Part shown: positions 1 to 52,531 of the stretch, piece after piece
Numbering within the stretch: the stretch's first letter is position 1
Layout: every line of letters starts with the position of its first letter
Assembly (NCBI GenBank): GCA_003151495.1
Contig: PLXR01000155.1
Span: forward strand, 1-52,531
DNA: 52,531 nt
Source of the DNA: Opitutaceae bacterium
Lineage (GTDB): Bacteria; Verrucomicrobiota; Verrucomicrobiia; Opitutales; Opitutaceae
Direction: 5' to 3'
Made by a program: the position numbers and the translations under genes
The notes under the pieces: model-generated
The model's input: only the letters and a program-made list of their open reading frames with translations
Databases searched by the model: none
Told to the model about the DNA's origin: nothing

Positions 1-1324
1 TGTCCATGCGCGGGGCGGTCTGCTGCCCGTCCGGCGACGTGTCGACCCCGATCAACTGGGTGATCGCGGGGAGCACATCGACCGTGATCGTCCCGTCGCT
101 GTTCACCTCCGGGGTCACGTAGAGCACCGTCCCGATCGTGATCGCGTTCTGGGTATAGCTCGCCTGGGTCGTCGAATACGGGGTCGTCGCGCTCGTCTGG
201 TTGATGATCGTCGAATTCGCCAGGGAGAAGAAGGTCTGCTCGGTGCCAACCTTCACGAAGGCGGTCTGGTTGCTCAGGCTGATGACCGAGGGATTGGACA
301 CCGCGCGGACCTGCCCCTGCTCCTCGAGCGCCTGGATCGCCGCCGAGACCTTGCCGGCGGAAAGCGTCCCCGAGACCGCGCTCGGGATCAGGGTCTGGCC
401 GTTGATCGAAGTGAAGGCGGTGCTGGTCGAGAACCCGCTGAGGGTGAAGGCGCCGATCCTGGTGGCGGCGAGCGCCCAGTCGACGCCCAGCTGGTGCTGC
501 GCATTCAGCTCGACCTCGATCACCCGCGCGGAGATCCGCACCTGGCGGGAGATGCGCCGGTTGACGATCTCGATGAAGGCGCGGAAGTCGTCCTGCCGAG
601 CCGGGGGCGCGGTCACGACGGCGAGGCCTGCAAGCTTGTTGATCGAGACCGACTCGCCTGTCTGGGCGAGGGAGGCCAGTTCCGACTGCACGTCCGACCA
701 GAACGTGGTCTGGTTCTGCTGCTGGATGGAGATGTTCGTCTGGTCGTTTTGGTTGAGATAACCGTTTCCGGCCGGATTGGAGGCGGCCCCGGCCGGCAGG
801 CTGCTCGGGGCGAAGCTGCTGGCGTTCGCCGAGGCCTGCGCGGACAGGACAACATTGCTGCTCCCCTGGGCCGAGCGGGTCATCTGCGGGTAGTCGATCT
901 CGTAAAAGCGCACGACATTGCGGTGGATGGCGATGAGGCGCCCCTCCCGCTGCCAGTAGAAGCCTTGCGCCCGGGTGAGGGCGTCGATGACGTCGCGGAC
1001 GGTCCCATTCTTCACCTCGAGGGCCACGTCGCCCTTCAGCGCCGGGTCGAGCGCAAAGGTGATCCCGTAGGAGCGGCTGACCGTCAGGAAGGCCGAGGCG
1101 ATGGGGGTGTGCCAGACGCGGAATGAGGCGACTGGGGCGTCGAGCGGATCGGGGGCCCCGGGTGGGAGCGCCCCGTCCGCCGCGCGCGGGACCGGCGCCG
1201 GCAGCGCCTGTCCCGCCGCGAGGTGATACGCCGGCAGGAAAATCTCCGGCGCGACCGGCAGGCCCGCGCGCGCGGGCAGCGCCAGGAGCGGAAGGAGCAG
1301 GGCGCGGAGCGGGGTCGATTCCAT
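1..1324 (-). CDS. Secretin (GspD/PilQ/MshL-type outer-membrane channel), partial
   Basis: The 5' part of a gene that runs off the left edge; the frame is open from an ATG at 1324 to position 1. The product starts with a signal peptide (basic start, Leu-rich core, ending near LPARA). About residues 60-125 resemble an STN/N0 domain (SYGITFALDPALKGDV..., then a DVIDAL segment). A Gln/Asn-rich linker follows (NQNDQTNISIQQQNQTTF), and then the start of the secretin barrel: VEVELNAQHQLGVDW, an INGQTLIPS segment and a VRAVSNPSISLSNQTAFVKVG segment. Secretins form the outer-membrane ring of type II secretion or type IV pili. The short N-terminal region with a single STN-like module is closer to MshL/PilN-type secretins than to classical GspD with several N domains. 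No pilotin or gspC-like gene is visible. A gspE-like ATPase lies at 20946 but is not adjacent. Family assignment is firm; which system it serves is not. Confidence 0.82.
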   Translation of the reverse strand, partial: MESTPLRALLLPLLALPARAGLPVAPEIFLPAYHLAAGQALPAPVPRAADGALPPGAPDPLDAPVASFRVWHTPIASAFLTVSRSYGITFALDPALKGDVALEVKNGTVRDVIDALTRAQGFYWQREGRLIAIHRNVVRFYEIDYPQMTRSAQGSSNVVLSAQASANASSFAPSSLPAGAASNPAGNGYLNQNDQTNISIQQQNQTTFWSDVQSELASLAQTGESVSINKLAGLAVVTAPPARQDDFRAFIEIVNRRISRQVRISARVIEVELNAQHQLGVDWALAATRIGAFTLSGFSTSTAFTSINGQTLIPSAVSGTLSAGKVSAAIQALEEQGQVRAVSNPSVISLSNQTAFVKVGTEQTFFSLANSTIINQTSATTPYSTTQASYTQNAITIGTVLYVTPEVNSDGTITVDVLPAITQLIGVDTSPDGQQTAPRMD

Positions 1325-1385
1325 ACTCGAAGATAATAGCAAGGATGGGGACGCCCGCTTTTGATCTTGGCGGCGAGGTCCGGAG

Positions 1386-3230
1386 ATGCACGCTCGGCCG
1401 CGGCTTATGTCCCCCGCCTTACCCCTTGGACAGCAGGCCGGCCCGACCCTGACCGGCCTGGACTGGCTCGCGATCGCGCTTTATTTCGGCCTCCTGCTCG
1501 GCGTGGCCGCGTGGGTCGTCCGCAAGAACAAGGACACGGCGACGGATTACTTCCTCGCCGGCCGCAATCTCGGCTGGTGGGTGATCGGGGCCTCCATTTT
1601 CGCCTCCAACATCGGCTCGGAGCACATCGTCGGCCTGGCCGGCTCCGGGGCGACCGACGGCGTCGCGCTCGCGCACTACGAGCTGCACGCCTGGTGCCTC
1701 CTGGTCCTTGCCTGGGTCTTCGTTCCCTTTTACGCCCGCTCGCTCGTCTTCACGATGCCGGAATTCCTCGAGCGGCGGTTCAGCACGGCGTCGCGCTACG
1801 TGCTCTCGATCGTCTCGCTGATCACCTTCGTCGTCTCCAAGATAGCGGTGGGGATCTTCGCCGGGGGCGTGGTGTTCGCGACGCTCCTTCCGGAGGTCCA
1901 CCTGACCGTGGGGGCGACCACGATCAACAGCTTCTGGATCGGCTCCGTCGCCGTGATCCTGCTGACCGGCCTCTACACGACGCTCGGCGGGATGAGGGCC
2001 GTCGTCTACAACGACGCCGTCCAGGTCGTGGTCCTGATCGGCGGCTCGGCCTGCCTCACCTTCTACGGGCTCCACCGCCTCGGGGGATGGGGCGAATTGC
2101 GGCACTTCTGCGGGTCGGAGATGTTCAACCTCTGGAAGCCGATCACGCCGGCCGGGGTCGAGTCGACGTGGGCGCCCGTCCTCGAGACGAGCGCATCCGG
2201 CGCCGTCGTCAGGCAGGCCTGGTACTTCAACGGCAACTTCCCCTGGCCGGGCATGCTGATCTGCGCACCGATCATCGGGCTGTGGTACTGGTGCACCGAC
2301 CAGTACATCGTCCAGCGGGCCCTGGGAGCGCCGAACGAGACGATCGCCCGCCGCGGGAGCATCTTCGCCGCTTTCCTCAAGCTTTTCCCCGTGTACCTCT
2401 TCATTATCCCGGGCCTCATCTGCTTCGCGCTCGCGAAGAGCGGCAAGGTCCCGGAGCTGGCCTCGCGGATGGGCACGGACGGCAAGCTCATCCCCGCCGA
2501 GGCGCAGGCCGCATTCCCGCTGATGGTGAAGTACCTGCTCCCCCCGGGGCTCCGCGGCATCGTCGTGGCGGGCCTCCTCTCGGCGCTCATGGGCTCCCTG
2601 GCCGGCGTGTTCAACGCCTGCTCGACCCTCTTCACGGTGGACATCTACCAGAAGCTCAGGCCGCTTGCCTCGCAGCACGAGCTCGTGCGGATGGGCCGGA
2701 TCGCGACCGTCGTGATGATCGCCGTGGCGCTGATCTGGATCCCCGTGATCCAGGGCGCGCACGGCCTCTACGGGTACCTGCAGTCCGTGCAGGGGTACCT
2801 TGCCCCGCCGATCTTCGTCGTCTTCTTCTTCGGTGTCTTCTGGAAGCGCCTCAACGCGCAGGGATGCCTCTGGGCGATGCTCGTGGGCTTCGTGATCGGC
2901 GGTTTCCGAATGATCGTCGACACGCCGGTCACGATGAAGCTCGCGGGGTTTGAGGACGGCTACCGGACGGGCTCATTCCTCTGGATCATCAACAACATCA
3001 ACTTCCAGTACTTCAGCGTCCTGATCACCGTCGTGGCCGCCGCGGTCATGGTGGTGGTCAGCTACATGACCGCGGTCCCCGACTACGTGAGGATGAAGAG
3101 CCTCACCTTCGCGACGGCCTCGGACGAGGACCGCGCGCGGACCCGTGCAAGCTGGGAGAAGAAGGACGTCATCGCCTCGGCGTTCATCCTCAGCTGCATT
3201 GTCGCAGCCTACGTCTATTTCTCGGGCTGA
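1386..3230 (+). CDS. Sodium/solute symporter (SSS family, SGLT-like)
   Basis: A 614-residue multi-pass inner-membrane protein of the SSS family, which couples Na+ entry to uptake of sugars or similar solutes. The first helix is near residues 25-45. Family landmarks follow: DYFLAGRNLGWWVIGASIFASNIG, then EFLERRF, and GGMRAVVYNDAVQVVVL, which matches the SSS signature (GG.x-A-V-x-x-x-D-x-x-Q). About 14 hydrophobic stretches are present and the last one lies at the C-terminus. The aldose epimerase 35 bp downstream and the beta-galactosidase after it suggest a galactoside or galactose substrate, which is inference from context. The start is uncertain: ATG at 1386 or ATG at 1407, which would remove seven basic residues; neither has a well-spaced ribosome-binding site. 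Confidence 0.88.
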   Translation: MHARPRLMSPALPLGQQAGPTLTGLDWLAIALYFGLLLGVAAWVVRKNKDTATDYFLAGRNLGWWVIGASIFASNIGSEHIVGLAGSGATDGVALAHYELHAWCLLVLAWVFVPFYARSLVFTMPEFLERRFSTASRYVLSIVSLITFVVSKIAVGIFAGGVVFATLLPEVHLTVGATTINSFWIGSVAVILLTGLYTTLGGMRAVVYNDAVQVVVLIGGSACLTFYGLHRLGGWGELRHFCGSEMFNLWKPITPAGVESTWAPVLETSASGAVVRQAWYFNGNFPWPGMLICAPIIGLWYWCTDQYIVQRALGAPNETIARRGSIFAAFLKLFPVYLFIIPGLICFALAKSGKVPELASRMGTDGKLIPAEAQAAFPLMVKYLLPPGLRGIVVAGLLSALMGSLAGVFNACSTLFTVDIYQKLRPLASQHELVRMGRIATVVMIAVALIWIPVIQGAHGLYGYLQSVQGYLAPPIFVVFFFGVFWKRLNAQGCLWAMLVGFVIGGFRMIVDTPVTMKLAGFEDGYRTGSFLWIINNINFQYFSVLITVVAAAVMVVVSYMTAVPDYVRMKSLTFATASDEDRARTRASWEKKDVIASAFILSCIVAAYVYFSG

Positions 3231-3265
3231 CCGCCGCCCGATCCAGCGATTCCCCAGTCACCCCC

Positions 3266-4381
3266 ATGAAAGCACGAAACCTCAGACGACTCTGCATCCT
3301 TGCCGCGGCCTTCGGGCTCTCGGCGGCCCCCGGCCTTTCGAAGGTCGACAAGCTCCCGTTCGGGCAGGCGGGCGGCATGCCCGTGGACCTCTATGTCCTG
3401 ACCAATCCCTCCGGGATGACGGCCAAGATCATGACCTACGGCGCGACACTCACGGAGCTGGACACCCCGGACCGGTCCGGGAAGCTGGGCGACGTCGTCC
3501 TGGGGTTCGGCAACCTCGACGGCTACCTTGCCAAGGAGCCTTTCTTCGGCGCCACCGTGGGCCGCGTCGGGAACCGCATCGCAAAGGGTGTCTTCACGCT
3601 CGGCGGGCACACCTACCATCTGGCGACCAACGACGGCCCGAACCACCTCCACGGCGGCGTGCGGGGTTTTGACAAGGTGGTGTGGAGTGCGCAGGTCGTG
3701 CCCGCCGACGCCCCCACCGTCAGGTTCACCTACATGAGCCGGGACGGCGAGGAGGGCTATCCGGGCAACCTGACGGTCGCCGTTGTCTTCACGCTGACGC
3801 CCTCCAACGAGCTGCGCCTGGACTACACGGTCACCACCGACAAGGACACGCCGGCCAACGTGACCAACCACAGCTATTTCAACCTCGGGGGCGCGGAAAA
3901 CGGGGACATACTGGGCCACGTCCTGACGCTCAACGCGGACAGGTTCACCCCCGTCGACTCGACCCTGATACCGACGGGCGAGCTCAGGCCGGTGGCAGGA
4001 ACGCCAATGGACTTCAGGACGCCGACGAGGATCGGCGAGCACCTTGCAGCGGTTGGCGGAACCCCCGTGGGCTACGACCACAACTTCGTGGCGAACAGCG
4101 GGGGAGGGGAGATGGCCCCGATTGCGACCGTCTACGATCCGAAGTCGGGCAGGGTGATGGAGGCCTCGACGACCGAGCCGGGGGTGCAGTTCTACACCGG
4201 CAATTTCCTGGACGGGACGCTCACCGGGAAGAAGGGGGTCGTCTACAGGCAGTACTGGGGGCTCTGCCTCGAGACGCAGCACTTCCCCGACTCGGTGAAC
4301 CACCCCAACTTCCCCTCCTATGTCATCAGGGCCGGCGACACCTACCGGTCGACCACGGTCTACAAGTTCTCGGCCCGGTAG
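3266..4381 (+). CDS. galM: Aldose 1-epimerase (galactose mutarotase), secreted form
   Basis: A 371-residue GalM-family mutarotase that interconverts alpha and beta anomers of galactose or other aldoses. A signal peptide (MKARNLRRL..., cleavage near GLS) suggests a periplasmic location. Conserved motifs are visible: GATVGRVGNRIAKG, HLHGGVRGFDKVVW, NHSYFNLGG with the catalytic His, and TTEPGVQFYTGNF with the Glu expected to act as general base. The length fits the family (about 340-380 with leader). It lies 35 bp after the SSS transporter and about 110 bp before the GH2 beta-galactosidase, in the same orientation. A periplasmic route is likely: galactoside hydrolysis, mutarotation, then Na+-driven uptake. 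Confidence 0.93.
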   Translation: MKARNLRRLCILAAAFGLSAAPGLSKVDKLPFGQAGGMPVDLYVLTNPSGMTAKIMTYGATLTELDTPDRSGKLGDVVLGFGNLDGYLAKEPFFGATVGRVGNRIAKGVFTLGGHTYHLATNDGPNHLHGGVRGFDKVVWSAQVVPADAPTVRFTYMSRDGEEGYPGNLTVAVVFTLTPSNELRLDYTVTTDKDTPANVTNHSYFNLGGAENGDILGHVLTLNADRFTPVDSTLIPTGELRPVAGTPMDFRTPTRIGEHLAAVGGTPVGYDHNFVANSGGGEMAPIATVYDPKSGRVMEASTTEPGVQFYTGNFLDGTLTGKKGVVYRQYWGLCLETQHFPDSVNHPNFPSYVIRAGDTYRSTTVYKFSAR

Positions 4382-4491
4382 CAGCTCTGCTTTGAGGGGC
4401 CCGGGCCGGGCCTCATAGGTCGATTCGGCCGGGACCCGCGGCTTGCAGCGGAGGCGCGCGTCCGCCAAGATTGTCCTCCCCACACCCCACT

Positions 4492-7371
4492 ATGAAAACA
4501 GGGCCACGCCGCTTACTTGCTCTCTCAATGGCTTTGGCGATGGGAATCGCCAGCCGCGCAACACTCGGGGCCGACCCGGGCCCAAGGGAGAGGCTGCTCC
4601 TGGATACCGGGTGGAGGTTCCACCTGGGCAACGACTGGGGCCCGGGCTACGGCCTGGCGAAGGCCGGCACCGGCTACGGGCCGGGAAGCCCGGCCTACAG
4701 CGATGCCAGCTGGCGGAAGGTCGACCTTCCCCATGACTGGGCTATCGAGCAGCCCTTCGACCGCACGGCGGACGGCGCGCACGGTTTCAGGGCGGTCGGC
4801 GAGGGGTTCCCCCAGAGCAGCACGGGCTGGTACCGCAGGACGTTCGACCTGCCGGCGGCGGACGCAGGCAAGCGCGTGTGGCTGGAGTTCGACGGCGTGT
4901 ACCGCGACTGCACCGTGATCGTCAACGGCTGGTTCGTCGGCCACCACGAGGGCGGCTACAACGGCTTCCGCTACGACATCACGGACGTGGCCAACTGCGG
5001 CGGCGGCAACGTCGTGGCGGTCAAGGTCGACGCCTCGCAGTTCGAGGGCTGGTTCTACGAGGGAGCGGGCATCTACAGGCACGTGTGGCTCGTCAAGACC
5101 GGGCCCGTGTCGCTCGCGCCGGACGGCGTGTTCGTGTTCAGCCACTTCAGGGGCAACGTGCCGAAGGGCCCGGCGGAGGTCCATATGCAGGCGAGGCTCG
5201 CGAACAAGACGGGCCTGCCGGCCGACGTCACGGCGACCTGGGAGATTCTGGCCCCGGACGGAAGCTCGGTCGCGACGGCGACGCGCTCCAAGTCGGTGGG
5301 GGCCAAGGCGGCGATCGACCTTGAGGAGAAGGCGAGCGTCGCGTCCCCCCAGCTGTGGTCGCCCGAGGCGCCGGGGCTCTACACGCTCGTGACCACCCTC
5401 TCGAGCGGCGGCGCCGTCGTGGACCGGGTCGAGACCGCGTTCGGGATCCGCACCGTCGGCTTCGACGCCGACAGGGGTTTCCTGCTCAACGGAGAGCCGT
5501 ACACGCTCAAGGGGACCTCCAACCACCAGGACCACGCCGGCGTGGGATCGGCCCTTCCCGACGCGATCCAGTCCTTCAGGATCGCGCGGCTCAAGGAGAT
5601 GGGGTGCAACGCCTACAGGACGGCGCACAATCCGCCGACGCCCGAGCTCCTGGACGCCTGCGACAGGCTGGGGATGATCGTGATGGACGAGAACCGCGTG
5701 CTCGGCAGCGACCCCGCGCACATCTCGATGCTCGAGGGGCAGATCCGCCGCGACCGCAACCACCCGAGCGTGGGAATCTGGTCCCTCGGCAACGAGGAGT
5801 TCGACGTGCAGGGCACGCAGTCGGGCAAGAGGGTCGTCGCCACCATGCAGGAGCTCGTAAAGCGGATGGACTCGACGCGGCCGGTCACCTGCAACGCGGC
5901 CGTCGGCGACGAGTACCCCGGGATCAACGAGGCCGTGGAGGTGCGCGGGTGGAGCTACCACGTCGGCAAGGACATGGACGCCTACCACAAGGAGCACCCG
6001 CTCCAGCCCAACGTCGGAAGCGAGCAGGGGAGCACGGTCTCGACGCGCGGGATCTACGCGAACGACCCGGTCCGGGGATACGTGAGCGCGTATGACGACA
6101 ACGCTCCCGAGTGGGCCCAGACGGCGGAGACCTGGGTGACTTACTTCGCCGACCGGCCCTGGATGTCCGGCGGCTTCGTGTGGACCGGGTTCGACTACCG
6201 GGGCGAGCCCACCCCCTACTCGTGGCCCTGCATCAACTCGCATTTCGGGATCATGGACATGTGCGGGTTCCCCAAGGACAACTTCTACTACTACCAGTCG
6301 GTCTGGGCCGACGCCCCCATGGTGCACATCCTGCCGCACTGGAACTGGGCTGGGCGCGAGGGCCAAGACGTCGACGTGAGGACCTACAGCAACTGCGACG
6401 AGGTGGAGCTGTTCCTGAACAACCGCAGCCTCGGGAGGCAGCCCGTGAAGAGGAATGTCGAGATGAAGTGGAAGGTGGCCTATGCGCCGGGGACGCTTTC
6501 CGCGAAGGCCTACAAGGCGGGCAAGGCGGCCGCCGAGACGAAGGTTGAGACGGCGGGCGCCCCCGCCTCGGTGCGGCTTGCGCCCGACCGGGCGGCCATC
6601 GGCGCCAACGGCGAGGACGCGGCCGTCTTCACCGTCTCGGTCACGGATGCCCAGGGGCGCGTCGTCCCGGATGCGGGCAACGCCGTGTCGTTCTCGCTCG
6701 ACGGCCCCGGCAGGATCATCGGCGTCGGGAACGGAGACCCGAGCTCCCACGAGCCGGACACGTTCATACCGGTGTCGACGTCCAGGACGCTACCCGTGGA
6801 CGGATGGCGCTGGAAGAAGGTGGCGGACCCGTATCCCGGGACCCTGCCCGAGCTGGGCGTCGCGTTTGACGACTCGAGCTGGGACCCGGTCGACGTCCGC
6901 GCGGACGTCGGCCCGCTTTCGGCGCGCGAGAGGGTGATCTACCGGACGCGCTTCAACGTCGACGGCAAGGACCTCGCCTCGAGCGCCGTCGAGATCGTCT
7001 TTTCGAAGATTGGCGGGGGTATCGCGGTCTATGTGAACGGGAAGAAGGTCAGCGGGACCGTGGATTCCCGCTCCGCCGCGGTCTTTGACGTCAAGGCCCT
7101 GCTCCACCCGGGGGAGAACGTGGTCTCGGTTCCCGTGGCGAACTACGGGCAGGAGGGCTCCGGCCTGAGCAAGGGCGTCGGCCTGCGGCTGCAGGGGGAC
7201 CCCTCCGCCGTCCAGTGGGGCCGGAGCGTCTTCAACGGCCTGGCGGAGGTGATCGTGCAGGCGGGCAGGGAGCCCGGCACCGTCACGCTGCGGGCGACCG
7301 CCGACGGCCTCCAGCCGGCGGCGTTCCAGCTCAAGGCCGAGGCCGCGCCCGCGCGCCCCTCGCTTCCGTGA
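4492..7371 (+). CDS. GH2 beta-galactosidase, secreted, with an inserted C-terminal jelly-roll
   Basis: A 959-residue secreted glycoside hydrolase of family 2. I chose ATG 4492 because it starts a clean signal peptide (MKTGPRRLLALSMALAMG, ending near TLGA); a TTG at 4471 is the alternative. Order: sugar-binding jelly-roll (about 35-205), Ig-like domain (about 206-320), TIM barrel (about 325-610), then DUF4982-like and Ig-like modules. The acid/base is expected to be Glu435 in SLGNEEF and the nucleophile Glu511 in NVGSEQGST. Residues about 660-720 form a Big-type domain (FTVSVTDAQGRVVPDAGN). It is interrupted after SSHEPD by a galactose-binding-like module at about 765-900 (WRWKKVADPYPGTLPELG... 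IYRTRF... VYVNGKKVSG). The Ig-like C-terminal strand then resumes (FNGLAEVIVQAGREPGTV). The substrate is inferred as beta-galactosides from family and neighbours. Confidence 0.9.
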   Translation: MKTGPRRLLALSMALAMGIASRATLGADPGPRERLLLDTGWRFHLGNDWGPGYGLAKAGTGYGPGSPAYSDASWRKVDLPHDWAIEQPFDRTADGAHGFRAVGEGFPQSSTGWYRRTFDLPAADAGKRVWLEFDGVYRDCTVIVNGWFVGHHEGGYNGFRYDITDVANCGGGNVVAVKVDASQFEGWFYEGAGIYRHVWLVKTGPVSLAPDGVFVFSHFRGNVPKGPAEVHMQARLANKTGLPADVTATWEILAPDGSSVATATRSKSVGAKAAIDLEEKASVASPQLWSPEAPGLYTLVTTLSSGGAVVDRVETAFGIRTVGFDADRGFLLNGEPYTLKGTSNHQDHAGVGSALPDAIQSFRIARLKEMGCNAYRTAHNPPTPELLDACDRLGMIVMDENRVLGSDPAHISMLEGQIRRDRNHPSVGIWSLGNEEFDVQGTQSGKRVVATMQELVKRMDSTRPVTCNAAVGDEYPGINEAVEVRGWSYHVGKDMDAYHKEHPLQPNVGSEQGSTVSTRGIYANDPVRGYVSAYDDNAPEWAQTAETWVTYFADRPWMSGGFVWTGFDYRGEPTPYSWPCINSHFGIMDMCGFPKDNFYYYQSVWADAPMVHILPHWNWAGREGQDVDVRTYSNCDEVELFLNNRSLGRQPVKRNVEMKWKVAYAPGTLSAKAYKAGKAAAETKVETAGAPASVRLAPDRAAIGANGEDAAVFTVSVTDAQGRVVPDAGNAVSFSLDGPGRIIGVGNGDPSSHEPDTFIPVSTSRTLPVDGWRWKKVADPYPGTLPELGVAFDDSSWDPVDVRADVGPLSARERVIYRTRFNVDGKDLASSAVEIVFSKIGGGIAVYVNGKKVSGTVDSRSAAVFDVKALLHPGENVVSVPVANYGQEGSGLSKGVGLRLQGDPSAVQWGRSVFNGLAEVIVQAGREPGTVTLRATADGLQPAAFQLKAEAAPARPSLP

Positions 7372-7403
7372 GCGGCCCCAGCCTCAGGCATCCCCGCACG
7401 TAG

Positions 7404-8066
7404 ATGGAACCGCTCAACCCGGTCGAGGCGAGGGTGCTGGGCTCACTTGTCGAGAAGGAGCTCACCACCCCGGACTACTACCCCCTATCGCTCAACGCGC
7501 TCACGAACGCCTGCAACCAGAGCTCGAACCGCGACCCGGTTGTCACCTTCTCGGAGGAGGCGGTGGTGAGGGGCCTGGACTCCCTGAGGGAGAAGAGGCT
7601 CGCATTCATGTTCCAGGGCGCGGACAGCCGGGTGTCCCGGTACGGGCACCGCATGGTTGAGACGCTCGGGCTCGGCCGTCCCGAGACAGCCGTCCTGTGC
7701 GTCCTCATCCTGCGGGGACCCCAGACGGTCGGGGAGGTCCGCGGCAGGACGGGTCGCATGCACGAGTTCCCCGGCCTCGCGGATGCGGAGGCCTGCCTCG
7801 ATGGCCTCGCTGCGCGGCAAGCCGGCGCGCTCGCCGTCAAGCTGCCGCGGCAGGCCGGGATGAAGGAGCAGCGCTACGCGCATCTCCTCTCGGGGGAGGT
7901 CGCGCCGGCGGCAGCCGCCCCCGCCGCGTCTGCCGAGCCCGCGGTCCTCGCGGTGCGCTTCGAGAATGAGCGCCTGGCACGGCTCGAGTCCGAGGGCGCA
8001 GCGCTCCGGGCCGAGGTCGCCGAGCTTGGGCGGCAGCTGGCGGAGATCAGGAAGCTCTTGGAATAG
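7404..8066 (+). CDS. YceH-like DUF480 family protein
   Basis: A 220-residue cytoplasmic protein of the DUF480/YceH family. The N-terminus is typical of the family: LNPVEARVLGSLVEKELTTPDYYPLSLNALTNACNQ, followed by SSNRDPVV. The fold is two winged-helix domains (residues 1-90 and 95-175), here joined to a C-terminal tail with an Ala/Pro linker (AAAAPAASAEPA) and a coiled-coil-like end (ENERLARLESEGAALRAEVAELGRQLAE). The molecular function of the family is not established as far as I know. It starts 32 bp after the GH2 gene and ends 11 bp before the SGNH esterase gene, so it is probably co-transcribed with them without an evident functional link. Confidence 0.9.
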   Translation: MEPLNPVEARVLGSLVEKELTTPDYYPLSLNALTNACNQSSNRDPVVTFSEEAVVRGLDSLREKRLAFMFQGADSRVSRYGHRMVETLGLGRPETAVLCVLILRGPQTVGEVRGRTGRMHEFPGLADAEACLDGLAARQAGALAVKLPRQAGMKEQRYAHLLSGEVAPAAAAPAASAEPAVLAVRFENERLARLESEGAALRAEVAELGRQLAEIRKLLE

Positions 8067-8077
8067 GGCGCGACCCG

Positions 8078-9172
8078 ATGGCCAGGATCCTCTGCCTTCT
8101 TCTCCTCTCGGGCCTGGCCGCCCGCGCCGCCGCGGACCCCGTCCCCGCGATGACGGCCGTGCCCGCCAACGACCCGAGGATAGCGTACATGGGGCGGATC
8201 GAGCTCACCGAGAAGGCGGCCCGCATGGGCTACCCGGGCGTCACGGTCCGCTTTGCGTTCCGCGGCCCCGCCCCGTCCGTAAAGTTGACCGGCGACTCGC
8301 CGAACTGCTATTTCAACCTCTCGTGCAACGGGTGGGACCCGGTCCTCATCCACCTGAAGGAGGGGGGCAACGAAATCGCGCTTCCGACGGGCCCTGCGCC
8401 CGCGGGGGGATGGGTCGTCGAACTCGTGAGGAGGACCGAGTCCTGGATGGGCACGGCTTCCTTTGACGGCGTCCTCCTGCCCCCCGGGTGCGAGCTCCTT
8501 GCGCCGCCGGCATTTCCCGCCCGCAAGCTCATGTTCATCGGCGACTCCCTCACGTGCGGGGAATACAACGAGCGCTTCCCGCCGGAGAACGACTCGACGG
8601 CGCGCACGACGAACGCGCAGCGCTCGTACGGCATGCTCCTGGCCAGGTGGCTCGGGGCGCAGGTCCACCTCGTCAGCTACGGAGGCAGGGGCATCACCCG
8701 GGACTGGTCCGGCAAGGCAGACACGAACACGCTTCCGGTGTTTTTCCCACGCGCGCTCCCGGACACCCCTGGCTCGGAGTGGGACCACTCCCTCTACCAG
8801 CCCGACGTCGTCGTCATCAACGACGGCACGGACTTTGACGGCGGCCCCCTGGACCCGGAGAAATTCATTGCCGCATATGCGGCGTTCGTCGGCCAGGTCC
8901 GCTCCGCCTATCCCAGGGCCTATATCCTGCTGACGGAAAGCGGATTCCAATCGGACGGCTCCGACGGTAGGTCCAGGGCGCCCCGCGACCAGCTCCTCAT
9001 GACCATCGAGCGGGTGGCCGAGGAGCGGCGCATCGCGGGGGACCTCCGAGTGAAGGTTGCGCGCACCGGGTTCTTCCCCGGCACCCCGACCAACCCCCAC
9101 CTGGTCGCCTTCCAGCACGAGCAGATTGCGCTCGCCCTGCTGGGGCCCATTCGCGACGCGGCGGGGTGGTAG
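8078..9172 (+). CDS. SGNH-family carbohydrate esterase (CE2-like), secreted
   Basis: A 364-residue protein with a signal peptide (MARILCLLLLSGLAARAAA). Its two-part architecture resembles carbohydrate esterase family 2: an N-terminal beta-sandwich (about 30-145) and a C-terminal SGNH hydrolase fold (about 148-364). Block I is KLMFIGDSLTCGEYN with nucleophile Ser157, and block II is the Gly in SYGGRGI. Two positions are unusual. Where relatives usually have GTND, this protein reads INDGTDFDGG, so the oxyanion-hole Asn appears replaced by Asp. Where relatives have an Asp-x-His-Pro type block, it reads TNPHLVAF, keeping the His but not the Asp. CE2 enzymes remove acetyl groups from hemicellulosic sugars; that role is inferred. 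It is the last gene of the sugar module. Confidence 0.82.
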   Translation: MARILCLLLLSGLAARAAADPVPAMTAVPANDPRIAYMGRIELTEKAARMGYPGVTVRFAFRGPAPSVKLTGDSPNCYFNLSCNGWDPVLIHLKEGGNEIALPTGPAPAGGWVVELVRRTESWMGTASFDGVLLPPGCELLAPPAFPARKLMFIGDSLTCGEYNERFPPENDSTARTTNAQRSYGMLLARWLGAQVHLVSYGGRGITRDWSGKADTNTLPVFFPRALPDTPGSEWDHSLYQPDVVVINDGTDFDGGPLDPEKFIAAYAAFVGQVRSAYPRAYILLTESGFQSDGSDGRSRAPRDQLLMTIERVAEERRIAGDLRVKVARTGFFPGTPTNPHLVAFQHEQIALALLGPIRDAAGW

Positions 9173-9175
9173 GGC

Positions 9176-9192
9176 GCGCCCTTCTCGGGCGC
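9176..9192. terminator. Short GC hairpin between convergent genes (possible terminator)
   Basis: The 57-bp gap between the convergent esterase and PLP-enzyme genes contains GCGCCC-TTCTC-GGGCGC, a perfect 6-bp stem with a 5-nt loop directly after the esterase stop codon. There is no T-tract on either strand, so this is at best a weak or factor-assisted terminator. Confidence 0.35.
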
Positions 9193-9229
9193 TCGGGGAG
9201 CTGCTCGACCCACAGGACGGGGCGGGACG

Positions 9230-10384
9230 CTAGGCCCGGCCCCCGGGAAGCGCCCGCTCCATGTCGGCGACCAGGTCGCCCACGTCCTCGAGGCCGACGG
9301 ACATGCGGACGAGGTCCGGCGGCGTCGGGCTCTGGGGACCCTCGATGCTCGCCCGGTGCTCGACAAGGCTCTCGACCCCGCCGAGGGACGTGGCCCTCTT
9401 CCAGACCCGCAGCTTCCCGATGAACCCGAGCGCGGCCGGGCCTCCGCCCCTCACCCTGACGGAAAGCATGCCGCCAAATCCCCCCCGCATCTGCCGCAGG
9501 GCGATCCCGTGCCCCGGGAACCCCTCGAGGCCCGGGTAGAGGACGGCCTCGATCCCCGGATGCCCCGAGAAGTGCTCGGCGATCGCCTGGGCGGCCCGGC
9601 TCTGCGCCTCGACCCTCACGAAGAGCGTCCTCATCCCCCTCAGGAGGAGCCATGCCTCGAACGGGCCAAGCACGGTCCCCGCCTGCGAGCGCACGGTCTT
9701 GACCGCCTGCCAGTGCTCGTTCAGCGCAGCCGTGGTCACGGTCCCCGCGACGACGTCCGAGTGGCCGTTCAGGTACTTCGTCGCCGAGTGCATGACCAGG
9801 TCCGCCCCGAGGGCGATCGGCTGGGTGTGCACGGGCGTCGCGAATGTGGAGTCGACGGCCAGGAGGGCGCCCGCCCCGTGGGCCACCGCGGAAAGGGCCG
9901 CGATGTCGCTCACGACGAGCGTGGGGTTGGCGGGCGTCTCCACCCAGACGAGCTTCGTCTCGCCGGGCCGCACGCGGGCGGCGACCGCGGCGGGGTCGGT
10001 CATGTCCACCGCCTCGACCCTCAGGCCCCAGGCGGTGGCCCAGCCGGCGAGCCAGTTGCGGAAGGCCCAGTAGAGGACCCTGGGGACGAGCACGTGGTCT
10101 CCAGGCCGCAGGGCGAGGAAGACGGCGGTCGCCGCGCTCATGCCCGAGCTGAAGACGGCGGTCGCGGCGCCCCCCTCAAGCCGGGTGAGGAGCGCCTCGG
10201 GCTGTTCGTACCCGGGATTGTCGGCGCGCGAGTAGAGGCGCCCCGAGACGAGCTTGTTGTCGGCGTCGCGCTCGTAGGTGGTCGAGGGGTGGATCGGCGG
10301 CACGATGGCCCCTGTGCCCGGGTCGACGTACCCGAGCGCCTGTGCGGCCGCGGTGGCGGGCTTGACGGGATGCTCGGGGTTCAT
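9230..10384 (-). CDS. Cys/Met-metabolism PLP enzyme (cystathionine gamma-synthase/lyase or sulfhydrylase type)
   Basis: A 384-residue fold-type I PLP enzyme of the transsulfuration family (Cys_Met_Meta_PP). The PLP lysine is Lys203 in HSATKYLNGHSD. The PLP-pyridine Asp is Asp178 in AVDSTFATP, the phosphate-binding turn is SSGMSAATA (79-87), and YSRADNP (51-57) is the partner-subunit motif. Family members act as cystathionine gamma-synthase, cystathionine gamma-lyase, methionine gamma-lyase or homoserine-ester sulfhydrylase, and these cannot be separated by eye. It lies 14 bp downstream of the cupin gene, so RLP, cupin and this gene form one transcription unit. That favours a role in handling methanethiol or homoserine esters (inference). 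The active-site segment VLYWAFRNW replaces the more common Tyr-Gly-Gly-Thr loop, which may mark a distinct subgroup. Confidence 0.88.
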   Translation of the reverse strand: MNPEHPVKPATAAAQALGYVDPGTGAIVPPIHPSTTYERDADNKLVSGRLYSRADNPGYEQPEALLTRLEGGAATAVFSSGMSAATAVFLALRPGDHVLVPRVLYWAFRNWLAGWATAWGLRVEAVDMTDPAAVAARVRPGETKLVWVETPANPTLVVSDIAALSAVAHGAGALLAVDSTFATPVHTQPIALGADLVMHSATKYLNGHSDVVAGTVTTAALNEHWQAVKTVRSQAGTVLGPFEAWLLLRGMRTLFVRVEAQSRAAQAIAEHFSGHPGIEAVLYPGLEGFPGHGIALRQMRGGFGGMLSVRVRGGGPAALGFIGKLRVWKRATSLGGVESLVEHRASIEGPQSPTPPDLVRMSVGLEDVGDLVADMERALPGGRA

Positions 10385-10398
10385 GGATGCGTGCCCGC

Positions 10399-10851
10399 CT
10401 AGGTCCTGATGAAGGCCCCTACGTTCCCGTCCGACCCCATCTCGCGGAGGTCCTCCGGCGTGGGCATGCGCGGCTTGTCGCGCTCGCTCCTCACCAGGCA
10501 GAGGAACCCGAGCGGCTCGTCGCCGGTCGCCCGGAACTGGTGCCAGGCCTGCGGGGGCACGCGGACCAGGTCGTGGGTCCTGAGGTCCAGGATCTCGCTT
10601 CCCACGAGGGCCCGCCCCGCGCCCCGGATGACCATCACCGAGTGCGCGTGGTCGTGGCGCTCCAGGGTCGAGTGCCCGCCCGGGGCGATCTCAAAGTACC
10701 TCAGCTGGGCGCCGAAGTGCTTCCCGTCGTCGAAGAGGACCTGCCTGCTGATGCTCTTGAAATGGCTTCCGGGGTCCTCCTTGTAGGCGAGGACCGGCAC
10801 GCCCTCCCACCGGAAGGGATCCGTCCGGGCGATGTGGGTCTTCTGGCTCAA
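10399..10851 (-). CDS. Small cupin; candidate methylthioxylulose-5-phosphate methylsulfurylase
   Basis: A 150-residue single-domain cupin. I place the start at TTG 10851, whose bases overlap the TGA stop of the upstream RLP gene (TTGA); the frame is open further upstream, but that part is shadow of the RLP gene. Cupin motif 1 is RYFEIAPGGHSTLERHDHAHSV, with candidate metal ligands His66, His68 and His70. Motif 2 is VPPQAWHQFRATGDEPLGFLCLV, with His104. In Rhodospirillum rubrum a cupin encoded close to the RLP gene converts 1-methylthio-xylulose 5-phosphate to 1-deoxyxylulose 5-phosphate and methanethiol. The translational coupling to an RLP and the neighbouring sulfhydrylases make the same role the leading hypothesis here, but it is inference. 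Other small metal-dependent isomerases share this fold. Confidence 0.8.
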   Translation of the reverse strand: MSQKTHIARTDPFRWEGVPVLAYKEDPGSHFKSISRQVLFDDGKHFGAQLRYFEIAPGGHSTLERHDHAHSVMVIRGAGRALVGSEILDLRTHDLVRVPPQAWHQFRATGDEPLGFLCLVRSERDKPRMPTPEDLREMGSDGNVGAFIRT

Positions 10852-11960
10852 GGGGGGTAGGGGAAGGAGTGTGCCTCCTCGACGAACCGGCGGCACCGGG
10901 AGAGAAGCGTGGCCCCGTCGGGCGCGCCTAGCAAGCTGCCGCCGACCAGGAGGAGGGTGTCGGCGCCGTAGAACCCCAGGACGTCCCGGACGTTCTCCAC
11001 CCTCATCCCCCCGGCCGGCGCCGGGAAGGCGGGGGCAATCGCGGAGTCGGGCGACCGGAGCGCGCGCGCGATCGCCGCGCACTCGGCCCGGTCGTAGCTG
11101 AAGCGCCCGCCGAAGTTGGGGTAGATGACGGCATCGGCGCCGTAGAGCGGGAACAGCTTCCCCAGGAGGGCGGAGGGCGCGATCCGGAGCGAGCCGCCAA
11201 GGGCGGGATGCGCAAGGATCGGCATCCCGAGGCCTCCCGCCAGCTCATGGAGGAGGGGAAGCCCGATCACCATCGGGGACACCATCACGGCCCTGGCCCC
11301 GAGCTCGCCCGCCAGCCGGGCCTGCGAGATGACCGTCCGGGGCGAGCCCGTCAGGTTCGGGACGTAGATCGTGCGGCGGCCCGTCCCCTGCGCGGCCCTC
11401 TCCGTCGCCTCGAGGCAGGCGCGGACGCGTTCCGCGAAGGGGCAGAAGGGATGGTCGGCGAGCCCGTGGTCGTCCTTTACGATGTCCAGGCCCGAGGCCG
11501 CAAGGGTCCCGCAGAGAGACGCGCTCTCTGCGACCGAGAGTCCGACGGGCTTCAAGACGGAGGCGGTGAGGGCCCGCCCATGGACATCCGCGACCTTCCT
11601 CATCCCGGAGATCCCGAAGCGGGGTCCGCCCATGGCGGCAGCCAGTCCCGCGGGCACCCGGACGTCCAGGAGCTCGATCTCGGGCTGGAGCGAGCAGTTT
11701 CCAAAGAGGACGTTGAGGAGCTGGGCCGGGTCCCCGGCCGCCGAGAGGGCCGGCTGCGCGAGGGTGACGCGGTAGCACCCGGGTCCCTCCTCCTCGGTCG
11801 AAAGGACGCTCCCGACCATGTGCTCCAGGGCGAAGGCGGACCGGAGCGCCTCGCGAGGCAGCTCGACCGTCTGCTCCAGGAGCAGCGCCTCGACCCGGGC
11901 GCGGATCGCCGCCGCAGGCGCTCGCACCCGGTAGACCGCCTCGATGGGTTCCTCAGTCAT
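10848..11960 (-). CDS. RuBisCO-like protein (form IV)
   Basis: A 370-residue RuBisCO large-subunit homologue, shorter than true RbcL (about 460-480). The N-terminal domain covers about 1-125 and the TIM barrel about 126-370. Active-site landmarks: Lys137 in TASVLKPVGL (RbcL Lys175), Lys162 in DIVKDDHG (carbamylated Lys201), Asp164 (Asp203), His251 in ILAHPALGG, and the phosphate-binding PAGGM (316-319) and GGSLL (340-344). The position of metal-binding Glu204 is His165 here. The loop-6 region reads YPNFGGRFSYD, without the Lys334 needed for CO2 fixation, so it is not a carboxylase. Form-IV members include 2,3-diketo-5-methylthiopentyl-1-P enolase, the R. rubrum 5-methylthioribulose-1-P isomerase and apiose-pathway decarboxylases. 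The coupled cupin favours the R. rubrum type of chemistry. First gene of the minus-strand operon. Confidence 0.9.
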   Translation of the reverse strand: MTEEPIEAVYRVRAPAAAIRARVEALLLEQTVELPREALRSAFALEHMVGSVLSTEEEGPGCYRVTLAQPALSAAGDPAQLLNVLFGNCSLQPEIELLDVRVPAGLAAAMGGPRFGISGMRKVADVHGRALTASVLKPVGLSVAESASLCGTLAASGLDIVKDDHGLADHPFCPFAERVRACLEATERAAQGTGRRTIYVPNLTGSPRTVISQARLAGELGARAVMVSPMVIGLPLLHELAGGLGMPILAHPALGGSLRIAPSALLGKLFPLYGADAVIYPNFGGRFSYDRAECAAIARALRSPDSAIAPAFPAPAGGMRVENVRDVLGFYGADTLLLVGGSLLGAPDGATLLSRCRRFVEEAHSFPYPP

Positions 11961-12063
11961 GTCCGGCCACGCTACACGGGGCGGCCCCTTCCGGAAGCAG
12001 AAAGGGCGGTTATGACTGAATCTTCCTTTGCATTGTCCGGATAAGATTATTGCCTATGGGAGT
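11961..12063. promoter_or_regulatory. Divergent intergenic region between RLP operon and sulfhydrylase gene
   Basis: About 100 bp separate the RLP start (minus) from the sulfhydrylase start (plus), so both promoters must lie here or overlap the coding ends. The segment is clearly more AT-rich than its flanks around 12015-12055 and contains TAAGAT at 12042-12047, a possible -10 element for the plus strand. I found no riboswitch-like structure and no convincing operator palindrome. Confidence 0.4.
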
Positions 12064-13365
12064 GTGAGTAAGGAAGCCGACCCCCGCCGATTCGGATTCG
12101 AGACGCGCATGGTCCATGCCGGGCACATCCCGGATGCGGTCACCGGGGCCCGCGCGGCCCCGATCTACCAGACGACCTCCTTCGTCTTCGAGGACGCGGA
12201 GCAGGCGGCCCAGCTCTTCGAGCTCAAGCAGTACGGCAACATCTACACCCGGATCAGCAACCCCACGACCGCGGTCTTCGAGGAGCGCATGGCCTCCCTC
12301 GAGGGCGCGACCGGGGCCCTTGCGACGGCGAGCGGCATGGCCGCGCAGCTGGTGACGTTCCTCACCCTCCTTCAGCCCGGGGACGAGATCGTGGCGTCGT
12401 CCCAGCTCTACGGGGGGTCGATCACGCAGCTCGTCCACACCCTCAGGAAGTTCTCGATTGGGGTGCATTTCGTCGACCCGTCGCGGGTTGAGGACTGGGA
12501 GCGGGCGATCACGCCCCGGACCCGCGCCCTCTACGGGGAGACGATCGGCAACCCCCGGGGCGCCGTCCTCGACATCGAGCGCGTCGCCCAGGTCGCCTCC
12601 GCTCACGGGGTCCCGCTCATCGTCGACAGCACGATGGCGACGCCCGCCCTCTCGAGGCCCATCGAGCACGGGGCGACAATCGTCGTCCATTCGGCGACCA
12701 AGTTCATCGGGGGCCACGGCACCGCGATCGGCGGCGTCCTGCTCGACTCCGGGAAATTCGACTTCAGCGGATACCCGAGCATCGCCGCGCCGTCCCCCGC
12801 CTACCACGACCTCCGGTTCTTCGACACCTTCGGCCACTACGGCTTCCTCATGAAGGCGCGGGCGGAGACGCTGCGGGACACGGGCGCCTGCCTGTCGCCC
12901 TTCAACTCGTTCCTCCTCATCCAGGGCCTGGAGACGCTCTCCCTGCGGATGGAGCGCCAGTCCGCATCGGCCCTGCGCGTCGCCCGGCACCTTGAGGCGC
13001 ACCCGGCGGTCGCCTGGGTCGCCTATGCGGGCCTGCCGAGCCATCCCGACCACTCCCTCGCCCTCAAGTACCTACCCACGGGCGCGGGGGCCGTCTTCTC
13101 GTTCGGCCTCAAGGCGGGCTCCGCGGCGCAGGGGCGCCAGAAGGGCAGGGCGTTCATCGAGGGCCTCGAGCTATTCTCGCACCTCGCCAACATCGGCGAC
13201 GTGAGGAGCCTCGTCATCCATCCGGCCTCCACGACCCACCAGCAGCTCTCCGACGATGAGCTCGCCAGGGGAGGGGTGGGCCCCGAGCTCATACGGCTTT
13301 CGATCGGACTTGAAAACGTGGAGGACCTGCTATGGGACCTGGACCAGGCGCTTCCTGCGCCGTAA
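12064..13365 (+). CDS. metY: O-acetylhomoserine sulfhydrylase (MetY-type)
   Basis: A 433-residue transsulfuration-family PLP enzyme of the long MetY type, which makes homocysteine from O-acetylhomoserine and sulfide, or methionine when methanethiol is the thiol. Evidence: [31 protein letters not shown] at the N-terminus, YTRISNPT (61-68), the turn [18 protein letters not shown] with the PLP Asp188, and [12 protein letters not shown] with PLP Lys213. The insert after it ([23 protein letters not shown]) and [17 protein letters not shown] near the C-terminus are typical of MetY. I chose GTG 12064; a TTG at 12028 would add 12 residues. It is divergent from the RLP-cupin operon and overlaps the next gene by 34 nt. 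In R. rubrum such an enzyme recaptures methanethiol released by the RLP/cupin pathway. Confidence 0.9.
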
Positions 13366-13868
13366 CGCTCAACTCATCGCTCACGCCGGAAGAGCAGCGG
13401 GCCTACCAGGACCCGAGGGTGATCCAGCGGCTGCTGCGCGAGGCGCGCACGATCGCGGTGGTGGGGCTCTCGAGCGACCCGCAGCGCGCCAGCTGGTTCG
13501 TGGCGAGCTACCTGAAGAAGGAGGGCTACACGGTCATCCCCGTCAACCCCAAGGCCGGCGAGATCCTCGGCGAGAAGGCCTATCCCGACCTGGCCAGCAT
13601 CCCGGTCCCGGTCGACATGGTCGACGTGTTCCGACCGGCCTCGGAATGCCTCTCCGTGGCGAGGCAGGCGGCTGCGATCGGCGCCAAGGCGCTCTGGCTC
13701 CAGCTAAGGCTCATCAACCTTGAGGCCGCGGCGCTCGCCGCGGGCGCCGGGATGGCGGTCGTGATGGACCGATGCGTGAAGATGGAGCACGCCCGCTACT
13801 TCGGGAGGCTCCACTGGGCCGGGATGAACACGGAGATCATATCCGCCCGCAAGGCGCGCCTCGCCTGA
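13332..13868 (+). CDS. CoA-binding domain protein (YccU-like)
   Basis: A 178-residue protein with a Rossmann-type CoA-binding domain as in succinyl-CoA synthetase alpha and E. coli YccU. Motifs: RTIAVVGLSSDPQRASWFVASYLKKEGYTVIPVNP (about 39-75), VDMVDVFRPAS, KALWLQLRLIN, and MDRCVKMEHARYFG near the C-terminus. The frame opens at ATG 13332, inside the end of metY (34-nt overlap), which implies translational coupling. Conserved YccU-like sequence begins only around residue 17 (LTPEEQRAYQD). I recall this family being encoded next to metY in other genomes, but I cannot confirm that here. The biochemical role is unknown; a regulatory or CoA-sensing function in Met/Cys metabolism is speculation. 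Confidence 0.87.
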   Translation: MGPGPGASCAVTLNSSLTPEEQRAYQDPRVIQRLLREARTIAVVGLSSDPQRASWFVASYLKKEGYTVIPVNPKAGEILGEKAYPDLASIPVPVDMVDVFRPASECLSVARQAAAIGAKALWLQLRLINLEAAALAAGAGMAVVMDRCVKMEHARYFGRLHWAGMNTEIISARKARLA

Positions 13869-13894
13869 GCCGCGGCGGGAAGCGAACCCCCTTC

Positions 13895-14353
13895 ATGAAA
13901 CCACGAAGCCTCGCCCTGGCAGCAGCGACTGCCCTCCTTTTCGCCCTCGCCCCGGTGTGTCCCGCCGATCCCCCGCCGAGGGCGACGGCATCCCTCCAGG
14001 GCGACCCGGCGCGTCCCGAGGCGGCCCGCTGGATTCGGGCGGAGCTCTATTTCGCGATCGGCCCGGCGGACGACCCCGAGGAGGGCGTCCGGGAAATGAG
14101 GTGGCGCGCCTTCCTGGAGCGCGAGGTGACGCCCCGCTTTCCCGACGGGCTCACCGTCTTCGACGCGTACGGCCAGTGGAGAAGGCGCGGCTCGGACTCG
14201 ACCGGCCGCCTCCGGTCGAAGGTCCTCGTGATCCTGATTGAGGACAACGAGGCCAACCGCGCGGCGCTGGACGCCATACGTGTCGCCTACAAGGCGGCCA
14301 GCCACGACCAGTCGGTGCTCCTGGTGACGGAGCACGTCGAGGTTTCTTTCTAG
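13895..14353 (+). CDS. DUF3574 family secreted protein
   Basis: A 152-residue protein with a signal peptide (MKPRSLALAAATALLFALAPVCPA) and a small alpha/beta domain matching DUF3574: AELYFAIG near residue 50, FLEREVTPRFPDGLTVFDAYGQWRR, and LVILIEDNEANRAALDAIRVAYK. The family has no established function. The stop codon TAG shares its last G with the GTG start of the next gene, an oligopeptide-binding lipoprotein, so the two are probably translated together. Confidence 0.82.
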   Translation: MKPRSLALAAATALLFALAPVCPADPPPRATASLQGDPARPEAARWIRAELYFAIGPADDPEEGVREMRWRAFLEREVTPRFPDGLTVFDAYGQWRRRGSDSTGRLRSKVLVILIEDNEANRAALDAIRVAYKAASHDQSVLLVTEHVEVSF

Positions 14354-15957
14354 TGCGTCTGCCACTGCTCCTTGCCCTGGCGGCCTTCGCCCTGGCGGGC
14401 TGCGGCCGGATGGAGACCGCGGTCTCGTCGGGCAACCGGGACCAGGTCCTCCACATCGGCAACAAGGACGAGCCCTCGGCGCTGGACCCGCACATCAACA
14501 CCGCGAGCTCCACCAGCACGATACTCTCCGCCCTCTTCGAGGGGCTGGTCACCCCGGCGAGCGACGGCGTGACCATCCTGCCCGGGGACGCCGAGAGCTG
14601 GGAGGTCTCCCCCGGCGGCCTCACGCTCACCTTCCACCTCCGCCGGGACGCCCGCTGGTCGAGCGGAGAGCCCGTGACGGCGGAGGACTACCGCCAGTCG
14701 TTCCTCAGGATCCTCGATCCCCGGCTCGGGAGCGAGCTGTCGGGATACATCTTCGCGATCCGGGGCGCCCAGGCGTTCGTGGAGGGCAGGTCCACCGACC
14801 CGGGCTCGGTCGGCATCGTTGCCCCGGACCCGCGCACCCTTGTCCTTACCCTGGAGCATCCCGCCCCCTACCTGTTCAGGGTGCTGGGCCGCGCCCCGTT
14901 CTACCCCGTGCACCTGCGCGACCTCGACGCGAGCGGCGGCAGGAGCCAGCGCGGGGGCCCGTGGACGCTGCCGGGCGCCCTCGTGAGCAATGGTCCCTTC
15001 ACGCTCGCCGAGTGGAGGCCCAACGCCTTCATCAGCGTGAGGCGAAACCCGGGCTTCTGGGACGCGGCCCGGGTGACGCTAAGGGAGATCCGGTTCTACC
15101 CGACCGACGACGAGGCGTCCGAGGAGCGCTCGTTCCGGGCGGGCCAGCTGCACGTCACATACGGCCTGCCAAAGACCAAGGTGCCCGTCTACGAGTCGGA
15201 GCACCCGGACGAGCTGCACGTGACGAAGGTCCTGCGCACCAACTTCCTCACCTTCAACGTGGCCCGCGCGCCCTTCGCCGACCCTCGCGTCCGCAGGGCG
15301 TTCTCGCTTTCGGTCGACCGGGAGCGGCTGGTCGGCGCGGCCCTCGGCAGGCTCGGCACGCCCGCCCGTTCCCTCGTCCGCCCGGGCACCGGGGGCTACA
15401 CCCCGCCGGAGGGGTTCAGGTTCGACCCCTCGGCGGCGGCGGCGCTCCTGGCGGCCGCGGGGTACCCCGGGGGGGCGGGGCTCCCCAGGGTCGAGATGAC
15501 GCTTAACGGGAACACGGGCGTCGCGGTGTCCGTCGCCGAGATCCTTAGGGAGATGTGGTCGAAGGTCCTGGGCGTCCGCGTGGACGTCCTGCCGGTTGAG
15601 CACAAGGTCTACCTTGAGATCGAGCGGGAGCGCCAGTTCCAGCTCCTCATGGAGGGCTACGCCTACATCCCCGACGCGCGAGACCTCCTGGAGGGCATCG
15701 TGACCGGGGACCCCAACAACGACTCCGGCGCGTCGAACCCCGCCGTAGACAGCGCCCTCGTGGCGTCCGACCGCTCGCCCGACGAGGCCGGGCGCTGGGC
15801 CGCGTTTGACATCATGGAGGCCGTCAACGCCCGGGAGGCCTACTACGCCCCGGTATACTACACCAACCGGGGGATCCTCGTCTCGCCGAGCGTGAGGGGC
15901 TGGAGGGACAACGGCCTGAGCATCATCGACTGGCGCGAGATTTCGCTCGCGAGGTGA
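14353..15957 (+). CDS. Oligopeptide ABC transporter substrate-binding lipoprotein (OppA-like)
   Basis: A 534-residue solute-binding protein of SBP family 5. The N-terminus MRLPLLLALAAFALAGCGRM contains a lipobox (LAGC), so the protein is lipid-anchored to a membrane facing the periplasm. Family features: LHIGNKDEPSALDPHINTAS, SWEVSPGGLTLTFHLRRDARWSSGEPVTAEDY, NGPFTLAEWRPN, RRAFSLSVDRERLVG, and VSVAEILREMWSKVLGVRVD. The length is normal for OppA. It starts with GTG at 14353, sharing one base with the preceding TAG stop. No permease or ATPase genes are adjacent, so the partner OppBCDF genes must lie elsewhere or the protein is an orphan binding protein. Confidence 0.9.
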   Translation: MRLPLLLALAAFALAGCGRMETAVSSGNRDQVLHIGNKDEPSALDPHINTASSTSTILSALFEGLVTPASDGVTILPGDAESWEVSPGGLTLTFHLRRDARWSSGEPVTAEDYRQSFLRILDPRLGSELSGYIFAIRGAQAFVEGRSTDPGSVGIVAPDPRTLVLTLEHPAPYLFRVLGRAPFYPVHLRDLDASGGRSQRGGPWTLPGALVSNGPFTLAEWRPNAFISVRRNPGFWDAARVTLREIRFYPTDDEASEERSFRAGQLHVTYGLPKTKVPVYESEHPDELHVTKVLRTNFLTFNVARAPFADPRVRRAFSLSVDRERLVGAALGRLGTPARSLVRPGTGGYTPPEGFRFDPSAAAALLAAAGYPGGAGLPRVEMTLNGNTGVAVSVAEILREMWSKVLGVRVDVLPVEHKVYLEIERERQFQLLMEGYAYIPDARDLLEGIVTGDPNNDSGASNPAVDSALVASDRSPDEAGRWAAFDIMEAVNAREAYYAPVYYTNRGILVSPSVRGWRDNGLSIIDWREISLAR

Positions 15958-15962
15958 CCGGA

Positions 15963-15976
15963 CCCGCGGCCGCGGG
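15963..15976. terminator. 14-bp perfect GC palindrome between convergent genes
   Basis: The 19-bp gap between two convergent stop codons is almost filled by CCCGCGGCCGCGGG, a perfect palindrome that could form a short hairpin on either transcript. With no T-tract it is only a candidate bidirectional terminator. Confidence 0.35.
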
Positions 15977-17572
15977 CTAGACCTGGCCGCGGCGCGCCTC
16001 CAGCTGGGTGCGGATCTCCGTCATCCGCTCCGGGGTCAGCGGGAACCTTATGAGAAGCACGAGGGCCACCGTGGACCCGATGACCGGGATCGTCGCGAAG
16101 AGCAGGCGCATGACGAATATCGCGTGGGCCGTTTGGTTGCCCCCGAGCGTCGCGTCGAAGCCCGTCCTGGCGAGTATCTCCCCCGAGAGCCATGCGCCGA
16201 GCCCCGCGCCGAACTTGAGGATCCACGAGCCGCATGCCGAGAACGCCCCCTCCCGGCGCTGGGACGTCTGGAGCTCGTCGTAGTCGATCACGTCGGCCGT
16301 CATCGAGCCGTAGAGGATCCAGAATCCGGCGCCCGTGAACGCCGAGGCCCCGGTGTAGAGGACCTGCATCCACTGGACCGAGGGGTTGTAGAGCCACCAC
16401 GAGGAGAGGCTGCCGCAGATGGCCAGCGACTGCACGATCATCATCGCCTTCTTCTTGCCGATCGTGCGCGAGAGCTTCGTGAAGACCGGGATCCCGCAGA
16501 AGCCCATCACCATCCCCATGATCCCCATCCAGAAGTTCCAGCCGTTGCCCACGGCCACGTTGCCGCGGCAGACATAGTAGATGGTGCAGTAGTAGCCGAG
16601 CGTGCTGATCATGCTCGTGCCGATGCCGTAGGCCAGGGCCATCGACAGGTTGGCGCGAAACGGCCCGCACGACAGGGCCTTCCAGAGCGTGTCCTTTATC
16701 GATATCTTCCCCTGGTGGCGCCCGACGACGAGTTTGGCATAGTAGCGCTCGTGGGTGAGCGTGAAGAGGGCGACGCCGGCGGCCACGAGGATGCATCCCA
16801 TGCAGGCCGTGAGGACCTGGGCGCCCACCAGGATGTTGGGTTTAGCCCCGTCGGGGGCCGGCACCCAGCCGAAGATCGTCTTCATCAGCTTCCCGAGGCG
16901 GGCGAAGTCCAGCGCGGCCAGGCTACCCCCGATCGCGCCGAACCACCCGAACGTCTGGCGCGCGAGCGTCGAGAGCCGGCCCGGCGCGTCGCCAAACGTG
17001 GCTGCGACCCACACCCCGGCCGAGCAGAATGCCCCGGCCCCGAACATCGCGAGCTCCGGGACCTTCTGGACCGCGCTGCGCATCGCGCCGATGGACGTGC
17101 GCTCGTGGTAGTCGGGGGTGAGCTCGGCCCCGAGGCTCTGGAAGGGCATGTAGAAGCAGCTCATGATGGGCACCAGGAGCGCTATCGTCGAAACCATGAA
17201 CCCGAAGTACTGGACCTCCGTCCAGCCCGGCCTCACCTGGAAGAGCATGGGCAGGATGAAGCCGGCCAGGACCGACCCGGCGAGGAGGAAGGGCCTGCGC
17301 CTTCCGAAGCGCGTGCGCGCGTTGTCGGACCACCACCCGAAGACCGAGTCCCACACAGCCTCGAAGAGCAGCTTGAACAGCAGCGCCCGCGCGATCCACT
17401 TCGGCGACACGCCGAGGTAGATGTTGAACACCAGGTAGGCCAGGCCCGAGTAGAGCCAGTGGCCCCACATGTCGTGGAACGAGCCGAGGGCGTATCCGAA
17501 CTTCTCCCGGAGGGGGACTCGGTCGCGGGCGGCGGTAGCGCCGTCGGGCGCCGGGGAGGGGGGCTCTTGCAT
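15977..17572 (-). CDS. GPH-type sugar:cation symporter (MFS superfamily)
   Basis: A 531-residue inner-membrane transporter of the glycoside-pentoside-hexuronide family (MelB/XynB type). I start at ATG 17572 (MQEPPSPAPDG); the open frame continues upstream without family similarity. Features: FGYALGSFHDMWGHWLYSGLAYLVFNIYLGVSP near the start, then WDSVFGWWSDNARTRFGRRRPFLLAGS, which is the MFS loop 2-3 motif of GPH proteins. In the second half, GASAFTGAGFWILYGSMTADVIDYDELQTSQRREGAFSA matches the family signature. Between the halves lies a long cytoplasmic insert (about residues 215-290) with an Asp/Gly-containing segment. The substrate is unknown. The divergent oxidoreductase gene suggests sugar or polyol uptake for a shared pathway. 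Confidence 0.88.
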   Translation of the reverse strand: MQEPPSPAPDGATAARDRVPLREKFGYALGSFHDMWGHWLYSGLAYLVFNIYLGVSPKWIARALLFKLLFEAVWDSVFGWWSDNARTRFGRRRPFLLAGSVLAGFILPMLFQVRPGWTEVQYFGFMVSTIALLVPIMSCFYMPFQSLGAELTPDYHERTSIGAMRSAVQKVPELAMFGAGAFCSAGVWVAATFGDAPGRLSTLARQTFGWFGAIGGSLAALDFARLGKLMKTIFGWVPAPDGAKPNILVGAQVLTACMGCILVAAGVALFTLTHERYYAKLVVGRHQGKISIKDTLWKALSCGPFRANLSMALAYGIGTSMISTLGYYCTIYYVCRGNVAVGNGWNFWMGIMGMVMGFCGIPVFTKLSRTIGKKKAMMIVQSLAICGSLSSWWLYNPSVQWMQVLYTGASAFTGAGFWILYGSMTADVIDYDELQTSQRREGAFSACGSWILKFGAGLGAWLSGEILARTGFDATLGGNQTAHAIFVMRLLFATIPVIGSTVALVLLIRFPLTPERMTEIRTQLEARRGQV

Positions 17573-17835
17573 GGGGTTGAGCGAGCGGGGAGGGAGGCTT
17601 GGCGTAAGACAAGGCGGGAATGGGGCGCCGCCTGTCAACGCGCAATGCCTCGCTGGCGGCACGCCATTAGGGCGGCGTCGGGGAGGCATCTCGCGGATTC
17701 ATGGGGCGGGGAAGGCCGGGTCGCTTCTTGTTGTAATTTTCGCCGCCGCGGGAGGTAGTGGTGGGGCGCACCCCGACCTGGATCACCCGAATTTTACATG
17801 GCCCGCCGAACAGCAACGAAGGTCCCCACAACCCC
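17573..17835. promoter_or_regulatory. Divergent intergenic region between GPH transporter and oxidoreductase
   Basis: About 260 bp between two divergently transcribed genes. An AT-richer patch at about 17728-17742 (TTGTTGTAATTTTC) and another near 17790-17800 (GAATTTTACAT) are arranged partly as an inverted pair (TGTAATTTT / AATTTTACA) about 60 bp apart. They could be operator half-sites or -10 regions. No gene is evident here. Confidence 0.3.
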
Positions 17836-18966
17836 ATGAAGCCGTCGCACGCCCCCGTCCCCATCACGCGCCGCCGTTTCATTGGCGCGGCCGCCGCCGC
17901 GCTCGCCGTTTCCCCGCGCAGGGTCCTCGCCGCCGAGGCCCCGCCGAGGGGCAGGAGGCTCGGCGTTGCGCTCGTCGGGCTCGGCAGCTACTCGGAGGGC
18001 CACCTTGGGCCCGCGCTGCGCTTGTCCGAGCACTGCGCCCTGACGGGCGTGGTCACGGGCGACCGGGCAAAGGGCGAAAGGTGGGCGCGCGAGTACGGCT
18101 TCCCGACGAGGAACATCTTCGGCTACGACACGATGGCCCGCATGGCCGGCTCCCCCGAGATCGACGCGGCGTACGTGGTGACGCCAAACGGCCTGCACGC
18201 GCAGCACTGCGTCGCGGCGGCGAAGGCGGGCAAGCACGTGATCTGCGAGAAGCCGATGGCTGTGTCCGTCGCCGAGTGCGACGCGATCATCGCCGCGTGC
18301 CGGTCCGCCGGGGTGCGCCTCACGGTCGGCTACCGGCTGCGCTACGAGCGCCACTACGCCGAGTTCGCCCGCATCGCGCGCGACGGCGACTTCGGGGCCT
18401 TCATGCGGATAGAGGGGGCGAACGGGTTCGAGATGGGGACGCCGGATGCGGCGGAGAGCCATTGGCGGACCAGCAAGAAGCTCGCGGGGGGCGGCCCCCT
18501 CATGGACATGGGCGTCTACGTGATCCAGGCGGCCTGCATGGCCAAGGTCGAGGCCGCCCCGGTCGCGGTGACGGCCGCGTTCGGCCCGGTCACGCGCCCC
18601 AGCCTCTTCTCGGAGGTCGAGGAGTCGCTCAAGTGGACCATGGAGTTCGCGGACGGCGCCGTCGCGACGTGCCGCGCCACCTACGCCGAGACGGTGAGCA
18701 CCTTCCGGGCGGAGGCGGCCCATGGCTGGGCGCGACTCGACGAGCCGGCGTTCTTCTACGACGACCTCGTGCTTACGACCTCCCGGGGCGCCGTGGCGCT
18801 CCCCAACGTGAACCACCAGGTGGCACAGCTTGACGGGATGGCCGTGGAGATCCTCACGGGGAAGCCGTCCCTCGCCCCCGGCGAGATGGGCAGGCGTGAC
18901 ATCGCGGTGGTCGAGGCGATCTACGCCGCGGCGGCCGGCGGCGGCCGAAGTTTGGTGAAGGCTTAG
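17836..18966 (+). CDS. Gfo/Idh/MocA oxidoreductase, Tat-exported
   Basis: A 376-residue NAD(P)-dependent oxidoreductase of the Gfo/Idh/MocA family, close to glucose-fructose oxidoreductase. A Tat-type signal is present: ITRRRFIGAAAAALAV, ending near VLAAEA, so the folded protein should reach the periplasm with its cofactor. The Rossmann domain starts at LGVALVGLGSYSEGHL (Gly-rich loop) and includes YVVTPNGLHAQHC and the catalytic-lysine motif HVICEKPMAVS. The C-terminal beta-sheet domain contains GGGPLMDMGVYVIQAACM. I chose ATG 17836 because it gives the intact twin-Arg signal. The substrate is unknown. Divergent from a GPH sugar transporter gene, which fits sugar oxidation. Confidence 0.9.
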   Translation: MKPSHAPVPITRRRFIGAAAAALAVSPRRVLAAEAPPRGRRLGVALVGLGSYSEGHLGPALRLSEHCALTGVVTGDRAKGERWAREYGFPTRNIFGYDTMARMAGSPEIDAAYVVTPNGLHAQHCVAAAKAGKHVICEKPMAVSVAECDAIIAACRSAGVRLTVGYRLRYERHYAEFARIARDGDFGAFMRIEGANGFEMGTPDAAESHWRTSKKLAGGGPLMDMGVYVIQAACMAKVEAAPVAVTAAFGPVTRPSLFSEVEESLKWTMEFADGAVATCRATYAETVSTFRAEAAHGWARLDEPAFFYDDLVLTTSRGAVALPNVNHQVAQLDGMAVEILTGKPSLAPGEMGRRDIAVVEAIYAAAAGGGRSLVKA

Positions 18967-19236
18967 GGATGGCCAGGTCCAAGTGGGAACAACTGCGGCG
19001 CCGGTGCCAGCACTTTATATTGATCAACAGCATCTTGTAATGCGCGTGGCATTTTGGGAGAGATGATCCGGCACACCGGCGGGCCGACCGGGGTGGGCAC
19101 GGTGTCGCGGGGGATTGACCCGGGAACTAAGACGCCGGAACGCCCCAGGCGCGTCGGGATTTCCGTTCGCGACCGGCGCCCTTCGCTTTTGCAAATTGCT
19201 CGCTGCACTTGAATCAATCAATGAGACTTGAGCAGC
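18967..19236. other. Non-coding interval before the kinase operon
   Basis: About 270 bp with mixed composition: an AT-rich patch at about 19013-19045 (CTTTATATTGATCAACAGCATCTTGTAATG) and GC-rich sequence after it. It must contain the promoter for the kinase-GspE operon; TTTATATTGATCAA is the likeliest region. I see no coding potential or RNA structure I can defend. Confidence 0.35.
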
Positions 19237-20358
19237 ATGACCATCGACAGCTCTCATCCCGGCATGGGATTGAAGAATCGGAAGATTCTGGTCGTGGCGG
19301 ACGACGATTCCAAGGTTCTGAGCCTGCAGGAGATCCTTTCCAAGGAGGGCTACGAGGTCGCCAACGTGAATTCGGGCGAGGCCGCGCTCAATTACTACCA
19401 GCAATTTGAGCCGGACCTTGTGCTGCTCGACGTCGGTTTGCCGGGATCAAACGTCTTCGACATCTGCCGCAACCTGAAGAACCCGTACAGCGGCTCCCCG
19501 GCCACGGTCATCTTCATCACGTCGAAGAGCGACCCTGAGGAGGTTGTGGCGGGATTGGCTGCAGGCGGCGTTGATTACCTGCCCAGGCCCTTCCGCGAGA
19601 AGGAGGTCCTGGCCAGGGTTCGTGTGCACCTGCGCAACCGGCTCAGGCTCGTTCAAATGTACAAGGAGGACCGGGCCAAGAACCGGCTCCTGAGCGTGAC
19701 GGCGCACGACCTGCGGAACCCCGCCACATCCATCCGGGCCCTGGTCCACACCCTTCGCGGCGCAAAGGCCAGCCCCCTGGCCCCTGAGCAGATCGACATT
19801 CTCAACACCGTGTACGAGGCCAGCCAGTCGATGCTCGACCTGATCAACAACCTTCTGGACAGCTCGGTCATCGAGGCCGACGAGATGCCGATCAACCGGC
19901 AGCCCGCCTCGCTTGCAGCGCTGGTCGAGGAGGCCGTCAAGCTGAACAACGCCACGGCGACGCCGAAGGGCTCGATCATCGTCCTGAACCGGGGTGCATT
20001 GCCGGAGACGCTTCTCCTCGACTCCCCCAGGATCCGGTCGGTCCTCAACAACCTTCTCGTGAACGCGATCAAGTTCTCGCCCCCCGGCTCGACCATCACG
20101 GTCGAGGAGAGTTCCACGGAGAGGCACTGCTCGGTGGCTGTGAGGGACCAGGGGCCGGGAATCCCCGACGACGAGCACGACAAGCTGTTCAAGGAATACG
20201 GCCGCACGTCGGTCAAGCCGACAGGGGGGGAGCCGAGCACCGGGCTCGGCCTTTCGATCTGCCGCGAGGTCATGATCGCGCATGGCGGGACGATCCATGC
20301 TGAAAATTTGGCTGGAGGCGGCGCCGAATTCCGAATCACATTCAACCACGCGACATGA
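19237..20358 (+). CDS. Hybrid response-regulator / histidine kinase
   Basis: A 373-residue soluble signalling protein with an N-terminal receiver domain (about 15-135) followed by HisKA (about 148-215) and HATPase (about 260-370). The receiver has the acidic pocket Asp22-24 and phospho-acceptor Asp65 (LVLLDVGLPG), but the conserved Lys of the usual K-P-F motif is Arg117 (DYLPRPF). The dimerisation/phosphotransfer helix reads SVTAHDLRNPATS, with His157. ATP-lid boxes are LNNLLVNAIKFSPPG, VRDQGPGIPDDEHD and GLGLSICREVM. There are no transmembrane segments, so it senses a cytoplasmic signal or is phosphorylated by a partner. I start at ATG 19237; TTG 19228 and ATG 19264 are alternatives. It overlaps the next gene by ATGA. 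Confidence 0.88.
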   Translation: MTIDSSHPGMGLKNRKILVVADDDSKVLSLQEILSKEGYEVANVNSGEAALNYYQQFEPDLVLLDVGLPGSNVFDICRNLKNPYSGSPATVIFITSKSDPEEVVAGLAAGGVDYLPRPFREKEVLARVRVHLRNRLRLVQMYKEDRAKNRLLSVTAHDLRNPATSIRALVHTLRGAKASPLAPEQIDILNTVYEASQSMLDLINNLLDSSVIEADEMPINRQPASLAALVEEAVKLNNATATPKGSIIVLNRGALPETLLLDSPRIRSVLNNLLVNAIKFSPPGSTITVEESSTERHCSVAVRDQGPGIPDDEHDKLFKEYGRTSVKPTGGEPSTGLGLSICREVMIAHGGTIHAENLAGGGAEFRITFNHAT

Positions 20359-20762
20359 CGCTAACGGGAAAAGTCCTCGTGGTGGACGACGAGGCGCACA
20401 TCCGCAAGTTCGTAAGCCAGCTCGTCATGGCGCTCGGCGAGCCTGTGATCCTCCAGGCGGCCAACGGCGAGGAGGCTCTGAAAGTCTACGAGGCCGAGAA
20501 GCCCGTCCTTGTGCTGCTTGATGTAAATATGCCGCGAATCGACGGGATTGAGACCCTGCGCCGCTTGAAGGTACTGGACCCGAACTGCATCGTCATAATG
20601 CTCACGTCCCTCGTGAACCGACAGACAGTGGAAGAGTGCTTGCACCTGGGCGCGGTGGCCTACCTGCGCAAGGACAATCCGCCCGACGACATGGTGGTGC
20701 GCCTCAGGAAGATCGTCGACAGCTACCTCGGAGGCCAGCCGGCGACAACCAAGGCGCAATGA
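20355..20762 (+). CDS. CheY-like single-domain response regulator
   Basis: A 135-residue receiver domain with no output domain. Acidic pocket Asp11-Asp12 (LVVDDE), phospho-acceptor Asp56 (LVLLDVNMPRIDG), Thr84 (MLTS) and Lys106 in YLRKDNPP are all present, so it should be phosphorylatable, although the usual Pro after Lys is Asp. Its ATG lies in the kinase stop (ATGA), and its own stop overlaps the start of the next small gene in the same way, so it is tightly coupled on both sides. The likely partner is the kinase upstream and the likely target is the secretion/pilus ATPase two genes downstream (inference). Confidence 0.9.
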   Translation: MTLTGKVLVVDDEAHIRKFVSQLVMALGEPVILQAANGEEALKVYEAEKPVLVLLDVNMPRIDGIETLRRLKVLDPNCIVIMLTSLVNRQTVEECLHLGAVAYLRKDNPPDDMVVRLRKIVDSYLGGQPATTKAQ

Positions 20763-20971
20763 AACCCCCGGAAGACGCCCCGCCGGACCCCGAGGCTGGC
20801 TCAGCCTCGCCCTTCGCGGAGGTGAAGTACTCCCTTCCCGAGCTGCTTCGCGACGTCAAGCAGGACCGGTCCTCCAGCCTGTTCTCGATGGAAAAGCTCG
20901 ATCAGGACACGATCAGCCGGCTCTTCGAGCAACACAACTCACACCGTGCCTCAAAAACAGGCGAAGAGTAG
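20759..20971 (+). CDS. 70-aa hydrophilic protein of unknown function
   Basis: A short gene starting at ATG 20759 inside the preceding stop (ATGA) and running 26 nt into the GspE gene. The product is hydrophilic, Pro/Asp-rich at the N-terminus (MKPPEDAPPDPEAGS). It then has a probable amphipathic helical part, YSLPELLRDVKQDRSSSLFS, followed by MEKLDQDTISRLFEQH. It has no signal peptide or membrane segment. I do not recognise it. Its position between a CheY-like protein and GspE, with overlaps on both sides, suggests a small adaptor or an N-terminal partner of the ATPase. The alternative is that the frame is a chance overlap, but the two ATGA-type junctions argue for a real gene. Confidence 0.65.
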   Translation: MKPPEDAPPDPEAGSASPFAEVKYSLPELLRDVKQDRSSSLFSMEKLDQDTISRLFEQHNSHRASKTGEE

Positions 20972-22655
20972 ATTTGTAGCGCTCCTTAGGGAGCGCGCCG
21001 GATTCGATTTCGGCTCGAAGCTCGACCTCCTGGCGGAGAAGAGCGGGACGGCGCTGGACCTGCTTCAGGCCCTGATCGACCAGAAGCTCCTTATGAAGGA
21101 GGATGCCTGCCACATCTGGGGCGACTTTCTCGGCATAGCCTACGTCGACGTGCTCGCGTCCGGCATCACCGACCAGGCCGTGAAGATGATCCCCATAGAC
21201 ATCGCCAGGAAGGTGCGCGCGATCGGGATTTACGTGATCGACGGGGTGCTCACGGTCGCCATGGCCACGCCCGAGGATGCGAATCTCGTGCGCAGCCTGG
21301 AGGGCATAGCCCAGACACCGCTCAGCCCGGTGTTCAGCCTTCCCTGCGAGATAGACGACGCCATCTCCGTCCTCTACAGCACGGAACGCTCGATCACGGA
21401 CTCCCTCGCCGAGCTCGAGCGCGATGCCCTCTTCTCGGACCCAGACCTCGCGATAGAGAAGATCTCCGAGCTCGCGGACACAAAGACGCTTTCCAACGTG
21501 CTCGAGGAGATCCTCTACTTCGCCCTGCGCGAGCGCGCCACCGACATCCACATTGAGCCCCAGGAGGTCCTCTCGCGCATCCGGTTTCGCGTCGACGGCT
21601 CGCTGCGGGAGATCCTGACGTTCCCCCGGGTGCTGCACCGGGCCCTTATCTCCCGGCTCAAGATCCTGAGCGACCTGAACATCTCGGAGTCCCGGTTCCC
21701 CCAGGACGGGCGCTTTTACATCCCAATGGGAACGAACCGGGCGAATTTCCGGCTCTCGTTCATTCCCACGATCCGCGGAGAAAAGGCCGTGGTCCGGGTG
21801 CTCACGTCGGCGACCAAGCGCATGAGCGTCACGCTGGACACGATGCTGATGTCCCAGAGGATCCTCCAGCCGTTCCGGCGGCTGATACGGAACCCGAGCG
21901 GCATCATCTTTGCGACCGGCCCCACGGGGTCGGGCAAGACCACGACGCTCTACGCGGCGATCGATGAGATCAACTCGCCGAAGATCAACATCACGACCAT
22001 CGAGGACCCGGTGGAGATACCCATAGCCGGCATCAGCCAGAGCCAGGTAAACCCCAAGATCGACCTGAGGTTCGGAGTGGTGCTCCGCTCATTCCTGCGC
22101 CAGGACCCCGATGTAATCCTGATCGGCGAGATCCGGGACACCGAGACCGCGAAGATCGCGACCGAGGCCGCGCTCACCGGGCACCTTGTCTTTGCCAGCC
22201 TGCACACGAACACGGCGCCGCAGGCCATCGTGCGCCTGATGGAGATGGGCGTTGAGCCCTACATGGTTGCCCCATCGATCATCGGCGTCCTCTCGCAGAG
22301 GCTGGCCGCCCGGATATGCGACAAGTGCAAGGAGTCCTACCACCCGCCGCGCGACGTCCTGCTCAAGTACTTCAAGGAGGAGGGCCTTTCCGACGTCGCC
22401 TTCTATCGCGGCCGCGGCTGCCCCCACTGCCGCGGCACCGGATACTGGGGCCGCGTGGCGTTCCATGAGCTCGTGATCGTGACGGAGGAGATCCGGAGGA
22501 TGATATCCGACCGTCGGAGCGTGCAGGAGATCGCGCACGCGGCCGCCAAGGTGGGATACCGGCCGCTGCGCTACGACGGCCTGAACAAGGTCCTTATCGG
22601 CCTGACGACGATCGAGGAAATCGAGCAGAACTCGTCCTTCGATTGGGCGATGTGA
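20946..22655 (+). CDS. GspE/PilB-type secretion or pilus assembly ATPase
   Basis: A 569-residue hexameric AAA-like ATPase that powers type II secretion or type IV pilus assembly from the cytoplasm. An N-terminal MshEN-like domain (about 10-150) precedes the catalytic part. Walker A is GPTGSGKTTT (325-334), the Asp box is TIEDPVE, Walker B is ILIGEIRD (391-398), and the His box is GHLVFASLHTN. A tetracysteine zinc site is present (Cys458, Cys461, Cys492, Cys495), as usual in GspE/PilB. It starts with GTG 20946, overlapping the 70-aa gene. No other gsp or pil genes follow, so the rest of the machine is elsewhere. A secretin gene lies at the left edge of the window. Co-transcription with a kinase and CheY-like protein suggests phospho-control of secretion or motility. 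Confidence 0.92.
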   Translation: MPQKQAKSRFVALLRERAGFDFGSKLDLLAEKSGTALDLLQALIDQKLLMKEDACHIWGDFLGIAYVDVLASGITDQAVKMIPIDIARKVRAIGIYVIDGVLTVAMATPEDANLVRSLEGIAQTPLSPVFSLPCEIDDAISVLYSTERSITDSLAELERDALFSDPDLAIEKISELADTKTLSNVLEEILYFALRERATDIHIEPQEVLSRIRFRVDGSLREILTFPRVLHRALISRLKILSDLNISESRFPQDGRFYIPMGTNRANFRLSFIPTIRGEKAVVRVLTSATKRMSVTLDTMLMSQRILQPFRRLIRNPSGIIFATGPTGSGKTTTLYAAIDEINSPKINITTIEDPVEIPIAGISQSQVNPKIDLRFGVVLRSFLRQDPDVILIGEIRDTETAKIATEAALTGHLVFASLHTNTAPQAIVRLMEMGVEPYMVAPSIIGVLSQRLAARICDKCKESYHPPRDVLLKYFKEEGLSDVAFYRGRGCPHCRGTGYWGRVAFHELVIVTEEIRRMISDRRSVQEIAHAAAKVGYRPLRYDGLNKVLIGLTTIEEIEQNSSFDWAM

Positions 22656-22746
22656 CTGGTCGCACGCGGGCGCCTTCCAGGCTCCCGGAGGATCGCCTGC
22701 CGAGTTCCTTGCTGTTCCCGCGGGTCCCCGATACAGAAAGCCACCG

Positions 22747-23361
22747 ATGCGCGCCCTGCGACTCGCCTCCCTTTGCTCCATGCTGGCCCTTGTTCCGCTC
22801 GCGTTCGCCGACGGGGGAGGCTCGGCTGGGGTCCCCTATGACCCGACCCAGCACTGGGAAATCGACTACGAGAGCGGCGTGCTCTGGCGCGTTACCGGCT
22901 CCGCGACGCCCCTGAGCTACACCGTGCTGCCCCAGCTCCTGACGGTGAAGAGCCCCCTTGTCGGCACGGTGCGCCCCTTTTTCGGGGGGGACCTGGTTAT
23001 CCGAAACCGGTTCAGCCTGCTCGGCGAGCCGATTGCCGTGGGACCGGAGCACCACTTTGTCGGCGGTTCGGCCTCGGGAATCCTGGAATGGTGGGACGTA
23101 CGGCGAACCCACTGCCTGTTCTTCGCTAGCGGGGGCGGCATCGGGTGGCTCGACAGCAAGGGCCACGAGATCAAGGGCGCGCAGGGCGAGGACTTCAACC
23201 TGAACTGGCTGGCCTACGCCGGAGTGAGGATCTTCCTCAGGAATCGCCTCAGCGCCTCGGCCGGGGCATATTTCCAGCACGTTTCGAACCGCTACATGAA
23301 CCGCGTGAACCCCGGGTTGAACGCGGCGGGTCCGATGCTTAGCTTGGGCTGGCACTTCTGA
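22747..23361 (+). CDS. PagL-like lipid A deacylase / acyloxyacyl hydrolase family outer-membrane barrel
   Basis: A 204-residue protein with a signal peptide (MRALRLASLCSMLALVPLAFA) and alternating hydrophobic strands that end in Phe, the usual outer-membrane beta-barrel terminus (LGWHF). The segment FQHVSNRYMNRVNPGLNAAGP matches the PagL active-site region (His-x-Ser-Asn ... Asn-x-Gly). His178 and Ser180 are the expected catalytic pair. The Glu that completes the triad in Pseudomonas PagL is not at the equivalent place (Asn192 in NPGLN), as in many distant family members. PagL removes the 3-O-acyl chain of lipid A. It lies 91 bp after gspE in the same orientation and may have its own promoter. 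Confidence 0.78.
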   Translation: MRALRLASLCSMLALVPLAFADGGGSAGVPYDPTQHWEIDYESGVLWRVTGSATPLSYTVLPQLLTVKSPLVGTVRPFFGGDLVIRNRFSLLGEPIAVGPEHHFVGGSASGILEWWDVRRTHCLFFASGGGIGWLDSKGHEIKGAQGEDFNLNWLAYAGVRIFLRNRLSASAGAYFQHVSNRYMNRVNPGLNAAGPMLSLGWHF

Positions 23362-23526
23362 GCCGGTCGAACCGGGCCGATTGCGTCGCGCCGACCTTGC
23401 CCATCGGGGGGAACAAGGCGTTGCTGCCGAGGCTTCGCTCCGAGTCACGGGTGCGACTCAAATCCGCCGATTGGGATGGTCACGAAAGCGCTAGCCTGCA
23501 TAGTCTGAGGCAACCGTCGCGTGCCC

Positions 23527-26118
23527 ATGGTTGCCCCCAAACTCACTTCGGCTGCTGCTGCTTTTCTGGCGGTGACGGCCCTTGCATTCGGCGCCGAACC
23601 CAAGGCGCCCTACCTCGATCCCGCGCTGCCCATTGAGGGCCGTGCGCGAGACCTGGTCTCCCGCATGACGCTCGAGGAGAAGGCGTCGATGATGGAAAAC
23701 ACCATGCCCGGCGTACCGCGGCTTGGGATTCCGAAGTACGACTGGTGGAGCGAGGCTTTGCACGGGGTCGCCAACGCCGGCGTCGCGACGGTCTTCCCGC
23801 AGGCAATCGCGCTGGCCGCGACATGGGACGTGAAGCTCCATGGTGACATTGCGCACGTGATCGGCGTTGAGGCGCGCGCGAAGTTCAACGGCTATGTGGG
23901 CACACCGGACGAAGGCACCATTTTCCACGGGCTGACGTTCTGGTCGCCGAACATCAATATCTTCCGGGACCCGCGCTGGGGCCGCGGACAGGAGACCTAC
24001 GGCGAGGACCCGTTCCTGACTTCGCGCCTCGGGGTGGCGTTCGTCCGCGGCCTCCAGGGGGACAACGCCACGTACCTCCAGGCGGCGGCGTGCGGCAAGC
24101 ATTTCGCAGTGCACAGCGGCCCGGAGTCGTTGCGCCACAGCATGAACGTGGCCCCGCCGGAAGCCGACGTGTATGAGACATACCTTCCGGCGTTCGAGTC
24201 GCTGGTGCGCGAAGGACACGTCGAGGCCATCATGACGGCGTACAACTCGCTCTACGGTACACCGTGCTCCATCAACTCCCTGCTCTACTCGAGTCTCGCA
24301 AAGTGGGGGTTCAACGGCCACGTCACCTCCGATTGCGGCTCGGTGGGCGACCTTGTCCATTCCTACAAGCTCGCCAAGGACGATGCCGAGGCCGAGGCGC
24401 TGGTGCTAAAGGCCGGCCTGAACGTGACATGCGGTTCCGAGGCTCCGGGCATAGTCACCGCGGTGAAGGGAGGCCTGCTCAGCGAGGCGCGGGTCGATGA
24501 ACAGGTCACGCCGCTTATCCGGACGATGCTCCGGCTGGGATTCTTCGATTCCAAGGACAGGGTGCCCTACAGCGCGATAAAGCCGTCCGAGAACGACAGC
24601 CCCGATCATGCCGCGCTCGCACTTCGCGCCGCAGAGGAGTCGATCGTACTGCTGAAAAATGACGGCACATTGCCGCTCCACGTGGGCTCGCTGCGCCGCG
24701 TTGCGGTGATCGGCCCGAGCGCCACGTCGGTGCCGGTGCTCGTCGGCAATTACAATGGAACGCCCTCGAAGCCCGTGACGGTGCTCGCCGGACTCAAGGC
24801 CGGGCTCGAGCCCGACGTGAAGGTGGCGTACGCGCACGGCTGCGACTACGCGTCGATGTCGCCCGGCAGCCACCCCGTGGCGAGCAATTGGTACAAGGGA
24901 CACTATTTCGCGACCAGCGACATGACAGGCGAGCCCGCCGCGGTCCGCTCGGACCGGCCGATTCGGCTGAAATCCGACGACTCGAAGATGCCATGGGGCC
25001 ACTTGCCGAAGGGCATGCCCGATCATGGGGTGTCGGTGCGTTGGACGGGCGACCTGCTCACCACCCTTGGCGGCGACTACACGCTGATAGTGAAGGGGCG
25101 CGGCGGATTCCGGCTAAAGATCGGCGACGATGCGGTGATCGATTCGTGGGCGCTGAGACCGGAGGACCGCGGCGCCCTGCGCGAGGTGCGCGCAACGCGA
25201 AAGCTCGCCGACAACGCCAGCTTGCCGTTCACGCTGGAATACACGCAGGGCGATGGGCCGGCGGAGGTGGAATTCGACTGGGGTAGTCCCCCCGCAGATG
25301 CCGGGATGGCCGATGCGCTTGCCGTCGCCAAGAATGCGGATGCGATCGTGTTTGTCGGGGGCATCACCGCCCAGCTCGAGGGCGAAGAGATGCAGGTGCC
25401 ATATGAGGGCTTCTCCGGGGGCGACCGGCTGAAGATAGAACTGCCTGCGATCCAACAGGAGCTGCTCGAGAGGCTGAAATCGCTCGGAAAGCCGGTCATC
25501 TTCGTGAACATGTCCGGAAGCGCGGTTGCGATGCCCTGGGCCGACGGTCACCTCAACTCCATCGTCCAGTCCTTCTATCCCGGGGAGGCCGGCGGCGCGG
25601 CGATCGCCGAGGTCCTGCTCGGGAAATACAATCCCGCGGGGCGTCTGCCGGTTACATTCTATCGGGCGACGGATGACCTGCCGCCGTTCGCCGAGTACGA
25701 CATGGCGAACCGCACGTACCGCTACTTCAAGGGCCGGCCGCTTTATCCATTCGGCTACGGCCTCAGCTACACAAAATTCGCATACGCCAACCTCGATGCG
25801 GAGGCCGCGGGCGGCAACACCCTGCATGTCGACGTTGACGTAACGAATGCCGGGGATTGCGACGGCGACGAGGTCGTTCAGCTCTATGCGACACCGCCGT
25901 CGGACTCGCATCCGCGGGAGGGAGAAGCGCTTTGTGGATTCAGCCGCGTGCATCTGGCAAAGGGCGAGAAGAAGACCGTGACCATCACCGTCCCGACTAT
26001 TGCGCTTAGGCGCTGGAGCACGGAAATGAAGGATTACGTGGTCGCATCCGGCGAGTGGACAATTCGAGCCGGCGCGTCATCCAGCGACATCCGACAGTCC
26101 GCGACCGTGAAATTGTGA
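23527..26118 (+). CDS. GH3 beta-xylosidase/beta-glucosidase with PA14 insert, secreted
   Basis: An 863-residue secreted GH3 enzyme. I use ATG 23527 (MVAPKLTSAAAAFLAVTALAFG signal peptide); GTG 23521 would add two residues. Domain order: (alpha/beta)8 domain (about 35-330), alpha/beta sandwich interrupted by a PA14 module (about 440-600, with VSVRWTGDLLTTLGGDYTL and FRLKIGDDAVIDSW), and a C-terminal fibronectin-III-like domain (LHVDVDVTNAGDCDGDEVVQLY). The catalytic nucleophile is Asp269 in VTSDCGSVGD; KHFAVHSGPE (191-200) is the substrate-binding KHF motif. The YDWWSEALHGVANAG motif is typical of beta-xylosidase-type GH3. With the GH51 and esterase genes downstream it fits arabinoxylan breakdown. 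Wobble-base use looks less GC-biased than in genes before 23 kb. Confidence 0.92.
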   Translation: MVAPKLTSAAAAFLAVTALAFGAEPKAPYLDPALPIEGRARDLVSRMTLEEKASMMENTMPGVPRLGIPKYDWWSEALHGVANAGVATVFPQAIALAATWDVKLHGDIAHVIGVEARAKFNGYVGTPDEGTIFHGLTFWSPNINIFRDPRWGRGQETYGEDPFLTSRLGVAFVRGLQGDNATYLQAAACGKHFAVHSGPESLRHSMNVAPPEADVYETYLPAFESLVREGHVEAIMTAYNSLYGTPCSINSLLYSSLAKWGFNGHVTSDCGSVGDLVHSYKLAKDDAEAEALVLKAGLNVTCGSEAPGIVTAVKGGLLSEARVDEQVTPLIRTMLRLGFFDSKDRVPYSAIKPSENDSPDHAALALRAAEESIVLLKNDGTLPLHVGSLRRVAVIGPSATSVPVLVGNYNGTPSKPVTVLAGLKAGLEPDVKVAYAHGCDYASMSPGSHPVASNWYKGHYFATSDMTGEPAAVRSDRPIRLKSDDSKMPWGHLPKGMPDHGVSVRWTGDLLTTLGGDYTLIVKGRGGFRLKIGDDAVIDSWALRPEDRGALREVRATRKLADNASLPFTLEYTQGDGPAEVEFDWGSPPADAGMADALAVAKNADAIVFVGGITAQLEGEEMQVPYEGFSGGDRLKIELPAIQQELLERLKSLGKPVIFVNMSGSAVAMPWADGHLNSIVQSFYPGEAGGAAIAEVLLGKYNPAGRLPVTFYRATDDLPPFAEYDMANRTYRYFKGRPLYPFGYGLSYTKFAYANLDAEAAGGNTLHVDVDVTNAGDCDGDEVVQLYATPPSDSHPREGEALCGFSRVHLAKGEKKTVTITVPTIALRRWSTEMKDYVVASGEWTIRAGASSSDIRQSATVKL

Positions 26119-26319
26119 AACGGTCCTCCTACTGGCTCGCCCTCATCCCCAAATGAGACTCGGTCACTTCCTTTTCCTGACGTTTGCGGCCAAAGCGAAC
26201 GATGCCGGTCCGCCCTGGGCCTGACGACGATGGAGTCGACGTCCGGATTCATTTCGCCCCGAGTCAACCACCCAGCCTGCGCGCAGCGGAATCCACCCCA
26301 CACGAGAATCTCCCCTTTC
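26119..26319. other. Non-coding interval between GH3 and GH51 genes
   Basis: About 200 bp with no defensible gene. The long spacing suggests that the GH51 gene has its own promoter, but I cannot point to a convincing -35/-10 pair. Confidence 0.3.
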
Positions 26320-27915
26320 ATGAAACATCATCTGATCTCAATTGTAGCCGTTGCGTCGGTTGCGTTCGCAGCAAGCGCCCTCGCCCAAATGCCGGAGCCG
26401 TCAAAGTCTGAGGCGCCGGTCGTCGTCCCATCGGGTCCGGTCAGGCCGGCGACAATCCGTATCGATGTGACTAACGTGATCGACCAGGTTGATCCGCGGA
26501 TTTACGGCATGTTCATGGAGCCGATAGGCTTCCATCGCGAGAATTTCAACTTCAACACCGTATACGGGCCGATGTACGACCCAAAGTCGCCGCTTGCCGA
26601 CTCGTACGGATTCCGCAAGGACATCATCGATGCGGCGCACGAGCTTGGGATCACCCAGATGCGCTGGCCCGGCGGCAACTTCACCGCCGCGTATGACTGG
26701 CGCGATGGTATCGGCCCGAAGGACAAGCGTCCTCGGCGGCTCGACCCGGCGTGGGGTGTCGTGGAGTCCAATCAGGTCGGCACCGACGAGTGGATCCAGT
26801 TCAGCAAGGAGCTCGGGACCGAGAACATCGTGTGCATCAACGGCGGCACAGGAACGCTTGATGACGCACGCTCCTGGGTCGAGTACTGCAACGCGCCGGC
26901 GGGCAGCTACTGGGCGGACAAGCGCGTGGAGTACGGCCACGCGGAGCCGTTTGCTGTCAAGATCTGGGACCTCGGTAACGAGGTCGACGGAGCGCCGTGG
27001 ATAATGGGGCACAAGGACGCGGATGATTACATCAAGTTCGCCCTTGAAGCCGCCAAGGTCATGCGCGCGAGCTCGCCGGGCACGAAGCTGGAGTTCGTTG
27101 CGTGCGGGGCCGCCAACTACAAGGACAACCTCGACTGGGTCGAATGGGACTGGAAGGTGAGCAAGGCTCTCTATGGAGTCGCGGACTACCTCTCAGTCCA
27201 TCGCTATTGGGACGACAGCGACGATTACTATGTCTTCATGGGGCAGCGCGCGATCGACCTCGACGACAAGATCAGGACCATCGCCAGCCAGCTGAAGACT
27301 GTCGCGGATTCCCACCACGGGAAGCCGATGGGCATCGCATTCGACGAATGGGCGCCGCCCTTTCGCCACGGCGGCTATCTCCCGACGCTGGCGTTCGCGC
27401 AATTCTTCAACGCGTTCATCCGCCACTCCGACGTCGTCAAGATGGGCAACTACACATTGCTGACGTCAATCCTAAGCCGCGACCCGAAAACCGAGGCCAC
27501 CTACAAGTCGCCGACGTTTTACGCGTTCAAGATGTTCTCTACGCGGTGCCGCGGCGCTGCGCTCGATCCAATCGTCGACTGCGCCACTTTCGACGCCAGC
27601 GCGCATTACACGAGGATCCCTTTCCTTGACGTATCGTCTGTGTACGACGCGAAGGCCAAGCAGGTCGTCATAAACGTCGTCAACCGGCATAAGGACCAGC
27701 CGATCGCGACGGACGTGCAAAACGTCTCCGGAACATTTACCGGGATGGCCTCGGTAAGCCAGTTGGTCGGGAGTGTCGAAAACAAGCCATTCGCTTACGA
27801 GGATCGCGACAGCTACGTGCCAAAGACCGAGCAGGTTTCGGCGAACGGCGCGACATTTCACTATGTCTTTCCGGCACACTCATTCACGCAGATCGTGGTG
27901 GGCTTGAACGAATAA
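26320..27915 (+). CDS. GH51 alpha-L-arabinofuranosidase, secreted
   Basis: A 531-residue GH51 enzyme that releases L-arabinofuranose side chains from arabinoxylan or arabinan. I choose ATG 26320 because it begins a signal peptide (MKHHLISIVAVASVAFAASALAQ); the frame is open 90 bp upstream without similarity. Family features: DPRIYGMFMEPIG, MRWPGGNFTAAYDWRDGIGP, acid/base Glu221 in WDLGNEVDG, SVHRYWD, and nucleophile Glu343 in IAFDEWAPP. A C-terminal beta-domain ends the protein (NVVNRHKD... PAHSFTQIVVGL). It lies between GH3 and CE1-like genes in the same orientation. An intracellular form is common in GH51, so the secretion signal is notable but not rare in this group. Confidence 0.93.
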   Translation: MKHHLISIVAVASVAFAASALAQMPEPSKSEAPVVVPSGPVRPATIRIDVTNVIDQVDPRIYGMFMEPIGFHRENFNFNTVYGPMYDPKSPLADSYGFRKDIIDAAHELGITQMRWPGGNFTAAYDWRDGIGPKDKRPRRLDPAWGVVESNQVGTDEWIQFSKELGTENIVCINGGTGTLDDARSWVEYCNAPAGSYWADKRVEYGHAEPFAVKIWDLGNEVDGAPWIMGHKDADDYIKFALEAAKVMRASSPGTKLEFVACGAANYKDNLDWVEWDWKVSKALYGVADYLSVHRYWDDSDDYYVFMGQRAIDLDDKIRTIASQLKTVADSHHGKPMGIAFDEWAPPFRHGGYLPTLAFAQFFNAFIRHSDVVKMGNYTLLTSILSRDPKTEATYKSPTFYAFKMFSTRCRGAALDPIVDCATFDASAHYTRIPFLDVSSVYDAKAKQVVINVVNRHKDQPIATDVQNVSGTFTGMASVSQLVGSVENKPFAYEDRDSYVPKTEQVSANGATFHYVFPAHSFTQIVVGLNE

Positions 27916-27939
27916 CGGCACACCGTGATTGTGCGGTAG

Positions 27940-28929
<990 letters not shown>

Positions 28930-29199
28930 TCGCGCACCCTAGTTAGTCTGTACTACGCCCGTCGGCATTGCGTATCCACTTGTGGTGCGACCGATCGGCT
29001 GCCCGAAGGCGGATTCTTCCTCGCGGTCCCATTAAAACGAAATGGAACGGAGCGTAATGATTGGATCAAAGAGTTCCTAGAGCAGGGCGGGCTTTCTAGG
29101 AATTCCGACGAACTGTTCCCTCCTCCTAGAAATCGATGGCGCAAGGCCGAGCGTGTTTCGTTACGCTGGCCCCACGCGCTCCCGAAAACCATTGCCTGA
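28930..29199 (+). pseudogene. Start-less open frame after the esterase gene (possible gene remnant)
   Basis: Directly after the esterase stop, in the same frame, the sequence stays open for 89 codons to a TGA at 29197-29199 without any ATG, GTG or TTG start. The translation is protein-like in the middle (RLPEGGFFLAVPLKRNG, then NDWIKEFLEQGGLS) but I do not recognise it. It could be the decayed end of an inserted gene, or chance. The surrounding DNA is visibly more AT-rich than the esterase gene. Confidence 0.2.
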
Positions 29200-29226
29200 T
29201 TGTGCGCCTCCTTTTGACTCGCCCGG

Positions 29227-29838
29227 GTGAACCCTCTCCAAGGCGCCTTCTATGGACTGGTCGGCGCGCTTCTCGGCGGTTGCGCGCAGGCGCCGATACC
29301 GGCACCCGCGCACCTTGACCTCGACCGCGCCATGACCGCAGAGACGTTTGATCCGGTCCTTCTCTCGAGGGCTATCTTCGAGGAGTCGAACCGGGTCCGC
29401 GTGGAGCACGGGTTGCAGGCGCTCGCGCGCATGGATGCGCTCGATGCCGCAGCGGGCGAGCAGGCGACCTACCTTGCGCTCTCCCAGACTGTCGGCCACC
29501 AGAGCCCCTTCCCCAACGAGCACGACATCGGAGAGCGCATCACCCACGTCGGGCTCGCGACAGCGCATGCAACCGAGAACGCGATCATGATGCCCGCCCG
29601 GCGCCCCGACGAGGAGGCAGTGCGCGACTACACGTATGCGGAATACGCCGCGTTCCTGCTGGACGGCTGGATGAACTCCCCGACCCACCGCGCCAACATG
29701 CTCGACCTGCACGTGAACTGCCTAGGGTGCGCGGCACGGCTTTCGCACGGCATCGTAACAGGCGACTCGACCGTCTACGCGACTCAGGTCTTCTATGCCA
29801 AGACCGAGAAGGAATTGTTCTCGGTCAAGGGCCGGTGA
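29227..29838 (+). CDS. CAP/SCP domain lipoprotein
   Basis: A 203-residue protein starting with GTG 29227. The N-terminus MNPLQGAFYGLVGALLGGCAQ has a lipobox-like LGGC, so it is probably a lipoprotein. The rest is a CAP (cysteine-rich secretory, SCP/PR1) domain: IFEESNRVRVEHGLQALARMDALDAAAGEQATYLAL, TENAIMMPA, and GWMNSPTHRANMLDLHVNCLGCA, which is the conserved C-terminal signature with the His. Bacterial CAP proteins are envelope or secreted proteins of varied, mostly unknown function. It follows a 297-bp AT-richer gap and is probably a single-gene transcript. Confidence 0.88.
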   Translation: MNPLQGAFYGLVGALLGGCAQAPIPAPAHLDLDRAMTAETFDPVLLSRAIFEESNRVRVEHGLQALARMDALDAAAGEQATYLALSQTVGHQSPFPNEHDIGERITHVGLATAHATENAIMMPARRPDEEAVRDYTYAEYAAFLLDGWMNSPTHRANMLDLHVNCLGCAARLSHGIVTGDSTVYATQVFYAKTEKELFSVKGR

Positions 29839-30415
29839 CGATTCAATCGCGTCGCCGGCGCGCCAGAACCCGGCTCCGCAACACGAGCTTCAAACGCTTC
29901 TACGCGCCGCCCCTCCAAAGGGTCCCGCGCTTGCTCGTGTCCGGAAAAGGAAATTATGTCTTCGACCCCTCTGTGTGCGGGTAAAAGTAATCAAGATCGG
30001 GGCTCATAGGATGCAGCCTCGCAATTCGACGACACGGAGGAAAATTAGTTCGGGAGTGAGGGGTAAGTGACTCCGGGGTTCAATCATCAGGATGGGCGAT
30101 TCTTGTGAGAGGGAGACCCTGGAGTCATCAACGTGAACCGTTACCCTCGGATCTGCATTGCGTGCGGCCGCGCTGGAACGCTGCGAAACCTGAATGACCA
30201 CGGGGTCGATCGCGACCGCGCCAACCTGGCGAATCCCGGAAACGAGAGCGCCCAGGACGTCCCCGTCGTCTGGATGTTCTAAAGCCTGTTGATCGGGAAA
30301 CAGTGGGTACTTTTCACTTGTTTTTACGATGGCGCTGGCCGCACAACACCTTCGGCCAAGCGACGCTCCTCCTTATGCTCCCTAGTCTCCTCAGCAGGTC
30401 TTGCGCCACAGCTCC
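29839..30415. other. 577-bp gap with a coding-like minus-strand remnant
   Basis: No complete gene is visible. The composition is mixed and more AT-rich than the flanks in places (29955-30060, 30290-30330). The only coding-like content is the minus-strand open frame at 30004-30372, listed separately. No RNA gene or clear terminator was seen. Confidence 0.4.
30004..30372 (-). pseudogene. Open frame without a good start, possible truncated gene
   Basis: The minus strand is open for 122 codons between a TAA at 30375-30373 and the stop at 30004. Its only usable start is an internal GTG at 30201 (64 codons). The part upstream of that GTG is also protein-like (PDDGDVLGALVSGIRQVGAVAIDP), and the downstream part (VIQVSQRSSAAARNADPRV, later SPILMIEPRSHLPLTPELIF) reads smoothly. 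I do not recognise a family. This looks like the C-terminal remainder of a gene that lost its 5' end, in a region with other signs of decay. Confidence 0.25.
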
Positions 30416-32572
30416 CTAATTCAGCTGCGTCCCTGTCTGGGCAATCGACGTAGTCTCGTAAATTTCGATCAGGCTGACGCCGGTGGAATTGTTAATGCCG
30501 CTGATCTCCACGGTGTATGTACCGGGCTGCAGCGTGGCGACCATCGCGCTGTCGGCCGAGCCGGCGGGCAGAGCGAAAGCGCCGGCTCCACTCATGATCG
30601 CGGCCGTGGCCGGGCCGATTGTGGCTGACACGGCGGAGGAGCCGAGCGTCGTGGCGTTGCCCCAGCCGATGTCGATGGCGATAGGGACAGACGCGGAGTC
30701 ATAGAGCGTTAGCTGGGGATTGGTGAGCACGCCGGTCACGCCAATTTCAGCCAGCGCCGGACCGACACCGCGGAGAAGGACGGTTTCCGGCGCGGTGCCC
30801 GAGATGACAAATCCGGCGATGAGAACGTTGCCTCCGGTGCCGGTGAAGGCGCGGGCTGAAACGTTGACAAGGCGGGTTGTCGGCGCCCCCGTATCGGCAT
30901 CATAGATTTCAGCCATCGCGACACCGGTGGCGCCGGTGGCGCCCGCGACTGTTGCGGAATAATTGCCACTAGGAACGGTTGGAAGCCTGGCGACCATGGC
31001 GCAGTCGGGCGAATCGGCGGGCAAAACGAATGCGCCCACGCCACTCATGATTGCCGCCGTGGCCGGCCCGATTGAGGCTGACACGGTGGAAGGGCCGGGC
31101 GTCGTGGCGTTGCCCCAACCGAAATTAGTGGCGATAGAAGCAGACGTCGAGTCGTAGAGCGTCAGCTGGGGGTTGGCTAGGACGCCGGTCACGCCAAACT
31201 CAGCCAGCTTCGGCCCGACGCCGCGGAGCAGGATGGATTTCGAACCCGATCCGCGGATTGCGAATCCAACGATGAGAACATTGCCGCCGGTGCCGACGAA
31301 GGCGCGTGCCGAGAGGTTTACGAGCCGACTTGTGGGCTGCGATGCGATGACCATGCTCACATTGGAAATGCCGGTGCCGACGGCATTCAAAGCGGCAATC
31401 GTCGCGTAATAGGTACCTGCCGCCGTGGGTGTGCCGTCGATCGCGCCAGTCAGGGCATTGAGGGCCAGGCCGGGGGGAAGGCCGCCTGCGGTGTAACTGG
31501 TGGGCAAGCCCGATGCCGTGATAAGGTATGTGACAAAAATCGTACCGACGGTGCCGGGCGCGGTGGTCGGGCTCGTGATGATGGGCGCGGCGCCTACCGG
31601 AGCGATTGTAATGGTCAGGGTGACAGGACTGCTGGTGCCGGCCGCATTTGTCGCAGCAAGCGTTACGACCGTGACTCCCGCTGCGGTGGGCGTACCGCTG
31701 ATTGCTCCACTTCCGGCGTTGAAAACGAGTCCGGCCGGGAGCGAGCTGATGGTATAGCTCATGGGCATGCCCGAGGCCGTGATCATAAAGGTGAAAGGCG
31801 CGCCGACCGTGCCCGCCGCCGTCAAGGGATTGTTGGTGATGATCGGAGCGGCACTTGCTATGAGATTGTCCCAGTAAACGGAGTAGCTGCTGGTCTGGTC
31901 AAAATTGTAACCCTCGATAAACACGGTCAGGAGGTCGCTGCCGACCGCCGTGGGAATGGTAAGCACAAGAGCTCCATCAATGCGGTACTCGAAAGTCGCG
32001 CCCGTCGACGTGGCCGAGAGCGTGTGCCACGCATCGAAAACAAAGCCGGCGGGCACGCCGAGGTCGATCCAGCTGGCCGTGCCGCTGTCAAAGGCTTCGA
32101 AGCGAAAGGCGCGATCGGTCGCGGCGGGGTTGAAGGGGTCGGTACGACTTGAGTTATTGAAGCCTATCACCGCGTATTCGCCGCCGGTGGGCGTCGTGCC
32201 AGTATGGCCCCAGAGATTGCCGCACACGAGCGCGCCAGTGGTGGTGTTGAATGCGGACGTGACGAAGACCTGAGCGCTGAGCGTCCATAGTCCGGTGATG
32301 CCACCGGGGCGCTGGCAGCCTTGGAAGGCGTAGAACTCGCTGCCAAATTCGGCGGGGCGGTTGGCGGTGCTACCGGTATGGTTGATGGTGAGGCATAGAC
32401 GTCTGTCGCCGTCAAAGATCACGGACTCGAAGCCAGCGGGAGGGTAGCGGTCGGCAGTCCACGCGGGGTCGATCGTATCGAACGTATCGGTGAATTGCGC
32501 CTCTACGGCAAAAGGGAAGGCGCCGAGCGTGAGGGCGGTGAGAAGGATCTTCACGGGAGACCCCATTCCCAT
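30416..32572 (-). CDS. Large secreted Ig-like repeat protein with duplicated C-terminal domain
   Basis: A 718-residue exported protein. I use ATG 32572; ATG 32566 also fits. A signal peptide follows (GSPVKILLTALTLGAFPFAVEA). Next comes a lectin-like beta-sandwich of about 240 residues (FTDTFDTIDPAWTADRYPP... DLGVPAGFVFDAWHTLSATSTG), then two putative-Ig (He_PIG) modules each starting APIIT (PAGLVFNAGSGAISGTPTAAG and PPGLALNALTGAIDGTPTAAG). The C-terminal third is two tandem copies of a ~155-residue domain (LVNLSARAFVGTGGNVLIVGF and LVNVSARAFTGTGGNVLIAGF). No anchor, PEP-CTERM-like tail or catalytic motif is present. Function unknown; a surface or secreted sugar-binding or adhesion role is plausible. 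Base composition is less GC-rich than in the housekeeping genes nearby. Confidence 0.85.
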   Translation of the reverse strand: MGMGSPVKILLTALTLGAFPFAVEAQFTDTFDTIDPAWTADRYPPAGFESVIFDGDRRLCLTINHTGSTANRPAEFGSEFYAFQGCQRPGGITGLWTLSAQVFVTSAFNTTTGALVCGNLWGHTGTTPTGGEYAVIGFNNSSRTDPFNPAATDRAFRFEAFDSGTASWIDLGVPAGFVFDAWHTLSATSTGATFEYRIDGALVLTIPTAVGSDLLTVFIEGYNFDQTSSYSVYWDNLIASAAPIITNNPLTAAGTVGAPFTFMITASGMPMSYTISSLPAGLVFNAGSGAISGTPTAAGVTVVTLAATNAAGTSSPVTLTITIAPVGAAPIITSPTTAPGTVGTIFVTYLITASGLPTSYTAGGLPPGLALNALTGAIDGTPTAAGTYYATIAALNAVGTGISNVSMVIASQPTSRLVNLSARAFVGTGGNVLIVGFAIRGSGSKSILLRGVGPKLAEFGVTGVLANPQLTLYDSTSASIATNFGWGNATTPGPSTVSASIGPATAAIMSGVGAFVLPADSPDCAMVARLPTVPSGNYSATVAGATGATGVAMAEIYDADTGAPTTRLVNVSARAFTGTGGNVLIAGFVISGTAPETVLLRGVGPALAEIGVTGVLTNPQLTLYDSASVPIAIDIGWGNATTLGSSAVSATIGPATAAIMSGAGAFALPAGSADSAMVATLQPGTYTVEISGINNSTGVSLIEIYETTSIAQTGTQLN
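30419..31338 (-). repeat. Two tandem copies of a ~155-residue C-terminal domain
   Basis: Within the Ig-like protein, about 30885-31338 and 30419-30884 encode near-duplicates. Each has RLVN(L/V)SARAF-x-GTGGNVLI, then LLRGVGP-x-LAE-x-GVTGVL-x-NPQLTLYDS, GWGNATT, IGPATAAIMSG-x-GAF-LPA, and a final EIYD/EIYE. The high identity at both protein and DNA level suggests recent duplication or ongoing homogenisation. Confidence 0.85.
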
Positions 32573-32775
32573 CCGACGGCAACCATTGATTCGCATAAAT
32601 AGAATTTTCTGTTGCGATATTAGGCCCATGACTGTGCCGGCGATATGGGGTGTATCCCTGTAGAAAAACGCTTCCGCAGAGGGTTGGGCTCCGCGGCCGG
32701 ATTTCGAGATCCCGAATTGATGGCTCCCCCGAAGCGCGGGAGATGCTAATCTGCAACCCCTTGATTTACGGGCAC

Positions 32776-32811
32776 AAAAGAGCCCACCTAGAGCCATTGC
32801 TCTGGTGGGCT
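32776..32811 (-). terminator. Rho-independent terminator (minus strand)
   Basis: AGCCCACC-T-AGAGC-CATT-GCTCT-GGTGGGCT forms a 13-bp stem with one bulged T and a CATT loop (32781-32811). On the minus strand it is followed by TTTT (complement of 32776-32779), which gives a classical intrinsic terminator for transcripts coming from the RNase E/G gene side. The plus-strand flank (TTGTAAT) is a much weaker tail. Confidence 0.7.
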
Positions 32812-32829
32812 TGTAATGGGAATCGTACG

Positions 32830-32914
32830 GAATTCGTGTCAGCGACTCAGTGAATTCGTGTCACTGTGTCATTGATTTCGTGTAAGCGATACGGATTCAA
32901 TGTCACCGAACAGG
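32830..32914. repeat. Four degenerate ~21-bp tandem repeats (mobile-element end?)
   Basis: Units begin at 32830, 32852, 32874 and 32894. Each begins with GA(A/T)T and contains TGTcA or TGTaA (GAATTCGTGTCAGCG, GAATTCGTGTCACTG, GATTTCGTGTAAGCG, GATTCAATGTCACCG), with spacing of 22, 22 and 20 nt. Multiple short direct repeats at the ends are a known property of IS21-family elements, where the transposase binds them. No transposase gene remains, so a relic is the best reading. Confidence 0.55.
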
Positions 32915-33017
32915 GCTCTTCAACGACCATAAATGTTCGAATAAAGAAGCTGCATAAATAGCTGATGCTTCGCCTGAGTGCCGTTTTACCTCAAAGTCCC
33001 CATCAATCCTTCCTCCA

Positions 33018-33081
33018 ACTCCTGAACATTGTTACCCGCACTCCTCATCATTTTTACCCAATCCTCGTCATTGTTACCCCC
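33018..33081. repeat. Three degenerate ~21-bp tandem repeats of a second type
   Basis: Units at 33018, 33040 and 33061 share CTC-x-T-x-ATT-x-TTACCC (ACTCCTGAACATTGTTACCC, ACTCCTCATCATTTTTACCC, ATCCTCGTCATTGTTACCC), with spacing of 22 and 21 nt; a fourth weak copy may start near 32980 (GTTTTACC). The sequence differs from the repeats at 32830, so this would be the end of another element. It abuts the stop codon of the RNase E/G gene within 10 bp. Confidence 0.55.
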
Positions 33082-33090
33082 TTACACCCC

Positions 33091-34836
<1,746 letters not shown>

Positions 34837-34935
34837 TGGGGGCTCTGTCTTGGTTGGGAACGGGGCCTCCCCGGGCGCGGGTTGCGGCGCAGGAAATTCC
34901 GGCAGGGCGGTCGTTATCGCGGGTCGGACGCATGG

Positions 34936-36165
34936 TCATGCGAAATCCTTCCGGAAGCGATAGACGCTCTGGACCAGTCCTTGCAACAAGCAGCAACTGA
35001 GCACGAAGGTGCCACCGTAGCTTATAAAGGGAAGCGGTATGCCCGTAATGGGCACGAGCCCGATGGTCATGGCGATGTTCACGAAGACATGCACCATGAA
35101 CAGCACCGTGACGCCTAGGGCGAGCAGGGTGCCGAACCGGTCCCTTGAGAGACCGGCGATGCGGATGCCGTTGAACAACATCAGACCAAACAGGCTGAGA
35201 ACCGTGATGCTTCCCAGAAATCCTTTTTCCTCGGCGATTACCGAGAAGATGAAGTCGTTGTGCGCCACCGCGCGGGGCAGGTAGCCGAGGCGGGCCTGCG
35301 TGCCCTCGGTCCATCCCTTGCCGGAGAGGCCGCCGCTCCCGACCGAGATCAGGGACTGGCGCTGGTTCCAGCCGATCCCCATGGGGTCGATCTTGTCGGG
35401 GTCGATGAACGAAAGGATCCGGTTGCGCTGGTAATCGTGCAGGGGCACCAGGCTGTGGGACTCATAGCGACCGCGGTCAGCCTGGAACGAGTAGCTGTTT
35501 GACTCCACAAAATCCATGTAACGCCATGTATCCCAGGCAATTATGCCTGTCAAAAGGAGGAACGCAGCCAGCGCGCCGGCGAAGAAACGCACGGAGAGCC
35601 GCGAAACGTAAAGCATGGAAAAGACCATCGGCGGAAGGACAATCGCGGACTTCAAGTCCGGTTGTTTCAATATCAAGAGCATGGGGGTACCCACCGCAAG
35701 GGCCAATTTCCCGAGCACCCCCAGGGACTGTTTCACCGTTCCTATCTCGCTGCGCACCAAGAGGCTGGCCGTTATGAGGAGGACGGCGAGGATTGCGGTA
35801 TCCGAGGGCTCGAACTGGAAGGGCCCGAGGCGGATCCATCTCTGCGAGCCGAAGACTTGGGTGCCTATGCCGGGGATAAGGACCAGGACCAGGGGCACCA
35901 GGCACGCCGCGTAGATCCAATGCGCCACTCCCAGCCAGAACTGGTAGTCGATGAGTGAGACCGTGACATAGAGGACGGCACCGATCAGGAGCCATACGAG
36001 CTGCCTGATCCAGCTATCGCCCTGCACCGGGAGCTGGGCCGAGTAGATGAAGGCGATCCCGAAGGCCCCCAAGCCCAACATTGCAATCGGCGTCCACGGG
36101 TCCCACCTTTCGCGGGTGGATGTATTAAAGACACTGAAGGAATCGACGGGTAAGCGTAAGTTCAC
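34936..36165 (-). CDS. rodA: Rod-shape protein RodA (SEDS glycosyltransferase)
   Basis: A 409-residue integral membrane peptidoglycan polymerase of the SEDS family (RodA/FtsW), working with a class B PBP in cell elongation. About ten hydrophobic helices are visible. Signature segments: GSQRWIRLGPFQFEPSD, ILKQPDLKSAIV, AVAHNDFIFSVIAEEKGFLG, and ITGIPLPFISYGGTFVLS near the C-terminus. It starts with GTG 36165, the first start in frame that keeps the N-terminal cytoplasmic tail (MNLRLPVDSFSVFNTST). The RodA identity rather than FtsW is supported by the adjacent RNase G gene. The 125-bp gap to the methyltransferase gene upstream contains a GC hairpin (36252-36274). Confidence 0.93.
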   Translation of the reverse strand: MNLRLPVDSFSVFNTSTRERWDPWTPIAMLGLGAFGIAFIYSAQLPVQGDSWIRQLVWLLIGAVLYVTVSLIDYQFWLGVAHWIYAACLVPLVLVLIPGIGTQVFGSQRWIRLGPFQFEPSDTAILAVLLITASLLVRSEIGTVKQSLGVLGKLALAVGTPMLLILKQPDLKSAIVLPPMVFSMLYVSRLSVRFFAGALAAFLLLTGIIAWDTWRYMDFVESNSYSFQADRGRYESHSLVPLHDYQRNRILSFIDPDKIDPMGIGWNQRQSLISVGSGGLSGKGWTEGTQARLGYLPRAVAHNDFIFSVIAEEKGFLGSITVLSLFGLMLFNGIRIAGLSRDRFGTLLALGVTVLFMVHVFVNIAMTIGLVPITGIPLPFISYGGTFVLSCCLLQGLVQSVYRFRKDFA

Positions 36166-36251
36166 CGGGCTGCCGATTCAGAAACCAAAGCAGCACCGTT
36201 TGCAACTGGCCATTCGCCCGACGCAGTCGAGATACAATGCATTTGGGGTGA

Positions 36252-36274
36252 AGCCCGGCCGCTAGGCCCGGGCT
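36252..36274. terminator. GC hairpin between methyltransferase and rodA genes
   Basis: AGCCCGG-N9-CCGGGCT forms a 7-bp perfect stem downstream of the methyltransferase gene (minus-strand transcription). No T-tract follows on the minus strand, so it is a weak terminator candidate that may separate the polysaccharide operon from rodA-rng. Confidence 0.35.
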
Positions 36275-36290
36275 GGGGAGGGCCTGTCGT

Positions 36291-36977
36291 TCACGGCGAG
36301 CCCGGTTCGAGGGCTGTGTCGGCGGGCCCCGTGGCCGCAGGGGCATCCGGGGCCAATATGGCAACGTAGCTCTTACACATTCCGAGGAATCGCTCCTTGA
36401 GGATAGGGCAGCCGGGAAACAATTCCCTCATTTCGCCGTAGGTCAGCAGCCTCACCTCGTTCAGGAACTCCTCGACTGCGGCGGGACCGGGCCGATCCAG
36501 CCAGCCCCGGACCGTGAGGTTGCGAATGAGCCGACGCTGCCAGGCGCGGGGGAGCCAATGGATGAACGGGGCGATGAGGTGGGGTTCGATGAAGAACTCC
36601 ATGGCCGGCGTCTGGATCCAGAAAGCCCTCCCGACCCGCCGGCATTCGGCGGCGAACCGGAGCTGCCGCTCCCACGTTCCGACATGCTCGATCACGCTGT
36701 TCGAGAACACGATGTCGAAGGAGCCGTCCGGGAAGGGCAGGGAGCAGCCGTCGCCCACCACCTGTCTCTGGACGACACCCGAGGCGCCAAAGCGCGACGC
36801 CTCCGTGTTCAGCAGGGTGACCTGGCCCCTGAAGCCCGACTCCACCCAGAACATCTCCGTTCCGCCGACATCCAGGATCGACCTCGAGAGGTCGGGGCGC
36901 ATGAGCCGCTCGAACTCCCGCCGGCGCCGCCTGCGGAAATGCGGCGAGATAAGCTCGTAGATCCTATTTATCCTCAT
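36291..36977 (-). CDS. Class I SAM-dependent methyltransferase (type 11-like)
   Basis: A 228-residue methyltransferase. Motif I-like SILDVGGTEMFWVESG (about 33-48) and the post-region VVGDGCSLPFPDGSFDIVFSNSVIEHVGTWERQLRFAAECRRVG are characteristic of Methyltransf_11. The C-terminal half (about 120-200) has hydrophobic stretches WIQTPAMEFFIEPHLIAPFIHWLP, as often seen in enzymes of polysaccharide clusters that act on sugar or lipid-linked substrates. It overlaps the polymerase/ligase gene by 14 nt, so it is the last gene of the minus-strand polysaccharide operon. The substrate is unknown. Confidence 0.85.
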   Translation of the reverse strand: MRINRIYELISPHFRRRRRREFERLMRPDLSRSILDVGGTEMFWVESGFRGQVTLLNTEASRFGASGVVQRQVVGDGCSLPFPDGSFDIVFSNSVIEHVGTWERQLRFAAECRRVGRAFWIQTPAMEFFIEPHLIAPFIHWLPRAWQRRLIRNLTVRGWLDRPGPAAVEEFLNEVRLLTYGEMRELFPGCPILKERFLGMCKSYVAILAPDAPAATGPADTALEPGSP

Positions 36978-38418
36978 GGGGGGCCGCTCCGGACCGGGCC
37001 GCGAATGCCGCCGTCTTCACCCGGGCGACCCCCAGGGCGACCCAGAAGATCACCGCCCCCATGGGCCCCTCCAGGACGACCCCGAAGCAGGCACTGATGG
37101 CGACCGTGATGACGATGCTCCACCACGCCATCGACTCCAGGTCGGCGGCCTTGAACGCCACCCGGGCCGACCTCGCGATCATCGCCGCGCCGAGGAGGAA
37201 CAGCCCCAACCCGATGAAACCCAGCCTCCCGAAGTTGGTCAGGATGATCGAGTGGGGGCTGCGGGTGTTGAATTCCTCCTCGGCGGAGATCCAGTTGTAG
37301 TCGGCCAGAAAGCGAGCGGCAAGGTCGTGGCCGAAGCCCAGGCCGAATAGGGGATTGGTGGCCATGGTTTCCTCGTACACCGCATTCCACCAGACCCGGC
37401 GAAACTGGTTGTTGTCTGTGGTGTAGGCGCTGTTCGAGTTCAGGTACGAGTGGGTGTTGTTGATGTCGACGATCGAGACGAGCCTCTCGTACATCTCGTA
37501 GCTCTTCGTCTCGATGAGCGGGTGGCCCCTGGCCATCTCGAGCGGGACCGAGATGGCGACTCCCGCGGCGATCACGGCCAGTTGGAACCCGACGAGCCTC
37601 GGCCGGCGGGCGTACAGCCACGCCGCCGTGGTGACCGCCGCCGCCACCAGCGCCGCCCGTGGCGACTCCTCAGTCCCAACCATCAGCAGCGAGATCGCCG
37701 AGGGCAGGAGCCACACCCTTCTCCGGGAGAGCTCGAATCGGGACCAGAACCAGAAGCTTCCGCACACAAGCGAGGCCGAGATCAGGTCGCTCTTGTAGTA
37801 GATGAGCGGGATGCCGTTCCAGCTGAGGTATTGGCCGTAGATCCCGGGAAACAACCCGTCGACGAGCACCGCCAGGGGAAGCACGATGAAGGCCGCGGTG
37901 TAGCTCCGCTCGAGCAGCACGGCCGAGTGGGGCTCGGAGCAGGCATACCTTGTCAGGAAATAGAACACGGCGTAGTAGGCCAGGGCGTAGTCCCGCAGCG
38001 CGAAAACCCCGTAGTCCCGAATGTCCATGGGAAGCCTCAGGGTCGCGAAGACGAGCCACATGAGGATCGCGACATCCAGCAGGTCGAACGAGAACGCCCG
38101 CGCCCGCGACATGGCGGCGCGGATCCCGAGCCCAAGGGTGCAGAACAGGAGCGCGGTCTCGGCGGGGAGGAGGGGTATTCTTGAGGTGAATTGGAACTGT
38201 GCGAATCCCCTGTTTCCGACGATGTAGCCGAACGACACCGCGGCGAGGATCCACGCCTCCGGGCTCGCGCCCTTCCGCCACTCGAGGAAAACCCAGAGCG
38301 TGCACGCTGCGATGAGGCCGGCGAAGCCGAAGCTCTCGTCGGCAATGTCGCTGGCCATCAGTACCGCGGCGACAACCGCGATCGAACCCGCCGCCAGTAA
38401 CCGGAATCTTGGGCTCAT
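36964..38418 (-). CDS. O-antigen ligase/polymerase-like membrane protein (Wzy/WaaL superfamily)
   Basis: A 484-residue polytopic membrane protein with about 11-12 hydrophobic segments. A long periplasmic loop after residue 310 (ETKSYEMYERLVSIVDINNTHSYLNSNSAYTTDNNQFRRVWW) leads into GLGFGHDLAARFL and SPHSIILTNFGRLGFIGLGLF, the pattern of the O-antigen ligase family (NSH/SPHS-type His motif). These proteins polymerise repeat units or ligate glycans. It lies between the GT9 gene (40 bp upstream) and the methyltransferase gene (14-nt overlap). The family is poorly conserved, so polymerase versus ligase cannot be decided. Confidence 0.85.
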   Translation of the reverse strand: MSPRFRLLAAGSIAVVAAVLMASDIADESFGFAGLIAACTLWVFLEWRKGASPEAWILAAVSFGYIVGNRGFAQFQFTSRIPLLPAETALLFCTLGLGIRAAMSRARAFSFDLLDVAILMWLVFATLRLPMDIRDYGVFALRDYALAYYAVFYFLTRYACSEPHSAVLLERSYTAAFIVLPLAVLVDGLFPGIYGQYLSWNGIPLIYYKSDLISASLVCGSFWFWSRFELSRRRVWLLPSAISLLMVGTEESPRAALVAAAVTTAAWLYARRPRLVGFQLAVIAAGVAISVPLEMARGHPLIETKSYEMYERLVSIVDINNTHSYLNSNSAYTTDNNQFRRVWWNAVYEETMATNPLFGLGFGHDLAARFLADYNWISAEEEFNTRSPHSIILTNFGRLGFIGLGLFLLGAAMIARSARVAFKAADLESMAWWSIVITVAISACFGVVLEGPMGAVIFWVALGVARVKTAAFAARSGAAPHEDK

Positions 38419-38458
38419 CGGGTCGGGTTCGTGCGCGGATCCGTGGACATGGGTCTCC

Positions 38459-39478
38459 TCATCCGGCGAGACGAAGCCTGCATTCCTGGGCGACCCGCTC
38501 CGGGGTCCAATGGGTCATGCACGCCATCGGCGCCGCCAGGTTCGCGCACCCCGCAAGCTTCTCCTGGAGCCTCTCACAGGGGGAGCAGCTCAGGTTCGGG
38601 TGCCTGAGCACGCTCCACCTCTCGCGGTGCCAGAAGGGGTCCCAGCCCCTGGCCGACGGGCCCGTGACGACGACACCCGGGCACCCCAGGGCATTGGCAA
38701 GGTGCATCGGGCCGGAGTTGTTCCCGAGGAACAGGTCCGAGGCGGAGATCCAATCGGCCAGCTCGGCGACCGAGTTGACAGGCGCGTGGGTGACACCGGC
38801 CGGCGCGGTCCCCGAATTCTTCCCGTGGGCGATCCATACCACCTCGAACTCCCGCGAAAGGGATTCGGCGACCGCGGCGAAATTGCCGGCCTGCCATTGG
38901 TTGAGGGGCCCGCCCGCCCCGGCATGGACGACCACGCGCTTGCGGGCACCCCTGGGCCTAGGCTGCGGGGCGAGGAGGTGCCGGAGGTCCGGCGGGGGCG
39001 GCTCCTCGGGCCAACCCGTGGCGTCGCCCAGGGAGCGCGCGACCGCCCGCGCCATGTTCCAGTTCCACATGGCCGGCCGAGCGCACTCCGGGAGGGCGAC
39101 AATCTCCGTCAACGAGCCCGGGATGCGGGCAAACGCCATGCTGGCCCCGACCCGGGTCTCCGCGCCACTCAGCCTCGCCAGCAGGTGCGCCGTGTTCCCC
39201 TGGTCGAAGGGGACCATGCAGAGGCCCGCATGCCGGCGACGGACGGCGAGGAGCCACCGGACGAGGGCCCAGGGTCGGCGGTACGCCTTTTCAAACTCCA
39301 GCTTGCCGGACACGAGGACCTCGTCCGGCGCCCACTTGCCCCCGTAGAGCCCCGCCTCGTTCGGAGTCGTGAGGAGCGTTATCCTCAGCCCGGGGCATCT
39401 TTGGCGGAGCGCCTGGATGGCCGGCACGAAGACGACGTTGTCACCCAGGTTGTTGAACTTGAAGACAACCAGGTTCAC
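38459..39478 (-). CDS. Glycosyltransferase family 9 (heptosyltransferase-like)
   Basis: A 339-residue GT-B glycosyltransferase. I place the start at GTG 39478, whose bases overlap the flippase stop (GTGA); the frame is open far upstream, but only as shadow of the flippase gene. Typical GT9 features: VVFKFNNLGDNVVFVPAIQALRQRCPGLRITLLT at the N-terminus, VVVHAGAGGPLNQWQAGNFAAVAESL in the middle, and DLFLGNNSGPMHLANALGCPGVVVTGPSA, the nucleotide-sugar pocket. The C-terminal CSPCERLQEKLAGC adds a Cys-rich end (LSCSPC...C), as in LPS core heptosyltransferases. The sugar donor is unknown. Confidence 0.88.
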   Translation of the reverse strand: MNLVVFKFNNLGDNVVFVPAIQALRQRCPGLRITLLTTPNEAGLYGGKWAPDEVLVSGKLEFEKAYRRPWALVRWLLAVRRRHAGLCMVPFDQGNTAHLLARLSGAETRVGASMAFARIPGSLTEIVALPECARPAMWNWNMARAVARSLGDATGWPEEPPPPDLRHLLAPQPRPRGARKRVVVHAGAGGPLNQWQAGNFAAVAESLSREFEVVWIAHGKNSGTAPAGVTHAPVNSVAELADWISASDLFLGNNSGPMHLANALGCPGVVVTGPSARGWDPFWHRERWSVLRHPNLSCSPCERLQEKLAGCANLAAPMACMTHWTPERVAQECRLRLAG

Positions 39479-40848
39479 GGCATGGAGGGCGCGGCCTCGC
39501 GGCCCCGAGCGGCGGACAACGTCGCCCAAACGAGGGGCGGCAGGAGGCAGAGGGCCAATCCCGCTGCGCCCGCCTCGAGCACCCCGTCCACCGTGCCCCG
39601 GCCGAGGCCCCAGAAAAGCCCGGCCGTGGATATCAGCAGGCCAGGGGTTGCCGCCCAGGCGAGCCCGCGGAGCCTTCCGACGCCGATGAGGAAGTAGATG
39701 AGGGGCTGGGCCGCCATTTGAAGGAGGCACCAGGACGCAGCCAGGACGATCAGGGTGCGATCGGCCGTCGATGCCACGGCCCCGACCCAGAGCCTCATTA
39801 TGGCCGGTGCCTGCCACGCAGCGGCGGCAACCCCGAGCGCAAGGAGGCCAAACGCGGCAAGGGTCCGCCGGAAGGTCCGGCTGACCCATGCGTGGTCGCG
39901 GCGCGCATGCGCCTCGGTGTACGCGGGCCACACGGGGGACAGGAGAAGGATCTGGCCCTGTTGGAACGGGCTGAAGAGACGCATCAGGATCGTGTAGCCC
40001 GTCACGGACGCCGAGCCCGCCGCCAGCGAGATCGCCAGGGCGGGCGTGGACTGGACCAGCGCGAGGCCGACCTGGGGCAGCGCAAAGAGCAGGCTCGAGC
40101 GGAGAATCACGCGCAGCTCCGAGACGGGCGCCAGCGCCGATGGCCCGAGCTTCCAGCCGAGCACCTGGAGGAGGTGGATGAAGAGGCCCAGTCCCTGGAT
40201 TACCGGGACCAGGAGGCTCGCCGTCAAGAACCACAGGAATCCCCAGTGTCCGAATGCGGCGGCGGCGACCAGCACGAGGGAGATCGCGCTTCCACCCGCG
40301 ATCCAGCCGGCATGGATCCACCCGCGCTGGGCAGCCGCGGCAAGGCGCGCCACCGCGTTGAAGGGCAGTCCCGCGACGAATGAGGAGACCGCGATCGCCA
40401 GGGCCGGTCCCGCGAGCCTCCGAAGCTCGGGATCGTGGATATGCAGGATGTCCGGCCACCGGACGAGAAACGCAACCGGCAGGCCGGCCGCGAGCACGGC
40501 CACCCCGAGGAGGCCCAGCACCATGACGCCGGTCCAGAACACGCGCTTCATGGAATCCATGTCGTCGCTCCCGAAGTGGTTCGCCATGGTGTGCTGCATC
40601 CCAACCCCGAGCCCGAAGTCCACGTAGTTCAGGGTCGTGACGACACTTATCAGGGTTATCCAGAAGCCATAGGCCTCGGTCCCCAGGTAGTGGATCGCCA
40701 ACGGTATCTGCACAAACGTGCATGCCACCGAAAAGGCCTTCACTCCCGCTGACGCGACGATGGTTCGGCGAATCGCGCGGTCGCGGCGGATCTCGTTCGG
40801 TGAAGTCGGTGCGGGCACGCCGGCGCAGGGTGGGGTCAAAGTAGCCAC
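39475..40848 (-). CDS. Polysaccharide flippase (Wzx/MATE-like, PST family)
   Basis: A 457-residue inner-membrane flippase with about 12-14 hydrophobic helices. I use GTG 40848 (MATLTPPCAGV...), since sequence upstream is not hydrophobic and overlaps the divergent GT4 gene. Recognisable features: VKAFSVACTFVQIPLAIHYLGTEAYGFWITLISVVTTLNYVDFGLGVGMQHTMA in the first helices, typical of Wzx proteins, and LMRLFSPFQQGQILLLSPVWPAYTEAHAR later. Wzx proteins move lipid-linked repeat units across the inner membrane. First gene of the minus-strand polysaccharide operon, divergent from the GT4/exosortase pair. Confidence 0.86.
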   Translation of the reverse strand: MATLTPPCAGVPAPTSPNEIRRDRAIRRTIVASAGVKAFSVACTFVQIPLAIHYLGTEAYGFWITLISVVTTLNYVDFGLGVGMQHTMANHFGSDDMDSMKRVFWTGVMVLGLLGVAVLAAGLPVAFLVRWPDILHIHDPELRRLAGPALAIAVSSFVAGLPFNAVARLAAAAQRGWIHAGWIAGGSAISLVLVAAAAFGHWGFLWFLTASLLVPVIQGLGLFIHLLQVLGWKLGPSALAPVSELRVILRSSLLFALPQVGLALVQSTPALAISLAAGSASVTGYTILMRLFSPFQQGQILLLSPVWPAYTEAHARRDHAWVSRTFRRTLAAFGLLALGVAAAAWQAPAIMRLWVGAVASTADRTLIVLAASWCLLQMAAQPLIYFLIGVGRLRGLAWAATPGLLISTAGLFWGLGRGTVDGVLEAGAAGLALCLLPPLVWATLSAARGREAAPSMP

Positions 40849-40942
40849 GTGACAATACTTCGCGCGCGTCCTCCCGGGCAATCCGGGCGCGCCGCTCCCA
40901 GGCGCCGAAATTTCGCTTGGCGAAAACTCGGGAGCGTCTGGA
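40849..40942. promoter_or_regulatory. Divergent region between flippase and GT4 genes
   Basis: Only 94 bp separate the two starts, so back-to-back promoters must lie here. A GGGAG at 40930-40934, eight bases before ATG 40943, is a good ribosome-binding site for the GT4 gene. I cannot pick promoter boxes with confidence. Confidence 0.4.
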
Positions 40943-42055
40943 ATGGCGCCCATGCACGTTAAGCTCGCGCTCTCCACGCTGTGCGAGAACCCGGAGAGGA
41001 GGACCGGCCTGAGCACCCTTTTCCGGGAATTCGTCGGGGAATCCAGGCGCCTCTTTCCCGGCGTGGGCTGGATCGTGTTTGCGGGCCCGGAGGAACCCTG
41101 GCCCGACGGGGACCCGGGGGTCGAGGTGTGCCGCGATTTCCCGTCAAACGATCGCGTCATCGCCCGGATCTTTGCGGATCATTTCCTGGTGGCTGCCGCG
41201 GCGCGGAGGCGCGGCGCCTCCGCCCTCATAACGGTGGGATTCCACCCGTTGCTCACGGCCGGCCTCCCCGTGGTCATGCACGTCCTTGCGGTCGCCGGTC
41301 CTCGCAGGGATCGGGGCGCGCGGGCCCTCTACCGCAAGTGGGCGCTCGCGCGGGGACTGCGGCGGTCGGCCCTGGTCGTCACAAACTCCTCCTGGGCAAG
41401 GTCCACCCTCGGCGCCGGCAAGGCCCGGGTCCTGGTGAGCCCGGAGGGGTTGCGGCACGAGCTTTTCAGGCCCGAGGGGCCCTCCTATGGCGGCACCGCG
41501 GGGAAATACTTCCTCTGGGCCTCGAACTTCTACCCCTACAAGAGGGTGGGGCTTGCCCTGGCCGCGTATGCCGGCCTGCCGCCGCGGACCCGCTTGGACC
41601 ACCCATTCGTCCTTGTCGGGGGGGATTGGAAGGGCGGCCGCGGCCTCGCCGAGACCCAGGCCGGGCGACTGGGAATCCAGCAGAACGTCCGCTTCCTGGG
41701 ATGGGTCGACGACGATGCGCTCCCCGGGCTGTACCGCGGCGCGCTGGCCCACGTCATGTCGACGTCCCACGAGACGTTTGGGCGCAGCGTCCTGGAGGCG
41801 ATGGCATGCGGTTGCCCGAACGTGGTTCAGGACCTCCAGGTGCTTCGCGAGGTGGCGGGCGACAGCGCCCTGTATGTGGATTTTGCCGACACGGCGGCCG
41901 GCACCCAGGCCCTTGCGGCAATCTGCGCCGACCCCGAGCTGCGGGCCCGCCTCGGCGCCGGAGGGATCGCGCGCTCGAAGGAGTTCAGCTTTGAGCGCCT
42001 GGCGCGCGAACGGGTCGGCGCGATTGCCGGCATATTGGGAGAGGCGATCCCATGA
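40943..42055 (+). CDS. Glycosyltransferase family 4
   Basis: A 370-residue GT-B glycosyltransferase of family GT4. N-terminal acceptor domain about 1-170, C-terminal donor domain about 180-365. Motifs: GKYFLWASNFYPYKRVGLALAAYAGL at the start of the donor domain, NVRFLGWVDDDALPGLYRGALAHVMSTSHETFGRSVLEAMACGCPNVV, which contains the E-x7-E catalytic pattern. The start at ATG 40943 is supported by a GGGAG eight bases upstream. The stop overlaps the exosortase ATG (ATGA), so the two are co-translated. It is part of exopolysaccharide or surface glycan assembly; donor and acceptor are unknown. Confidence 0.88.
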   Translation: MAPMHVKLALSTLCENPERRTGLSTLFREFVGESRRLFPGVGWIVFAGPEEPWPDGDPGVEVCRDFPSNDRVIARIFADHFLVAAAARRRGASALITVGFHPLLTAGLPVVMHVLAVAGPRRDRGARALYRKWALARGLRRSALVVTNSSWARSTLGAGKARVLVSPEGLRHELFRPEGPSYGGTAGKYFLWASNFYPYKRVGLALAAYAGLPPRTRLDHPFVLVGGDWKGGRGLAETQAGRLGIQQNVRFLGWVDDDALPGLYRGALAHVMSTSHETFGRSVLEAMACGCPNVVQDLQVLREVAGDSALYVDFADTAAGTQALAAICADPELRARLGAGGIARSKEFSFERLARERVGAIAGILGEAIP

Positions 42056-43674
42056 ATGGGTTGAAGGCAAACTCGCGCCGTGGCGCCGCCCTCGTATGTG
42101 CCGCGGCGGGCGTCGTGCTGTTCCAGGCCTTTGGAAATGCGACCCATGGCTATATCGCCACGAATTCCCTCTTCTACTGGTGGGGTTTTCAATGGGTCAA
42201 CCCCGACTCCGAGACGGAGCACGCGTGGCTGGTCCTCGGGCTCGCCCTCTTTCTGTTCCTGCGGAACCTCCGGCGCACGCCCGGGGAGAGCGTTCCGGAT
42301 GACTACAGGGCCGCAGCCGCCATCGTTGCGGCGCTGGCCCTCCATACCCTTGGGTTCGTCGCCCAGCAGCCGAGGGTCTCGATCCTCGCGCTGCTCCTGT
42401 TCACGTGGGGGATCCTGGCGGTCATCGGGGGTCGGCGGTGGTCGGCGGCGTCCGCGTTTCCGCTGGCCTTCATGATCTTTGCCATACCGGTCAACGCGCT
42501 CGACAGCATAGGCTTCTGGCTGAGGATGGGGGTCGTGGGCGCCGGGACCCACGTGGCGCACCTCCTCGGCATCGGGGTCATCCGGAACGGGACGCAGATC
42601 CTGGCGCCCGACGGCAGCTACCAATACGACGTGGTCGCGGCTTGCTCGGGCATACGTTCGCTGGTGGCGCTCACGGCGTTGTCCGTCTGCGTGGGCTACC
42701 TCTGGTTCAGGTCCGCGAGGCTGCGGATCTCGCTCTTCGTCCTCGGGATCCCCCTGGTATTCCTCGGCAACGTCGTGCGGATCTCGTCGATCATCGTTGC
42801 CGCCAGGATTGGCGGCCAGGGCGCAGGGGACAGGGTGCACGACGTGATGGGGTACGGCGTATTTGCCATCGTCATCGGGGGGATGATCGGCATCGCCGAG
42901 GCGGCCGTCAGGATCTTTCCCTCGGAGGCGGCGGGCGCCGAGACGCTCGGGGAGGGGAGCCGGGCGCACTCGGGGCGCGCCCTTTCGCCCTTCGCCCTGT
43001 GCGCCGCCGTCGCCGCTCTGGCGGCATCGGACGCGGCATTCCTGCGGCACCGGCAGCAGGAGCCGCCGGTTGAGACGACCGGCGTGCTTCTGGCCAAAGG
43101 CGGCGTTAACCCGGTCGAGCTGCCGACGTTCCTCGACTCGGGCTGGATGGGAAGCACGATCGAGCCGACCGCGGTCGAGCGGAGCATCCTTCCCCCCGAC
43201 ACGGGATACTCGAGGAAGCTGTACGTCAGCCAGGGCGGCGTGAGCCGCCAGCTGCTGCTGTCAATCGTGCTTAGCGGCCGGGACCGAACCTCCCTCCACA
43301 GGCCGGAGCTTTGCCTTGTCGGCCAGGGCTGGACGATCGACGGCGCGTCAACCCACAGGTTCTCTTACCCGCGCAGGGGCGATGGCGGCTTTGAAGCGAC
43401 GGTCCTGCGCGTGCACCGGCAGCAGGAGCGCCAGCCTCGAGCGGCGCCGGTGCCGGAGATCGTCGTGTATTGGTATGTCGGCGGCGACAGGATCGTGGCG
43501 TCCCAGGTGGAGAGGATGCTCTACGACTCTTGGAACAGGGTGGTCCACGGTAGGGCAGACCGCTGGGCCTATGTCCTCGTGAAGACCGACGCCGCTGACG
43601 GCGCGGACGGCGCGCTCGCGAGGATCCAGGAGGTTCTCAACTCCGCGCTCCCGTCATTCCAGCAGCCCCTCTGA
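42052..43674 (+). CDS. Exosortase fused to EpsI domain
   Basis: A 540-residue two-part protein. Residues about 1-290 are an exosortase/archaeosortase, a polytopic membrane transpeptidase. The catalytic Cys198 lies in VVAACSGIRSL, with Arg243 in GNVVRISSII and His263 in RVHDVMGYGVF. Residues about 300-540 are an EpsI-like domain (DUF3485): GRDRTSLHRPELCLVGQGWTIDG and PEIVVYWYVGGDRIVASQVERMLYDSWNRVVHGR. Exosortases process PEP-CTERM-like sorting tails and are co-inherited with exopolysaccharide genes, as here. The exosortase-EpsI fusion is a known arrangement. No substrate with an evident sorting tail is encoded in this window. It starts in the stop of the GT4 gene (ATGA). Confidence 0.9.
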   Translation: MNGLKANSRRGAALVCAAAGVVLFQAFGNATHGYIATNSLFYWWGFQWVNPDSETEHAWLVLGLALFLFLRNLRRTPGESVPDDYRAAAAIVAALALHTLGFVAQQPRVSILALLLFTWGILAVIGGRRWSAASAFPLAFMIFAIPVNALDSIGFWLRMGVVGAGTHVAHLLGIGVIRNGTQILAPDGSYQYDVVAACSGIRSLVALTALSVCVGYLWFRSARLRISLFVLGIPLVFLGNVVRISSIIVAARIGGQGAGDRVHDVMGYGVFAIVIGGMIGIAEAAVRIFPSEAAGAETLGEGSRAHSGRALSPFALCAAVAALAASDAAFLRHRQQEPPVETTGVLLAKGGVNPVELPTFLDSGWMGSTIEPTAVERSILPPDTGYSRKLYVSQGGVSRQLLLSIVLSGRDRTSLHRPELCLVGQGWTIDGASTHRFSYPRRGDGGFEATVLRVHRQQERQPRAAPVPEIVVYWYVGGDRIVASQVERMLYDSWNRVVHGRADRWAYVLVKTDAADGADGALARIQEVLNSALPSFQQPL

Positions 43675-43691
43675 AGCCCAGTGCGCGGGCT
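43675..43691. terminator. Small hairpin after the exosortase gene
   Basis: AGCCC-AGTGCGC-GGGCT begins at the first base after the exosortase stop codon and lies in the 28-bp gap to the convergent methyltransferase gene. A 5-bp stem without a T-tract, so a weak terminator candidate. Confidence 0.3.
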
Positions 43692-43702
43692 CCGGCGATT
43701 CG

Positions 43703-44368
43703 CTAGGCCACCTTCCGGACGATGCATAGGATTTGGGCCACCGCGTCCGGGCGCAGGGTCTGGTCCAGGGCCGCGCGGCGCGAGACCCATCTCCCGAGCG
43801 CCGGCACGTACAACCCGAACCGCCGCCCGAGGACGTAGTAGGCGCGCCGCGCCAGGCGAGCGACGGGACCGGGGTGCGCCAGGCCGTGGCTCTGAAGGCT
43901 CCTGTCGTATCCCTGGTCCTGCACCTCGAGCTTCACGAGCTCGCCGCCGGGAAGCGAAAGGGCCAGGTCCCGAACGTTGAGCGAGGCGGGCGACCAACTC
44001 CCTTCCTTATGGATCGTGAACGTCGCCTTGTGGTCGTCGTTGAATCGACTCGGGAAGACTCCCTGCTCGTAGAGGTCCTCGTCGGGCACCACGAAGAAGA
44101 TGTGGCCGCCCGGGCGCACCAGCCGCCACCAGTCGAGAAGTGTCGCCCGGGGATCGTGCATGTGCTCGAGGCAGTGGGAGGAGTAAACGAAATCAAACTG
44201 CTCTCCCACATGCCGGGTGATTTCGTTCGCGTCGCCGTCTTGGACGTCGAAGCGGCGGACCTGCGGGGTGACCGGGTCGGAGCCGCATCCTATGTCGATC
44301 CCCTTTCCGACCAGAATCGTATTTTCCAGCGCCCCCCAAAGCCTCCTGCTCTTCGTCGTCTCGTCCAT
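43703..44368 (-). CDS. Class I SAM-dependent methyltransferase
   Basis: A 221-residue methyltransferase. LVGKGIDIGCGSDPVTPQVRRFDVQDGDANE (about 19-50) holds motif I and the acidic loop; FDFVYSSHCLEHMHDPRATLLDWWRLVRPGGHIFFVVPDEDLYEQGVFPSRFNDDH covers motifs II-III and is typical of methyltransferases in glycan clusters. The C-terminal part (about 155-221) is basic with an aromatic helix (RLARRAYYVLGRRFGLYVP). It converges with the exosortase gene with a 28-bp gap. The second methyltransferase of the polysaccharide region; substrate unknown. Confidence 0.85.
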   Translation of the reverse strand: MDETTKSRRLWGALENTILVGKGIDIGCGSDPVTPQVRRFDVQDGDANEITRHVGEQFDFVYSSHCLEHMHDPRATLLDWWRLVRPGGHIFFVVPDEDLYEQGVFPSRFNDDHKATFTIHKEGSWSPASLNVRDLALSLPGGELVKLEVQDQGYDRSLQSHGLAHPGPVARLARRAYYVLGRRFGLYVPALGRWVSRRAALDQTLRPDAVAQILCIVRKVA

Positions 44369-44764
44369 GTCAGCGAGGTGCCGCTCCAGGGGGCTCTCCG
44401 TGACCCGATGTCGGGTCGAGGTGATTCTGTCTGTTGGTTTCGGGCATCACGGGCCGGGAAGCGGTTTAGAGTTCATGTCCGCTTGGTCAGTCGAATTGAA
44501 ATAGTGAACTCGGGTGGTGTCGATGTCCGGGTCGTTCGCGCGGGGGTGCTCCGACCGGGGACTCGGAGCTTCGATCGGAGAGTCTGGACCCTTGGTCGCG
44601 GTAGATGTTAATATTGAGATAGAAAGAAATTAACAATTTAGGCTAACGGACGGAACGCCGGCCATTTGCAGGTCCCCGGACCGTGAAAATCCCCCCCCCT
44701 CCCATTGGAGGGGAAAGAGTCTTGAGGTTCGTTCCCGGGGCCCCATTATCGTCAAACCCAATAC
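44369..44764. other. 396-bp gap before rny with hairpin and poly-C tract
   Basis: No coding potential is evident. It includes an AT-rich stretch at about 44608-44642 (AATATTGAGATAGAAAGAAATTAACAATTTAGG), the best place for the rny promoter, a run of nine C at 44691-44699, and a stem-loop at 44696-44713. Two minus-strand promoters could also lie at its left end for the methyltransferase gene. Confidence 0.4.
44696..44713. other. Stem-loop in the rny leader
   Basis: CCCCTCC-CATT-GGAGGGG is a perfect 7-bp stem with a 4-nt loop, 51 nt before the TTG start of rny. It directly follows a nine-C run, which would allow slippage of the stem. It has no T-tract on the plus strand. It may be an RNA-stability or autoregulatory structure of the RNase Y mRNA, which is speculation. 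Confidence 0.45.
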
Positions 44765-46342
44765 TTGGCCTTAGAAACCGTATCCGAAATATCATCAAGC
44801 CTGCCGAGCGGATTCAATGACGCGGCTTTCCCTATCTCCCTCTTCCTGGGAGGCCTGGTCGGTTTCGTCGTAGTCTGGATCGTAACGCGTTACTCCAGAA
44901 GGGTTGCCCACGAGCAGGCGACGGAGCTGATCGAGGTCGCCCGGCGCGAGGCGGCGGTCGCCGCGGGCGAGGTGAAGCAGAAGGCCGAGGCCGACATCCA
45001 GGACAGGCGCGCGGACCTGAACCGTGAATTCGACAGGCGCGAGATCGAGTCCGACGTGCGGCTTCGCGAGATCAAGGCCCACGAGGAGTCCCTCGCCCTC
45101 CTCGACTTCCAGCTTGAGCAGCGCCAGGAGCGACTCAACCGCGAGAGCAGCGCGATCCGGCAGGCGCGCGACGCGATCCGGGACCTCTCCAAGAACGTGC
45201 GCAAGCGCCTGGAAGGCGTCTCGCAGCTCGATGGCGAGGAGGTCCGCAAGCAGCTGCGCGAGGAGGTGCTCCTCGAGTGCCAGGACGAGCTGCGCGCGAT
45301 GCGCCGCGACATGCTCGAGAAGTCCGAGCAGGAGCTCCAGACCCAGTCGCGCCGGATCCTGATCGCCTCGATGCAGCGCCTCGCGAGCAAGCCGAACACC
45401 GACCTCACGGCCTCGCTCGTCCACCTCCCGAGCGAGGAGATGAAGGGAAGGCTGATCGGCCGCGAGGGAAGGAACATAAAGTCGTTCGAGGCCGCCACCG
45501 GCGTCACGCTCCTTATCGACGAGTCCCCCCAGCTCGTCCTCCTCTCGTCGTTCGACCCGGTGCGCCGCGAGATCGCCCGCAACGCGCTCGAGGCCCTCGT
45601 CAAGGACGGGCGCATCCACCCGGCGAGCATCGAGGAATACGTCAAGCGCGCGCAGGATGAGATCGACCTGTCCACCACGCAGGCCGGGGAGGACGCGGTC
45701 AACAAGCTCAATGTCAACGGCCTGCACCCGGAGATCATCAAGCTGCTGGGCAAGCTGAAGTACCGGTTCTCCTACAACCAAAATGTGCTCGACCACTCGG
45801 TTGAGACGGCGTTCCTGGCCTCGCTGATCGCCAGCGAGATCGGGCTCGACCCGAACCTGGCCAAGCGCGCCGGCCTCCTGCACGACGTGGGCAAGGCGGT
45901 CTCGGGCGAGATGGAGGGCAGCCACGCGGGCATAGGCGCCGAGTTCATCAAGCGCCACGGGGAGACCCCGATCGTCGTGAACGCGGTCGCCGCGCACCAC
46001 GAGGAGGTGAAGCCGGAGACCATCTACGCCGGCCTCGTCATCCTCGCCGACACGATCTCGGCGACGCGCCCCGGGGCAAGGGCCGAGTCGATGGAGAGCT
46101 ACATCCAGAGGCTCAAGCGCCTGGAGGAGCTCGCGATGTCGATCGAGGGCGTCCAGCAGGCCTTCGCGATCCAGGCCGGCAGGGAGATCAGGGTCGTGGT
46201 TTCCCCGCAGGGGGTGACCGACGACCGCGCCAGGGACATCGCCAAGGAGCTGCGGCGGCGCATCGAGGCCGAGCTCCAGTACCCGAGCACGATAAAGATC
46301 ACCGTGATTCGGGAGTCGCGCTTCACCGAGACGGCGACCTAG
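44765..46342 (+). CDS. rny: Ribonuclease Y
   Basis: A 525-residue membrane-anchored endoribonuclease that starts mRNA decay. An N-terminal hydrophobic anchor is at about 24-42 (ISLFLGGLVGFVVVWIVTRY), followed by a long coiled coil (about 45-200, with charged heptads EQRQERLNRESSAIRQARDA), a KH domain (KGRLIGREGRNIKSFEAATGVTLLID), and an HD domain with LLHDVGKA and VNAVAAHHEE. The length is normal. The start must be TTG 44765, since no in-frame ATG or GTG precedes the anchor; no clear Shine-Dalgarno is present. With the RNase E/G gene in the same window, the organism appears to have both decay-initiating nucleases. Confidence 0.94.
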   Translation: MALETVSEISSSLPSGFNDAAFPISLFLGGLVGFVVVWIVTRYSRRVAHEQATELIEVARREAAVAAGEVKQKAEADIQDRRADLNREFDRREIESDVRLREIKAHEESLALLDFQLEQRQERLNRESSAIRQARDAIRDLSKNVRKRLEGVSQLDGEEVRKQLREEVLLECQDELRAMRRDMLEKSEQELQTQSRRILIASMQRLASKPNTDLTASLVHLPSEEMKGRLIGREGRNIKSFEAATGVTLLIDESPQLVLLSSFDPVRREIARNALEALVKDGRIHPASIEEYVKRAQDEIDLSTTQAGEDAVNKLNVNGLHPEIIKLLGKLKYRFSYNQNVLDHSVETAFLASLIASEIGLDPNLAKRAGLLHDVGKAVSGEMEGSHAGIGAEFIKRHGETPIVVNAVAAHHEEVKPETIYAGLVILADTISATRPGARAESMESYIQRLKRLEELAMSIEGVQQAFAIQAGREIRVVVSPQGVTDDRARDIAKELRRRIEAELQYPSTIKITVIRESRFTETAT

Positions 46343-46352
46343 CCTTGGGGAG

Positions 46353-47552
46353 ATGGAAGCGCACCTGATCGAGATGCTCGGCATGCTGCTGCGGTGGCTG
46401 CATGTCATCGCGGGCATCGCATGGGTGGGCTCGTCCTTCTACTTCGTCTGGCTCGACCACAGCCTGGACCCCCCGGCGCCGGGTTCCGAGGAGGCGGGCA
46501 AGGGGGTCTCGGGGGAGCTCTGGGCCGTCCATGGGGGCGGCTTCTACAACCCCCAGAAGTACGCGGTCGCACCGGCCCGCCTCCCCGAGAAGCTCCACTG
46601 GTTCAAGTGGGAGGCGTACACGACCTGGCTCTCGGGGACCGCCCTCCTCGTCCTCGTGTACTGGATGAGGGCGCAGTCGATGATGGTGGACCCCTCGGTG
46701 GCGAGCCTCACCACGGCGCAGGCCGTCGGGACGGGCGCCCTGAGCATGGTGGTCTCGTGGTTCGTCTACGACCTCCTGTGCCGCTCGCCGCTCGGCCGGC
46801 ACGACGGGGCCATGGCGTTCCTCGTGTTCGGGCTCCTGACGCTCCTCGCATGGGAACTCTCGCGCCTCCTCGGGGGGCGGGCCGCGTTCATCCACGTCGG
46901 GACCTCCATCGGAACGATCATGGCCGCAAACGTCTTCTTCCTGATCATCCCGGGGCAGCGCCGGATGGTCGAGGCGATGCGCGCCGGAAGGCAGCCGAAC
47001 CCCCTGGACGGGATCCGGGGCAAGCAGAGGAGCGTCCACAACAACTATTTCACGCTGCCGGTCGTGTTCATCATGATCAGCAACCACTATGCGGCCACCT
47101 ACGCCCACCCGCAGGCCTGGGCGGTCCTGGCGCTGATCTGCGGCGCGGGCGTCCTCATCCGGCATTTCTTCAACCTGAGGCACAGGGGGGCGTTCGCGTG
47201 GCAGTACCTCGCGGTCTCGGCCGGCCTCATAGGCGCGGCCGCCGTGTGGACCGCCCCCCGCATCCAGCCCCTGCCGCCCGTCACGGGCCCGGTGACGCTC
47301 GACCGGGTCCGGACGATCGTCGGCCAGCGCTGCGTCGCCTGCCACTCGCAGTCCCCGACGTTCGCCGGCATCACCCAGCCGCCCGCGGGCGTCGTCCTGA
47401 CGAGCGCCGCGGGGATCGTCCAGAACGCGCAGCGGATCTACCAGCAGGTCGTCGTCACCCGCATCATGCCGCTCGGCAACGCCACCCAGATCACCGACGA
47501 GGAGAGGGCCGTCATCGCCGCGTGGGTCTCGGCCGGCGCGCCCGCCCACTGA
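46353..47552 (+). CDS. puuD: PuuD-like urate hydroxylase with cytochrome c domain
   Basis: A 399-residue membrane protein. The first part (about 1-305) has about eight helices and matches the urate oxidase N-terminal family: RWLHVIAGIAWVGSSFYFVWLDHSLDPP, HGGGFYNPQKYAVAPARLPEKLHWFKWEAYTTWLSG, RAAFIHVGTSIGTIMAANVFFLIIPGQRR, and SVHNNYFTLPVVFIMISNHY. The last ~85 residues are a cytochrome c domain with haem motif CVACH (327-331) and distal Met in TRIMPLGNATQ. PuuD oxidises urate to 5-hydroxyisourate with electrons passed to the respiratory chain. It starts 10 bp after rny. No other purine-degradation gene is in the window. Confidence 0.88.
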   Translation: MEAHLIEMLGMLLRWLHVIAGIAWVGSSFYFVWLDHSLDPPAPGSEEAGKGVSGELWAVHGGGFYNPQKYAVAPARLPEKLHWFKWEAYTTWLSGTALLVLVYWMRAQSMMVDPSVASLTTAQAVGTGALSMVVSWFVYDLLCRSPLGRHDGAMAFLVFGLLTLLAWELSRLLGGRAAFIHVGTSIGTIMAANVFFLIIPGQRRMVEAMRAGRQPNPLDGIRGKQRSVHNNYFTLPVVFIMISNHYAATYAHPQAWAVLALICGAGVLIRHFFNLRHRGAFAWQYLAVSAGLIGAAAVWTAPRIQPLPPVTGPVTLDRVRTIVGQRCVACHSQSPTFAGITQPPAGVVLTSAAGIVQNAQRIYQQVVVTRIMPLGNATQITDEERAVIAAWVSAGAPAH

Positions 47553-47568
47553 GCCGGGCGCCCCCCCT

Positions 47569-48336
47569 TCAGGGGTTCAGGGCCCCGATCACCTGGCGAT
47601 GCAGCTCCTGCCCCGAGGCCGCCACGATCGAGTCGGCGGGGTAGGCCGGCCCGCCCCTGGCGTCCGTGATGACCCCGCCTGCGCCGACAATGACCGGAAC
47701 GAGGGCCGCGATGTCCCACAGGTGCATCTGGGGATCGTACATGACGTCCGCCCGGCCCGTCGCGACCATGAGGTAGCCGTAGCAGTCGCCCCATGACCGC
47801 GCCAGGGCGGCGCGCTCCATGATCGACTGGAAGCCCCGGCTGGCCGGCAGGCGGGCGACCGCGGCCGGGTCGCTCGTCAGGACGGTGGCCTCCTCGATCC
47901 TCCTCGGGGCCCGGGTTCGGACCGGCTTCCCGTTGAGCTCCGCGGTCCGGTTGTCACCGAGGAGGAGCTGCCCGAGGATCGGCTGGTGGATGCAGCCGAG
48001 GACGGGCTTTCCCTGGTGGAGTAGCCCGATCAGCGTCCCGAAGAGGGGAACGCCCGCCACGAATGACTTGGTGCCGTCGATCGGGTCCAGGACCCAGACG
48101 AATTCCGCGTCGGGCCGCTCGGCCCCGAACTCCTCCCCGACGATCCCGTGGTCGGGAAACCTCCTCTTGATCAGCCCCCTCATGATCTCCTCGGCGCCCC
48201 GGTCGGCGGCCGTCACGGGCGTGCGGTCCGCCTTCGTCTCCACCTCGACGTCCGCCCTGCCGAAGAAGGGGCGTATGAAATGCCCGCTCAGCTGGGCGAG
48301 CTCGATCATGAATGCGCGGTGTTGATCGAGGTTCAC
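47569..48336 (-). CDS. Inositol-monophosphatase family phosphatase (HisN-like histidinol phosphatase)
   Basis: A 255-residue Mg2+-dependent phosphatase of the IMPase superfamily. Metal-binding motifs: IVGEEFG, WVLDPIDGTKSF and WDIAALVPVIVGAGG. The spacing and the segment TPVTAADRGAEEIMRGLIKRRFPDHG resemble the bacterial HisN-type histidinol-phosphate phosphatases, but inositol- or 3'-nucleotide-phosphatases are possible. I choose GTG 48336 (MNLDQHRAFMIELAQLSGHF), which matches the family N-terminus; an ATG at 48399 would add 21 residues and lie closer to the divergent exonuclease start. It converges with puuD, with a 16-bp gap. Confidence 0.88.
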   Translation of the reverse strand: MNLDQHRAFMIELAQLSGHFIRPFFGRADVEVETKADRTPVTAADRGAEEIMRGLIKRRFPDHGIVGEEFGAERPDAEFVWVLDPIDGTKSFVAGVPLFGTLIGLLHQGKPVLGCIHQPILGQLLLGDNRTAELNGKPVRTRAPRRIEEATVLTSDPAAVARLPASRGFQSIMERAALARSWGDCYGYLMVATGRADVMYDPQMHLWDIAALVPVIVGAGGVITDARGGPAYPADSIVAASGQELHRQVIGALNP

Positions 48337-48417
48337 CCCGCCGATGAAACCGCGATTGGCGAGAAAGACACGAAAAATTGAGCTCGGAGCCGAGCGCATT
48401 TCCGCGAAAATCGCCGG

Positions 48418-49083
48418 ATGCCCTGGACCGAGCAGCCGGTTTTCTTCATCGACTTCGAGGGCAGCGTGGCGTCCGGCATCCTCGAGTATGGGGTCGCGAC
48501 GCTCCTCGGGGGCAGGGTGGAGGCGGCCGTGACGCGGCTGTGCGCCCCGACCGGCGAGATCCGCCCCGAGGACACCCGGATCCACGGGCTGAGCGCCGCG
48601 CCGCTCGCGCGGTGCCAGCCGTTCTCGGCGGATTGGGAGCTCTTCGCAGGGTTCCGGCAGAGGGGCCCCCTTGCCGCGCACTACGCCGGGGCCGAAAGCT
48701 CGCTGATCCGGTCGGTCTGGCCCTATCCGCGCGACTCGCCGGACTTCGCAAGGCCCGGGGGCCGTGCGGTCGACTGGGGTCCCTGGATCGACACCGCCCG
48801 AATCTACGCCCAGCTCTACCCCTCGCTCGAATCCGGCCGCCTGGAGGCGCTGGTGGCGGCGAGCGGGCTCCAGGGGGAGCTCGACCAGCTCGCACTGGCG
48901 CACTGCCCGGCGGACCGCAGGTCCTACCACGCGGCGCTTTACGACGCCCTGGCGGGCGCGCTCCTCCTGGCGTCCCTCGCGCGCCATCCCAAGCTTGCCG
49001 CGCTCACGGTGACCCAGCTCCTGGCGCTGAGCACCCTCGACCCGCGCAAGCGGGACGCGATCGTGCAGCGTGAGCTTTTCTAG
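48418..49083 (+). CDS. DEDDh-type 3'-5' exonuclease (DnaQ-like)
   Basis: A 221-residue protein with the DnaQ-like exonuclease fold. Exo I is FFIDFEGS (Asp12, Glu14), and Exo III His171-x4-Asp176 in YHAALYDALAG. In Exo II, the usual AHN-x-x-FD reads AHYAGAES, so the second Asp appears to be Glu93. This is conservative but unusual. No polymerase, helicase or ligand domain is attached. Function may be DNA or RNA trimming. The stop TAG (49081-49083) and the stop of the convergent WecG-type gene share the palindrome CTAG, so the two coding regions overlap by four bases. Confidence 0.8.
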   Translation: MPWTEQPVFFIDFEGSVASGILEYGVATLLGGRVEAAVTRLCAPTGEIRPEDTRIHGLSAAPLARCQPFSADWELFAGFRQRGPLAAHYAGAESSLIRSVWPYPRDSPDFARPGGRAVDWGPWIDTARIYAQLYPSLESGRLEALVAASGLQGELDQLALAHCPADRRSYHAALYDALAGALLLASLARHPKLAALTVTQLLALSTLDPRKRDAIVQRELF

Positions 49084-49844
49084 TCTATCGGGTAGCTCCG
49101 GATCCGAAGCCTCTGGGCCAGGACCCGGAGCACGAAGAGTGGGTTCGTCCGGAGGTAGCGCGGGCCGAGGCGCCGCGGCTCCATGCAGAGCCTGAAGAGC
49201 CATTCCATCCCGAGGCCGCGGATCCAGCGGGGGGCCTGCCTCACCCGTCCCGAGAGGAAGTCGAAGGCAGCCCCGACGCCCACGAGGAGCCCGGTGTCGA
49301 GCTCGCCGCCCGGGCCGGCCATGAACCTCTCCTGCTTGGGGGTGCCGAGACCGACCCAGACGATGTCGGGCCGGGCGCGCGCCACGTCGCCGCGCAGGTC
49401 CGCGAGCTCCGGCGCGGTCAGCTCCCGGAACGGCGGAGTACGGGCGCCGACGACCTGGATGCCGGGGTAGCGCCGCTCGAGGCTCGCGCGGAGCAGGTCC
49501 GCGACCCCGGGATGGCCCCCGTAGAGGTAATGCCTCAGTCCGACCGGGCGCCCGCCGTCGCACACCGCCTCCATGAGGTCGGGGCCGTACACCCGCTCCA
49601 CGCCCGGCGGGCCCAGCCACACGATCGGCATGCCGTCGGGCGTCGTGAGCCAGGACGCGTTCAGGATCCTCCGGTAGGCGGGGTCCGCCCGGGCCTCGCC
49701 CAGGCCGTGGGCCGTGCAGAGGCACACGTAGCCGAGGCGCTTGGCGCCGCGGGAGCCCAGCAGCAGCTCGCGCGCCCTGCCGAAGGAGAGCGCCGACACC
49801 CCCACGCCGAGCACGTTGTAGCGCGGCACGGGGGGCGGATTCAT
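49080..49844 (-). CDS. WecG/TagA/CpsF family glycosyltransferase
   Basis: A 254-residue GT26-family transferase that adds an N-acetylmannosamine(-uronic acid) type residue to a lipid-linked sugar in surface glycan synthesis. Motifs: CTAHGLGEARADPAYRRILNASWLTTPDGMPIVWLG (with the catalytic-region Thr/Asp-Gly), and DIVWVGLGTPKQERFMAG, the signature of the family. It starts at ATG 49844 within the stop of the HAD gene upstream (ATGA), so the two are co-translated. It ends in the CTAG shared with the convergent exonuclease gene. It lies about 5 kb from the polysaccharide cluster and may serve the same glycan. Confidence 0.9.
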   Translation of the reverse strand: MNPPPVPRYNVLGVGVSALSFGRARELLLGSRGAKRLGYVCLCTAHGLGEARADPAYRRILNASWLTTPDGMPIVWLGPPGVERVYGPDLMEAVCDGGRPVGLRHYLYGGHPGVADLLRASLERRYPGIQVVGARTPPFRELTAPELADLRGDVARARPDIVWVGLGTPKQERFMAGPGGELDTGLLVGVGAAFDFLSGRVRQAPRWIRGLGMEWLFRLCMEPRRLGPRYLRTNPLFVLRVLAQRLRIRSYPID

Positions 49845-50488
49845 GGGCCGAACCTTGCCATGAGCTCGGTCAGCCGGCAATCCGCCAGAGTGCGCGCCTG
49901 GAGGTCCACGTGGCCGAAGTCGTGGTGGCTCGTGGAGACGTTGGGGACGGCCACGACCCACAGGCCCGCCCGCTTGGCCGCCAGGGTCCCGGTGTGCGAG
50001 TCCTCGAAGGCGATCGCCTCGTGCCCCCGCAGCCCGAACCGGTTCAGGACGAGCCTGTAGAGGTCCGGCTCCGGCTTGGGCGAGGGGACGTCCTCCCGGC
50101 ACGCGACGAAGTCGAAGTGGGCCGAGAGGCCGCGCTCCGCCAGGTGGCCCCCGACGTGCTCGTGGCCCGAGTTGGACGCGAGCCCGATGCGCAGCCCCAG
50201 GCTCCTCGCCTCGGAGACAAGGCGTAGGAAGCCGGGCAGAATCTCCTGGGCCCTGACCCGTGCCTGCTTGAACCCCTGGCGCTCGGCCTCGAGCCGCTCG
50301 CGGTCCGCCCCGGGGCCGAACCCCCTCCAGGGGTCGAAGGCGTAGTCGGCGTGCCCGACGCTCCGGGCAAACGTGGGCCGGTCGAACGCGACGCCATGCG
50401 CAAGGTGGACGTCGCCGTAGGCGTCGATGAGGGGGGTCTCCGTGTCGATTATGAGTCCGTCAAAGTCAAAGATGAGGGCGCGTATCAT
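49841..50488 (-). CDS. HAD-superfamily hydrolase (beta-phosphoglucomutase-like)
   Basis: A 215-residue HAD phosphatase of the GPH/PGMB type. Motif I is ALIFDFDGLIIDTETP (nucleophile Asp8, acid Asp10), motif II is in GLASNSGHEHVGG, motif III the Lys of SPKPEPDLY, and motif IV is AFEDSHTGTLAAKRAG. The helical cap occupies about 16-80. Substrates of this group are sugar phosphates such as beta-glucose-1-P or nucleotide phosphates; the exact one is unknown. It overlaps the WecG-type gene by ATGA. Together they suggest a sugar-phosphate step feeding glycan synthesis, which is inference. Confidence 0.9.
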   Translation of the reverse strand: MIRALIFDFDGLIIDTETPLIDAYGDVHLAHGVAFDRPTFARSVGHADYAFDPWRGFGPGADRERLEAERQGFKQARVRAQEILPGFLRLVSEARSLGLRIGLASNSGHEHVGGHLAERGLSAHFDFVACREDVPSPKPEPDLYRLVLNRFGLRGHEAIAFEDSHTGTLAAKRAGLWVVAVPNVSTSHHDFGHVDLQARTLADCRLTELMARFGP

Positions 50489-50551
50489 CGGCGGCGTGCG
50501 TGACTTTTTCGTTGCAGCCGGGCCGATGCAAGCGTTGACCGTCTCCGACGC

Positions 50552-51139
50552 ATGACACCCCGCAGCCTGATCCTAGCCCTCGCCCTCATGCTCGCAGTCT
50601 CGGCGCGGGCCCAGGACTCGTTCACGAGGAGCCTCCCCCTGGCCGACTTCCAGGCCGCGGGCCTTGGGAAGCTCTCCCCCGACGAGCTCTCAAGGCTGGA
50701 CGCCCTTGTCCGGGGACGGCAGGCGGGCGCCGTCTCGAAGGCCACCGAGGAGACGACCCGGAAGGTCGAGGCCACGGTGCGCGAGCAGGTCCATGCCGAG
50801 GACCGCGCGGCGGCCCAGGGGCAGGCGTCGGCGGGCATCATCGACAGGATGAAGGTGATCCTGAAGCCGGGCACCGAGGTCGACTACACGACGCTCGACG
50901 CGATGATCCCTTCGGGCTACAGCGGCTGGCACACCGGGAGCGTGTTCACGCTGACGAACGGCCAGCAGTGGACGGTCACCGAGTCGGGCGAGGATTACAC
51001 GACGCCGACGGGCAGGCCCGTGCGCGTGAAGATCATCCCCGGGTCGATGGGAAGCTTCTTCATGGAGATCGAGGGCGCCGGCCGCGTCCGCGTGAAGTTC
51101 CGGGGGAACGTGAACCCGTCCCCCCCCGTCGCCCGCTAG
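50552..51139 (+). CDS. Secreted protein of unknown function
   Basis: A 195-residue protein with a signal peptide (MTPRSLILALALMLAVSARAQ). The middle (about 25-105) is charged and helical, with a Leu/Asp-rich start (SLPLADFQAAGLGKLSPDELSRLDALVRG) and a coiled-coil-like segment (KATEETTRKVEATVREQVHAEDRAA). The C-terminal half (about 120-185) is beta-rich: GYSGWHTGSVFTLTNGQQWTVTE, then VKIIPGSMGSFFMEIEGAGRVRVKF. I do not recognise the family. Divergent from the HAD gene (63 bp). Its stop codon shares the palindrome CTAG with the convergent gyrA gene. Confidence 0.8.
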   Translation: MTPRSLILALALMLAVSARAQDSFTRSLPLADFQAAGLGKLSPDELSRLDALVRGRQAGAVSKATEETTRKVEATVREQVHAEDRAAAQGQASAGIIDRMKVILKPGTEVDYTTLDAMIPSGYSGWHTGSVFTLTNGQQWTVTESGEDYTTPTGRPVRVKIIPGSMGSFFMEIEGAGRVRVKFRGNVNPSPPVAR

Positions 51140-52531
51140 GCCGTGGCCTCGGGCGGCTCCAGGGGGGAGCTGGTCTCCTCCTCGGTCTCGACAATCCGCG
51201 CGATGCTCAGGAGCTTGTCCCCCTCGGCGAGCGTGAGGAGCTTGACGCCCTTCGCGCCGCGGCCTGTCTCGCGGATCTCGCTGACCCTCGTGCGGATGCT
51301 CTGGCCCTTGGCTGTGAGAAGCATCACCTCGCCCCCGTCGCGCACGCTGAGGGCCCCGGCGACGTTGACCGATCCATCCTCGGGCAGGTCGATCGCTATG
51401 ACGCCCGTGCCGCCCCGGCTGATCAGACGGTAGTCCTCGAACGGCGTCCGCTTGCCGATGCCGTCCTCCCGGGCGATCAGGAGCCGGTCGAGCGGGTCGC
51501 AGACCTCGATCGCCTTCACGTAGTCGCCGTCAATCTTGAAGCGCATGCCGGTCACCCCGACCGTGTCGCGGCCCTGGTCGCGGAGGTCCTCCTCGTTGAA
51601 CCGGACCGCCTGGCCCTTGGTGCTCACGAGCACGATCTCGTTCTGGCCCGTCGTCAGGACGCAGCCGACGAGGGTGTCCCCCTCCTCGAGCTTTATCCCG
51701 CGAAGGCCGCCCTCGCGCGTTGCGTTGGTGTAGTCGGTCAGGTTCGTCTTCTTCGTCACGCCCCCCTTGGTGGCCATGACCAGGTGGCGCGTTCCCTCGA
51801 AGTCCTTGACGCAGATCATCGCCGCGATCTTCTCGCCCTCGGCCAGCCGCAGGAAGCTCGAGACCGACTTGCCCTTGGACGCCCGCGTCCCCTCCGGCAC
51901 GTCGTAGACCTTCTTCGCGTGGCACTGGCCGGTGTTCGTGAAGAAGAGGATGAAGTCGTGCGTGCTCGCCGTGAACAGGTGCTCGACGAAGTCCTCGTCG
52001 TAGGTCTCCGTCCCTATGATCCCCTTGCCGCCCCTCTTCTGGGAGCGGTAGTCGGCGACCCGCGTGCGCTTGATGAAGCCCAGGTGCGAGACCGTGATGA
52101 CGCAGCCCTCGTTCGGGATCACGTCCTCCATCCTGAACTCCCCCGTGGCGGCGATGATCTCCGTCCGGCGGGGCGAGGCGTACTTCGCCCGCATCTCCAG
52201 GAGCTCGCTCTTGATGAGGGCCAGCAGCTTGGCGTCGGACTCGAGGATCCCGCGCAGCTCCTCGATCAGCTTCATGAGCCCCAGGTACTCCGCCTCGATC
52301 TTGCCGCGCTCTAGGCCCGTCAGCTGGTAGAGCCGCAGCTCGAGGATCGCGTCCGTCTGCCGCTCCGAGAGGGGATACTTGGCCATCAGCTTCACCTTGG
52401 CCTCGTCCCTGTTCGAGGACGCCCGGATGATCTTCACGAAGTCGTCCAGGTTATCGAGCGCGATGATGTAGCCCTCGAGGATGTGGGCCCTGTCCTCGGC
52501 CTCGCGGAGGCGGAACTTCGTGCGGCGCGTG
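51136..52531 (-). CDS. gyrA: DNA gyrase subunit A, partial (C-terminal part)
   Basis: The 3' part of gyrA; the frame is open to the right edge and the start lies outside the window. The visible part covers the end of the breakage-reunion domain (RRTKFRLREAEDRAHILEGYIIALDNLD, then the exit-gate tail YPLSERQTDAILELRLYQLTGLE) and the six-bladed beta-pinwheel C-terminal domain. The GyrA box reads QKRGGKG (in YRSQKRGGKGIIG), which supports gyrase rather than topoisomerase IV ParC, since the box wraps DNA. Further blade motifs include SRGGTGVIAID and GRGAKGVKLL. The acidic tail ends in EPPEATA. Its stop shares CTAG with the convergent gene. Confidence 0.94.
   Translation of the reverse strand, partial: TRRTKFRLREAEDRAHILEGYIIALDNLDDFVKIIRASSNRDEAKVKLMAKYPLSERQTDAILELRLYQLTGLERGKIEAEYLGLMKLIEELRGILESDAKLLALIKSELLEMRAKYASPRRTEIIAATGEFRMEDVIPNEGCVITVSHLGFIKRTRVADYRSQKRGGKGIIGTETYDEDFVEHLFTASTHDFILFFTNTGQCHAKKVYDVPEGTRASKGKSVSSFLRLAEGEKIAAMICVKDFEGTRHLVMATKGGVTKKTNLTDYTNATREGGLRGIKLEEGDTLVGCVLTTGQNEIVLVSTKGQAVRFNEEDLRDQGRDTVGVTGMRFKIDGDYVKAIEVCDPLDRLLIAREDGIGKRTPFEDYRLISRGGTGVIAIDLPEDGSVNVAGALSVRDGGEVMLLTAKGQSIRTRVSEIRETGRGAKGVKLLTLAEGDKLLSIARIVETEEETSSPLEPPEATA

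Follow-up and report, generated by a model that had tools for sequence, protein, structure and literature searches.

A locus of four genes in the 52,531-nucleotide stretch of Opitutaceae DNA analyzed here (the window) very probably encodes an MTA-isoprenoid shunt, as judged from homology, gene order, conserved residues and the presence or absence of partner genes. The shunt itself is known, and its compact clustering in a lineage of the Verrucomicrobiota looks new. Three of the genes lie on the minus strand: a RubisCO-like protein (RLP) of the DeepYkr type (370 aa; 10848..11960; PF00016), predicted to be a 5-methylthioribulose-1-P 1,3-isomerase; a cupin (10399..10851; PF07883), predicted to be a 1-methylthioxylulose-5-P methylsulfurylase; and a PLP enzyme of the Cys/Met metabolism family belonging to a divergent “YW” subfamily (9230..10384; PF01053). 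The fourth, a MetY of the O-acetylhomoserine sulfhydrylase type (12064..13365; TIGR01326), is divergent on the plus strand and is followed directly on its 3′ side by a CoA-binding protein of uncertain start (13332..13868, plus strand; PF13380), which also adjoins MetY in the related loci L014 and L077.

This layout had been proposed by a sequence-only reading and was borne out in its details. The RLP stop (TGA, 10850-10848) and the cupin start (TTG, 10851-10849) overlap as TTGA on the minus strand, 14 bp (10385-10398) separate the cupin stop from the ATG of the PLP enzyme, and the divergent gap of about 100 bp measures 103 bp if MetY starts at GTG 12064. The TTG start of the cupin was taken as right because all three relatives have ATG at the same residue (L014, MSEKTH; L016, MSQKTH; L077, MSKKTH). 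For MetY, GTG 12064 is most likely the start rather than TTG 12028, since L077 and L016 match the window from VSK onward and not upstream; the start region of L014 deviates from this pattern at VSK. The RLP-MetY intergenic region (11961..12063), a divergent promoter region, contains the blocks TTTCTGCTTCC and CGTGTAGCGT, both identical across the four aligned loci, and an Rfam scan of the window returned no family reaching its gathering score. The four-gene block, including the RLP-cupin linkage, was kept in all four Opitutaceae MAGs, with the L016 locus ending inside MetY, while a sample of 177 genomes from the order yielded it in one genome. Of the three related MAGs, two bear the titles palsa and bog. 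Values of dN/dS were ~0.10-0.34 in 11 gene comparisons of the window with L014, L016 and L077 (MetY against L016 was left out, and the L016 RLP, split over two frames, was compared over its first part only), which points to purifying selection. Family matches, purifying selection and a gene order common to all four loci together argue that the locus is more than a chance assembly.

The best PDB match of the RLP was 3qfw (44% identity), which we take to be an R. palustris protein. In an RLP family tree built by a quick method (SH-aLRT supports only, locus rows drawn from a window-biased scan, Rru_A1998 left out), the window RLP fell into a clade of 44 rows (SH-aLRT 99) together with Rhodopseudomonas RLP1 rows and 3qfw. 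K137 and K162-D163-D164-H165 are among the columns that are at least 95% conserved over 43 clade rows. According to excerpts of PMC5893883, R. palustris RLP1 is reported to carry out the 1,3-isomerisation. For the cupin, the best solved match was 3jzv (E 9.2e-48; 72 of 136 aligned residues identical), which is Rru_A2000, the R. rubrum methylsulfurylase, so the kinship expected from the sequence was found. Rru_A1998 and Rru_A2000 are the R. rubrum enzymes named for the route in extracts of PMC4958253, Rru_A2000 as MTXu-5P sulfurylase. Twenty-one cupin residues, including E64, H66, H68, H70, H104 and C118, were invariant in all 41 aligned sequences.

A cupin adjoined or was fused to the RLP in 39 of 80 window-like loci, a natural RLP-cupin fusion in L054 included; counts of this kind are not a census because the loci were collected by searching for motifs like those of the window, with 80 retained out of 145 confirmed stretches. 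Within the window's clade the cupin was linked to the RLP in 30 of 42 loci and not linked in the remaining 12, three of which had less than 1 kb of flank. RLPs of a cupin-less sister clade neighbour transketolase, MtnA and MtnK, with transketolase adjoining the RLP in 18 of 27 loci.

Two sulfhydrylase-type enzymes had been proposed for the locus, and this description held for MetY, which scored 584.3 bits against TIGR01326 (cut-off 495.1), is 87% and 90% identical to the L014 and L077 MetY proteins, and is predicted to act as an acylhomoserine sulfhydrylase for methanethiol; the corresponding R. rubrum sulfhydrylases are given as Rru_A0774/0784 in parts of PMC4958253. Sulfhydrylase activity was unsupported for the divergent PLP enzyme, which failed to reach the cut-off of any of the 25 NCBIfam models among the matches listed (45 matched). 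Cystathionine gamma-synthase (best model among the matches listed 375.2 bits, cut-off 513) and methionine gamma-lyase (303.9 and 308.3 bits, cut-offs 549.7 and 666) were unsupported as identities, as the protein fell below every curated cut-off among those matches. In its loop, the YGG of the family is replaced by YWA or YWG. The enzyme is present in all four Opitutaceae loci. A shunt-specific role was rejected: a homologue (65%) occurs in G154, a genome with no match to the window RLP, in surroundings that read as a pyrimidine-catabolism operon (gene names from reading the sequence, not from a family scan), and homologues at 64% in Rhodobacter and Cereibacter, though not the one in Azospirillum, have MetQ/NlpA transport genes nearby. 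The most likely role of the PLP enzyme is in sulfur-amino-acid chemistry after the cupin step.

Partner genes were sought in the source genome, which is 80.5% complete. Both mtnA (404.4 bits, cut-off 279; contig C98) and dxr (411.4 bits, cut-off 315.7; contig C156) scored over their cut-offs, and an mtnP-like fragment with an internal NN was found at the edge of contig C87 (66.7 bits); its full-length relatives in G177 and G179 reached 157 and 167 bits, below the TIGR01694 cut-off of 274.85. The earlier idea of a route gathered in one place was thus not upheld, as mtnA, dxr and the mtnP-like fragment lie on separate contigs. No mtnD (ARD) was found in the 12 genomes searched, and none of the three class II aldolase matches in the 80.5% complete source genome was MtnB. 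These are an AraD and two aldolase-SDR fusions. The AraD, on contig C86, adjoins an AraA-like gene, joined in G177 by an AraB-like gene (both named from reading the sequence), and the fusion on contig C55 is a rhamnulose-1-P aldolase/SDR protein (952.4 bits, cut-off 567.75); both were rejected as MtnB or Ald2. No speE scored over its cut-off in the 12 genomes, and R. palustris likewise yielded none. GCS2, for glutathione synthesis, was found in none of the four Opitutaceae genomes and is present in R. palustris and Methylocapsa. Portions of PMC5893883 describe the known cupin reaction as glutathione-mediated, and given this result for GCS2 the thiol step in Opitutaceae may differ from it.

In the proposed route, MTA made elsewhere would be phosphorolysed by an MtnP-type enzyme, and MtnA would isomerise the product to 5-methylthioribulose-1-P; the window contains neither gene. 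The RLP would convert this to 1-methylthioxylulose-5-P, from which the translationally coupled cupin would hand the methylthio group on to a thiol, releasing 1-deoxyxylulose-5-P, which could enter the MEP pathway via Dxr in addition to what Dxs normally supplies. Once freed as methanethiol, the methylthio group would be added by the divergent MetY to an acylhomoserine to form methionine. Each reaction, the thiol used and the part of the PLP enzyme are predictions from sequence. Sulfur salvage feeding the DXP pathway, as first suggested, accords with the presence of dxr; because dxs is also present, DXP from the shunt would be a side input. The tests directed at this being the R. rubrum route (RLP tree, mtnB and mtnD searches, cupin kinship) gave no contrary result. 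The low scores of the mtnP-like genes, the GCS2 and speE results, the aldolase-SDR gene beside mtnA, the clade loci lacking a linked cupin and the incompleteness of the genome count against the reading. The locus resembles the R. rubrum and R. palustris shunts in combining a DeepYkr RLP with an Rru_A2000-type cupin (Rru_A1998/Rru_A2000; RLP1/cupin), with MtnA, Dxr and MetY present, a candidate MtnP-type gene, and mtnD not found. It differs from them in that the locus itself carries the divergent MetY and its operon has an additional PLP gene, in the GCS2 result, and in a source-genome mtnA that is paired with an aldolase-SDR fusion.

That the RLP is instead an MtnW-type enolase, as in Bacillus-type methionine salvage, or an apiose-pathway decarboxylase of the OiaX type is extremely unlikely. 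Bacillus-type salvage likewise employs an RLP (MtnW, YkrW) after MtnA, and MtnW-type models do match the window protein, but at 191.6 and 151.9 bits, below cut-offs of 409 and 513.6; the OiaX model gave 74.5 bits (cut-off 700). Moreover, three MtnW-type PDB rows and 11 RLPs of the order were placed across a branch of 99 from the window clade. The latter, OiaX-like RLPs from 11 of 177 genomes besides the source genome, grouped together in the tree, and the five scanned with the OiaX model reached 487-524 bits, short of its cut-off. The window RLP also reads KDDH where the MtnW rows read KDDE, and the enolase route requires MtnD, absent from the search results above. Both assignments were accordingly rejected.

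The RLP-cupin route could be a minor or conditional branch if most 5-methylthioribulose-1-P were cleaved by the second aldolase-SDR fusion, directly upstream of mtnA, as a one-protein shunt of the DHAP type. This fusion matches PRK08324.2-4 (1003 bits, cut-off 831), and its pairing with mtnA recurs in G177 and G179 and, within flanks of 1.5 kb, in 7 of the 17 further genomes of the order that carry mtnA. The fusion is unlikely to be the rhamnose enzyme, since its 407.8 bits fall short of the rhamnulose-1-P aldolase cut-off, which the C55 protein passes, and it may compete with the RLP for the same substrate. The known DHAP shunt (MtnP or MtnN+MtnK, MtnA, Ald2) shares MtnA and its product with the present route and ends, according to sections of PMC10986504, in DHAP and an aldehyde via a class II aldolase; the window genes, however, are an RLP and a cupin. 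We consider such a dominant aldolase branch rather improbable: the activity of the fusion on this substrate is putative, the RLP and cupin are under apparent purifying selection, and the two routes need not be mutually exclusive, R. palustris operating both kinds of shunt (excerpts of PMC5893883). It is likewise unlikely that the locus serves mainly methanethiol disposal or DXP supply, with MetY a general sulfide-using enzyme that is divergent by chance and little methionine salvaged. The collinearity of MetY with its CoA-binding neighbour in the window, L014 and L077 would fit this, as would the frequent export of methanethiol stressed in parts of PMC6302742, but the intergenic blocks and divergent arrangement are kept in all four loci. 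More speculatively, and with little expectation that it is correct, the Opitutaceae shunt could be glutathione-free, the cupin using another small thiol (e.g., cysteine) and the YW-type PLP enzyme resolving the adduct, and the RLP might also accept 5-deoxyribulose-1-P, formed from 5′-deoxyadenosine via the same MtnP/MtnA, with 1,3-isomerisation giving DXP directly. If so, the PLP enzyme would fill the methanethiol-release step, for which R. rubrum has proposals only, and radical-SAM waste would also feed isoprenoids without need of the cupin.

Overall, the MTA-isoprenoid shunt reading would bring a verrucomicrobial group, represented here by MAGs alone, into the range of oxygen-independent methionine salvage that feeds isoprenoid synthesis. 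The organised locus makes two steps testable, namely the identity of the methylthio-accepting thiol where GCS2 was not found and the release of methanethiol, and the transketolase-linked, cupin-less RLP clade would broaden the range of RubisCO-like protein functions.

The window carries the four-gene locus described by the sequence-only reading. Genes for a PLP enzyme of the Cys/Met metabolism family (PF01053; 9230-10384), a cupin (10399-10851) and a RubisCO-like protein (RLP; Pfam RuBisCO_large; 10848-11960) lie on the reverse strand, with an O-acetylhomoserine sulfhydrylase-type (MetY) gene on the forward strand (12064-13365). The spacing was also as claimed, with a TTGA overlap between RLP and cupin, 14 bp between cupin and PLP genes and about 100 bp between RLP and MetY. 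The 52,531-base window is contig C13 of a 4.1 Mb genome (165 contigs, completeness 80.5%), and the closest relatives found through the RLP, and also through synteny, are MAGs with the title Opitutaceae (Verrucomicrobiota). A CE2/GDSL esterase gene (8078-9172) adjoins the PLP gene; it was also observed there in one other Opitutaceae locus (L016), and no match above 120 bits was found in the remaining two (L014 and L077).

The proposed MTA-isoprenoid shunt, in which the RLP would convert 5-methylthioribulose-1-P to 1-methylthioxylulose-5-P (MTXu-5P) and the cupin would yield DXP, has support in sequence comparisons, in gene arrangement and in the gene content of the genome. The RLP scored under the cut-offs of the Bacillus-type MtnW, RuBisCO III and the apiose-pathway type OiaX, and the MtnW and OiaX identities were rejected. 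Its best solved structure is 3qfw (44% identity), which fell inside the Rhodopseudomonas rows of a 96-row RLP tree built with SH-aLRT support and without Rru_A1998. The suggested family tree placed the window in a 44-row clade (SH-aLRT 99) that takes in every one of the seven Rhodopseudomonas rows (3qfw and six loci), and the four Opitutaceae rows grouped together (SH-aLRT 99). A branch with SH-aLRT 99 separated from the rest a 14-row set chosen as outgroup, which consisted of 11 RLPs of the bacterium's order and three PDB rows of the MtnW type, some of them fragmentary. R. palustris RLP1 is reported to catalyse the 1,3-isomerisation (PMC5893883).

The anticipated kinship of the cupin with the R. 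rubrum enzyme was borne out, its best solved match being 3jzv, Rru_A2000 (72 of 136 aligned residues identical). Rru_A2000 is described as the MTXu-5P sulfurylase and Rru_A1998 as the RLP (PMC4958253). Across all 41 aligned cupins 21 residues were invariant, including E64, H66, H68, H70, H104 and C118. A cupin adjoined or was fused to the RLP at 39 of 80 loci (30/42 within the window's clade, 9/38 outside it). Three of the 12 window-clade loci lacking a linked cupin have less than 1 kb of downstream sequence, and seven of the other nine are Eremiobacterota. These seven MAGs (L023, L027, L028, L031, L035, L037 and L050) carry a cupin-clade RLP with flank present, whereas L024 has a linked cupin. 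A natural RLP-cupin fusion in a Nitrospirota MAG (L054:9863-11593, a single 577-residue frame) supports the two proteins working in sequence.

PLP, cupin, RLP and divergent MetY genes recur in L014, L016 and L077, and thus in 4/4 Opitutaceae loci with this RLP. Collinearity with L014 extends, with gaps, from about 1.4 to 17.7 kb of the window, and that with L077 reaches 14.3 kb; intergenic blocks are kept in all four loci, and dN/dS was 0.10-0.34 (11 comparisons). Among 177 sampled genomes of the order, only the window's own has this RLP type, the three other loci coming from a different collection. Beyond the Opitutaceae, none of the 80 loci has the PLP gene, and L046 alone has other PLP-family members near its RLP.

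The PLP enzyme belongs to PF01053, yet its scores fell short of the cut-off for each of the 25 models shown among 45 NCBIfam matches. In 8 of the 9 proteins compared, including that of the window, YWA or YWG stands where characterised relatives have YGG; L153, a 44% relative, has neither. Homologs at 64-65% sit in other gene settings, and the genome of one of these homologs lacks this RLP. The claim of two sulfhydrylases at the locus was therefore not accepted. The PLP enzyme could possibly act in the methanethiol-release step.

Partner genes were sought in 12 genomes (the window's own, three Opitutaceae and eight others with this RLP). mtnA was present in 10 (404 bits in the window's genome) and dxr in 11, and dxs matched in all 12 (10 above cut-off), the window's genome having both. 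An MTAP-type (mtnP) match was found in 11, six above cut-off; that of the window's genome is a 66.7-bit fragment interrupted by a contig start and an NN gap. Genome G177 holds a full-length counterpart, divergent from uppS- and cdsA-like genes (named from sequence reading), with dxr ~1.8 kb from it (MTAP-like gene regions, L101:1483-3675 and G177:C18:11208-12353). In genome G179, dxr lies just as near to the MTAP-like gene. Neither ARD/mtnD nor speE above cut-off was detected in any of the 12 genomes; GCS2 occurred in four, none of them among the four Opitutaceae.

The window's genome has three class II aldolase matches, namely AraD (contig C86), a rhamnulose-1-P aldolase/SDR fusion (C55) and a distinct aldolase-SDR fusion upstream of mtnA (C98). 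This last pair, mtnA with a bifunctional aldolase/short-chain dehydrogenase (PRK08324.2-4; L141:6548-9663), is also found in G177 and G179. Of 17 further genomes of the order that carry mtnA, 7 have it too, and the fusion might serve as a single-protein DHAP shunt acting on 5-modified ribulose-1-P.

A further RLP clade of 27 loci lacks the cupin (L042, L043, L048, L049, L057-L060, L062, L064-L066, L069, L070, L072, L074, L076, L078, L079, L081-L086, L088, L090). By clustering, a split or fused transketolase adjoins the RLP in 18 of them, and other neighbours include mtnA (11), an MtnK-like gene (10) and a sugar ABC ATPase (10), permease (9) and binding protein (8). Family scans covered L062, and L085 for transketolase. 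In L062 (270-10215, Thermotogae MAG), the RLP shares a strand with genes for an ABC transporter, MtnK (492 bits against a cut-off of 275), MtnA, the N and C parts of transketolase and a sugar-binding regulator. This suggests a route from a 5-modified ribose via the RLP to a 1-modified xylulose-5-P and ThDP-dependent cleavage, of which a limited search of partly covered literature returned no description.

Earlier reports list RLP plus cupin in at least 25 species, including 13 from the proteobacteria, 9 from the Firmicutes and 2 from Deinococcus (PMC5893883), both enzymes in 5 of 181 Dxs-lacking candidate species (PMC10663253), and an RLP in a verrucomicrobial methanotroph MAG, in a passage that does not ascribe this route to it (PMC8170126). 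No description of the shunt in Opitutaceae or Verrucomicrobiota appeared among the literature matches listed, mostly titles and abstract openings. Overall, the sequence comparisons support a known kind of pathway that would here be newly seen in this lineage.
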